This document shows, in pieces, positions 1 through 47,095 of a stretch of DNA of 47,095 nt. The stretch lies in the NCBI GenBank assembly GCA_013001815.1, contig JABDLV010000213.1:1-47095 (forward strand). The letters are read 5' to 3'. The first letter of the stretch is position 1; each line of letters opens with the position of its first letter. Made by a program: the position numbers and the translations under genes. Origin of the DNA: Bacteroidia bacterium. Its GTDB lineage: Bacteria > Bacteroidota > Bacteroidia > AKYH767-A > OLB10. A model generated the notes under the pieces. That model saw only the letters and a list, made by a program, of their open reading frames with translations, had not been told where the DNA came from and did no database searches.

Positions 1-1
1 A

Positions 2-3000
2 ACAGATACTATATTTTGTAATGGAGATCAAACTGCCAAGCTACAGGCAAACGTAATAGGCGGAACAGCCCCTTACACTTATATATGGAATTCTAATCCT
101 ATACAAACAACAAATTCTGCTTCGGGATTAGGGGCAGGAACATATTCAGTTATAGTAACGGATGCAAATGGATGTACTAGTTCTTGTTCTTATGAAGTAA
201 TCGAACCAAGTGTTCTTTCATGCACAACTACATCTACAGATGCTTTCTGTAATGCAGACAGTTCAGGAACAGCTACTGTAAATGCAAGTGGAGGCACTCC
301 AAATATTCTTCCGTGTCATTTTGTTTCTTTCAATGTCCTAACGGATGGATTTCCTAATGAAACATATTGGATGGTGCAAGACGGTTCTAGCTTAGACACA
401 CTAATTTATAATCCTCTTGGTACCTATACACAAGGCGTGAATGATAGTACTGTGTTTTCTGATTCACTTTGTTTGACAGAAGGTGATACTTTAATATTTA
501 CCATTTTTGATGATTTTAATGACGGAATATTTGAGCCGGGTGGATATTGGATTACTATTGGAGGAGATACAGTAGCATCGAATTTTGCATTTGCTACGTT
601 TACTGCTTCTGAGCTTGTTACCATTCCAATTGCTGATACAACTAATACCTATCATTATTTATGGAGCAATGGAGATACTACGCAAACGGCTAGCAACTTA
701 ACATCTGGAACCTATACTGTAACTGTTACAGACTTATATGGTTGCAGTACAACTTGTACAGTCGAAATCGGAGAATCAGATCCTATATTAACATCTATAA
801 GCAGTTCAAATTCATTATGTGCAGGAGATTCGTCTGGTACAGCTTCTGTAACTGCCACTGGTGGAACACCAGGAGTGTTTGCAACATTGCCCGGAAATCA
901 AACTTCAGGAAGCTCATTAACCGGACCTTCTTTTTCTGTATTGTCAGGAGGAGCATTATCCGGCCGTCCATTTGATGACGGTTCTTGCTGTGATTATAAT
1001 GATCCTTCTACCGACATATTAAAATTCACAGTTGATGTTTCCGGATCATATACGATTAACAATGATTATTTACCGAGTTTTGCTTGGGATGGTTATTTAT
1101 TATTATATACAGATCCTTTAGATTGGACCCAATCTCCACCAATAACATTTGTTGATGGAAACGATGACTGTTTGTTCTATAATACTTCTTGCATTACTGT
1201 AAATCTTAATGCCGGTCAAAATTATTACTTGGTTACAACCGGATTTTCAGATTTTGATAATGGTTCATGGCTGACAAGTTTCAGTGGCCCAGGGAATGCA
1301 GGGTTAAGCTTAGGTGATTATGCTTATCAATGGAGTAATGGTGCAACTACACAGACAGTAGGTAATTTAGGAGCGGGAACCTATTATGTTACTGTTACTG
1401 ACGGAAATGGTTGTACAGCTATTGATAGCATTACTATAGGTGGATCAACAGCACTACAAATGGACACAATAACCTCTACTTCTGTTACATGTAAAGGAGA
1501 TGCTGATGGAACGGCTTCCATTGGAAATGTTTCGGGTGGTAACACACCGTATACCGTTGAGTGGAACACAACTCCGCCTCAATTTACAGCAACAGCACTT
1601 GGTTTAGCTCCAGGAATATATTCTGCAACCGTTACAGATGCAAATGGATGTACAATTATAGACAGTGTGGAAGTTACAGAACCAGATGAAGTTTTAAGCT
1701 TGTTCTTAGATGGAGTTCAAACCGTAGATTGTGCCGGAGGTAGCACAGGTTCAGCTACCGTTTTAGCTAGTGGAGGTACACCTCCATATAGTTATTTATG
1801 GAGCGATGGACAAGTAACAGGTAGCGCTACCAATTTATCAGCACAAATTTATGTGGTTACTGTAACGGATGAAAATGGATGCCAGGACTTAATTTCTGTG
1901 CCAGTCGCTTCGCCATTTTCATTATCTGTTAATGTGAATAAAACAGATGCATTATGTAATAGTGATAGTAGCGGTACAGCAAGTGCAGTTATTAATGGTG
2001 GAACAGCACCTTATTCATACATCTGGTTAAACGCCCTAAATGATACATTAGGTACCAGCTCGAGTGTTGGGTCATTGTATCCGGGCACTTACACTATTAT
2101 AGTTACTGATAGTTCCGGTTGCATGGCAATGAACTCATTTACAATTTATCAACCATCAGGATTGGTTCAATACACATCGGTAATAGATGTAACTTGTAAT
2201 AATGGAGCGGATGGTACCGCAACATCTATTGTTTTTGCCGGCACACCACCTTATTCATATGCATGGAGTAATGGACAAACAACGCAAACTGCAACTAATT
2301 TAACTGCAGGAACTTATACCGTATTAATAACTGATGGAAATGGATGTGTTACCGTAGGAGATACTGCAGAAATTGGACAACCTGTTCCAATTTTATTAAA
2401 CCCTAATGTTACATCATTACTTTGTTATGGTTCTGATGTAGGAATGATAGCAACCCAAGTTACAGGAGGAACACCACCTTATCAATACACTTGGAGCACC
2501 GGGGAATCGACTCCAATTATTTCTATGCTTACGGCTGGTGTGTATACCGTTACTGTAAGTGATTTATTTGGATGTACAACTGATTCTGTATTTACATTGG
2601 TTGAAGCAGATTCTATTAGTTGTACTTCAGTTATTTCTATGCCATCATGCAATGGAGGCGCTGACGGTTTTATCACAATAGATAGTACATGGGGTGGAAC
2701 TCCTTCCGGTAGCGGACCAACTGGTCCAATCAATGCGATTGATACTTATTGTTTCTCAGGGCAACCTTTCCTTTCTCCAGGGGGAATTTCTAATGTAAGT
2801 ACCTTGTCAATACCGGCACTACCGTCTGGGGCTATAATAAATAGTGCTACTTTGCATCTTTATGGAGTGAATTCTATCAATGCTTCCTGGAGAAGTGAAT
2901 TCAGGGTTTCATTAGCCGGTGCTTATACATTAGCACCTACTCAAGTTGATAATAATAGTTCAGGAGGCTTAATATCACCAGATCCATCTATACCATTAGT

Positions 3001-6000
3001 TGGCTTCCCGGCAACAGGAGGTTCTATTGACTTGATACTGTCTGAATCATTTGATGATTTTGGTGTGGATGATGCAACAGTTGATTCGGCTTGCATTATA
3101 ATTGATTACACTATTCCTGCAAGTGGAGGTGGAAACAGCACTGCTGGATATACCTATTCTTGGAGCAATGGACAGAATGGTCCGACTGCCACAGGACTTA
3201 CTGCAGGAAATTGGTTTGTTACTATTACGGATAGCATTGGCTGTTCTTGGACCAAATGCATTAAATTGCCAGAACCAACTGCACTGTTGTGTGCTTCTTC
3301 AACAATAGATATTAGTTGTTTTGGAGAAGAAACAGGTGTTGTTGACTTAAGTGTAAGTGGTGGTACGGTATTTAGTACTCCTCCTCCAGTTTTAGTTACA
3401 GCTTATTCTGAGGACTTTGAAACCGGTGCCGGTGGATGGGCTTCAGCAGGTTCTGCGAATTCATGGGCATTAGGAACACCTGCAAGTGGATTAATTATAT
3501 CTGCGGCATCAGGTGCCAATGCATGGATAACAAACTTAACTGGAGATTATAGTGTTGCAGAAGACTCTTGGGTAGAATCTCCAAGTATAGACTTAACGCC
3601 TTATATCTCTCCTGTATCTGTACAGTTTATGATAAACTATGAAACAGAAACTAGTTGGGATGGTGCGCAGTTACAAAGCTCTATAGATGGAGGTACATCA
3701 TGGCAACAAGTGGGTGCATTAAATGACCCAACTAATTGGTATGATGATGGTTCAATAAACGGAGCTGGTGCAAACTGGCAAACACAAGAAGGTTGGTCAG
3801 GTAGATTCGGCTCAGGGTCTAATGGTTGGGTTCAGGCGTCTCATGATATCTCAGGATTAACAGGTGCGTCAAGCGTTATTTTCAGGGTGGCTTTTGGTTC
3901 TGACTTTTCTGGACAGGATGACGGATTTGCATTTGATGACTTTGAAGTAACTGCCATGCAGGTTGGTACAGCCACTGCACCTTACACATTCGCATGGAGC
4001 AATGGTGCCAGTACTGAGGATTTGAATGGGGTGGAAGCAGGAACATATACTGTTACCGTAACAGATGGAAACGGGTGTACTACAATTTGTACGGCAACAA
4101 TCAATCAGCCGGATTCAATTAGTATTACTGCGTCAGTTAATAACGCATCTTGCGCATTAGCAAATGGAAGTTTACATGCACAGGGTAATGGTGGGGCAAA
4201 ACCATATACTTTCTTATGGAGCAATGGAGAAACAACTGCACTAATTAATGGCTTGTTATCTGGAAATTATACGATAACAATTACCGACCTTAATGGATGT
4301 ACGAATTCATCTGTATTTGTGGTCGATGATACCCCAGTTGTGTTATGCAGTGTATCTAACTTTACGGAACCAACATGCAATGGCTATTCAGATGGAACTG
4401 CTACCGCAACTGCAAGTGGAGGTACAGCTCCTTACTCTTATTCATGGAACAGTAATCCTGTACAATTAACACAAACTGCAAATAATTTAGCGGCAGGTGT
4501 ATATATTGTTACGGTTACAGACTCCTTTGGTTGTACATCAACTTGTTCTATAAATCTGGGTCAGCCCGATCCTATTACGTATAGTGTTCAGCTTGGTGGA
4601 AATATTTGTTCTGGAACTAGTACAGGTTCAGCAACTGTAACTGTATCTGGAGGCACTGAGCCTTACATTTATGTTTGGAGTGATGGACAATCTAACTCAT
4701 TGGCTACTGGACTCGCAGCAGGTAATTATTATGTTACAGTTACAGATGTTAATGGCTGCAGTGCAATTGCGCCTGTTAGCATAAGTACAGCTCAAGCAAT
4801 TTCATGTAATACATATACGGTTAACTCAACTTGCGGAATGGCAAATGGAAGTGCTCAAGTAAATGTGTTTGGTGCAGTAATGCCGGTTACCTATTTATGG
4901 AGTGACGGACAAGATAGTTCAGTTGCAATTAATTTAATGGCTGGAAATTATACGGTTACGGTTACGGATGCAAATGGTTGTAGTACAGAATGTTATGCTA
5001 CTGTAAATACTCAAGGAACTCTTATATCATATGCAATTGGATTAGATGTTTCTTGCAATGGAGGTAATGATGGAAGTGCAAGCGTATTATTTGTCAGTGG
5101 AGGAACTGCTCCGTATTCATATCAATGGAGTACTGGTTCAACAGATTCACAAATATTAGGATTGAGTGTAGGTACATATGTTTATACAGTAACTGATTCA
5201 TCAGGTTGTGTTACGATTGATTCTGTAGAGATTGTTGAACCTTCTGTTGTAGGTGTTACAGCATCTGGAAGTAATGTAAGTTGTTATGGGTACAATGATG
5301 GAAGTGCGGCAGCAGTGGCCAGCGGTGGCTCAGCACCTTATTTGTACACATGGTCAAACGGACAAGGATTAAGTGCAATAAATAATTTAATTGCTGGTAC
5401 CTATACGGTTACAGTTTCCGATGCAAATGGATGTACATCAACTGATCAGATTACAGTGCTCGATGGGGATAGTATAAGTTGTACATTTAATATTGTTGAT
5501 CCAGCACTTTGTGAAGAGCCAACAGGAGAAGTTGAAATATTCCCATCTGGTGGAACGGCTCCTTACACCTTTGTTTGGGCTACTAATCCGGTGCAAACTA
5601 CATCAACTGCATCTAATTTGCCTGGCGGAAGTGTGTTTGTAACGATTACCGATGCCAATGGTTGCAGTAAGGTTGAATGTATAAAAGTTCCGGTGCAAAA
5701 CGGACCTCAATATTCAGTTGTTAATTCAGTATTTGCAAACGGTACAAACATAAGCTGTAATGGTGCAACAGACGGATTCATCAATGTAATTATAGTGAGT
5801 GGTGGTCCTGTTACATATAGCTGGAGTAATGGTGCTACAACAAGCAGTATTTCTTCACTTTCAGCTGGTACTTACACAGTTATGATTGCTGCCGGGCCAT
5901 GTGAAATTTCTCACACAGTAACCTTAGTTGAACCTAATGCACTCATCACTTCTGCAAGTGGTGTAGATTTAAATTGCGCTGGTGTTAATAGTGGATTAGC

Positions 6001-6916
6001 AATGGTTAACGCAACAGGTGGAACAAGTCCATATTCTTATAGTTGGAATACAATTCCTCCTAAGTTTACACCGGTTATTACAGGCTTGAGTGCCGCAACT
6101 TATGATGTTTTAGTTACAGATGCTAATGGGTGCACTGCTACTAATCAAGTAATAATATCACAACCGGCCTCTGTATTTAGTGCAACAGAAAATGTGACAC
6201 ACATAAGTTGCAACGGACTTACTGATGGTATGATTGATGTTACTGCATTGGGTGGACAAGCACCGTACCTATATAATTGGATGGATGGCTCAACGATGGA
6301 AGATAGAACTGGATTGTCTTCTGGTGTTTATAAGCTAACTATTAGTGACAATGCCGGATGTGCAGTTATCGTTTGTGCTGCTATTGCAGAGCCTTCTTTA
6401 TTGCTTGTTGGAATTAACAGCGTTGGAGTAAGTACTCCTGGTGGAAATGATGGTTCAGCTACTGCTATTGCAACAGGTGGAACATGGCCTTACACATATA
6501 ATTGGAGTAATGGAACAAGTACTCAATCAAATTCTGGTTTGATGTCAGGATTCTATATCGTAACAATTACTGATGCGAATGGTTGCACTGCAACGGAATC
6601 AGTTGAGGTGTTAGAACCGTCTAGCGCATTTACTAGCAGCGGGTTAAGTCCTGAAGGCTTCATTACAAAAGCAATTGTATATCCAAACCCAAATACGGGA
6701 TTGTTTAAACTGGAAATAGAATCTACAATGAACAAAGAAGTTTATGTGGACCTATTTGATATTAGTGGAAGACAACTTGCATCAGATAAGCTGCAATTGC
6801 AGGATGGTGTTTCTTCAAAAGAGTATAATCTGCAGTACGCTGAAAAAGGAATCTATTTCATAAGAATCTATTCAGATGCTAAATTTGAAGAAGTCTTGAG
6901 AATTATATTGCAATAA
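2..6916 (+). CDS. Giant T9SS-secreted SprB-repeat protein, 5'-truncated
   Basis: The reading frame is already open at base 2, so the start lies outside the window and 2,304 residues are visible; the first in-frame ATG (371) is internal. About 21 SprB repeats follow one another, each built as xGGTAPYxYxWSNG, then LxAGxYTVTVTD, then NGC. Four repeats are interrupted by extra domains of about 110-200 residues (see separate entries). The last ~80 residues (from about base 6,672) form a type A T9SS sorting domain: a YPNP motif, then 'DISGRQL', then 'KGIYFIRIYS'. By family knowledge such proteins cross the outer membrane through T9SS and are anchored or released at the surface, often as adhesins. 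No PorP/SprF-type partner gene follows, consistent with a type A rather than type B tail. The ligand is unknown. The next gene is a second giant of the same class. High confidence in class, low in function. Confidence 0.93.
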   Translation, partial: TDTIFCNGDQTAKLQANVIGGTAPYTYIWNSNPIQTTNSASGLGAGTYSVIVTDANGCTSSCSYEVIEPSVLSCTTTSTDAFCNADSSGTATVNASGGTPNILPCHFVSFNVLTDGFPNETYWMVQDGSSLDTLIYNPLGTYTQGVNDSTVFSDSLCLTEGDTLIFTIFDDFNDGIFEPGGYWITIGGDTVASNFAFATFTASELVTIPIADTTNTYHYLWSNGDTTQTASNLTSGTYTVTVTDLYGCSTTCTVEIGESDPILTSISSSNSLCAGDSSGTASVTATGGTPGVFATLPGNQTSGSSLTGPSFSVLSGGALSGRPFDDGSCCDYNDPSTDILKFTVDVSGSYTINNDYLPSFAWDGYLLLYTDPLDWTQSPPITFVDGNDDCLFYNTSCITVNLNAGQNYYLVTTGFSDFDNGSWLTSFSGPGNAGLSLGDYAYQWSNGATTQTVGNLGAGTYYVTVTDGNGCTAIDSITIGGSTALQMDTITSTSVTCKGDADGTASIGNVSGGNTPYTVEWNTTPPQFTATALGLAPGIYSATVTDANGCTIIDSVEVTEPDEVLSLFLDGVQTVDCAGGSTGSATVLASGGTPPYSYLWSDGQVTGSATNLSAQIYVVTVTDENGCQDLISVPVASPFSLSVNVNKTDALCNSDSSGTASAVINGGTAPYSYIWLNALNDTLGTSSSVGSLYPGTYTIIVTDSSGCMAMNSFTIYQPSGLVQYTSVIDVTCNNGADGTATSIVFAGTPPYSYAWSNGQTTQTATNLTAGTYTVLITDGNGCVTVGDTAEIGQPVPILLNPNVTSLLCYGSDVGMIATQVTGGTPPYQYTWSTGESTPIISMLTAGVYTVTVSDLFGCTTDSVFTLVEADSISCTSVISMPSCNGGADGFITIDSTWGGTPSGSGPTGPINAIDTYCFSGQPFLSPGGISNVSTLSIPALPSGAIINSATLHLYGVNSINASWRSEFRVSLAGAYTLAPTQVDNNSSGGLISPDPSIPLVGFPATGGSIDLILSESFDDFGVDDATVDSACIIIDYTIPASGGGNSTAGYTYSWSNGQNGPTATGLTAGNWFVTITDSIGCSWTKCIKLPEPTALLCASSTIDISCFGEETGVVDLSVSGGTVFSTPPPVLVTAYSEDFETGAGGWASAGSANSWALGTPASGLIISAASGANAWITNLTGDYSVAEDSWVESPSIDLTPYISPVSVQFMINYETETSWDGAQLQSSIDGGTSWQQVGALNDPTNWYDDGSINGAGANWQTQEGWSGRFGSGSNGWVQASHDISGLTGASSVIFRVAFGSDFSGQDDGFAFDDFEVTAMQVGTATAPYTFAWSNGASTEDLNGVEAGTYTVTVTDGNGCTTICTATINQPDSISITASVNNASCALANGSLHAQGNGGAKPYTFLWSNGETTALINGLLSGNYTITITDLNGCTNSSVFVVDDTPVVLCSVSNFTEPTCNGYSDGTATATASGGTAPYSYSWNSNPVQLTQTANNLAAGVYIVTVTDSFGCTSTCSINLGQPDPITYSVQLGGNICSGTSTGSATVTVSGGTEPYIYVWSDGQSNSLATGLAAGNYYVTVTDVNGCSAIAPVSISTAQAISCNTYTVNSTCGMANGSAQVNVFGAVMPVTYLWSDGQDSSVAINLMAGNYTVTVTDANGCSTECYATVNTQGTLISYAIGLDVSCNGGNDGSASVLFVSGGTAPYSYQWSTGSTDSQILGLSVGTYVYTVTDSSGCVTIDSVEIVEPSVVGVTASGSNVSCYGYNDGSAAAVASGGSAPYLYTWSNGQGLSAINNLIAGTYTVTVSDANGCTSTDQITVLDGDSISCTFNIVDPALCEEPTGEVEIFPSGGTAPYTFVWATNPVQTTSTASNLPGGSVFVTITDANGCSKVECIKVPVQNGPQYSVVNSVFANGTNISCNGATDGFINVIIVSGGPVTYSWSNGATTSSISSLSAGTYTVMIAAGPCEISHTVTLVEPNALITSASGVDLNCAGVNSGLAMVNATGGTSPYSYSWNTIPPKFTPVITGLSAATYDVLVTDANGCTATNQVIISQPASVFSATENVTHISCNGLTDGMIDVTALGGQAPYLYNWMDGSTMEDRTGLSSGVYKLTISDNAGCAVIVCAAIAEPSLLLVGINSVGVSTPGGNDGSATAIATGGTWPYTYNWSNGTSTQSNSGLMSGFYIVTITDANGCTATESVEVLEPSSAFTSSGLSPEGFITKAIVYPNPNTGLFKLEIESTMNKEVYVDLFDISGRQLASDKLQLQDGVSSKEYNLQYAEKGIYFIRIYSDAKFEEVLRIILQ
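302..648 (+). other. Domain inserted in SprB repeat: NETYW-type beta module
   Basis: The repeat's opening GGTP is followed by about 115 unrelated residues before its own YHYLWSNG resumes. The insert contains 'TDGFPNETYWMVQD' and 'FTIFDDFNDGIFEPGGYW'. This resembles a beta module seen repeatedly in secreted Bacteroidota proteins (pattern: TD.yp.ET.W.l.d ... f.i.D..gDGi). The assignment is by pattern memory only. Confidence 0.6.
871..1320 (+). other. Domain inserted in SprB repeat: PPC-like module
   Basis: After GGTP of the next repeat about 150 residues intervene before YAYQWSNG. The insert shows 'DVSGSYTI', 'WDGYLLLYTDP', an 'NDDC' turn, 'LNAGQNYYLVTTGF' and 'FSGPGNA'. These match the general pattern of bacterial pre-peptidase C-terminal (PPC) beta-sandwich domains. 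It is cysteine-containing ('SCCDY', 'DDCLFYNTSC'). Confidence 0.55.
2704..3147 (+). other. Domain inserted in SprB repeat: unassigned beta-sandwich-like module
   Basis: About 148 residues are inserted between WGGTPSGSG and YTYSWSNGQ of one repeat. The insert contains 'LPSGAIINSATLHLYGV' and 'SIDLILSESFDDFGVDD', then a closing 'ACIIIDYTIP'. The strand pattern suggests a jelly-roll or beta-sandwich fold. I do not recognise a named family. Confidence 0.5.
3370..3976 (+). other. Domain inserted in SprB repeat: MAM/jelly-roll-like module
   Basis: About 200 residues lie between VSGGTV and APYTFAWSNG. The insert starts 'YSEDFETGAGGW' and has 'WVESPSIDLT', 'GAQLQSSIDGGTSWQQVG' and the closing 'DDGFAFDDFEV'. 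This is the hallmark layout of the jelly-roll (MAM or immune-inhibitor-A-associated) modules common in T9SS substrates. Such folds often bind carbohydrate; a ligand here is not shown. Confidence 0.65.
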
Positions 6917-6920
6917 ATAA

Positions 6921-6951
6921 TTGATTGATAAACAATCACTTAGTAACTTTG
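6921..6951 (+). promoter_or_regulatory. Candidate Bacteroidota promoter for the 7,453-residue gene
   Basis: TTG at 6921-6923 is followed after 20 bp by TAACTTTG at 6944-6951. This fits the Bacteroidota primary-sigma pattern (TTTG near -33, TAnnTTTG near -7) with good spacing. Transcription from it would leave a leader of about 330 nt before the ATG at 7289, which is unusually long. AT-rich DNA yields such matches by chance. Confidence 0.35.
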
Positions 6952-7230
6952 AAAACTTAAAACTGAAATATTATTTAAAACATTAAAAATCAATTACTTA
7001 TAAATTAAAAAACAGTAGTATATATTTAATAGGAATTTTGGATGTAAATATGTGTTGTTTACCAATGATTTGTGCTTGTTCGCCACAGAGTGTTGAATTG
7101 TGCAAAAACATACCTTAAATTGCATATTAATAATCCATTGAAGTAAACCTTAATAAGCCCCTTATCTCACCTCTTTTTTTCGAAGGTCTAAACTGATATT
7201 CGGTTTTTTATGGTTGTTGTGCTATAAAAT

Positions 7231-7240
7231 TGCCTAGGCA
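7231..7240. promoter_or_regulatory. Perfect 10-bp palindrome upstream of giant gene
   Basis: TGCCTAGGCA reads the same on both strands and lies 49 bp before the ATG at 7289, in otherwise AT-rich DNA. It could be a dimeric repressor site or chance. Confidence 0.25.
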
Positions 7241-7288
7241 CTATTGTTGATATTAAGATAGACCCTAATAACCCTAAATATTGAATTT

Positions 7289-10200
7289 ATGAAAGACTCT
7301 ACTAGTCGAATTTCCAGAGTATCAAGAAAACTCAAACTGAGATTGATGTTGATACTAGTTCCTTTTATGTTCCATTCCTCTGTATCTGGACAGTTGGTAA
7401 TTAGTCAATATGTTGAGACTAATTCCGGTAGTTCACCAAAAGGTATTGAAGTATGGAACGCCTCATGTTCAACCATTGACTTCTCAACAGACACACTTGA
7501 GATATTTCAGGCAACAAATGGCAGCTCATTTTTTGGGCAGCTTACTGGTGCAACTGTTAGCTCAGGTACTTTAGGGCCTGGAGAAGTTTTAGTGATAGGC
7601 ACTTCAGATATTGGTGCTTATTTAACTTCAGTTGGATTAGGGGCCGTAACTTACGTCAGTTATGGTTTTACTTTCAATGGAGATGATGCTCTGGAAATTC
7701 GGTTAGGGGGAGTTCCACAAGATAGATTTGGGACATTAGGTGTTGACCCCGGTGCAGGATGGTCAGGTACTTGTGGTGCCACCATTGCTACAAACAATAC
7801 AAATTTAGAGTTATTGCCTACGGTAACTTCTGGCGATACATCAGGATTCTCAGATCCTTGCTCAAGATTTACAGAATTAAATCAGGGTGATTCTTTATTA
7901 GGGTTTGGAGTTGCACCTGCATTACCTTTATGTATTTCACCTTTTCCTGTTAATGAGTTTTGCGAGGGAAGTGATTTAACTTTAAACTACAACTCTACAC
8001 AAACTACTTTTACTGCAGGCAATGTGTTTAATGTAGAGTTATCAAATGCAACTGGAAATTTTGCAGCACCGCTTGTTATAGGCTCACTAGCCGATGTGAG
8101 TGCAAGTGGTACAATTAATGCCACTATTCCGCTAGGCCAATCTCCGGGTACGGGATATAGAATAAGAATTGTGTCAAGTAACCCGGCAACAGTTGGTTTA
8201 GTTTATGAATCTGATATAACCATTGGAGACGCTGCAGAAGCAAACGCAGGTCCGGATATTTCAGTGTGTGGTGGTGAAGAAATAGGTTTGGGTGGAACAC
8301 TGATGGGTTCAGCCAGTTCCGCTTTATGGGTTGGTGGCACAGGTCAATTTCCTGATGGAAGAAATGATCCAATGGGTTCATACATCCCGAATCAATCTGA
8401 GTGGGGAACCACTGTAACATTGCAATTAGTTACAAATGACCCAACAGGTGTTTGTCCGGCAGATGCCGATACAATAGACATTGAGGTTTTAGAAACTCCA
8501 TTGTTAGGTGCTTTTGGCCAAGTGGGTAATACTTGTCCAACGGATTCATTTGATTTAACAACTTTAACGGTTGTTGATTCCAATAATACTACCGGTTTCC
8601 TAACTTATTTTGATAATACATTTAATGTATTGCCAAGTTCATGGGTAACCACAACAGGTATATACTATGTATTTAAAACTGTACCTAATCCCGATACACT
8701 TAAACCCGATTGTTTCGATTTTCAACCCGTAACGGTAATTATTCAGTCATGTTCATGTCCGGCACCGACTGTTACTTTAGATACAGCAATAAATGTTGTT
8801 TGTAATGGCGAGGCTACCGGTGCAATTAATGTTTCTGTAACTGGAGGTTCAGCACCTTACATTTATGCATGGTCTAATGGTGCTACAACAGAAGATATTT
8901 CCGGATTAGTTGGAGATAGTACGTATACCCTTACTGTTTATGGTGCAGATTCATGCGCTGCGCAATTAGTCGCCACGATTACTCAACCTGATTCTATAAG
9001 TGCTTCGGCAGTAGTTACAGATGTGTCTTGTGCCGGTGCGATGGATGGTGCAATAGATGTAACTGTAAATGGGGGTACGCCCGGGTACACTTTTGCTTGG
9101 TCTGTTGGAACAACAGGGAGTTCAGTGCTGCCTTCATTTAAAGACAACACAATTTATCAGGATAATCAATTTACAAATAGTAATGGAGCCGGTGAATGGT
9201 TTGTTGCCGGTAATAATAACGGTTCATCAGCAAGAAGAGCGTTGTTGGAATTTGATCTGTCTTCAATTCCGTCTGGTGCAGTAATTACTTCTGCTGCATT
9301 AACTTTAGAAATGACCAACACGAGTGGAGGAGCGGGTGCGCAAGTGTTTAACCTTCATGCATTAACTAATAATTGGGGTGAAGGAGCCTCAAATGCTGGT
9401 GCAAGTGCAGGGCAAGGAACATCTGCATTAACACCAGATGCGACTTGGTTTTTTAGAATTTCAACTACAGATAATTGGGCAACAGCGGGTGGAGATTTCA
9501 ATGCTGGGTCAAGTGCATCCCAAACAGTAGATTCCCTTGGATCATATACATGGTCTGCAGCAGGAATGATAGCCGATGTCCAAAATTGGGTTGATGGAAC
9601 AGCCTCAAATTTTGGTTGGATTTTAATTGGAAATGAAAGTACAAATCAGACTGCAAAACAATTTGCTTCAAAAGAAAATTCAAATGCTGCAATTAGACCA
9701 AGTCTTGTAGTAAATTATTCTTTAGGAACTACAACCGAGGATTTAACTGCAGTGGATGGTGGAACATATAGTGTTACTATTACAGATGCCGCAGGTTGTA
9801 CTAAGGTTCTTATAGAAACTGTAAATGAGTCGACTGCTATAAGTGGTTCAATTACTGCAAGCGCTGTGAGTTGTGCAACAGATAGCTCATTGTTAGACTT
9901 AACAGTAGTTGGTGGTACGGCACCATTTAGTTATGCCTGGTCTACAGGAGAAATAACAGAAGATATTTATGTAATGGCTGCCAATACATATAGTGTAATC
10001 ATTACAGATGCAAATGGATGCGCTGATACAGCAAGTTCTTCGGTAAACTTCCCTGCTCCAATATCTTTTAATCCAAGTACTCTTGATGTTTCTTGTCCCG
10101 GTGCAAATGATGGTGGCGCAGATCCATTAGTTAGTGGCGGTACAATGCCCTACGCCTCCTATTTATGGTCGAATGCATCTACAAATCCATTTATTTTTGG

Positions 10201-13200
10201 TGTAGCAGGAGGTGGCTATACAGTTACGGTAACGGATGCAAATGGATGTATTGATTCAACAACTATTACAATAGCAGAACCACCAGCAATTGTTGCAAGT
10301 GAAACTATAACGAATGTTTCTTGCAATGGTTTAGCTGATGGAAGTATAGATTTAAATCCTTCTGGCGGTACTCCAACATTTTCTTTTTTATGGTCAACAA
10401 CTGAAACTACTGAAGACATAAGTGGATTAACTGCTGGTACATACACAGTAACTATAACAGATGCAATTCCATGTACTGCTACATTTACATTTAATGTAAT
10501 CGAGCCGGCAGCAATTGTAATTGATACAGTTTCTACTACCGCTAATTTGTGTAACGGAGATTCAATTGGTGCAATAGATATAATTGTAACAGGTGGAACC
10601 CCTGGCGTTACTGTAACAGAACCAATAATTTCAGAATATATTGAAGGCTCTGGTAATAATAAGTGTTTAGAGATTTACAATGGTACCTCTTCAGATATGG
10701 ATATGTCTGATTACAGATTATCGCGATTTACAAATGCCGCCACAACTGCTTCAGCAACTTTTGATTTGTCTGGGATTGTGAGTTCAGGTGATGTATTAGT
10801 AATTTGTAATGGAGGATCCGATACTGTTTTTACAAATAATGCCGACATAATAGATGGCTTTATCAATCATAATGGGGATGACAGATACTTATTGACAAAA
10901 ATAAGTACAGGGGATACTATAGATGTTTTTGGAAAATTAGATTGTGATCCAGGATCAGCATTTAGTGCTGCTGGAAATGGTACGCAGAACAATACATTAA
11001 TTAGAAATTCAAATGTTCAGGTTGGGGTAACGTCAAATCCAGCAGGTGCATGTAATTCCGGTAGTTTTGCAACTCTTGGTTCAGAATGGACATCATTAGG
11101 AATTGACAATGCAAGTAACTTAGGTATGCATTCCGGCCCTCCTTCAACTCCTTATGGGTATTCTTGGTCTAACGGATCAACAGATGAAGACCAAACTGAA
11201 TTGTTGGCCGGAACTTATACTGTAATTGCAACGGATATTGCCGGTTGTACACAAACGGCTGAAATTAATATTACGGAACCGAATGGTTTAACAGTGCAAT
11301 GTGTGGTTGGAGTAAATGGAAATATAAACTGTAATGGCGGAAACGATGGTGCAATATCATCTATTAATCAAGGAGGTACTATCCCATATTCTTATCAATG
11401 GAAAGATTCAAATGGATTACCTATCGGTTCTAATTTGCCAATTATAAGTAGTCTTACTGCCGGCACATATACTTTAGTAGTAACAGATGCAAATGGTTGT
11501 ATGGATAGTTGCACAACAACTTTAACTGAACCAGCAGCATTATCATTAACCCTTAATGCAACTAATATTTCTTGTTTTGGTGCTAATGATGGACAAATAA
11601 CTTCAACCGTTGCAGGTGGAACACCAACATATTTCTATTCTTGGTCTAACTCATCATCGGATGCCAATTTAAGTAATTTGCTTGCAAACACATTTACACT
11701 GGTAGTTACAGATGATAATAGTTGTACAATTTCAGCCAGTGAGAGTATACTTGAGCCAGCAGCAATAATTGCAACAGCAGCAAACAACGGTCCTGTATGT
11801 ACAGGTGAAACTTTGAACTTATCAGTTACGCCAAGTGCTTCTTCATTCAGTTGGAGTGGACCTTCATCATTTAGTTCAACAATGCAAAATCCAAGTTTTG
11901 TAGCAACAACCATATCAGAAAGTGGAGACTATATAGTAGTAATAACAGATGGTAGTGGGTGTACTGCCAGTGATACAACAAATGTTATTGTACTTGCTTC
12001 ACCGGAATTGGCTCCTGTAGCTGCTCAAATGAATAGTTGCCCTGCTACTTTTGTTGATTTAACAGCGATATCAATAGTGGATAATAATGCAACAGCTGGT
12101 AGTTTAAGTTATTTTACTGACGCTGCACTTACTATTCCTTTAACAACTCCGGGCAATGTAACAACTTCAGGAGTTTATTATATTCAAAAAACAACAACAT
12201 CAATGCCTTCTTGTTCTGATGCAGTTTCTGTTACTGTAACAATACAAACATGTGCATGTATTCCTCCTTCATTATCAGAAACAAATGTTGCAGTATCATG
12301 TAATGGAGGTATGGATGGGTCTATAGATTTAACAGTAAATACTGGAACAGCTCCATATACATATATGTGGAGTAATAATGAAACAACGGAAGATATTAGT
12401 GGATTAGCAGCAGGTACCTATACGGTTACTGTAATGGATGCACAACCATGTACTGCAGTATTGGTGGTTCAAATTACTGAGCCATTAGCTATAGTTGCAA
12501 CATGTTCGAATGATGGTAATGTGTCTTGTAGCGGAGGAAGTGACGGAGCTGCAAGTGTTAGTGCAAGTGGTGGAACACCTTCAAGCACAGGATTTACTTA
12601 TGCATGGAGCAATGGTGCAAGTACTGCATCAGTTAGTGGATTAACAGCAGGTACACATTCCGTTATTGTAACTGATAGTTTAAACTGTTCAGATACTTGC
12701 GAAGTAATGATTACAGAGCCAAGTGCAGTAACAGCAAGTTGTAATAATGATGGCAACGTAAGTTGTAATGGAGGAGGTGATGGAAGCGCTTCTGTAACTG
12801 CAGGAGGTGGGACAGGTCCTTATACTTATTTATGGAGTACAAATGATACGACTCCTTCTATTAGCGGATTATCTGCAAATACATACACAGTAACTGTTAC
12901 CGATGCAAATAATTGTTCTATGAGTTGTACTGTAAGTATATCTGAGCCGGCTCAAATATCCATCACAACTTCGTTAGTAACAAATGCATCTTGTAATGGA
13001 GTTATGGATGGTGCAATTGATATAGCTATAGGAGGTGGAACACCGGGATATACATATGCTTGGTCAAATGGTGCAAGCATTGAAGACATTAGTGCGTTAA
13101 GTGCGGGAGACTATGTAGTAACCGTTACTGATATGAATTTCTGCGTAGCAACTAGTGATACAATCACTGTTACTGAACCCGATTCATTTTCATTTAATTC

Positions 13201-16200
13201 TATCGTTGCAAATATTTCATGTTCAGGTGCAGCAGATGGATCAATAATATTTAATTTAATGGGAGGTACCCCGGCTTACAGTTACAATTGGTCTGATGGA
13301 AGTACTACTAAAGATGTTTCCGGATTATCGGCTGGTGCAATTTCTGTAATATGGGGTGATGCAAATGGTTGTATGGATTCTACATCGTTTGTTATAGTTG
13401 AGCCGGATCCAATTTCTTCAAATCCAACAGCTGTTGATCCAACATGTTTTGGCGGATCAAATGGATATATAGACTTAAATCCTTCTGGTGGAACTGCTCC
13501 TTACACATTTGCATGGTCTGATGGTTCTACTAATGAAGAAATAGGAAACTTAAGTTCAGGGTTTTTATATGGAAAAGTATTTGACGCCAACGGTTGTGAA
13601 GATTCTACAGGATTTACATTAATTGATCCAGCGGTATTAAGTTTTGCTGCGTCTGTAACAAATGTTGCTTGTAATGGCGATTCAACAGGCGCAATAGATA
13701 TTACATCAAATAATGGAGGAACACCATTTACGGCTCCTGCAGATATATTTATCTCTGAATATATAGAAGGTTCTAGTAATAGTAAGGCAATTGAATTATA
13801 TAATCCGACTGCTTCTCCAGTTGATTTATCTGATTATACAATAACCTTAAGTGTTAACGGTGGAACAGTTACCAATACATTTAATCCGATGGGAATTTTA
13901 AATTCCGGAAGTGTATTTATATTCTCGCCAAATAATGCAGATGCAGCCATTTTGGCTGTTGCAGATACAGTATTTCCATTCCCAAGTGTTGCACACTTCA
14001 ATGGGGATGATGCTTTAATTATTGAAAACACATCAACAAATACAATCGTAGATATTTTTGGTAATGTAGGATGTGATCCTGGTTCGCAATGGCAAATAGG
14101 TTCTGTTGAAACACAAAATCAAACCTTAATCAGAAAAGCATTTGTACAAAATGGTATAAGTGTAGATCCATTTAACTCACCATGTGATTTTCCATCATTA
14201 GAATTTGAATGGGAAGAATTACCAATAAATGATTTCAGCAACTTAGGAACACATACAATAGATCCTTTGCAATCTTATATATATAGTTGGTCTACCGGAA
14301 GTACTAACGAAGATGTTTCTGGCTTAGCAGCCGGTGTTTATACATTAAGTGCATTTGATGCAAATGGATGTTTATCTACTACAAGCTTAACAGTAAATGA
14401 ACCATCAGCTATCGTATTTGGTTTAATCGATGTTGATTGTACTATGGGTGCAGGTTCGGCTACAGTAACTGTGCAAGTAACTAATCCTTCAGGAAATGGA
14501 TTAGCTTATCAATTGTTACCTGGTGGTATCTTCCAGACATCTAACATATTTACTGGTGTTGCAAATGGTACATATACGGTTGGCGTAATGGATACAGTTT
14601 TAGGATGCTCTGCAATTTCTTCTAGTGTATTAGTGAATTGTAGTAGTATAGATTCTTGTTTGATTGATTCTATTGCACCTGTTGTAATTTGTCCGTCAAA
14701 TGCAATTATAGATTGCAATGCGCCTGCTGCTTATACCGATATTAACATGTTCTTATCTGGTGGCGGTCAAATCATAGAATTATGCAATATTGATTCTTCC
14801 ATGTACGCAACTAGTGATTCTATTGTAGGCATATGTCCTCAATTAATTTATAGAACTTATTCTATTGCTGATGTTGCAGGAAATTCAGGATCTTGTACTC
14901 AGTTAATTACGGTTCAAGATACAGCCAAACCGGTACTTACTATTCCGGGGGATGTAGCCATAAACTGCGATGATGATTCTAGTCCAGCCGGTACAGGTAT
15001 GGCAACAGCTACTGACAATTGCGGGGCTGTAGTTACATTTAGTGATGCGGTTGTGGCCGGTACATGTCCAATTATTGAAGTAATTACCAGAACTTGGACT
15101 GCTACAGATTCATGTAATAATACTGCAAGTGCAGTTCAAACAATAACAGTAAAAGACACATTACCACCTACACCAGTTTGTATGGTATTAGATGTTACAT
15201 TGGATGCTAGTGGTACAGCAACAATTACTCCGGCAGATATTGACGGAGGTAGTTCTAATTCATGTGGTGGTGCTGCTAGTTTATCTTTAAGTAAATCAAG
15301 CTTTACATGTGCTGATGTTGGGAATAATACAGTTGTGTTAATTGTGACCGATGCTTGTGGAAATATAGATTCTTGCGCTGCTAATGTGGTAGTAAAAGAT
15401 AATATTAGTCCGGTTGCTAATTGTCAAGATATAACAGTATACATTGACAGTATATGTAATGCAACAATTTCAGCCAGCGATGTAAACAATAACTCATCTG
15501 ATGCATGTGGAATTGACACCATGTTCTTAGATAATACAATGTTTGGTTCTGCAAACATTGGTACAGGTGACACAATACTGGTTGATGATGTATTTGCATA
15601 TACCAGTTTTGAAGAGCCATTTGCCGGAAATCAATATGCAGACACCGGTGATGCAGCAGTGGATCATCCACTAGTAAATAATGCCGGTCAATCTTATGTT
15701 AATTATACAAGTGTTGGAGGTGAGTTAGGATTCAGTTCCTATTACTTTAGTACTGGAAGTTCTGGATTAACAGATGGTGATTTTGTTGGAGGAACAACAT
15801 TTACAGGTGCTGTAGGTTCATTTACAGATGGCATTCAAGGATTCCAAATGAGTGATACAGATGGTGAAATGGAAACCTCATTGGATATAGTGAATGTAGC
15901 TGGATTAGATAGTGCTGAAGTTTCCATTGATTTATTTGTGGCAGCTACTGGTTGGGAAACCTCAGATGCATTAAGAATTTATGTTGTATTTGAAGATGCA
16001 ACGGAGTTAGATCTTATAAATACCACTGGTGTAGATATTGATGGTTTGGGAATAGAAGGTTCTTGGATGACATTGACCGGTGATTTAAGCGGACACACTA
16101 CTGCTGAATTAAGAGTTTCATTAATAGCAAATGCCGGTAACGAAGCAATTTATGTAGATAACGTTAGATTTAGCAGCCAAGTTGAATCAACTACAAATGT

Positions 16201-19200
16201 TGTAACATTAACCGTTGTAGATAATAGTGGTAACTCATCTACTTGCACTGCTTTAGTAACAGTATTAGATACTATTGCCCCTGTCGCTCCAGCAGCACCC
16301 GCAAATATAACTGTTGCCTGTGCTACTGATATTCCTGCACCAGTTGATTTAACTGCTACAGATGCTTGCGATGGCGCAATAACTTCTAGTCCAAGTGGTA
16401 TGATGATACCTGGTACTTGTTCAAATCAATTTACAATGATTAGAACATGGACGTTTACAGATAATAGTAGTAATTCAAGTTCAGTATCACAAACTATTAT
16501 AGTAAATGATAGTATTGCCCCTGTGGCAGCGGCTCCTGCTGATATAACGGTAGCCTGTGTTTCTGATATTCCGGCACCTACTACTTTAACAGCTTTAGAT
16601 AATTGCGGAGATTCATTCACTGTTAGTCCAACTGGAATGATATTACCTTACACCGGATGTTCTAATCAGATGACAATGGTAAGAACTTGGACATTTGCAG
16701 ATTCTTGTGGTAATTCTGCTTCAGTATCACAAAACATAATTGTTAATGATAGTATCGCACCAACTCCACCGGCAGCTCCGGTTGGAAAAGACTTTGAGTG
16801 TGCTAGTGATATACCTAACCCTATGATGTTAACTGCTGTTGATAATTGTGGTGATTCAATTACAGTTATGCCAACAGATTCAACAATAACTGGTTCTTGT
16901 CCACATGACTTTACGTTAATAAGAACATGGACATTTACAGATTCATGCGGAAATTCTAGCAGTGTTTCACAAACATTCAATGTAAATGATACAATCGATC
17001 CTGTAGTTGCATTACATGATACTTCATTAGTAATTGGTGCCAGTGGCTCTGTTAGTATTGCAAGTTCATTATTAGATGCGGGTACAACAGATAATTGTAC
17101 TACTGGAAGCTTATTACCTCCATTTACAATTACTCCTGCTACCTTAACATTTACTTGTGCAAATGTAGGAGAGAATAAAGTTGGAATAACATTTACAGAT
17201 GAATGTGGTAATTCTGCTTCAGATACTGCAACCATAACTATTTTATCTGATATGATGGCTAGTGTTAATCCGAATCCTGCAAACACATGTGAGGGTACTC
17301 CGGTTCAATTGAATGGTAATCCTTCAGGTGGATCAGGAACATATACACATACATGGACAGGTGATGTTGTACAATTAGATGCGACTAATATTGAAAACCC
17401 AACATTTGCGGCAACGAGTAGCGGTGCATTTAATTTAACTTATTCTGCTACTGATGCAAATGGATGTTCTGTTTCAGACTCAGTTGTAGTTTCAGTAAAT
17501 GCATTGCCATTAGTTGTTTGTACTCAAGACAGCGTTGATTGTTTTGGTGGCAGCACGGGAAGTGCAACTGTAGCTGTTAGTGGAGGCTCTGCTCCATATT
17601 CCTATTCTTGGAGCCCTGGTGGTGCAACTGCAGAAACAGCAACTAATTTATCAGCAGGAACATATACGGCTGTGGTTACAGATGCGTTGGGATGCTCAGC
17701 AAGTTGTACGGTTACTGTTTTAGAGCCTAATCAAATGTTGGCTTTTGCTGCTATTGAAGACAGCATTACATGCTTTGGAGCTGATGATGGAGTGTTGGCT
17801 GCGACAGCATTTGGAGGAAATGGAAATTATGTATACACGTGGGTTTTAAATGGAACAGATACTATTGCTGTTGGCGATACGGTGAATAATATGCCTACAG
17901 GTACTTATACAGTTTATGTATCTGATGGTAATGGTTGTTCAACAATAACTGGAGTATTCTTACCAGAACCTCCTCAAATTATTGTTACAGAAACACATGT
18001 TAATGTTTTATGTTTTGGAGAATCTACCGGTTCAATAGACTTAACGGTTTCTGGTGGTACTGCTCCTTATACTTATATATGGAGTAATAATGCAACAAGC
18101 GAAGATATTTCTAGTTTAGTTGCAGGACCTTATACGGTAACGGTTACAGATAATAGAGGATGTACTGTTGAAATGCAGATTATCATTTCTGAGAATCCTC
18201 CAATTGTAGCTGGTACTTCTCAGTCAAACGTTCTATGTCATGGAAGTAATGATGGTACTGCCACAGTATTTGTTTCTGGGGGTGTAGGACCATACACGTA
18301 TTCTTGGAATTCAACTCCGGTTCAAACGACTCAAACGGCATTTAGTTTAATGGCTGGAAATTATCAAGTAACAATTACTGATGCAGTAGGTTGTACAAAA
18401 GTGAAATCGTTCGATATTTTAGAGCCTGCACTTTTAGATGCTTCTGCAAGCGTAACAAATGTTTCTTGTAATGGAGCTAACGATGGTACTGCAACTATAA
18501 CTCAAATAATAGGAGGTATTCCACCATATCTTGTGATTTGGAATCCTTTGTCAAATCCTGATACAGCTAATTCAATAAGTGGATTAGCACCGGGAACTTA
18601 TACAGCTCAAGTTTCTGATTCAAACTGGTGTGTAACGAATGTGGTAGTTACTATAACACAACCCCAGCAATTATTCTGTCAGATGATAACAAGTCCGATA
18701 ACTTGTCCTGGTGGAAATGATGGTAAACTTACAGCGGTTATTTCAGGTGGTACAGCACCATATACTTATGTATGGAGCAATGGTGCAACAGATGCCGTTA
18801 ATACCGGATTAACTGCTGGTACTTATACTGTAACAGTTACAGATGACAATGGTTGTAGCACGGTATGTAGTGGAACAATAATTGAACCTCAAGCATTAAG
18901 CTATAATATATTTGTTCAAGATGTAAATTGTGCAGGTGCTAACGATGGTAAAATTATTGTAAATGTAGCTGGTGGAGGTACACCACCATACAGTTATACC
19001 TGGAATACAGTTCCAACACAAACTACTAGTGTTGCATCAAATCTTGGCCCTGGAATGTATACGCTAATCATAACAGATGCTGCAGGATGTATTACTACAA
19101 TTACTGAAACCGTTAATGAAAATCCTGCTATTGTTGTGTCAGAAACTTTAACGAATGTAACTTGTAATGGCGGAAATGATGGTGAAATAAATTTAGCAAT

Positions 19201-22200
19201 TAGTGGTGGTGTAATGCCATATACAATATTATGGAGTAATGGTAATACCACAATGAACAATAGCGGACTATCTGCAGGTACTTACGCAGTAACTATTACA
19301 GATAGCGTAGGCTGTGTTTATACTAATTCTTATGTAATTAATGAACCTGGTCCAATTGTATTATCAGCTGTAATAACGAATGCATCATGTAATGCATCAT
19401 CAACAGGTTCAATAACTGTAACACCAAGCGGTGGTAATGGTGGACCATATACATATTTGTGGAGTGATGGTCAAACAACAATGACTGCACAATCATTACC
19501 TGCGGGAACGTATAATGTTACAGTAACGGGCTCTGGAAACTGTACAGCATTTGCAATTTATACAATTACAGAACCATTATTGTTAGAAATGACTGCCAAT
19601 GTTACTAATGTAACGTGTGCAGGCGGAAGTGATGGTAGCGCAACAGCAATGCCTACGGGTGGAACCGCTCCTTACTCATACTTATGGAGTAATGGTCAAT
19701 TGACTCAAACGGCAAACGGATTAGTTGCTGGTCCTTATACAGTACAAATTACTGATGCAAATGGTTGTGTTAAAATTGGAAATATTACCATAACAGAACC
19801 GGATTCATTGTCATGTACTTCTACAATTACTGCAATTCCTTGTAATGGTCAAACTACTGGTGCAATTACTGTGAATCCAATTGGAGGTACTGCACCTTAT
19901 ACTTATGTATGGAGTACAACCCCAGTTCAGACAACATCTACTGCTAGCGGATTACCTGCAGGAAATTATACAGTTACAATTACAGATAATAATGGTTGTA
20001 CAATAATTAAATCATTTACCCTTGCTCAGCCTGGTGCGCTTACATTAACTACAAGTAAGCATAATGTAAGTTGTAAGGGTGGTATGGATGGAACTGCTTC
20101 TGTTGCTGTAAGTGGTGGTACTGGACCATATACTTATGCATGGAGCACTTCTCCAATTCAAACTACCAGTTATGTTACAGGTTTGACCTCAGGTTTTTAT
20201 ACTGTAACCGTAACAGATGCTGGTGGATGTACGGCTATTTCAACAGTGAATATTAGACAGCCATCTGAATTAATTGCATTATACATTCCAAGTAATCCAA
20301 CATGTAATGGTGCAATGGACGGTTCAATTAATCTATTAGTAGCAGGTGGAACTGCACCATATACATTCTTATGGTCCGATGGCTCAACAGGTGAAGATTT
20401 ATTTAATGTAGGAGCTGGTATATATTATGTTTCTGTTGTTGATAATAACGGATGTGCTATGATTGCAATAATATACTTAACAGCACCTAGCGGATTGAAT
20501 GTTAGCGCATCTATTATGGATGTAAGTTGTGCTGGAGGTAATGATGGAGGTGCAACTGTATTTGCAACAGGTGGAATGGCACCATATAGTTATTTGTGGA
20601 GCAATGGGCAGGTTGGTCCGGCACTTACAAATGTAATAGCAGGTTCATATGATGTGACTGTTACTGATGTGAACGGATGTTCTATAATGAGTAATGTTAC
20701 GGTTAATGAATCTAATCCTATGAGTTGCAGTATTTCAGTGCTCGATAGTATTTTATGTTACGGAAATACAAATGGTAAATTACAGGTTAATGTAACTGGG
20801 GGCACAGCACCTTATACATATACTTGGAGCACAAACCCAATTCAAAATACTGCAATTGTTAATAATTTAGGTGCTGGCATGTATTCAGTTATTGTAACTG
20901 ATGCTAATGGATGTACAACAATATGTTCTGTTACCTTAACAGAACCTGCTCCTTTAACTTGTGTTGATTCAACAACTCCAATTGCTTGTCATAATGATAG
21001 CACAGGTACAGCTACGGTTACTGCTAGCGGTGGAATTGCTCCATACACATATTTATGGAGTACGAACCCTGTTCAAACAGCTGCTACAGCTATAGGATTA
21101 TCGGCTGGAAATTATACCGCGTTAATTACCGATGCAAATGGGTGTACTGTTTCTAAAACAATTACTATTGTCAACCCACCTGCATTGCAAACTTCGGTTT
21201 CGGTTGCAGACGTAACATGTAATGGCCTTTCTGATGGTTCAGCAACTGTTACGACTAGTGGAGGTGCTGCACCATATGCATTTGCGTGGAGTGATGGTCA
21301 ATCTGCAATGACAGCTGTTAATTTAGCTGCAGGAAGCTACAGTGTAACTGTTACAGATGCAAATGGTTGTTCTGTTAATATCACGGGTATCGTTATTTCT
21401 GAGCCAGGTGCTCTGTCGGCAAATCCACTTACTAGTGCAGATGTAACATGTTTCGGATTTGCAGATGGAACTGCATCCATAAGCAATATTTCAGGAGGAA
21501 CTGCTCCTTATGTAGTCATGTGGAACACTTCACCTCAGCAATTTTCATCTTCAGCCGTGAGTTTATCACCTGGGATGTACACCGTGCTGGTAACAGACCA
21601 AAATGGTTGTTCCTACTCAGATAGTATTATGGTTGGCGGTCCTTCAAGCCCACTTGCCATTACAGTTGATAGCTTAATGAATATTCCATGTGTTGGTGGA
21701 TTAGGTTATGCTGCTATAACTGCTGGTGGAGGCACACCTCCTTATATGTATTTATGGAGTAATGGGCAAACAACAGCTACAGCTACTGGATTGAACTCGG
21801 GTTCAAATGTTGTTACTGTTACCGATGCAAATAATTGTGTAGTTTCTGAAACTATAGTGATTACTCAGCCGGGTAATTTAACTGTAAATATAACTGGAAC
21901 AGATGCAATTTGTAGCTCTGATAGCAGCGGAACAGCAACAGCAACCGTAAATGGTGGTACTGCACCATATACTTATGTTTGGTTAGATCTAAATGGTGAC
22001 ACTGCAGGTTTAGGAAATCCAATAACTAACTTGATTGGTGGTGCATATACATTAGTTGTAACAGATATGGGTGGTTGTACAGCAACAGGTCTTATTAATA
22101 TTAATGAACCTACTGCAATATTTAGCTTTACGTCTGGAACGGATGTTACTTGTAATGGAGGTAATGATGGAACGGCAACGGTTCAGGCCCTTGGCGGAAC

Positions 22201-25200
22201 AGGATTGTACAACTATTTATGGAGTGATAGTCAGTCTACACAAATTGCTACTGGATTAACAGCAGGTAGTTACACTGTAATCATAACGGATGTAAATGGA
22301 TGTTCTGCAATAGCCGGACCGGTTATTGTTTCAGAGCCTCTTGCAATTCAATTAGCACTTTTTTCAAATAACCCTAGTTGTTATGCAGGTACTGATGGTT
22401 CAGTTTCTGTTTCACCAATTGGCGGTACAGCTCCGTATAATTATGTATGGAATACTGGTGTTAGTGGTTCAGTCTTAGGTTCTGTTGGTGCAGGAACATA
22501 CACAGTAACTGTTACTGATTATAACGGTTGTACAAATAGTGCTAACGTTACATTAATTGAACCTGATTCATTATCATGTACTTCAGTAGTATTGAATCCA
22601 ACATGTTATGGTGGTAGTAATGGAGGTATAACAATTACTCCAACAGGTGGTACTCCGGGTACAACAGGATATAGCATTAGCTGGAGTACAGTACCGGTTC
22701 AAACGACAGCAACAATTACCGGATTAAATGCCGGACAATATTTTGTAACTATAACAGATTCTTTAGGATGTTCAGTTGTGAAATGTATTAAAGTGATTGA
22801 CCCAGCACCATTAGGCTGTGGAATAAGCATTGACGCTCCAATTCTATGTAATGGAGATTCAACTGGTGTTGTTACAGCGGTAATTTCTGGAGGAGTTGCG
22901 CCTTATTCTTACTTATGGAATACGGGTGATACAACCGCCACTTTGAGCAATTTGTCTGCAGGTTCTTATGATGTTACAATTATAGATGCAAATGGATGTA
23001 TAGCTACTTGTAATGTAATTTTATCTGCACCTAATGCCCTTACAACTAATGCTACATTTACAAATCCATCATGTGGAATTAATAATGGAACAGCTCAAGT
23101 ATCAGTAAGTGGTGGAACTGCACCATACTCATATTTATGGAGTACTGGAGCAAATAGCTCAAGTATTTCTGGGCTGGGAGGCGGATCATATATTGTTACC
23201 GTAATGGATGCGAATAATTGCACAGTAATAGATACAGTTATTCTACTACCGGGTGGTACACTTTCATGTGTTATTGATACAATGATATCTCCTACTTGTG
23301 CTGGATTCTCTGATGGTTCTATAACAGTAGTTGCAAGCGGTGGTGATGGAAATTATACCTATTCTTGGAGTACGCAGCCTACACAAACTACAGCTACGGC
23401 TGTTGGTCTTGCAGCTGGAACATATTTTGTGACTATAACTGATGGACAAGGTTGTTCAACAACTTGCATGGCAATGATTGTAGATCCTGCTCCATTCTCT
23501 TATGTAATTCAACAAGCAGGAAGTGCATGTGCCGGTTCTAATCAAGATGTAACTATTTCCGTTTCTGGTGGAACAGCACCATATTCTTATATGTGGAGCG
23601 ATGGACAAACAACAGCAACAGCAATGGGATTAGCTCCTGGTAATTATGTTGTACAGGTTACTGATGCAAACGGATGTGTATTATCAGTAGTTGTTACGGT
23701 TACTTCAACTCCTCCTATGTCATGTAACACACATTGTACGAATGCAACATGTGGACAGGCAAATGGAACGATAATCGCTAATGTATTTGGTGGAACTGCT
23801 CCTTACTCTTATGTGTGGAGTGATGGACAAACAAATCAAATTGCAACTGGTTTAGCCGGTGGAACCTACTCAGTTATTATTACAGATGCCAATGGATGTA
23901 CTACAGAATGTTATGGAACTGTAGCTGACCCAGGTGGACCAGTTACATTGCCAGTAGTTACAGACGCAACTTGTAATGGCGGAAGTGATGGAAATATCAG
24001 TGTGGCAAATGTTACTGGTGGAGTACCGCCTTATACATTCCAATGGAGTGATGGGCAATCAACGCCTATGGCAACTAATTTAGTGGCGGGTACATACACG
24101 GTAACTATTACAGATGTCGATGGCTGTTCTTATGAAGCCACGGCAACGGTGGATGAGCCTGCTGCAATAGCCTTAGTAACTACATCAAGCAACATTGCGT
24201 GTTATGGATTGGCAAATGGATCTGCAAGTGTTTCTGCTAGTGGTGGCATGTTCCCGTATTTTTACCAATGGTCTAATGGCCAATTGAATAATAGTTTAAC
24301 ATTCTTAGATATTGGAGCTTATACTGTAACAGTAACCGATTTCAATGGTTGTAGTTCAACAGCTAGCGTAACCATAACTCAGCCTGATAGTTTGAGTTGT
24401 ACTTATCAAGTTCTGAGCTCTGACTCTTGTGGAAATCAAAATGGTTCGGCAACTATTATTCCTTCGGGTGGTGCTCAGCCTTATACGTTTGTATGGAGTA
24501 ATGGACAAACAAGTGCAACTGCATCCGGCCTTGTGGGCGGAAGTAACTTTGTTACTATAATTGATGCCAATGGTTGTCAGAAAACAGAATGCGTTAAAAT
24601 TCCAATTATTGCTGGTGTTGATTTCTCAATAATAGCAACAGATAATAGATGTGCAGGTGATAATAATGCTGATATTGATTTAACAATTATATCTGGTGGT
24701 CCGGCAACTTTCTTATGGAGCAATGGAGCAACTACAGAAGATATTAGCAATTTATCTGCAGGTACATATTATGTAACTGTAACGGGTAATGGTTGTTCAA
24801 TAACAAATAGTGTTATAATTACTGACCCAGCACCTATCGTATTATCTACTTCTTCAACGGATGTAGTTTGTGCAGGTGTAAATAATGGTACAGCCAGCGT
24901 TACTGTAAGTGGTGGTACTCCTTCATATTCATTTATGTGGAGCACGAATCCCCCTCAGTTCAATCCTACTGCTACCGGATTAAGTGCAGGAACATATGTA
25001 GTTACTGTTTCAGATCAGTACGGATGTACATCTGCAGCTAGTGCAGTTGTTGGTGGAAGCAGCACGCCATTAAATGTAACAGGAGTAATTTCCAATGTTA
25101 CTTGTAAAGGAGGCAATGATGGAGCAGTAGATATTACTGTAACAGGTGGAACAGCACCTTATTCATATCTGTGGCATGATGGATCTACAATGGAAGATAT

Positions 25201-28200
25201 TAGTGGATTGTCTGCAGGACCATTTGCTGTAACGGTTACTGATTCACTAGGTTGTGTAACTATATTTAATGGTGGAAGCATTACCGAACCTCCATTATTA
25301 GTGGTTAGTATAGCATCTGTAGACGTTACATGTAATGGAATTAATAATGGAGCTGCTAGTGCAAACGCTGCTGGAGGAACTGCACCATATAGCTATTTAT
25401 GGAATACCGGAGCAACTACTCAAACAATCAATAATCTTGTACCAGGAAATTATTCTGTTGTAATTACAGATGCAAATGGTTGTACTGAATTTGCGGCAAC
25501 ATCAGTTGCTCAGCCTTCAGTAGTAATTCCTCCTGCAGTAAGTACAAGTGGACCTCATTGCCCAGGAGAACTGGTTAGTTTAACAGCTGCTAATGGTTAT
25601 GCGAGTTATTCATGGGTTGGCCCGGGGTATGCATCAAATGTTCAGAATCCACAATTTATTGGAGCACTTGCAAATTCAGGATTATACACGCTTACAGTTT
25701 CTGATTCAAATGGATGTACAGCTAGTGCAACTATTAATGTAGATATTAGTACTTGTGCGAGTGTAGGTGACTTAGCATGGATTGATTTAAATGGAAATGG
25801 ATTATATGATGCTGGTGAACCTGTATTAGGTGGAGTTACGGTTACTTTGCATGATAGTACAGGTGCTATTGTGGATGTTGCAGTTACTGATTCGTTAGGC
25901 AATTACTTGTTTACGAATGTTGCACCTGGAGATTACTATGTAACATTTGGTTCTGTACCAGGCTATACAAATACTGTATTTAACCCTAGTGGTTCTCAAG
26001 TAGACGGTTCAATTGGTCCGGGCACAACACCAACCTTTACAGTAAATAATACAGATGTGTTGACCATAGATGCCGGTTATTTAGGAACAGGAACAATAGG
26101 TGATTATGTATGGCAAGACTTAAATAATAATGGCTTACAAGATGATGGTAATACAGGCATACCGGGTGTGGTTGTTCAATTAACATGGTTAGGACCTGAT
26201 GGAATATTAGGTACATCAGATGATGTTGTGTTAACCGATACAACAGATGCCAATGGTGGATATTTATTCCCTAATTTACCAATGGGAGATTTTGAAGTAA
26301 TGGTATTGGATGGCCCTGGAACACCGTTAGACGGATTGACTAGCACAACTGGAGGAAATACAACAACCACATCATTAACACCGGGTGCACCAACAGACTT
26401 AACACAAGACTTTGGATATATAGGTGGTGTAAATGTTGGAGACTTTACCTGGATAGATGTAAATGGAAACGGCTTATTTGATGCCGGTGAAATACCAGTA
26501 GGAGGCGTTACAGTTAACTTACATGATAGCACTGGAGCTATTATAGGCACGATTATAACAGATTCAACAGGAATGTATCTATTTACAAATATTCTTCCTG
26601 GTGATTATTATGTAACGTTTGGTTCAGTACCTGGTTATACAAATACGGTATTCAATCCTAGTGGTTCCCAAGTGGATGGGTCAAATGGTCCTGGCACAAC
26701 ACCAACCTTTACGGTAGGCAATACAGATGTGTTGACTATAGATGCCGGTTATTTAGGAACTGGAACCATAGGAGATTATGTATGGGAAGACTTAAATAAT
26801 AATGGCTTACAAGATGATGGAAATACCGGAATACCTGGTGTAGTTGTGCAGTTAACATGGTTAGGACCTGATGGAATATTGGGTACCGCAGATGACGTTG
26901 TGTTAACCGATACTACAGATGCCAATGGCGGGTATTCATTCCCGAATTTACCGATGGGAGACTTTGAAGTAATGGTAATGGATGGTACTGGAACACCGTT
27001 AGACGGTTTAACCAGCACAACAGGTGGAAATACAACAACTACATCATTAACACCGGGTGCACCAACAGACTTAACACAAGATTTTGGATATGTACAGTCA
27101 GTAAATGTTGGAGACTTTACATGGATAGATGTAAATGGAAACGGATTGTTTGACGCTGGAGATTTTCCAGTAGGAGGGGTAACAGTGACGTTACATGATA
27201 GTACAGGCGCAGTAGTTGGAACAATGGTAACAGATTCTACCGGAGGGTATTTATTCACTGATGTACTTCCCGGTGATTATTATATGACGTTTGGTTCGGT
27301 TCCGGGTTATGGATATACTGTTTATAATCCTAGTGGTTCTCAAGTGGATGGTTCAAATGGCCCAGGCACAACACCAACCTTTACAGTAAGCAATACAGAT
27401 GTATTAACAATAGACCAGGGTTATTTAGGAACTGGAACCATAGGAGACTATGTATGGGAAGACTTAAATAATAATGGCCTTCAAGATGATGGCAATACAG
27501 GAATACCTGGTGTGGTTGTACAATTAACATGGTTAGGACCTGATGGAATATTAGGTACGGCAGATGACGTAGTGTTAACCGATACTACAGGTGCAAATGG
27601 CGGATATTTATTCCCGAATTTACCAATGGGAGACTTTGAGGTAATGGTAATGGATGGCCCTGGAACACCGTTAGACGGTTTAACCAATACAACGGGTGGA
27701 AATACAACAACTACATCATTAACACCTGGTGCACCAATAGACTTAACACAAGACTTTGGATATGTAGACAGTGTAAATGTTGGAGACTTTACTTGGATAG
27801 ATGTAAATGGAAACGGAATATTTGATGCCGGTGAAATTCCTGTGGGAGGAGTAACAGTAACATTACATGATAGTACAGGAGCAATAGTTGGAACGATGGT
27901 AACTGATTCAACAGGAGCATATTTATTTACAGATGTACTTCCCGGTGATTATTACGTAACATTCGGATCTGTTCCGGGTTATGGTTATACAGTATATAAC
28001 TCAAGTGGTTCACAAGTAGATGGCTCAAATGGACCTGGTACAACACCAACCTTTACGGTGGCCAATACAGATGTATTAACAATAGACCAGGGTTATTTAG
28101 GTACAGGAACCATAGGAGACTATGTTTGGGAAGACTTAAATAATAATGGCCTTCAAGATGATGGCAATACTGGATTTGCAGGAGTAGTAGTACAATTGAC

Positions 28201-29650
28201 ATGGTTGGGACCTGATGGAATCTTAGGTACGGCTGATGATGTTGTTTCAACAGATACCACAGATGCTAATGGCGGATATTTATTCCCTAATTTACCAATG
28301 GGAGACTTTGAAGTGATGGTGCTTGATGGTACAGGTACTCCATTAGATGGATACAGTATTACTACAGGCAGCAATACAACCAATACTACATTGACACCAG
28401 GTGCACCAATAGACTTGACGCAAGACTTTGGATATGTAAATGGAGTTACAGTTGGAGACTTTGCTTGGAAAGACCTAAATGGAAATGGATTATTTGATGC
28501 CGGAGAATTACCATTAAGTGGCGTAAGTGTAACATTACATGATAATACTGGCGCTTTAATAGGCTCAACGGTAACAGACTCAACAGGCATGTACATGTTT
28601 ACCGGTGTTTTACCGGGAGATTATTACGTAACGTTTGGTTCTGTACCGGGGTGCACAACCACAGTATATAACCCATCAGGTTCACAAGTAGATGGCAGCA
28701 ATGGCCCAGGCACAACACCAACCTTTACGGTAGGTAATACAGATGTGACTACCATTGATGCTGGATACATTGGAACAGGAACGATTGGTGATTATGTATG
28801 GGAAGACTTAAATAATAATGGTCTGCAAGATGATGGTAATACTGGATTTGCCGGAGTAATAGTTGAGCTAACTTGGTATGGGCCTGATAGCATATTAGGT
28901 ACAGCAGATGACGTTGTTTATATAGATACAACAGATTCGAATGGCGGATACTTGTTCACTGATTTACCAATGGGTGATTATCAAGTGATGGTATTGGATG
29001 GTACAGGTACTCCATTAGATGGATTAAACAACACAACTGGAGGAAATACAACGAATACTGCATTGACGCCAGGTGCACCAATAGACTTAACGCAAGACTT
29101 TGGTTATTATTTACCAGTTGGTGGTCCATTAGTATGTTCAACTACAGGAAGTGTAATTACCTGTGGAACGAATACTGGAACTGTAACGGTGAATGTTACA
29201 GGTGGTGTACCTCCATATAATTATTTCTGGAATACTAATCCACCGCAAACAACCCAAACAGCTACTAATTTACCTGCTGGTACATACCTTGTTCAAGTTA
29301 CTGACCAAACAGGTTCTTCTAGTTCAATATTCTGTTTTGCTACAATTACATGTAGTAATGCTAAGAATTCTAGTGCAATTTCTAATGATGAAAATAATGA
29401 TTGGTCCATTATGGTTTATCCTAATCCTACTGATGGAGCAATTAATCTGAATTACTTTGCTGATGAAGAGCAAAGAATTGTTGTAGAATTTAGAGATATG
29501 ACTGGTAGAGTAGTGCATGCAGTAAATGAAACTGCAACACTTGGAGCAAATCAGCATAGATATGATTTGAGCAGTTTACCTAAAGGCATATACTTTATAA
29601 TAGTTCAGAATAAGGATGCCCGCAAGGTGGAGAGAATAGTACTTCATTAA
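7289..29650 (+). CDS. 7,453-residue multi-domain T9SS surface protein (SprB/HYR/SdrD_B repeats)
   Basis: This is a complete gene. Residues 1-34 form a signal peptide (basic start, hydrophobic core 'LMLILVPF', probable cleavage 'SVSG|Q'). Order after it: lamin-tail-like domain (about 35-210); SprB block (about 490-2,380); HYR/Ig-like block (about 2,450-3,330); second SprB block (about 3,400-6,085); an Ig-like module; ten SdrD_B-type modules (6,159-7,278); one lone SprB repeat; type A T9SS sorting domain (about 7,370-7,453, 'VYPNPTDG', 'RDMTGRVVH', 'LPKGIYFIIV'). Three SprB repeats and one HYR unit contain inserted domains. Export by Sec then T9SS to the surface is inferred from both ends. At roughly 0.75 MDa it exceeds the gliding adhesin SprB (about 6,500 residues), but it lacks SprB's type B tail and has no adjacent SprF partner. 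An adhesin or surface-fibre role is likely; the ligand is unknown. Confidence 0.95.
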   Translation: MKDSTSRISRVSRKLKLRLMLILVPFMFHSSVSGQLVISQYVETNSGSSPKGIEVWNASCSTIDFSTDTLEIFQATNGSSFFGQLTGATVSSGTLGPGEVLVIGTSDIGAYLTSVGLGAVTYVSYGFTFNGDDALEIRLGGVPQDRFGTLGVDPGAGWSGTCGATIATNNTNLELLPTVTSGDTSGFSDPCSRFTELNQGDSLLGFGVAPALPLCISPFPVNEFCEGSDLTLNYNSTQTTFTAGNVFNVELSNATGNFAAPLVIGSLADVSASGTINATIPLGQSPGTGYRIRIVSSNPATVGLVYESDITIGDAAEANAGPDISVCGGEEIGLGGTLMGSASSALWVGGTGQFPDGRNDPMGSYIPNQSEWGTTVTLQLVTNDPTGVCPADADTIDIEVLETPLLGAFGQVGNTCPTDSFDLTTLTVVDSNNTTGFLTYFDNTFNVLPSSWVTTTGIYYVFKTVPNPDTLKPDCFDFQPVTVIIQSCSCPAPTVTLDTAINVVCNGEATGAINVSVTGGSAPYIYAWSNGATTEDISGLVGDSTYTLTVYGADSCAAQLVATITQPDSISASAVVTDVSCAGAMDGAIDVTVNGGTPGYTFAWSVGTTGSSVLPSFKDNTIYQDNQFTNSNGAGEWFVAGNNNGSSARRALLEFDLSSIPSGAVITSAALTLEMTNTSGGAGAQVFNLHALTNNWGEGASNAGASAGQGTSALTPDATWFFRISTTDNWATAGGDFNAGSSASQTVDSLGSYTWSAAGMIADVQNWVDGTASNFGWILIGNESTNQTAKQFASKENSNAAIRPSLVVNYSLGTTTEDLTAVDGGTYSVTITDAAGCTKVLIETVNESTAISGSITASAVSCATDSSLLDLTVVGGTAPFSYAWSTGEITEDIYVMAANTYSVIITDANGCADTASSSVNFPAPISFNPSTLDVSCPGANDGGADPLVSGGTMPYASYLWSNASTNPFIFGVAGGGYTVTVTDANGCIDSTTITIAEPPAIVASETITNVSCNGLADGSIDLNPSGGTPTFSFLWSTTETTEDISGLTAGTYTVTITDAIPCTATFTFNVIEPAAIVIDTVSTTANLCNGDSIGAIDIIVTGGTPGVTVTEPIISEYIEGSGNNKCLEIYNGTSSDMDMSDYRLSRFTNAATTASATFDLSGIVSSGDVLVICNGGSDTVFTNNADIIDGFINHNGDDRYLLTKISTGDTIDVFGKLDCDPGSAFSAAGNGTQNNTLIRNSNVQVGVTSNPAGACNSGSFATLGSEWTSLGIDNASNLGMHSGPPSTPYGYSWSNGSTDEDQTELLAGTYTVIATDIAGCTQTAEINITEPNGLTVQCVVGVNGNINCNGGNDGAISSINQGGTIPYSYQWKDSNGLPIGSNLPIISSLTAGTYTLVVTDANGCMDSCTTTLTEPAALSLTLNATNISCFGANDGQITSTVAGGTPTYFYSWSNSSSDANLSNLLANTFTLVVTDDNSCTISASESILEPAAIIATAANNGPVCTGETLNLSVTPSASSFSWSGPSSFSSTMQNPSFVATTISESGDYIVVITDGSGCTASDTTNVIVLASPELAPVAAQMNSCPATFVDLTAISIVDNNATAGSLSYFTDAALTIPLTTPGNVTTSGVYYIQKTTTSMPSCSDAVSVTVTIQTCACIPPSLSETNVAVSCNGGMDGSIDLTVNTGTAPYTYMWSNNETTEDISGLAAGTYTVTVMDAQPCTAVLVVQITEPLAIVATCSNDGNVSCSGGSDGAASVSASGGTPSSTGFTYAWSNGASTASVSGLTAGTHSVIVTDSLNCSDTCEVMITEPSAVTASCNNDGNVSCNGGGDGSASVTAGGGTGPYTYLWSTNDTTPSISGLSANTYTVTVTDANNCSMSCTVSISEPAQISITTSLVTNASCNGVMDGAIDIAIGGGTPGYTYAWSNGASIEDISALSAGDYVVTVTDMNFCVATSDTITVTEPDSFSFNSIVANISCSGAADGSIIFNLMGGTPAYSYNWSDGSTTKDVSGLSAGAISVIWGDANGCMDSTSFVIVEPDPISSNPTAVDPTCFGGSNGYIDLNPSGGTAPYTFAWSDGSTNEEIGNLSSGFLYGKVFDANGCEDSTGFTLIDPAVLSFAASVTNVACNGDSTGAIDITSNNGGTPFTAPADIFISEYIEGSSNSKAIELYNPTASPVDLSDYTITLSVNGGTVTNTFNPMGILNSGSVFIFSPNNADAAILAVADTVFPFPSVAHFNGDDALIIENTSTNTIVDIFGNVGCDPGSQWQIGSVETQNQTLIRKAFVQNGISVDPFNSPCDFPSLEFEWEELPINDFSNLGTHTIDPLQSYIYSWSTGSTNEDVSGLAAGVYTLSAFDANGCLSTTSLTVNEPSAIVFGLIDVDCTMGAGSATVTVQVTNPSGNGLAYQLLPGGIFQTSNIFTGVANGTYTVGVMDTVLGCSAISSSVLVNCSSIDSCLIDSIAPVVICPSNAIIDCNAPAAYTDINMFLSGGGQIIELCNIDSSMYATSDSIVGICPQLIYRTYSIADVAGNSGSCTQLITVQDTAKPVLTIPGDVAINCDDDSSPAGTGMATATDNCGAVVTFSDAVVAGTCPIIEVITRTWTATDSCNNTASAVQTITVKDTLPPTPVCMVLDVTLDASGTATITPADIDGGSSNSCGGAASLSLSKSSFTCADVGNNTVVLIVTDACGNIDSCAANVVVKDNISPVANCQDITVYIDSICNATISASDVNNNSSDACGIDTMFLDNTMFGSANIGTGDTILVDDVFAYTSFEEPFAGNQYADTGDAAVDHPLVNNAGQSYVNYTSVGGELGFSSYYFSTGSSGLTDGDFVGGTTFTGAVGSFTDGIQGFQMSDTDGEMETSLDIVNVAGLDSAEVSIDLFVAATGWETSDALRIYVVFEDATELDLINTTGVDIDGLGIEGSWMTLTGDLSGHTTAELRVSLIANAGNEAIYVDNVRFSSQVESTTNVVTLTVVDNSGNSSTCTALVTVLDTIAPVAPAAPANITVACATDIPAPVDLTATDACDGAITSSPSGMMIPGTCSNQFTMIRTWTFTDNSSNSSSVSQTIIVNDSIAPVAAAPADITVACVSDIPAPTTLTALDNCGDSFTVSPTGMILPYTGCSNQMTMVRTWTFADSCGNSASVSQNIIVNDSIAPTPPAAPVGKDFECASDIPNPMMLTAVDNCGDSITVMPTDSTITGSCPHDFTLIRTWTFTDSCGNSSSVSQTFNVNDTIDPVVALHDTSLVIGASGSVSIASSLLDAGTTDNCTTGSLLPPFTITPATLTFTCANVGENKVGITFTDECGNSASDTATITILSDMMASVNPNPANTCEGTPVQLNGNPSGGSGTYTHTWTGDVVQLDATNIENPTFAATSSGAFNLTYSATDANGCSVSDSVVVSVNALPLVVCTQDSVDCFGGSTGSATVAVSGGSAPYSYSWSPGGATAETATNLSAGTYTAVVTDALGCSASCTVTVLEPNQMLAFAAIEDSITCFGADDGVLAATAFGGNGNYVYTWVLNGTDTIAVGDTVNNMPTGTYTVYVSDGNGCSTITGVFLPEPPQIIVTETHVNVLCFGESTGSIDLTVSGGTAPYTYIWSNNATSEDISSLVAGPYTVTVTDNRGCTVEMQIIISENPPIVAGTSQSNVLCHGSNDGTATVFVSGGVGPYTYSWNSTPVQTTQTAFSLMAGNYQVTITDAVGCTKVKSFDILEPALLDASASVTNVSCNGANDGTATITQIIGGIPPYLVIWNPLSNPDTANSISGLAPGTYTAQVSDSNWCVTNVVVTITQPQQLFCQMITSPITCPGGNDGKLTAVISGGTAPYTYVWSNGATDAVNTGLTAGTYTVTVTDDNGCSTVCSGTIIEPQALSYNIFVQDVNCAGANDGKIIVNVAGGGTPPYSYTWNTVPTQTTSVASNLGPGMYTLIITDAAGCITTITETVNENPAIVVSETLTNVTCNGGNDGEINLAISGGVMPYTILWSNGNTTMNNSGLSAGTYAVTITDSVGCVYTNSYVINEPGPIVLSAVITNASCNASSTGSITVTPSGGNGGPYTYLWSDGQTTMTAQSLPAGTYNVTVTGSGNCTAFAIYTITEPLLLEMTANVTNVTCAGGSDGSATAMPTGGTAPYSYLWSNGQLTQTANGLVAGPYTVQITDANGCVKIGNITITEPDSLSCTSTITAIPCNGQTTGAITVNPIGGTAPYTYVWSTTPVQTTSTASGLPAGNYTVTITDNNGCTIIKSFTLAQPGALTLTTSKHNVSCKGGMDGTASVAVSGGTGPYTYAWSTSPIQTTSYVTGLTSGFYTVTVTDAGGCTAISTVNIRQPSELIALYIPSNPTCNGAMDGSINLLVAGGTAPYTFLWSDGSTGEDLFNVGAGIYYVSVVDNNGCAMIAIIYLTAPSGLNVSASIMDVSCAGGNDGGATVFATGGMAPYSYLWSNGQVGPALTNVIAGSYDVTVTDVNGCSIMSNVTVNESNPMSCSISVLDSILCYGNTNGKLQVNVTGGTAPYTYTWSTNPIQNTAIVNNLGAGMYSVIVTDANGCTTICSVTLTEPAPLTCVDSTTPIACHNDSTGTATVTASGGIAPYTYLWSTNPVQTAATAIGLSAGNYTALITDANGCTVSKTITIVNPPALQTSVSVADVTCNGLSDGSATVTTSGGAAPYAFAWSDGQSAMTAVNLAAGSYSVTVTDANGCSVNITGIVISEPGALSANPLTSADVTCFGFADGTASISNISGGTAPYVVMWNTSPQQFSSSAVSLSPGMYTVLVTDQNGCSYSDSIMVGGPSSPLAITVDSLMNIPCVGGLGYAAITAGGGTPPYMYLWSNGQTTATATGLNSGSNVVTVTDANNCVVSETIVITQPGNLTVNITGTDAICSSDSSGTATATVNGGTAPYTYVWLDLNGDTAGLGNPITNLIGGAYTLVVTDMGGCTATGLININEPTAIFSFTSGTDVTCNGGNDGTATVQALGGTGLYNYLWSDSQSTQIATGLTAGSYTVIITDVNGCSAIAGPVIVSEPLAIQLALFSNNPSCYAGTDGSVSVSPIGGTAPYNYVWNTGVSGSVLGSVGAGTYTVTVTDYNGCTNSANVTLIEPDSLSCTSVVLNPTCYGGSNGGITITPTGGTPGTTGYSISWSTVPVQTTATITGLNAGQYFVTITDSLGCSVVKCIKVIDPAPLGCGISIDAPILCNGDSTGVVTAVISGGVAPYSYLWNTGDTTATLSNLSAGSYDVTIIDANGCIATCNVILSAPNALTTNATFTNPSCGINNGTAQVSVSGGTAPYSYLWSTGANSSSISGLGGGSYIVTVMDANNCTVIDTVILLPGGTLSCVIDTMISPTCAGFSDGSITVVASGGDGNYTYSWSTQPTQTTATAVGLAAGTYFVTITDGQGCSTTCMAMIVDPAPFSYVIQQAGSACAGSNQDVTISVSGGTAPYSYMWSDGQTTATAMGLAPGNYVVQVTDANGCVLSVVVTVTSTPPMSCNTHCTNATCGQANGTIIANVFGGTAPYSYVWSDGQTNQIATGLAGGTYSVIITDANGCTTECYGTVADPGGPVTLPVVTDATCNGGSDGNISVANVTGGVPPYTFQWSDGQSTPMATNLVAGTYTVTITDVDGCSYEATATVDEPAAIALVTTSSNIACYGLANGSASVSASGGMFPYFYQWSNGQLNNSLTFLDIGAYTVTVTDFNGCSSTASVTITQPDSLSCTYQVLSSDSCGNQNGSATIIPSGGAQPYTFVWSNGQTSATASGLVGGSNFVTIIDANGCQKTECVKIPIIAGVDFSIIATDNRCAGDNNADIDLTIISGGPATFLWSNGATTEDISNLSAGTYYVTVTGNGCSITNSVIITDPAPIVLSTSSTDVVCAGVNNGTASVTVSGGTPSYSFMWSTNPPQFNPTATGLSAGTYVVTVSDQYGCTSAASAVVGGSSTPLNVTGVISNVTCKGGNDGAVDITVTGGTAPYSYLWHDGSTMEDISGLSAGPFAVTVTDSLGCVTIFNGGSITEPPLLVVSIASVDVTCNGINNGAASANAAGGTAPYSYLWNTGATTQTINNLVPGNYSVVITDANGCTEFAATSVAQPSVVIPPAVSTSGPHCPGELVSLTAANGYASYSWVGPGYASNVQNPQFIGALANSGLYTLTVSDSNGCTASATINVDISTCASVGDLAWIDLNGNGLYDAGEPVLGGVTVTLHDSTGAIVDVAVTDSLGNYLFTNVAPGDYYVTFGSVPGYTNTVFNPSGSQVDGSIGPGTTPTFTVNNTDVLTIDAGYLGTGTIGDYVWQDLNNNGLQDDGNTGIPGVVVQLTWLGPDGILGTSDDVVLTDTTDANGGYLFPNLPMGDFEVMVLDGPGTPLDGLTSTTGGNTTTTSLTPGAPTDLTQDFGYIGGVNVGDFTWIDVNGNGLFDAGEIPVGGVTVNLHDSTGAIIGTIITDSTGMYLFTNILPGDYYVTFGSVPGYTNTVFNPSGSQVDGSNGPGTTPTFTVGNTDVLTIDAGYLGTGTIGDYVWEDLNNNGLQDDGNTGIPGVVVQLTWLGPDGILGTADDVVLTDTTDANGGYSFPNLPMGDFEVMVMDGTGTPLDGLTSTTGGNTTTTSLTPGAPTDLTQDFGYVQSVNVGDFTWIDVNGNGLFDAGDFPVGGVTVTLHDSTGAVVGTMVTDSTGGYLFTDVLPGDYYMTFGSVPGYGYTVYNPSGSQVDGSNGPGTTPTFTVSNTDVLTIDQGYLGTGTIGDYVWEDLNNNGLQDDGNTGIPGVVVQLTWLGPDGILGTADDVVLTDTTGANGGYLFPNLPMGDFEVMVMDGPGTPLDGLTNTTGGNTTTTSLTPGAPIDLTQDFGYVDSVNVGDFTWIDVNGNGIFDAGEIPVGGVTVTLHDSTGAIVGTMVTDSTGAYLFTDVLPGDYYVTFGSVPGYGYTVYNSSGSQVDGSNGPGTTPTFTVANTDVLTIDQGYLGTGTIGDYVWEDLNNNGLQDDGNTGFAGVVVQLTWLGPDGILGTADDVVSTDTTDANGGYLFPNLPMGDFEVMVLDGTGTPLDGYSITTGSNTTNTTLTPGAPIDLTQDFGYVNGVTVGDFAWKDLNGNGLFDAGELPLSGVSVTLHDNTGALIGSTVTDSTGMYMFTGVLPGDYYVTFGSVPGCTTTVYNPSGSQVDGSNGPGTTPTFTVGNTDVTTIDAGYIGTGTIGDYVWEDLNNNGLQDDGNTGFAGVIVELTWYGPDSILGTADDVVYIDTTDSNGGYLFTDLPMGDYQVMVLDGTGTPLDGLNNTTGGNTTNTALTPGAPIDLTQDFGYYLPVGGPLVCSTTGSVITCGTNTGTVTVNVTGGVPPYNYFWNTNPPQTTQTATNLPAGTYLVQVTDQTGSSSSIFCFATITCSNAKNSSAISNDENNDWSIMVYPNPTDGAINLNYFADEEQRIVVEFRDMTGRVVHAVNETATLGANQHRYDLSSLPKGIYFIIVQNKDARKVERIVLH
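7391..7920 (+). other. Lamin-tail-like domain at mature N-terminus
   Basis: The mature protein begins 'QLVISQYVETNSGSSPKGIE', then 'VLVIGTSDIG', 'FTFNGDDALEIRLGG' and 'DRFGTLGVDPGAGW'. This is the pattern of lamin-tail (LTD) domains found in secreted Bacteroidota nucleases and surface proteins. It is the only one of the three LTD copies in this protein not embedded in an SprB repeat. Confidence 0.65.
9112..9726 (+). other. DNRLRE-like domain inserted inside an SprB repeat
   Basis: One repeat reads GGTPGYTFAWSVGTTG, then about 205 foreign residues, then resumes at TTTEDLTAVDGGTYSVTITD. The insert has 'SSARRALLEFDLSSIPSGAV' and 'TSAALTLEMT', followed by 'QNWVDGTASNFGWILIG' and 'RPSLVVNY'. That is the layout of DNRLRE domains of secreted bacterial proteins. 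Unlike the other inserts, this one enters after the WSxG strand, in the second loop. Confidence 0.75.
10604..11149 (+). other. Lamin-tail-like domain inserted inside an SprB repeat (copy 1)
   Basis: After VTGGTPG about 180 residues intervene before YGYSWSNGSTDED. The insert has 'ISEYIEGSGNNKCLEIYNGT', 'MDMSDYRLSRF', 'SSGDVLVICNGG', 'INHNGDDRYLL' and 'DVFGKLDCDPG', all typical of LTD domains. Confidence 0.8.
13728..14271 (+). other. Lamin-tail-like domain inserted inside an SprB repeat (copy 2)
   Basis: After NNGGTPFTAP about 180 residues intervene before YIYSWSTGSTNED. The insert has 'ISEYIEGSSNSKAIELYNPT', 'VDLSDYTITL', 'NGDDALIIENT' and 'DIFGNVGCDPGSQW'. It parallels the insert at 10,604 in fold, length and host position. 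Confidence 0.8.
14640..17280 (+). repeat. HYR/Ig-like repeat block
   Basis: About seven cysteine-containing units are marked by 'D(S/T)IAPV', 'NITVACxxDIPAP', 'DNCGDS' and 'TRTWTFTDSCGNSxSVSQ'. This is the pattern of HYR-type immunoglobulin-like repeats. Three consecutive units (about 16,275-16,990) are close relatives of one another. One unit carries a large insert at 15,574-16,193. The block separates the two SprB blocks and may act as a spacer in the fibre. Confidence 0.75.
15574..16193 (+). other. Jelly-roll-like domain inserted inside an HYR-type unit
   Basis: The preceding unit runs 'FTCADVGNNTVVLIVTDACG' without interruption. Here the equivalent unit runs 'FGSANIGTGDT', then about 205 residues, then 'NVVTLTVVDNSGNSSTC'. 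The insert opens 'FAYTSFEEPFAGNQY' and closes 'NEAIYVDNVRFSSQ', with 'LDIVNVAGLDSAEVSIDLFV' in between. This is a jelly-roll/MAM-like layout. Confidence 0.65.
17510..25520 (+). repeat. SprB repeat block 2 (about 35 units)
   Basis: About 35 uninterrupted SprB units of mostly 75-80 residues follow one another without inserts. The consensus is GG-TAPYSYLWSNGQTT-ATGLxAGTYTVTVTDANGC, then a linker ending in a CNG-NDG-like turn. Two classes mix: short 'WSDGQTT' and long 'WSTNPVQTT'. Most units keep both cysteines. A single Ig-like module with a 'YSWVGPGYASNVQNPQF' signature (about 25,540-25,760) closes the block. Confidence 0.88.
25763..29122 (+). repeat. Five exact 672-bp tandem repeats encoding paired SdrD_B-type modules
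   Basis: Units start at 25763, 26435, 27107, 27779 and 28451, each 672 bp (224 codons). Each unit has two related halves: VGDFTWIDVNGNGLFDAGE... ending TDVLTIDAGYLGTGT, then IGDYVWEDLNNNGLQDDGNTG... ending LTQDFGY. The acidic loops (D-x-N-G-N-G-x-x-D-A-G-E and D-L-N-N-N-G-L-Q-D-D-G) are the calcium-binding-type signature of SdrD_B/Cna-B-like stalk modules. DNA identity between units is visibly high, so duplication looks recent compared with the SprB arrays. Confidence 0.92.
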
Positions 29651-29670
29651 GAAAGCTTGTAGATAAAAAG

Positions 29671-29706
29671 AAAAGGGATTGAATTAATTTTCAGTCCCTT
29701 TTTTAT
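29671..29706. terminator. Bidirectional rho-independent terminator
   Basis: Arms AAAAGGGATTG (29671-29681) and CAGTCCCTTTT (29692-29702) form an 11-bp stem with one G-T pair and a 10-nt loop. T-runs follow on the + strand and, as complement of the preceding A-run (29666-29674), on the - strand. It lies between the convergent giant gene and the methyltransferase gene, and serves both. Confidence 0.8.
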
Positions 29707-30446
29707 TTGGATGCTACCGTAATCACTGATAGGCCTATTTTCTTGAACAATACTTTGTCTAGTATTTTAAATATCGGAACGAGCTTATTAAATAATTTCA
29801 TTTGTTCAGAAGGAATGATTTTGTGTTTCAATATTCCTCCAAATAAAATCCAGCCAGGTATGCCGGCTGCATTAAAATAAAATGATTTTTGATTAGTAAG
29901 ACCTGCATTTGACATTGCCGAACGCAATGACTTCTTATTATACCTTCTGTAGTGATATAATTCTTTGTCAAATTGATTGTAAAGAGTTTGGAATGCAGGA
30001 ACGAGAATAAATACTTTCCCTTCTTTAGTTAAAAGTTTTTTAGCATTAGCTAGTGCTAATTCATGCTCTTCTATGTGCTCAACTACATTGAGAGCAAAAA
30101 TAAAATCAAAGCTATTTAAGATGTCAGGGTACTCATTTTCGAAATTGGCATGAACTAAATCAATATTTCTCACTTCTCTTAAGTTAGAATGATCGCTAAA
30201 TCGATCCCTTAACTTATCACAGTAGTGATCTCTAATATCTGTTAAAGTGATATCCCAATTATTTATTATGAAAAATTTGGAGATGTTGCCAATGCCACTG
30301 CCAATTTCAAGTACTCTACCTGATGCATAAGGCGCAACTTCATTATACATCCATTCGTTTAGCTTATCTGCATTTGCAATAGACTCGAGCGTAGCCAGTC
30401 CCTCTACATCATCCTCTTTATAATCAAAAGATTTGATTTCTGTCAT
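29703..30446 (-). CDS. Class I SAM-dependent methyltransferase
   Basis: This 247-residue protein has the SAM-binding motif I 'VLEIGSGIGNIS' (residues 45-56), a motif II-like acidic 'DITLTDI', and 'FALNVVEHIEEHE', the usual post-motif of Methyltransf_11/12-type enzymes. A later 'YRRYNKKSLRSAM' fits ubiquinone/glycan-modifying relatives. The substrate cannot be read from sequence. Its ATG overlaps the stop of the upstream GT2 gene by one base (TAATG), so the two are translationally coupled and probably act on the same glycan or lipid-linked intermediate. The stop codon overlaps the right arm of the bidirectional terminator region. Confidence 0.85.
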   Translation of the reverse strand: MTEIKSFDYKEDDVEGLATLESIANADKLNEWMYNEVAPYASGRVLEIGSGIGNISKFFIINNWDITLTDIRDHYCDKLRDRFSDHSNLREVRNIDLVHANFENEYPDILNSFDFIFALNVVEHIEEHELALANAKKLLTKEGKVFILVPAFQTLYNQFDKELYHYRRYNKKSLRSAMSNAGLTNQKSFYFNAAGIPGWILFGGILKHKIIPSEQMKLFNKLVPIFKILDKVLFKKIGLSVITVASK

Positions 30447-31165
30447 TAGAACAAATTATACTTTATAATACAATAAATTGCTCGAAAACCGTCTTTCCAA
30501 TTGATTTTTTTTCCTTCTGCAAACGTTCTGCCATAGTATGAAATACCAACTTCATAAATTCTAATGTCGGGTATTTTAGAAATTTTTGCTGTGACTTCAG
30601 GTTCAAAACCAAATCTGTTTTCGTACAAGTCTATGTTTTGTATAATTTCTCTTTTGAAAAGTTTATAACATGTTTCCATATCTGTTAGGTTTAGATTTGA
30701 AAGCATGTTTGATAAAAAAGTTAATACCTGGTTACCTATAGAATGCCAGAAGAATAAAATCCGATGTGGTTCTCCACCCATAAAACGAGAACCATAAACT
30801 ACATCAGCAAATCCATCTGTAATAGGTTTTATTAAATTATTGTATTCATTGGGATCATATTCTAAATCCGCATCTTGTATAATTATATAATCTCCTTTAG
30901 CTTCTCTAATTCCGGTATGAATTGCCGCACCTTTCCCTTTATTTTTTTTATGATTGTAAAGAACCATTTTTTCTTGAGGGTGGTCGGCTATATATTTATT
31001 TAAAGCTTCAGCAGTTCCATCTGTAGAGCAATCATTTACCAAAATGAGTTCTTTTTGTATTCCGTTTATTAATTGCACAGCCAAAACTTTGTCCAAAATT
31101 TCATGAACTGTATTGGCCTCGTTATAACAAGGAATGACAATTGAAAGTGTATTAAAATTTACCAC
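30446..31165 (-). CDS. GT2 family glycosyltransferase (DPM1/polyprenyl-phosphate type)
   Basis: The GT-A fold signatures are present: '[14 protein letters not shown]' at the N-terminus, 'VNDCSTDGT', the metal-binding 'QDADLEYDP' (DAD at residues 98-100) and a C-terminal '[15 protein letters not shown]', typical of dolichyl/undecaprenyl-phosphate sugar transferases. No C-terminal membrane helices are seen, so it is probably peripheral on the inner membrane. I place the start at GTG 31165, just before the family's usual N-terminus. The frame stays open back to a TTG at 31252, which would add 29 unconserved residues. It is coupled to the downstream methyltransferase gene. Confidence 0.85.
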
Positions 31166-31380
31166 GTTAATTTTTTTGTTCAGGGGGTTAAAATATAAAA
31201 TAGAGCTAGTTCTTTTATATTGTTTTAAGCAAAAAAAGTTGCCAATTTTCAATACAATTATGTGTGTAAAGGGCTAATTTTGAATATAAATGCTCTTTAA
31301 TTGGCAATTTTTAAAAAACCAGGGCAAATTGAGCGTTTTTGAATGGATTGGTAATGGCTTTTTTCACCAATTTTTTAGCC

Positions 31381-32949
31381 TTAAAATTGACTAATAACCC
31401 TTTTTTCAAATAGAACTAGTTTTTTAGAATGAGAAACAAACACAGTATCATAATCATTTGTGATATTGTGTCTCAATGAATTTGTACAGCTATCATTTAA
31501 ATTTGGCGGCATTTTCCATGTCATAATATAATCGATTGATTTTTGTGTTACCGTTTCAAAATTTGAAATATTAGCACATAAAGGGGGGTGGCCTGCAAAT
31601 GAGCCAACCAGTTCATAAGGATTTCTATTTTTTTTCCAGTGCAATTGAAATGGTTTGTGGCTGGCTTCATAATTATCTAGAATGAATAATGGAAATTCTG
31701 TACCTAAATAATTAGACATATTGCTTTGAAGCCAGTGCTTACTATAATTTAATGGTAACAAAGTTGAGTTTGGTTTAATATGAGATAAGCAACTTTGCTG
31801 TTCTTTTATTTCTTTATTTGTAATTGCATAACCATTAAAATGTCTGAAATTTAATGCTGAAACTATTCCAAGGATAATTATCAAAGAGCAAGTGTCAATC
31901 CAGTTTTTTTGAGTTTGAGCGCATATCCAGATTGTTAGAAAGAAAAAGGTGAACATTATTAATCGCATAGTAACATATCCTCCCGAAGCTAATTTGTCTG
32001 GAATAACAAAAATTAATACTCCAAATACCAAAAACAATAAGAGATAGCTATCTGACTTAAAGTTTATTCTAAATGATTCTGTTTTTACCCTATGAATTAA
32101 TTTTGCAATGGCAGAAATTAAATAAATGACAAATAGTATTGTTGTTAGTATAACTTCGATTTTACCATAGGCAACAACTGGTTTCAGAGTATATACCCAC
32201 TTAACCAGTTCATTAAATGGGATAAAGTATACTTCGTTTACATCTCTTTTGTTAAATAAAAACGAAACAATCAAAATTAATCCGGGCCATGAAACCAGCG
32301 CTATTTTTAGAAAAATGGACTTATACCATTTGGGAATTGGGTTAGAAATGCTCCAGCTTATACTGACTGTAGTAATTGTCAATACGCAGAATAAAAATAC
32401 CAGTGCATGACTGAAATATAATAGGAGCAGGCAAAGAGCCAGCGCAAATATTCTGTTACTAGTCTGATTTTTTAAATATGAGTTCCAAAGCGATAAGCAT
32501 ATGAAAAATAATATGAGAGATAAACAATAGTTATAAAACCCAATTACAAATGTGAAGGCGTAAATAAATGGAAAGAAATAAATGTACTTAAAACCTAAGT
32601 CTTTGTTTAACCCCTTAAGAAAGTAATAAAAACTTAGAGGGAACCCAAAGATGTATATGAGCTGAATTGTTTTTTCTGAAAGCCAAGGAGGAAATACTGT
32701 AAGCAATAATTCCATCAACACATGTCCGGTTAAATTTGGTTCAGGGTAAGTGTTAAAATCATAAAAGTAATTCAGGAGTTCATTTTTTTCAAACAAGACT
32801 TGAAGTACCAGTTTTGCGTTGTACAAATGAGCTGGTCCGTCTAACGTTAAAAAATATTGATTGAAAACAATAGGGTAACTGTTTACAATAATTAATATCC
32901 AAAAAAATAAATTGGGGAGATTTTTCTTGTTGATGGAAAGATTTAACAC
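31381..32949 (-). CDS. Polytopic membrane protein, GT-C glycosyltransferase-like
   Basis: This 522-residue protein has about ten hydrophobic spans and a hydrophilic C-terminal ~120 residues. After the first helix lies 'LTLDGPAHLYNAKLV', an acidic loop like the catalytic first loop of GT-C lipid-linked sugar transferases. This supports a GT-C-like role but does not prove it; I do not recognise a named family. The start is a GTG placed directly after the scoB stop (TAAGTG, no gap), so it is translated from the scoAB message. No alternative ATG exists before the first helix. The downstream GT2/methyltransferase pair suggests an envelope-glycan function. Confidence 0.6.
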   Translation of the reverse strand: MLNLSINKKNLPNLFFWILIIVNSYPIVFNQYFLTLDGPAHLYNAKLVLQVLFEKNELLNYFYDFNTYPEPNLTGHVLMELLLTVFPPWLSEKTIQLIYIFGFPLSFYYFLKGLNKDLGFKYIYFFPFIYAFTFVIGFYNYCLSLILFFICLSLWNSYLKNQTSNRIFALALCLLLLYFSHALVFLFCVLTITTVSISWSISNPIPKWYKSIFLKIALVSWPGLILIVSFLFNKRDVNEVYFIPFNELVKWVYTLKPVVAYGKIEVILTTILFVIYLISAIAKLIHRVKTESFRINFKSDSYLLLFLVFGVLIFVIPDKLASGGYVTMRLIMFTFFFLTIWICAQTQKNWIDTCSLIIILGIVSALNFRHFNGYAITNKEIKEQQSCLSHIKPNSTLLPLNYSKHWLQSNMSNYLGTEFPLFILDNYEASHKPFQLHWKKNRNPYELVGSFAGHPPLCANISNFETVTQKSIDYIMTWKMPPNLNDSCTNSLRHNITNDYDTVFVSHSKKLVLFEKRVISQF

Positions 32950-33612
32950 TTAGCTAATTTGCATTTCAGGAATATCTCCTTCAACAATTAGTCGACCTTC
33001 CGTTGCCTTAATCACATCATCAACACTCACTCCTGGTGCTGTTTCAACTAATTTAAATCCGTCATTTGAGGTTACATCTAATACAGCCAGGTTGGTAATA
33101 ATTTTTTTAACGCAACTAACCCCTGTTATCGGAAGTGTGCATTTATTCAAAAGTTTAGAAGCACCTTTTTTGTTTGTATGCATCATTGCAACGATAATGT
33201 TTTCTGCTGATGCTACAAGATCCATAGCACCGCCCATGCCTTTTACCATTCTTCCGGGTATCTTCCAATTTGCTATGTCTCCATTATCAGCAACCTCCAT
33301 GGCGCCCAATACGGTTAATTGAACATGCTGGCCTCTAATCATTGCAAAACTTGTTGACGAGTCAAATAATGCTGCACCGGGTTGTAGGGTAACGGTTTGC
33401 TTTCCTGCATTAATCATATCTGCATCTTCTTCTCCTTCAAATGGAAAAGGACCCATTCCCAATATTCCATTTTCAGATTGAAACTCAACGCTTATTCCTT
33501 GCGGAACATAATTCGCAACAAGTGTCGGTATGCCTATGCCTAGATTTACATACCATCCATCTTTAAGTTCTTGAGCAATTCTTTTAGCAATACCATGTTT
33601 ATCTAAAGCCAT
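32950..33612 (-). CDS. scoB: 3-oxoacid CoA-transferase, subunit B
   Basis: This 220-residue protein has family I CoA-transferase features: '[15 protein letters not shown]', and the catalytic 'SENGILG' whose glutamate (Glu47) forms the glutamyl-CoA thioester intermediate. With subunit A it moves CoA from succinyl-CoA to acetoacetate or a similar 3-oxoacid (ketone-body and acyl-CoA metabolism, cytoplasm). Length is normal for the B subunit. It lies 3 bp after scoA. An AtoA-type acyl specificity cannot be excluded. Confidence 0.92.
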
Positions 33613-33615
33613 AAT

Positions 33616-34314
33616 TTATTTTTTTGGTAGAACAGTACGTTGTTCAATTCTCTTTTCATAATTAATTCCTTCGAAAATTCTTTGCACAAAAATGCCGGGT
33701 GTATGTACAAAATTAGGATCCAATTCTCCGGGCTGAACTAAATGTTCTACTTCTGCTACAGTAATTTTACCAGCCATTGCCATGGCAGGGTTAAAGTTGC
33801 GTGCAGTGCCTTTAAAAATTAAATTCCCATTGGTATCTCCCTTCCAGGCTTTAACCATTGCAAAATCTGCGGTAAGTGCAGTTTCTAAAATATGTGGTTT
33901 GCCATTATATTCTCTTACTTCTTTTCCTTCTGCTACTTCTGTACCATAGCCCGCTGGTGTAAAAAACGCTGGTACTCCGGCTCCACCTGCTCTGCATCTT
34001 TCTGCAAGTGAACCTTGAGGAATTAAGTCCACTTCCAGTTCACCACTAAGCATTTGTCTTTCGAACTCATCATTTTCGCCTACATAAGAAGAAATCATTT
34101 TTTTTATTTGACGTTTTTGAAGTAGTAACCCTAAGCCAAAATCATCAACACCTGCATTATTTGAAATGCATGTCAATCCGGTAATTTCGAGTTTTACCAT
34201 TTCACTAATGCAGTTTTCCGGTATGCCGCACAAACCAAATCCTCCTAGCATTAAAGTCATGTTACTTTCAATTCCTCTTAATGCTTCAGATGCATTTTTT
34301 ACAACTTTATTCAT
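33616..34314 (-). CDS. scoA: 3-oxoacid CoA-transferase, subunit A
   Basis: The CoA-binding signature '[16 protein letters not shown]' lies near residues 21-36, followed by '[15 protein letters not shown]' and '[16 protein letters not shown]', all diagnostic of the A subunit. I start at ATG 34314 (232 residues). An in-frame TTG at 34335 would add seven unconserved residues. It is partner of scoB directly downstream and forms the heteromeric succinyl-CoA:3-oxoacid CoA-transferase. A weak AT-rich hairpin lies between this gene and the PBP1A gene upstream, so the two may be separate transcripts. Confidence 0.92.
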
Positions 34315-34343
34315 TTTACTAATATTAATATGCAATCAATATT

Positions 34344-34363
34344 GTAAAAATAACATTGTTATT
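34344..34363 (-). terminator. Weak AT-rich hairpin downstream of PBP1A gene
   Basis: On the - strand AATAAC-AAT-GTTATT forms a 6-bp stem with a 3-nt loop, followed by TTT and A/C-broken T residues. It sits between the PBP1A stop and the scoA start. Termination efficiency would be low. Confidence 0.3.
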
Positions 34364-34409
34364 GAATAGTAAAAATGATTGAATGGATATAGATAATTAG
34401 GAGAACAGA

Positions 34410-36641
34410 TCAGTCCCAGAAACCATCTTCTTCTTCCTGCTCTCCCTCTGAAGTGCCCGCATTTTGGTTTTCGTATTTTGAGCAATCTAGCTCAACGCCT
34501 AATTCACGTGCCGGGGCTCTAAAATCTTCTTGAGATATATTTAAATCTTTATCAGCATACACTTTTTTCATGTACAGCGCCCAAATAGGTAAGGCCATGT
34601 TTGCACCTTGACCCAACGAAATACTTCTAAAGTGAACGGACCTATCTTCGCAACCTACCCAAACTCCTGATACTAGTTCGGGTGTTATGCCCATAAACCA
34701 TCCGTCACTGTGATTTTGTGTAGTTCCGGTCTTACCTGCAATAGCTTGCGTAAATCCATATTTTAGTTTTAATCGAACACCGGTACCATGGTCAACCACT
34801 CCTTTTAATAGTTCTAGCATGAGGTATGCAGTTTCTTCACTGATTACCTCCATTTTTTTCGGAATTTTTTCATACAATACAATTCCATTTTTGTCTTCAA
34901 TTCGGGTTATAAAAATAGGTTCTGTTCTAACACCTTTGTTTGCAAAAGTTGAGTATGCACCAACCATTTCATACACAGAAACATCAGGTGTGCCTAATGC
35001 AATAGAGTGGTAAGGAGGGATTTCGCTGGTTAATCCCAATTTTTTAGTAAGGTCTACCACAGGTTGTGGTCTAAACTGCTTAATCAAATTGGCAGATATT
35101 ACATTTACCGAATTGGCCAGTGCTTCTTTTAATGAAAGCATTCCACCATATTTACCATCTGAATTTTTGGGAGTCCAATCTTCACCGGTATGTGGATCTG
35201 GAATAGTTATGGGAACGTTAGGCAATTTGTAACATGGCGAAAACCCTTCTTGCATGGCAAGAGTGTACAAAAACGGTTTGAAAGTTGAGCCTACTTGTCT
35301 TTTTCCGTATCTAACATGGTCATATTGAAAGTGTTTATAGTTTGCGCCACCAACCCATGCTTTTACATGTCCCGTTTTTGGATCCATAGACATAAAACCG
35401 GGATGCAAGAATTTTTTATAGTATTTGATAGAATCAAGTGGGGTGATTAAAGTATCTTTTTCACCATCATATGTAAATACGGTAATGGTGTCTTTCGTAT
35501 TAAATATTTCATCAATTTCTTTTCTTGATTTCCCTGCATTTTTTAGGCTTTTGTAACGTTGGCTGTTTTTAATTGCAGATTCAATTATTTGGGGCTGTTC
35601 TTTAAATGCATTTTGATTCTTCCAATGCTTAAAGAACGTTTTTTGAAGACTTTCTAAATGTTCACGGGCAGCTTCTTCTGCATATTTTTGCATTCTGCTG
35701 TCAAGAGTAGTGTAAATCCTTAATCCGTCAGTGTATAAGTTATATGGCTCATTCCCTTTAAAATTTTCTTTGCACCAGGTATTTAGCTCTTGCCTCAATA
35801 CTTCTCTAAAGTAAGTTGCTAATCCTTCCGTATGTGATTGTGCTTTATACTTTAATTCAAGCGGTAATAATTTTAGTGAATCAGCCTCTTCCGTTGTAAT
35901 GAACTCGTACTTTTCCATTTGACCTATAACTGTATTTCTACGAATTAAAGATCGGTTCTCTCTATTATTAACAGGACTATAATAAGTTGGTGCTTTTAGC
36001 AACCCAACTAAAACAGCAGCCTGTTGAATATTTAGTTCACTTTCACTACAAGAAAAAAATGTGTTTGATGCTGAACGAATACCATATGAATTATGCCCAA
36101 ACTCTACTTCATTAAAGTACATGGCAATAATTTCTTTCTTGGTATAGTTTTTTTCTAAACGAATAGATATTATCCACTCTTTTAGTTTTTGTTTAATTCT
36201 TTCTATTAAGCTTTGAGGCCTGTCATGGAACAAATTTTTTGATAACTGCTGAGTAATGGTGCTACCACCACCAGCGTCTTGTTGTAAGATTACCGTTTTA
36301 ACAAAAACCCTTGCTAAGCCTCTTAAGTCTATTCCAGGATGTTCATCAAAACGAATATCCTCAGTGGCAATTAATGCATTAACTAAATTCGGAGATAGAT
36401 CTTCATACCGAACATTAGAACGATTCTCTTTATAATACTTTCCGAGTAAAACATTATCAGAAGTGTAAACTTCACTAGCCAGATTACTTTCCGGTCTTTC
36501 TAGTTCTTCAAACGTTGGTAATTTGCCAAATACACCAAATGCCGTAGCTGATAATAGGCCAACTACGAAAAGAATAGAAAGGATGATGAGAATCCAAAAT
36601 ATTCTAATTGGTGTTTTATATTTAACGTTTTCTGATTGCAC
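34410..36641 (-). CDS. Class A penicillin-binding protein (PBP1A type)
   Basis: This is a bifunctional peptidoglycan synthase of 743 residues. One N-terminal membrane helix (about 12-34) is followed by a GT51 transglycosylase domain with catalytic Glu94 in 'ATEDIRFDEH' and 'GGSTITQQLSKN' (125-136). The transpeptidase domain has SxxK as STFK (452-455), SVN (511-513) and KTGT (637-640), so all catalytic motifs are intact. It polymerises and cross-links glycan strands at the outer face of the inner membrane. The start is GTG; no ATG precedes the membrane helix. The C-terminus is acidic ('EGEQEEEDGFWD'). Confidence 0.94.
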   Translation of the reverse strand: MQSENVKYKTPIRIFWILIILSILFVVGLLSATAFGVFGKLPTFEELERPESNLASEVYTSDNVLLGKYYKENRSNVRYEDLSPNLVNALIATEDIRFDEHPGIDLRGLARVFVKTVILQQDAGGGSTITQQLSKNLFHDRPQSLIERIKQKLKEWIISIRLEKNYTKKEIIAMYFNEVEFGHNSYGIRSASNTFFSCSESELNIQQAAVLVGLLKAPTYYSPVNNRENRSLIRRNTVIGQMEKYEFITTEEADSLKLLPLELKYKAQSHTEGLATYFREVLRQELNTWCKENFKGNEPYNLYTDGLRIYTTLDSRMQKYAEEAAREHLESLQKTFFKHWKNQNAFKEQPQIIESAIKNSQRYKSLKNAGKSRKEIDEIFNTKDTITVFTYDGEKDTLITPLDSIKYYKKFLHPGFMSMDPKTGHVKAWVGGANYKHFQYDHVRYGKRQVGSTFKPFLYTLAMQEGFSPCYKLPNVPITIPDPHTGEDWTPKNSDGKYGGMLSLKEALANSVNVISANLIKQFRPQPVVDLTKKLGLTSEIPPYHSIALGTPDVSVYEMVGAYSTFANKGVRTEPIFITRIEDKNGIVLYEKIPKKMEVISEETAYLMLELLKGVVDHGTGVRLKLKYGFTQAIAGKTGTTQNHSDGWFMGITPELVSGVWVGCEDRSVHFRSISLGQGANMALPIWALYMKKVYADKDLNISQEDFRAPARELGVELDCSKYENQNAGTSEGEQEEEDGFWD

Positions 36642-36683
36642 AATTATAGTCTCAGTGAGAAAGCTAAATGTAAGCCGATTCTC

Positions 36684-36721
36684 AAAAAATAATATTGTTA
36701 GAGGAAATTAATTCCTAACAA
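36684..36721 (-). terminator. Terminator downstream of rng
   Basis: On the - strand TTGTTA-GGAA, loop, TTCC-TC-TAACAA gives a 10-bp stem with a 2-nt bulge, followed by TATTATTTTTT. It lies about 50 nt past the rng stop and before the PBP1A start. A TAAATTTG box (36719-36726) overlaps its left arm and could be a PBP1A promoter element, but no -33 box matches. Confidence 0.5.
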
Positions 36722-36769
36722 ATTTAAACGAAAATTGGAGATTGGAATTGTTAAAGAAAAGCGAAATAA

Positions 36770-38326
36770 CTAAATTTTTATTTCTTCATCATTGTTTCTA
36801 AATAGGCGGAATTCCATTAAATGATAGGAGTTGTCTGCAAGAACCTCAATTTTTTGCCCTAGCTTTTTATTCCAGCTTTTTTTAATAGAAGAAAACCAGC
36901 CTTTAGTAACATATGCATGCACATATGGATGAACTTTCAATTTAAGCTTTTTCTCATTCTGCTCTTTAATGCAATAGGTAAGAACATTTTCAATGTCATC
37001 AATTAATAATATCGAAGCCTTCATTTCTCCCGTACCATCACAAGTTGGGCATTTTTCTAAGGTTTTAATATTCATTTCCGGCCTAACTCGTTGGCGCGTA
37101 ATTTGAATCAACCCAAATTTTGTTGGAGGTAATGCATTGGTTTTGGTACGATCTTTTTTCAGTTCACCTTTTAGAAAATGATAAAGTTCTTTTCTGTTTT
37201 CAGAACGGTGCATGTCAATAAAATCAACAATGATAATACCGCCCATATCTCTTAATCTTAACTGGCGTGCAATCTCTCTCGCAGCATTCATGTTTACCTT
37301 TAATGCTTGCTCTTCTTGGCTTAGGTTTTGATTTGATTTTCGACCACCACTATTAACATCCACTACATGCATAGCTTCAGTGTGTTCAATTACTAAGTAT
37401 GAACCACCGGGCATGTTTACTGTTTTTCCAAATAAGGATTTAATTTGTTTGTCAACAGAGTAGGCTTCAAAAATTGGTTTTTTACCTCTGTAGAGTTTTA
37501 CAATTTTTTCTTGCTCAGGTGAAATGTTTCGGATAAACCCTTTAATGTCATCAGCTAATGTTTCATCATTAATATGAATATTATTAAAGTTAGGATTAAG
37601 CATGTCTCTTAATATAGTTGAGGTTCTGTCAAGCTCCCCTAATAAGCGATGTGGCGGCTTTGCAGTTTTAATCTGGGTAAATAAAGCATCCCATTTTTTG
37701 ACTAGATCCTGTATATCTCTGTCAATTTCTGCAACCTTTTTTCCTGTGGCAACAGTTCTTAATATAACTCCAAAGTTTTTTGGCTTAATGCTAATAGCAA
37801 GCCTTTTTAATCGGTTGCGTTCTTCAGCACCTTTAATTTTTTGAGAAACAGAAACGGTATCAGAAAACGGCACTAACACAACGAAGCGACCGGCAATGGA
37901 AAGTTCACTGCTCAATCTTGGTCCTTTAGTAGAAATTGGTTCTTTTGCAATTTGCACAACAACCCACTGCTTTGGTTTTAATACTTGATTGATTTTACCG
38001 TTTTTGTTGATATCCGGTTCAAGCTTAAAATTGTTAAGGCTACTTTCTGTTTGTTTCCCTGTTGAAACATTGCGGGTATATTTTACTAAAGATTGTAATT
38101 GAGGACCTAGATCTAGGTAGTGTAAAAATGCATCTTTATCGTGACCAATGTCTACAAATGCAGCATTTAGGCCAGGCATTAATTTCCTAACTCTTCCTAA
38201 ATAAACATCACCTACGTTAAAGCTTTTATCCTTCGGTTCGCTATTTAGCTCTACCAAACGTTTTTCTTCTAACAGGGCAATACTTACCTGGTTGTTTTTT
38301 GTATTTATTATTAATTCGCTCTCCAA
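36770..38326 (-). CDS. rng: Ribonuclease E/G
   Basis: This 518-residue protein matches RNase G length and lacks the long C-terminal scaffold of E. coli RNase E. The N-terminus 'MESELIINTKNNQVSIALLE' aligns with the family's usual start, supporting the TTG start codon. An S1 RNA-binding stretch ('VGDVYLGRVRKLMPGLNAAF') is followed by catalytic aspartates in 'VVDVNSGG' (Asp323) and 'IIVDFIDM' (Asp368), and the zinc-link 'CPTCDGTG' (Cys426, Cys429), which joins protomers. It endonucleolytically processes rRNA and decays mRNA. It is last in the hup-TPR-small protein-rng run, 144 bp after the small gene, with a leader hairpin at 38,389-38,417. Confidence 0.93.
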   Translation of the reverse strand: MESELIINTKNNQVSIALLEEKRLVELNSEPKDKSFNVGDVYLGRVRKLMPGLNAAFVDIGHDKDAFLHYLDLGPQLQSLVKYTRNVSTGKQTESSLNNFKLEPDINKNGKINQVLKPKQWVVVQIAKEPISTKGPRLSSELSIAGRFVVLVPFSDTVSVSQKIKGAEERNRLKRLAISIKPKNFGVILRTVATGKKVAEIDRDIQDLVKKWDALFTQIKTAKPPHRLLGELDRTSTILRDMLNPNFNNIHINDETLADDIKGFIRNISPEQEKIVKLYRGKKPIFEAYSVDKQIKSLFGKTVNMPGGSYLVIEHTEAMHVVDVNSGGRKSNQNLSQEEQALKVNMNAAREIARQLRLRDMGGIIIVDFIDMHRSENRKELYHFLKGELKKDRTKTNALPPTKFGLIQITRQRVRPEMNIKTLEKCPTCDGTGEMKASILLIDDIENVLTYCIKEQNEKKLKLKVHPYVHAYVTKGWFSSIKKSWNKKLGQKIEVLADNSYHLMEFRLFRNNDEEIKI

Positions 38327-38388
38327 AAGAGGTGTATTTTTAAATGTTATGCGTCTTATTCTTAATTGATAGCATGCACAACAATCCC

Positions 38389-38417
38389 GATTCAGGCTAA
38401 ATAAAATTTACTGAACC
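38389..38417 (-). promoter_or_regulatory. Leader hairpin upstream of rng
   Basis: On the - strand GGTTCAG-TAAAT-TTT-ATTTA-GC-CTGAATC folds into a 12-bp stem with a 2-nt bulge and a 3-nt loop, 63 nt before the rng start. No T-run follows, so it is not a terminator. It may stabilise the leader or serve as an RNase-sensed element, as the rne leader does in E. coli; this function is inference. Confidence 0.45.
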
Positions 38418-38470
38418 CGTGTAATTTGTAATAGAAAGAGGGAGAATTAAACCAGAAACTAATTATCGAC

Positions 38471-38563
38471 TTATTTCTTTTTCTTATGTCGATTCTTTCT
38501 TAAACGCTTTTTTCGCTTATGGGTTGCCATTTTATGGCGTTTTCTTTTTTTACCGCTTGGCAT
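38471..38563 (-). CDS. 30-residue basic protein, COX24/AURKAIP1 (mS38)-like
   Basis: This is a complete 30-residue reading frame starting ATG. It begins 'MPSGKKRKRHKMATHKRKKR' and ends in a run of lysines; more than half of the residues are K or R, and there is no acidic residue. The K-R-H-K-M-x-x-H-K-R-K-K-R pattern matches the short Bacteroidota proteins annotated as AURKAIP1/COX24-domain, related to the mitochondrial ribosomal protein mS38. A ribosome-associated role is therefore likely. It begins 6 bp after the TPR gene stop and precedes rng. Its small size means automatic gene callers may miss it. Confidence 0.8.
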   Translation of the reverse strand: MPSGKKRKRHKMATHKRKKRLRKNRHKKKK

Positions 38564-38569
38564 AAAAAT

Positions 38570-39409
38570 CTATTCTTCTTTTAATTTTTCAATATATCTA
38601 TCTGTCTCATCTCTAAGCCTTTGGTCTGACGTCTTAGATTTGAAGCGGCTAAAATAAACAATTGCTTTATCTTTTTCACCAATTTGCTCATAACAATGAG
38701 CTATATAGCGAAATAATTCAATTCTCTCTGGTGAGAATGCCAGAATCTCCTCAAATCTACCTATAGCTTTATCAAATTGACCTGAACGCATGGATAAAAT
38801 TCCAAGATTAAATAAGGCATTTTCGTTTTTAGGGTTTTCGTCTATTAATTGTCTTAATAAACTAATGCCTCGCATTGGGTTGGTTGGATTTTCAATGTAG
38901 CATAAAGCTAACTCCAATCTCACATCATCATCTTTAGGGTCTATTTCCTGTACTTTTTCGAACAATGCCGTAGCTTCTTTTAAGCTTTGATCTTTAAAAG
39001 AACTATCTTTTAATGTTTCAAATGCCAAGAAATACAAACGCCCACTTCGCAAATAAGATTCCTTATTTGCATCTAGATTTGCCTTTTGTTTTAAATAATG
39101 CGCTGCCAAATAAGGATTTTTGAGCACACTCCAAGCGGTAGACAAAGAATCTAAATAAGCTATTTTATCTGTTTCGATGGCTGAATTTAAAGCCAATTCC
39201 CAATTTGCAAAATTGCTTATTTGGGCCGGGCTTAAATCTGCTTTAGCGGAAATAATAAAATCCTCTACTGAAGTTGACTTGGCAGCTTCTTTAGATGGTT
39301 TCGAAGATTTGAGTAGATTTTTTCTTGCAGGGGCATAGAATAAAACCACAGCTAAAATAACAGCTAAGAACGCAAGGGATAACTGTATTAGCCTTGTATT
39401 TTTATTCAA
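38570..39409 (-). CDS. TPR-repeat protein with N-terminal membrane anchor
   Basis: This 279-residue protein has one N-terminal hydrophobic segment (about residues 8-26, 'LSLAFLAVILAVVLFYAP') and a low-complexity linker. Helical TPR units follow over roughly residues 145-270 ('ALFNLGILSMRSGQFDKAIG', 'YIAHCYEQIGEKDKAIVYF'). It probably displays protein-binding TPRs on the periplasmic face of the inner membrane; the partner is unknown. The start is TTG, 10 bp after the hup stop, because no ATG lies nearby. It is co-transcribed with hup and the small basic gene. Confidence 0.8.
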   Translation of the reverse strand: MNKNTRLIQLSLAFLAVILAVVLFYAPARKNLLKSSKPSKEAAKSTSVEDFIISAKADLSPAQISNFANWELALNSAIETDKIAYLDSLSTAWSVLKNPYLAAHYLKQKANLDANKESYLRSGRLYFLAFETLKDSSFKDQSLKEATALFEKVQEIDPKDDDVRLELALCYIENPTNPMRGISLLRQLIDENPKNENALFNLGILSMRSGQFDKAIGRFEEILAFSPERIELFRYIAHCYEQIGEKDKAIVYFSRFKSKTSDQRLRDETDRYIEKLKEE

Positions 39410-39419
39410 CTGTTAAGAT

Positions 39420-39719
39420 TTAACCGTTAGCCACAGGTTTGTGCGAGCTTTTTACCATTTCGGTAAACGTTTTCGCAGGCTTAAATGCTGGAATGTAATG
39501 CTCAGGGATAATAATGGTAGTATTTTTAGTAATGATTCTACCTGTTTTTTGAGCTCTTTTCTTTACAATAAAGCTTCCAAAACCTCTTAAATAAACGTTT
39601 TCACGGTTTACCAAGGAGTTTCTTATAAGCTTCATAGCCGATTCGATTGTCTGCTGAACAGCCACTTTTTCTATGCCTGTTTTTGTTGAAATTTCAGCTA
39701 CTAATTCTGCTTTTGTCAT
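39420..39719 (-). CDS. HU/IHF family DNA-binding protein
   Basis: This 99-residue protein has a typical HU/IHF fold: 'MTKAELVAEISTKTGIEK' N-terminal helices, 'VYLRGFGSFIVKKRAQKTGR' beta-arm base, and 'IPAFKPAKTFTEMV' at the C-terminal core, with a short tail. It bends and compacts DNA as a dimer. It starts at ATG and is first in the leftward hup-TPR-small protein-rng run. It is divergent from mutY, with a promoter-like box about 54 bp upstream. Confidence 0.93.
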   Translation of the reverse strand: MTKAELVAEISTKTGIEKVAVQQTIESAMKLIRNSLVNRENVYLRGFGSFIVKKRAQKTGRIITKNTTIIIPEHYIPAFKPAKTFTEMVKSSHKPVANG

Positions 39720-39772
39720 TTTGTAACGTGTTAGGGATTAATTATATGTAAACTAATTCTTGTAAGTAATTG

Positions 39773-39803
39773 CAAATATATGGCATTCAGCAATATAAGT
39801 AAA
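39773..39803 (-). promoter_or_regulatory. Candidate promoter of the hup operon
   Basis: On the - strand TTTA is followed by about 19 bp and TATATTTG, a full match to the Bacteroidota -7 consensus TAnnTTTG with a one-mismatch -33 element. It lies 54-84 bp before the hup ATG, leaving a leader of about 45 nt. Confidence 0.45.
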
Positions 39804-39967
39804 GTGTTTTGCCACATTTTCTGCCTTTAGAGCATATTTTATGCCAGATTTTCAATTATTTGTATAATTTCCTTCTTATTATGACCCTTTATTTTCATTT
39901 GCCTGTAAAGTAATAACAAATTGAATATAAATTGCATGCAGTTTTTAAAAAATTTTTAACATTCAAA

Positions 39968-41062
39968 ATGATTGAATCCAAAGTTAAAAAGCCAATTAAA
40001 AATACATTTCATCAAAAATTATCTTCTTGGTACGAGGCTAATAAAAGAAATCTGCCATTTAGAGAAACCCCTATTAATCCCTATTTCATCTGGGTTTCAG
40101 AAATCATTTTACAGCAAACTAGACTTGAACAAGGCCTCCCTTACTATCTCAAATTTATAAATAAATATCCTGATTTACAAGCATTATCAACTGCTAACGA
40201 ACAAGATATACTGCTGTTGTGGCAGGGTTTAGGATACTATTCCAGGGCAAGAAATATGCACCATACTGCTAGGTATATTCAGATAAAACTAAAGGGAGAA
40301 TTCCCTAATACCTATAGGGAGATTTTAAAACTAAAAGGCATTGGGCCGTATACCGCAGCTGCCATTAGTTCAATTGCATTTAATGAGCCGGTAATTGCTT
40401 TAGACGGGAATGTATATAGATTTTTAAGCAGATATTTTGCAGTTGAAGAATCTATAGATGAGGCAATTGGTAAAAAGATCATTCAAGAAAAAGGGCAGAA
40501 ATTAATGCCAAAGTTGAACCCCGGAGATTTCAATCAAGCACTTATTGAAATAGGAGCTTTAATTTGCAAGCCAAATAATCCTTTATGTACAGAATGTCCG
40601 GTAAGTAGAACCTGCAAGGCATTCAATCAAAATTTAACAGGCATATTACCAATTAGGAAGAAAAAAAATAAGGCAAAAACTAAGTACTTCTACTACTTTA
40701 TTGTTTACAATAAAAAGGAGCAGATAATCATTAGAAAAAGAGAAGGGGCCGGTATATGGAAAAATATGTTTGAATTCCCCTTGTTGGAATCTGAAAAAAG
40801 AATTGCCTTGAAGAATATTCCCCAATCTGATTTTTTCCAAAACCTTTTTAAAAAAAGCCAGCCGGTTATTCGTACAATATCAAATGAGCATAAACATATA
40901 TTGTCGCATCAAATATTAAAAACCAGATTTATAGAAATTGATGTGAGCAAGCATTCATATGAAGAAAAGGATTATCTAAAAATCAATCACGAAGAAATTG
41001 AGCAATACCCAATGCCCAGGCTAATCCATAAATTTTTTCAACAAAAAGAACTTGCATTGTAA
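39968..41062 (+). CDS. mutY: A/G-specific adenine glycosylase
   Basis: This 364-residue base-excision repair enzyme removes adenine mispaired with 8-oxoguanine. It has catalytic Glu45 in 'WVSEIILQQTR', a helix-hairpin-helix 'LKGIGPYTAAAI', and Asp146 in 'VIALDGNVYRF'. The [4Fe-4S] cluster cysteines are C200-x6-C207-x2-C210-x5-C216. A C-terminal NUDIX-like 8-oxoG recognition domain follows ('IIIRKREGAGIWKNMFEFPL'). I start at ATG 39968; an in-frame TTG 36 bases upstream is less likely. The mutY-ssb-gldE-gldD order is a known conserved arrangement in gliding Bacteroidota. Confidence 0.95.
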   Translation: MIESKVKKPIKNTFHQKLSSWYEANKRNLPFRETPINPYFIWVSEIILQQTRLEQGLPYYLKFINKYPDLQALSTANEQDILLLWQGLGYYSRARNMHHTARYIQIKLKGEFPNTYREILKLKGIGPYTAAAISSIAFNEPVIALDGNVYRFLSRYFAVEESIDEAIGKKIIQEKGQKLMPKLNPGDFNQALIEIGALICKPNNPLCTECPVSRTCKAFNQNLTGILPIRKKKNKAKTKYFYYFIVYNKKEQIIIRKREGAGIWKNMFEFPLLESEKRIALKNIPQSDFFQNLFKKSQPVIRTISNEHKHILSHQILKTRFIEIDVSKHSYEEKDYLKINHEEIEQYPMPRLIHKFFQQKELAL

Positions 41063-41126
41063 AAATGCTTTCCTTTGTATTATAAATCTCTAAAAATCAA
41101 ATTATTTAAATTCAAAAACCAAAATC

Positions 41127-41549
41127 ATGGCAGGCGTAAACAAAGTAATATTAGTTGGTAACCTAGGAAAAGACCCGGAAACAAGACATTTAGAAAGTGG
41201 AGCAGTGGTTACAAAATTTCCATTGGCAACATCAGAATCTTATAAAACCAAAGACGGCAACAGAGTAGAGCAAACAGAATGGCATAACGTTGTATTATGG
41301 CGTGGCCTTGCAGAAGTTGCAGACAAGTATCTTAAAAAAGGAAATTCAGTTTACATAGAAGGAAAAATCAGAACACGTTCTTGGGATGATAAAGATGGTA
41401 ACAAGAAATATTTTACTGAGATAGTTGGTGATAATTTAACTATGCTTGGTAAAAAGTCAGATAATTCAAATGCTGGTAATGAGCAAGGGAATCAACCTGC
41501 TGCTGCTTCAAATACTGGAGCTACACCAACTGATGATTTACCGTTTTAG
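41127..41549 (+). CDS. ssb: Single-stranded DNA-binding protein
   Basis: This 140-residue protein has the OB fold 'MAGVNKVILVGNLGKDPETR', 'TEWHNVVLWRGLAEVADKYL' and 'GNSVYIEGKIRTRSW'. A short disordered linker rich in N, Q, A and T precedes the acidic tip 'DDLPF', the docking tail for replication and repair partners. Length and layout are normal for a tetrameric SSB. The gene ends in a strong terminator. Confidence 0.96.
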   Translation: MAGVNKVILVGNLGKDPETRHLESGAVVTKFPLATSESYKTKDGNRVEQTEWHNVVLWRGLAEVADKYLKKGNSVYIEGKIRTRSWDDKDGNKKYFTEIVGDNLTMLGKKSDNSNAGNEQGNQPAAASNTGATPTDDLPF

Positions 41550-41568
41550 GTAATTCTTAATAATATGT

Positions 41569-41603
41569 GGTCGGAAGTAATCTTTTATTTCCGGCCTTTT
41601 TTT
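41569..41603 (+). terminator. Strong rho-independent terminator after ssb
   Basis: GGTCGGAAGTAA (41569-41580), loop TCTT, TTATTTCCGGCC (41585-41596) pair over 12 bp with two G-T pairs, and seven T follow. Only 34 bp separate it from the gldE start. Confidence 0.88.
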
Positions 41604-41637
41604 ATCTTCAACACAGCAAAACACAACAATCGCTTAA

Positions 41638-42936
41638 TTGGAAGCAATTCTCGGACTATTAGCATTAGTTTTTTTATTAATCTGCTCAGCACTGTTCTCA
41701 GGCTCTGAAGTCGCATTTTTTTCTCTCAATCCCGTTCAGCTTGATAAGTTAAAAGACAAAAATTCTGATAAGAGCAATGAGCTTGTAGATAAATTACTGG
41801 GAGACCCAAAACGTTTACTTGCAACACTATTAATTTCAAACAATGTGGTAAATGTTGCCATAGTTGTTTTGTCTACACTATTATCCATTAAATACTTGGC
41901 ATTTCCTGATTACCCTTGGTTGGCAACAACATTGCAAGTTGTAGCTGTTACCTTTTTAATTGTATTGTTCGGTGAAGTAATGCCAAAAGTATATGCAACT
42001 AAAATTGCATTAAGTTGGGCCAGATTTATGTCGGTTCCGCTAAATGCATTAGAAAAAATATTAAAACCATTTGTTTATTTACTTGTGGCAACTTCTGGTA
42101 TAGTTGATAAAAGATTAAAATCGAAGGGATATGATGTTACCGTTGATGACTTAGAACATGCTATTGAAATTACGTCTGACCAAACTACTCCTGCTAACGA
42201 AAAAAGGATTTTAAAAAGAATTGCAAATTTTGGTGACATTGATGTTAAGCAAATAATGAAATCCAGAGCTGATGTGATTTCATATGATGTTGAAACAAAA
42301 TTTCAGGATCTAGTAAAGTCTATTGAGGAAGCGGGTTATTCTCGCGTTCCAATCTATCAAGAAAATTTTGATAAGGTTATAGGTACACTTCACATTAAAG
42401 ATTTATTGGCCCATTTAGATAAAAATGATGATTTTAATTGGCGTTCATTATTGCGCAAGCCATATTTTGTACCTGAGAGCAAAAAGTTGAATGATTTACT
42501 TACGGAGTTTCAAGAGAAGAAAGGCCACTTGGCAATTGTCATTGATGAGTATGGTGGTTCATCTGGCATAGTGACATTGGAAGATGTGTTGGAAGAAATT
42601 ATAGGGGAAATGAGTGATGAGTTTGATGATGACGAATCTTTATATTCAAAATTAGATGAGCATAATTATGTTTTTGAAGCGAAGACATTAATTAATGATA
42701 TGTGCCGAATAATGAAGATTGATAGAGATGAGTTTGAAGAAGTGTTAGGCGAAGCAGATACATTAGCCGGCATGTTGTTAGAGTTGAGTGGGAAAATACC
42801 CTCTAAGAATGAAATAATAAATTACAATCAATTTAAGTTTAAGATTGAGTCTGCCGACTCTAGAAAAATAAACAGAGTAAAAATTACAATTGATCCCTTG
42901 GTAGTAAAACAAAAAGATGAAAATAAAAGCAGCTAA
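41638..42936 (+). CDS. gldE: Gliding motility-associated protein GldE (CorC/CNNM family)
   Basis: This 432-residue protein has an N-terminal DUF21-type membrane domain (about 1-180, with 'ALFSGSEVAFFSL' and 'LFGEVMPKVYA'). Paired CBS domains follow (about 200-320; 'SRVPIYQENFDKVIGTLHIK' and 'GHLAIVIDEYGGSSGIVTLED'), then a CorC/HlyC-type C-terminal domain (about 345-425). It sits in the inner membrane. By family it relates to CNNM/CorC ion-linked proteins, and in Flavobacterium it aids GldD in gliding and T9SS function. The start is TTG, as no ATG lies before the first helix. It overlaps gldD by 20 bp, so the pair is translationally coupled. The strong terminator before it implies its own promoter or regulated read-through; no clear promoter box is seen in the 34-bp gap. 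Confidence 0.92.
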   Translation: MEAILGLLALVFLLICSALFSGSEVAFFSLNPVQLDKLKDKNSDKSNELVDKLLGDPKRLLATLLISNNVVNVAIVVLSTLLSIKYLAFPDYPWLATTLQVVAVTFLIVLFGEVMPKVYATKIALSWARFMSVPLNALEKILKPFVYLLVATSGIVDKRLKSKGYDVTVDDLEHAIEITSDQTTPANEKRILKRIANFGDIDVKQIMKSRADVISYDVETKFQDLVKSIEEAGYSRVPIYQENFDKVIGTLHIKDLLAHLDKNDDFNWRSLLRKPYFVPESKKLNDLLTEFQEKKGHLAIVIDEYGGSSGIVTLEDVLEEIIGEMSDEFDDDESLYSKLDEHNYVFEAKTLINDMCRIMKIDRDEFEEVLGEADTLAGMLLELSGKIPSKNEIINYNQFKFKIESADSRKINRVKITIDPLVVKQKDENKSS

Positions 42937-43504
42937 AATATCTGTAATTGCAATTGTACTAGTTTTGCTATTTAGCGTTTATGCCTGCGAAAATAATTAC
43001 TATCCAAAGCCTAGAGGGTACTTTAGGATTGACTTTCCGGTAAAAGAATACAAAGATTATTCTCCTGAAAATTGTCCCTTCTCTTTTAAGATTCCTTCCT
43101 ATGCAACAGTTGCATCAGATACTTTTGGCCTGGTAGAACCTTGTTGGTTTGATTTAGTGTATCCTGAGTTTAGCGCCAAGGTTCACTTGAGTTACAAAGA
43201 ATTGAATAACAACTTTTTTAAGCATGCAAAAGACACTGAGAAGTTGGTTTACAAACATGCCGCAAAAGCAGATGCTATAGACCCTTATATTGTAACACCA
43301 AATGCAGATGTTACCGGAATGATTTATGAAATAGGTGGCAACGCAGCTTCGTCAGTGCAATTTTTTGTGAGCGATAGTACCAATCATTTTTTAAGGGGAG
43401 CATTGTATTTTAATTGCTCTCCAAATGAAGATTCACTGGCACCGGTTATTCAATTTATTCAGAAAGATATTGAGGCATTGATTGCCACCACTCGCTGGAA
43501 ATAA
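42917..43504 (+). CDS. gldD: Gliding motility lipoprotein GldD
   Basis: This 195-residue protein has a lipoprotein signal: basic start, hydrophobic core, and a probable lipobox at 'SVYAC' (Cys24). The mature start 'ENNYYPKPRGYFRIDFP' is the recognisable GldD N-terminus, and 'CPFSFKIPSYA' and 'LRGALYFNC' follow. GldD is needed for gliding and T9SS-dependent secretion in Flavobacterium; its biochemical role is unknown. Its ATG lies inside the end of gldE (20-bp overlap). The stop is one base from the stop of the convergent S9 peptidase gene, so no room remains for a terminator between them. Confidence 0.93.
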   Translation: MKIKAAKISVIAIVLVLLFSVYACENNYYPKPRGYFRIDFPVKEYKDYSPENCPFSFKIPSYATVASDTFGLVEPCWFDLVYPEFSAKVHLSYKELNNNFFKHAKDTEKLVYKHAAKADAIDPYIVTPNADVTGMIYEIGGNAASSVQFFVSDSTNHFLRGALYFNCSPNEDSLAPVIQFIQKDIEALIATTRWK

Positions 43505-43505
43505 A

Positions 43506-45557
43506 TTATTTTAAATATTTATCCAGCCAGGCAAAAAACTCTCTTTGCCAAAGCACAGCATTTTGAGGTTTTCCAACCCAGTGTCCTTCATCAGGAAAAT
43601 ACAGTAATCTGCTTTGAACACCCAGTAGTTGCGCTGCTGTAAATGCTTCCAGGCCTTGGGTTAATGGAACCCTGTAATCTTTTTCATTGTGTATAACCAA
43701 AATGGGTGTGTCCCAATTCTCAACATAAGTATGTGGCGAATGTTTTGTGTAACTCACGGGTTTTGGTTTATCCCAATAAGCACCATCCATATCCTGATTT
43801 ACAAAAAATGTTTCTTCGGTACTTCCGTACATAGATTCTAAATTAAAGACTCCGCAATGCGCAATAAAAGATTTGAATCTCTTATTGTGATTTCCTGCTA
43901 ACCAAAAAACAGAGTATCCTCCAAAACTTGCACCAACAGCACCCAGTTTGTCTCTGTCAACAAATGGTTCTTTTGCCACTTCATCAATAGCGCTTAATAA
44001 ATCTTTCATCGCTTGTCCGCCCCAATCACCTTTAATGTCATCATTCCATTTTTCGCCAAATGATGGAAGGCCTCTTCTATTGGGCGCTACAACGATATAA
44101 CCGTTAGCAGCCATCATTTGAAAATTCCAACGATAAGAAAAGAATTGGCTTACCGGACTTTGTGGTCCACCTTGACAATACAGTAATGTTGGATATTTCT
44201 TTTTAGGGTCAAAATTTGGTGGGTAGATTACCCAGGTTAACATGTCTTGGTTGTCACTGGTTTTAATCATTCTTTTTTCCACCTTTCCCATTTTAATTCT
44301 GCTTAGCAATGGGTCGTTTACTTTGGTAATTTTATTTAAAGCACCGGTTGAAAGGTCTACTTTATACACTTCTGTAGGCTTACTCATGTTTTGCATGCTT
44401 GCAATCATTACTGTGCCTTTTCTAGTCTTTGCTAAATCAAAAGAACGGATGTTGGCCGTCTCATTAGTTATTTGCCTTAATGGCTTTTTGTTTTTCTTAT
44501 TTAAGCTAAAAGTAAAAATTTGATAAGTGGCTTCTTTTGAAGCGATAAAGAAGGTTTCATTGCTGTTACTTCCAAAACTTGCGCTCGATATACTGTAATC
44601 AAAATTTGGAATTACATCCACTTCTTTTTTCTTGAAGCTTAAATCATAAATAACCATTCGGTTTCTGTCTGATTCATATCCTGGAGTCTCCATACTTAAC
44701 CACATTAGTTTTTTTCCATCTGGAGAAAAAACCGGATTAACATCATACCCTTCCATGCCCATACTTAAGTTTTCTGTTTGTTCCGTATGAATGTCATATA
44801 AGTAAATATCAGAGTTAGTACTTTTCGTATAAGCCGTTCCATGTAATTTTTTACAGGTGTAAGCAACGTATTTTTCATCATAGCTAAAAGCTATGTGCTC
44901 AGCTCCACCAAACGGATTCAAGGGTGTGTCAAATCGTTCGCCTTTCATTACGTCCTTAGGGGTGCCAATTGTATTACCATTATTTATTTTTTGAATAAAT
45001 AAATGACTGTAAGCATAGTCATGCCATTGGTTCCAATGCCTAACCATCAATCCGTCTGAAACGCGAGCTTTTACCTCCGGTAAATCAGGATGCATTTCAG
45101 CTGCGGTTTTATCCATTTTCACATCAGATGTAAACCATACATATCCACCCTTAGGTGAATAACCAAAATTGGTAATGGATCCTTTAAAACTACTCAGTTG
45201 CGTTTTGTTGCTTCCGTCTTTATCCATTTCCCAAATCTGTGTACTCCCTTTTACAGTTGTTAAATACCCAATACGATTTCCGTCAGGTCTCCATTGTGCA
45301 CCCCATTCATTGTTAGGACTACCGGCCAACCTGATCATATTTCCACCACTCGTATTTATTCGATAAATGTCAGTGTTTCCTTTGTTAGACTTCAAATCGT
45401 AGGCTCTAACATTATAGGTTATCGAACTTCCATCAGGCGAAATTTTCTCACCGGATACACGTTCGAATTGCATAAGTGTTTCTGCAGTTAAGTTTTGTTG
45501 AGCATTAGAAGAAAAAGAAAGAAAGGCTAGGGCAAAAATGAGTGATAGTAAACGCAT
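43506..45557 (-). CDS. Secreted S9-family serine peptidase (prolyl oligopeptidase family)
   Basis: This 683-residue protein begins with a signal peptide ('LLSLIFALAFLSFSSNA|Q'). TolB/WD40-like beta-propeller blades follow ('KISPDGSSITYNV', 'PVFSPDGKKLMWLS'). The C-terminal alpha/beta-hydrolase domain has Ser544 in 'GASFGGYS', Asp627 in 'NEKDYRVP' and His659 in 'DEGHWV', a complete catalytic triad. Family members release dipeptides or acyl-amino acids from short peptides; the subfamily (DPP- or acylaminoacyl-peptidase-like) is uncertain. It is probably periplasmic; no T9SS tail is present. A TAATTTTG box lies about 50 bp upstream. Confidence 0.92.
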   Translation of the reverse strand: MRLLSLIFALAFLSFSSNAQQNLTAETLMQFERVSGEKISPDGSSITYNVRAYDLKSNKGNTDIYRINTSGGNMIRLAGSPNNEWGAQWRPDGNRIGYLTTVKGSTQIWEMDKDGSNKTQLSSFKGSITNFGYSPKGGYVWFTSDVKMDKTAAEMHPDLPEVKARVSDGLMVRHWNQWHDYAYSHLFIQKINNGNTIGTPKDVMKGERFDTPLNPFGGAEHIAFSYDEKYVAYTCKKLHGTAYTKSTNSDIYLYDIHTEQTENLSMGMEGYDVNPVFSPDGKKLMWLSMETPGYESDRNRMVIYDLSFKKKEVDVIPNFDYSISSASFGSNSNETFFIASKEATYQIFTFSLNKKNKKPLRQITNETANIRSFDLAKTRKGTVMIASMQNMSKPTEVYKVDLSTGALNKITKVNDPLLSRIKMGKVEKRMIKTSDNQDMLTWVIYPPNFDPKKKYPTLLYCQGGPQSPVSQFFSYRWNFQMMAANGYIVVAPNRRGLPSFGEKWNDDIKGDWGGQAMKDLLSAIDEVAKEPFVDRDKLGAVGASFGGYSVFWLAGNHNKRFKSFIAHCGVFNLESMYGSTEETFFVNQDMDGAYWDKPKPVSYTKHSPHTYVENWDTPILVIHNEKDYRVPLTQGLEAFTAAQLLGVQSRLLYFPDEGHWVGKPQNAVLWQREFFAWLDKYLK

Positions 45558-45603
45558 AATTCTTAAGTATTAATTGGTTTTAATAAGGATTTTAAATCTG
45601 AAT

Positions 45604-45611
45604 CAAAATTA
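45604..45611 (-). promoter_or_regulatory. Candidate -7 box for the S9 peptidase gene
   Basis: On the - strand TAATTTTG matches TAnnTTTG, about 47 bp before the ATG. No good -33 element is seen at standard spacing. Confidence 0.3.
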
Positions 45612-45693
45612 AACGAATCATTTTAAAAACGTAAAAAGACAGCCCTTCATTTTTTGAATTGGCATTATTGAAAGGTTTTTCAAATTAAAATTG

Positions 45694-45707
45694 ATTGCAT
45701 TTGCAAT
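45694..45707. promoter_or_regulatory. Palindrome upstream of metH
   Basis: ATTGCA-TT-TGCAAT is a perfect inverted repeat. It is centred about 38 bp before a TAAATTTG box, the usual place for a repressor or activator site. A second one, TTGAAA-GGTT-TTTCAA, lies at 45,668-45,683. The regulator is unknown. Confidence 0.3.
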
Positions 45708-45737
45708 ATATAAGTATTAGCTCGAAATTTACATCTC

Positions 45738-45756
45738 TAAATTTGGGCAAAAGCCC
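45738..45756 (+). promoter_or_regulatory. Candidate metH -7 box and short leader hairpin
   Basis: TAAATTTG (45738-45745) matches the Bacteroidota -7 consensus. It overlaps the first base of GGGCAAAAGCCC (45745-45756), a 4-bp GC hairpin ending 10 bp before the metH ATG. No -33 element is evident. No known SAM or cobalamin riboswitch fold was recognised. Confidence 0.35.
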
Positions 45757-45766
45757 TGGAATTGAA

Positions 45767-47095
45767 ATGAATAAGTCATTAACTGAAATATTAAAAGACA
45801 GAATCTTGGTAATGGATGGTGCCATGGGTACCATGTTGCAAGAATATAAGCTGGATGAAAATGGCTATAGAGGTGAGCGCTTTAAGGATTTTAGTATGCC
45901 TTTGAAGGGGAATAACGACTTGCTTTCTCTTACCCAGCCTGATATTGTAAAAGAAATTCATAAGGCATATTTAGAAGCAGGATCTGATATAATTGAAACC
46001 AATACGTTCAATGCCAGCAGCATTTCTCAAGCAGATTATGGCATGGAAGACTTGGTATTAGAAATGAATATTGAATCTGCAAAGCTAGCCAGAGAGATTG
46101 CAGATTTATTCACTAAGGAGAATCCAAGTAAACCAAGATTTGTAGCTGGTGCATTGGGGCCTACAAACAAAACGGCTTCCATGTCTCCCGATGTAAATAA
46201 CCCTGCTTACCGCGCTGCAACGTTTGATGATTTAAAAGATGCATACTATACACAGGTAAAAGGACTCACAGAAGGTGGCGCAGATATTATTGTTATTGAA
46301 ACCATTTTTGATACACTGAATGCCAAGGCTGCAATTTTTGCAGTAGATACCTTTTTCGAAGAAACTGGCAAATCACTTCCTGTTATGATTTCCGGTACAA
46401 TTACAGATGCCAGTGGAAGAACACTATCCGGTCAAACCGTTGAAGCGTTTTTAAATTCCGTTACGCATATTCCAATATTAAGCGTTGGATTAAATTGTGC
46501 ATTGGGTGCAAAAGAAATGCGACCCTACTTAGAAGAACTTGCAGAGAAAGCGCCTTGTTACGTAAGTGCATATCCAAATGCCGGGTTACCTAATCAGTTT
46601 GGTGAATATGACCAGAGTGCAGAAGACATGGGTAACCAAATGCAAGATTTTATAGATAATAATTTTGTAAATATTATTGGAGGTTGTTGTGGAACTAACC
46701 CTGCACACATTGCAGCTATGGCAAAGGCAGTTGAAGATGTAAAGCCAAGAACACTACCATCAATTGAACCACAAATGCGATTAAGCGGTTTAGAATCGCT
46801 GAATTTTAGACCGGACCTAAATTTTGTAAATGTTGGTGAAAGAACAAACATTACAGGTTCTAAAAAGTTTGCTCGTTTAATTTTATCAGATAACTATGAA
46901 GAAGCATTATCAGTTGCTAATGATCAGGTAGAAGGTGGTGCACAGATTATTGATGTAAATATGGATGAGGGAATGTTAGATTCTGAAAAGGCAATGAATA
47001 ATTTTCTGAATTTAATTGCCAGCGAACCGGATATTGCTAAGCTTCCTATTATGATTGATTCATCTAAGTGGACTGTCATTGAAGCTGGATTAAAG
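45767..47095 (+). CDS. metH: B12-dependent methionine synthase, 3'-truncated
   Basis: The first 443 codons are present; the frame is still open at the right edge. The N-terminal homocysteine-methyltransferase domain begins '[18 protein letters not shown]' and keeps its zinc cysteines: Cys244 in '[11 protein letters not shown]', and Cys307 and Cys308 in '[11 protein letters not shown]'. It continues without a break into the methyltetrahydrofolate-binding domain ('[19 protein letters not shown]', 'VNMDEGMLD', 'MIDSSKW'). So this is a fused MetH rather than the split form seen in some relatives, at least for these two domains; the cobalamin and activation domains lie outside the window. It transfers a methyl group from methyl-folate to homocysteine in the cytoplasm. 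The start is ATG with an A-rich leader. Confidence 0.95.

Follow-up and report, generated by a model that had tools for sequence, protein, structure and literature searches.

The product of the first giant gene in the analyzed window, P0001, is a type IX secreted surface protein in which four SprB repeats are each interrupted, between strands B and C, by a domain of about 100–200 residues. We regard it as probable (roughly 80%) that these interrupted repeats are nested, or "split", SprB repeats that carry ligand-binding or accessory modules; the nesting and the position of the loop follow from sequence statistics or prediction. The window, 47,095 nucleotides long, is the entire contig C63 of a draft genome of 266 contigs (genome bin 88% complete, 6.4% contamination). 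In a Pfam scan, PF13573 matched P0001 over 23 stretches (E 1.5e-142; 463 bits, with the cut-off at 28), and the C-terminus matched the type IX sorting domain Por_Secre_tail (PF18962, residues 2226–2294, E 1.8e-13). The second giant gene, P0002 (7289–29650), also ends in a type IX sorting domain, here recognized by eye, and is followed by ordinary house-keeping genes. SprB repeats are plentiful in the genome, with giant proteins carrying them on several contigs.

A 72-column SprB profile was built on this genome first and, in a second round, on 109 proteins belonging to the order and class. When compared to this profile, P0001 gave 25 matches, the majority of them complete, and the eight halves among them form the four split repeats. 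The N-terminal partial matches (residues 74–102, 265–294, 874–901 and 1097–1122) all end at columns 27–30 and are separated from their C-terminal counterparts by 103, 143, 136 and 197 residues (splits 1–4, respectively). Well-defined C-halves begin at about columns 28–30, and those beginning at columns 19–22 are matches extended by a few residues into the insert. The split point lies between GGT and (P/V). Alignment with MAFFT together with pairs or quadruples of intact repeats placed the gap between GGT(P) and xYxW for inserts 1, 3 and 4, and the gap drifted by several residues or more for insert 2, as well as for insert 4 when shorter rows were used. By our own arithmetic, which assumes uniform cut points over about 71 positions, the chance of four cuts falling within about five positions is approximately 4e-4. 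The paired partial matches bear out the claim of a first-pass annotation that four SprB repeats are split after GGT(P/V), and its junctions agree with ours to about 10 bases (Table 1). Where that annotation had regarded complete repeats flanking the inserts as counter-evidence, the profile search found none on either side.

Table 1. Split repeats, inserted domains and their positions in the window.
Feature	Position	Strand	Evidence and remarks
P0001, first giant gene, 2304 residues	2..6916	+	5' end cut by contig start
Split repeat 1 N-half, strands A and B, ends ...ASGGTP	218..301	+	profile columns 2–30; modelled strands 70–79, 89–98
Insert 1, CUB-like beta domain	302..640	+	home-made profile; no Pfam or NCBIfam family matched
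Split repeat 1 C-half, YHYLWSNG...	641..775	+	profile columns to 71; pLDDT 93–97
Split repeat 2 N-half	791..871	+	profile
Insert 2, unnamed domain	872..1312	+	almost private to this genome
Split repeat 2 C-half, DYAYQWSNG...	1313..1441	+	profile
Split repeat 3 N-half	2618..2704	+	profile, aligner
Insert 3, unnamed domain	2705..3142	+	seen only in P0001 and paralogue L032
Split repeat 3 C-half, GYTYSWSNG...	3143..3277	+	profile, model
Split repeat 4 N-half, ...SVSGGT	3287..3367	+	profile; pLDDT 90–97
Insert 4, MAM-like domain (InhA-like MAM)	3368..3976	+	PF20773 E 1.4e-6, insert alone
Split repeat 4 C-half, APYTFAWSNG...	3977..4111	+	profile; pLDDT 95–97
P0002 DNRLRE/CBM96 insert, second loop, after YTFAWSVGTT	9125..9709	+	NF033679 E 7.6e-22; split columns 33–43
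P0002 Lamin Tail Domain (LTD) insert, GGTP loop	10604..11149	+	PF00932 E 5.7e-13; halves columns 3–32, 28–72
P0002 second LTD insert, GGTP loop	13730..14272	+	PF00932 E 1e-14; halves columns 3–31, 28–72

As a tandem array permits any phase to be taken as the unit, the same sequence could be read as beads on a string, with a unit running from PYxYxWSNG to the next GGT and the inserts lying between complete, circularly permuted units. Couplings between the two halves oppose such a unit. Columns 20 (N-half) and 42 (C-half) covary within the repeat (OR 14.3, p 1e-107, 1608 intact repeats), the corresponding values with neighboring repeats being OR 2.4–2.7, and N-half columns 19–23 couple with C-half columns 41–43 far more in the same than in the preceding repeat (top-20 sum of N-to-C mutual information 3.0 vs 1.1). 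The column 20/42 rule persists across the inserts: all 14 scored splits at this loop were concordant, seven having a D/N/E-type residue at both columns and the other seven at neither, and 10 of 10 were concordant without the paralogue (Fisher p 0.005). The cysteines at columns 2 and 65 likewise co-occur in the same repeat (87 with both, 43 with a single one, 1474 with neither; OR 279, compared to about 20 with neighboring repeats), as would be expected for a disulfide from strand A in the N-half to strand G in the C-half. Both are present in splits 1, 3 and 4 of P0001 and both are absent in split 2; an enrichment of this putative clasp in split repeats was considered as well, and was unconvincing (three of four splits vs three of 15 intact repeats in P0001). 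The phase at the array ends also opposes the permuted unit. By profile, 35 multi-repeat arrays start with a C-half, as that unit would have it, although divergent Ig/PKD-like domains or splits account for many of them, and 98 start with an N-half; 111 arrays finish with a C-half compared to 19 with an N-half, many of the 19 being splits. With couplings and array ends both against it, the permuted unit was rejected, and we consider it highly improbable.

Structure prediction, which the first-pass annotation had proposed as a check, modelled the flanks of splits 1, 3 and 4 in one SprB strand order. AlphaFold2 placed both halves with pLDDT values of about 90–97 in splits 1 and 4 and about 85–96 in split 3, and the predicted order, A-B-[insert]-C-D-F-G (strand letters are our own), is the same as in intact repeats; the domain of insert 4 itself was modelled poorly (pLDDT ~27–54). 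Since intact repeats were supplied as alignment rows, the program was partly told the answer, and this line of evidence is not fully independent.

The conserved cysteines at columns 11 (95% of repeats) and 61 (97%) point to a further disulfide, predicted from covariation to link C11 of a repeat with C61 of the repeat that follows. A bond between C11 and C61 of the same repeat was rejected, as the two showed no covariation. In contrast, C11 of repeat i was lost jointly with C61 of repeat i+1 in 10 of 13 C61 losses (OR 109, p 4.6e-13), the joint losses coming from eight proteins (OR 295 when the outlier L067 is excluded). Two predictions drawn from this pairing, that C11 should be lost at the end of an array and C61 at its start, were borne out. 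In the last repeat of an array C11 is kept in 44 of 61 cases, compared to 1353 of 1411 inside arrays, and C61 in 61 of 61; in the first repeat C61 is kept in 60 of 80 cases, compared to 1396 of 1411 inside, and C11 in 79 of 80. Some of our tests were picked after the data had been seen, and this array-end test, devised after the pairing was noticed, is the cleanest of them. All 18 split repeats listed have kept both C11 and C61, so the predicted inter-repeat bonds would bridge the insert, in agreement with an insert that is looped out.

Among 42 genomes of the order, relatives of insert 1 were found in 21, nearly all right behind a signal peptide in proteins of about 800 residues, and relatives of insert 4 in 35, typically right behind a signal peptide or in tandem. 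Statistics and prediction thus mark both families as autonomous domains. When named genomes were scanned with the region of insert 4, the MAM domains retrieved stood in tandem or singly, and none was demonstrably nested in an SprB repeat. In the same 42 genomes, insert 2 was found in P0001, in a paralogue (L032) and in one weak match (E 3e-7), and insert 3 in a single genome, here and in the paralogue. Neither belongs to a recognized family, and "binding module" is therefore a guess for both. The description of the inserts as foreign, made in the first-pass annotation, holds for inserts 1 and 4, whose relatives are free-standing elsewhere, and is not demonstrated for inserts 2 and 3. There is good support for its proposal of the repeat as a scaffold that tolerates insertion in one loop: the host retains one fold, varied insert families share that loop, and two of the four are free-standing elsewhere. 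The sideways display of binding modules, also proposed there, is a putative role.

The paralogue, encoded on another contig and 52% identical to P0001, carries the same four inserts in frame and in the same order, which rules out an assembly chimera. As it repeats the inserts of P0001, the eight splits count as four evolutionary events. P0002 adds three split repeats (Table 1), and a further protein of this genome (L040) has a second MAM case. Two LTD splits were found in L073 and one in L108, both from other genomes of the order, and L076 probably holds one more, at a place where the sequence is masked; the LTD splits of related genera may represent one lineage. A single fixed loop, as first proposed, is correct for the first gene, but elsewhere in the genome a second loop after Y-x-W-S (columns ~38–42) is used as well, as in P0002; L038, L043 and L099 also use it. 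This genome accounts for most of the splits (about 14, compared to about five elsewhere in the sample). The number of independent insertion events in SprB hosts is small, about nine or ten, comprising the four of P0001 and its paralogue, one MAM insertion (L040), the group of LTD splits and some four that use the second loop.

Nesting could be real but neutral, the B-C turn being merely the most permissive loop, into which recombination places domains that have no display function. The concentration of the inserts in this genome, and the restriction of inserts 2 and 3 to it, are in line with such a history. On the other hand, a paralogue that is only 52% identical overall has retained all four inserts, in frame and in sequence, the region of insert 4 with its flanks being 78% identical between the two, and LTD, MAM, CBM96, CUB-like and P-domains have been used repeatedly; we therefore regard neutrality as unlikely. 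The inserts might instead have a processing or regulatory role, for instance as accessory domains of proteases cutting or cross-linking the fiber, since InhA-like and M36 peptidases are known to carry domains of the MAM family and CUB-like domains are N-terminal in other secreted proteins. None of the inserts proved to contain a catalytic domain, and DNRLRE/CBM96, LTD and MAM are mostly non-catalytic beta domains; we give a processing role a slim chance.

Under the preferred reading of nested modules, the SprB repeat is a six-stranded Ig-like beta-sandwich of which the chain first forms strands A and B. The chain would then depart at the B-C turn, after GGT, fold an autonomous beta-rich domain of 100–200 residues, and return as strand C to finish the original sandwich. 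With the repeat completed, the fiber would be continuous and the plugged-in domain would hang off its side. The C2-C65 disulfide would clasp the two halves in some split repeats, and split repeats appear to retain the C11-to-next-C61 bonds, which would span the insert. The most likely role, by analogy, is that of a carrier, with MAM, LTD, CUB-like and DNRLRE/CBM96 modules borne along an adhesive fiber whose mechanical chain would stay unbroken.

The split domains of RTX adhesins have reportedly been treated by Graham et al. (2024, Proteins 92:933). The first-pass annotation knew of no described name for the arrangement; this was mistaken, as it is called a split domain in the RTX adhesins FrhA, AhLap and MpIBP, where the ligand-binding domain grows out of an Ig-like domain that is discontinuous in sequence (PMC10865825, PMC12077191). 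The stated role there is to project a module off the fiber axis, with the host fold completed after the insert (PMC10865825, PMC12077191). P0001 shares with these proteins a giant, repetitive make-up and a host domain that is discontinuous around an autonomous domain, from which we infer that it may work like a split-domain adhesin outside the RTX family, and that its modules may be displayed sideways and take part in ligand binding and adhesion. The Pfam scan of P0001 returned no RTX family and a type IX tail instead, which sets it apart from the RTX adhesins. The hosts also differ: those of RTX adhesins are few and specialized and lie close to the C-terminus in proteins with type I secretion, the FrhA host being split after one short strand of 12 residues, whereas those of P0001 are ordinary cysteine-bearing SprB repeats of a type IX secreted protein, where the break follows the second strand and recurs several times in the middle of the array, with cysteine pairs that would bridge the insert. 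The kind of arrangement is thus already known, and what is new is its occurrence in the SprB repeat family and with type IX secretion. A search of open-licence papers turned up no account of SprB repeats being split, and we know of no split domains in this repeat family.

With SprB (PF13573) adhesins of Bacteroidota, P0001 shares repeats above the Pfam cut-off, giant size and a type IX sorting domain. Typical SprB arrays are uninterrupted, unlike that of P0001; our sample held 1677 full repeats compared to 17 automatically detected splits. SprB repeats are very common in giant surface proteins of Bacteroidota, the adhesive parts of which are mostly unknown. If a split repeat is a sign of a ligand-binding module, as in RTX adhesins, scanning for split matches would yield candidate binding domains, here the CUB-like, MAM, LTD and DNRLRE/CBM96 domains and two unnamed families, and the cysteine pattern would offer a testable model of fiber cohesion.

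The same loop seems to accommodate P-domains, GEVED and CUB-like domains in further repeats of Ig/PKD-like type. In L074, "ECSSLNATVSSG" and "YTYSWSP" of an Ig/PKD-like domain flank P-domains (PF01483), with a similar placement in L084 and L076, and a GEVED domain in L066 and a CUB-like domain in L032 are similarly placed; these non-SprB hosts were identified by reading their flanks, without a profile of the host halves. It is conceivable, and we put it forward tentatively, that the SprB repeat and its Ig/PKD-like relatives in type IX secreted giants form a general plug-in platform, which would repeatedly accept unrelated domains at the B-C turn, with staples (C11 to the next C61) and clasp (C2-C65) bridging the insert, and would keep the fiber load-bearing while evolution swaps the modules.

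Together with GhpA, Ig-like domains of phage proteins are the nearest solved relatives of the repeats. GhpA of Aureispira, the grappling hook protein A, is a type IX secreted giant fiber (PMC11205867). Its tandem Ig-like repeats (cryo-EM 9flp, 9flv, 9flw) match the SprB profile distantly (E 6.7e-18), and the hook architecture of GhpA has no counterpart shown in P0001. A phmmer search with P0001 alone gave no GhpA match, the relation being detected only by the repeat profile. In Foldseek, GhpA fragments were the best matches of both models; identity to GhpA is about 11–15%, and the TM-scores are low, at 0.10–0.22 in what is a multi-domain comparison. The phage relatives, the T5 decoration protein pb10 and the Ig-like domains of Hoc (5lxk, 3shs), are solved Ig-like folds of capsid proteins and, unlike the split repeats of P0001, are without an insert; pb10 shares the turn GGTGPYTYAW with SprB repeats.

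Across the SprB arrays of 109 proteins, including both giant genes of the window (P0001 and P0002), the cysteine at column 11 of a repeat and that at column 61 of the following repeat are lost jointly. At either end of an array, the terminal repeat often lacks precisely the cysteine that would be left partnerless. This pattern predicts a disulphide staple between neighbouring SprB repeats, C11 to next C61. A second pair, at columns 2 and 65, co-occurs in the same repeat (odds ratio 279) and is predicted from sequence to form a clasp from strand A to strand G.

The N-terminal Lamin Tail Domain of P0002 is related to both copies nested in this protein. P0002 possibly carries a further nested domain in a host differing from SprB, flanked by 'SANIGTGD' before and 'TTNVVTLTVVDNSGNSSTC' after. 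An Ig_7-like domain of L032, a P0001 paralogue, appears to be insert-bearing at a different site: the insert follows directly behind 'DTFYVQSC' and the host resumes at 'CCSELTAVVV', possibly the F-G loop. Proprotein convertase P-domains at three further loci look as if they occupy the B-C loop of Ig/PKD-like repeats.

Lamin Tail Domain and nested-domain candidates outside SprB repeats
Feature	Coordinates	Remarks
Lamin Tail Domain	window 7397-7891	start of P0002, immediately behind signal peptide
Insert, ~200 residues (SFEEPFAGNQY...)	window 15533-16186	P0002 residues about 2749-2966; inside non-SprB, HYR-like domain
Ig_7-like domain with apparent insert	L032:238-1050	
P-domain (PF01483)	L074:7452-9044	
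P-domain (PF01483)	L084:6814-8646	
P-domain (PF01483)	L076:12681-13403
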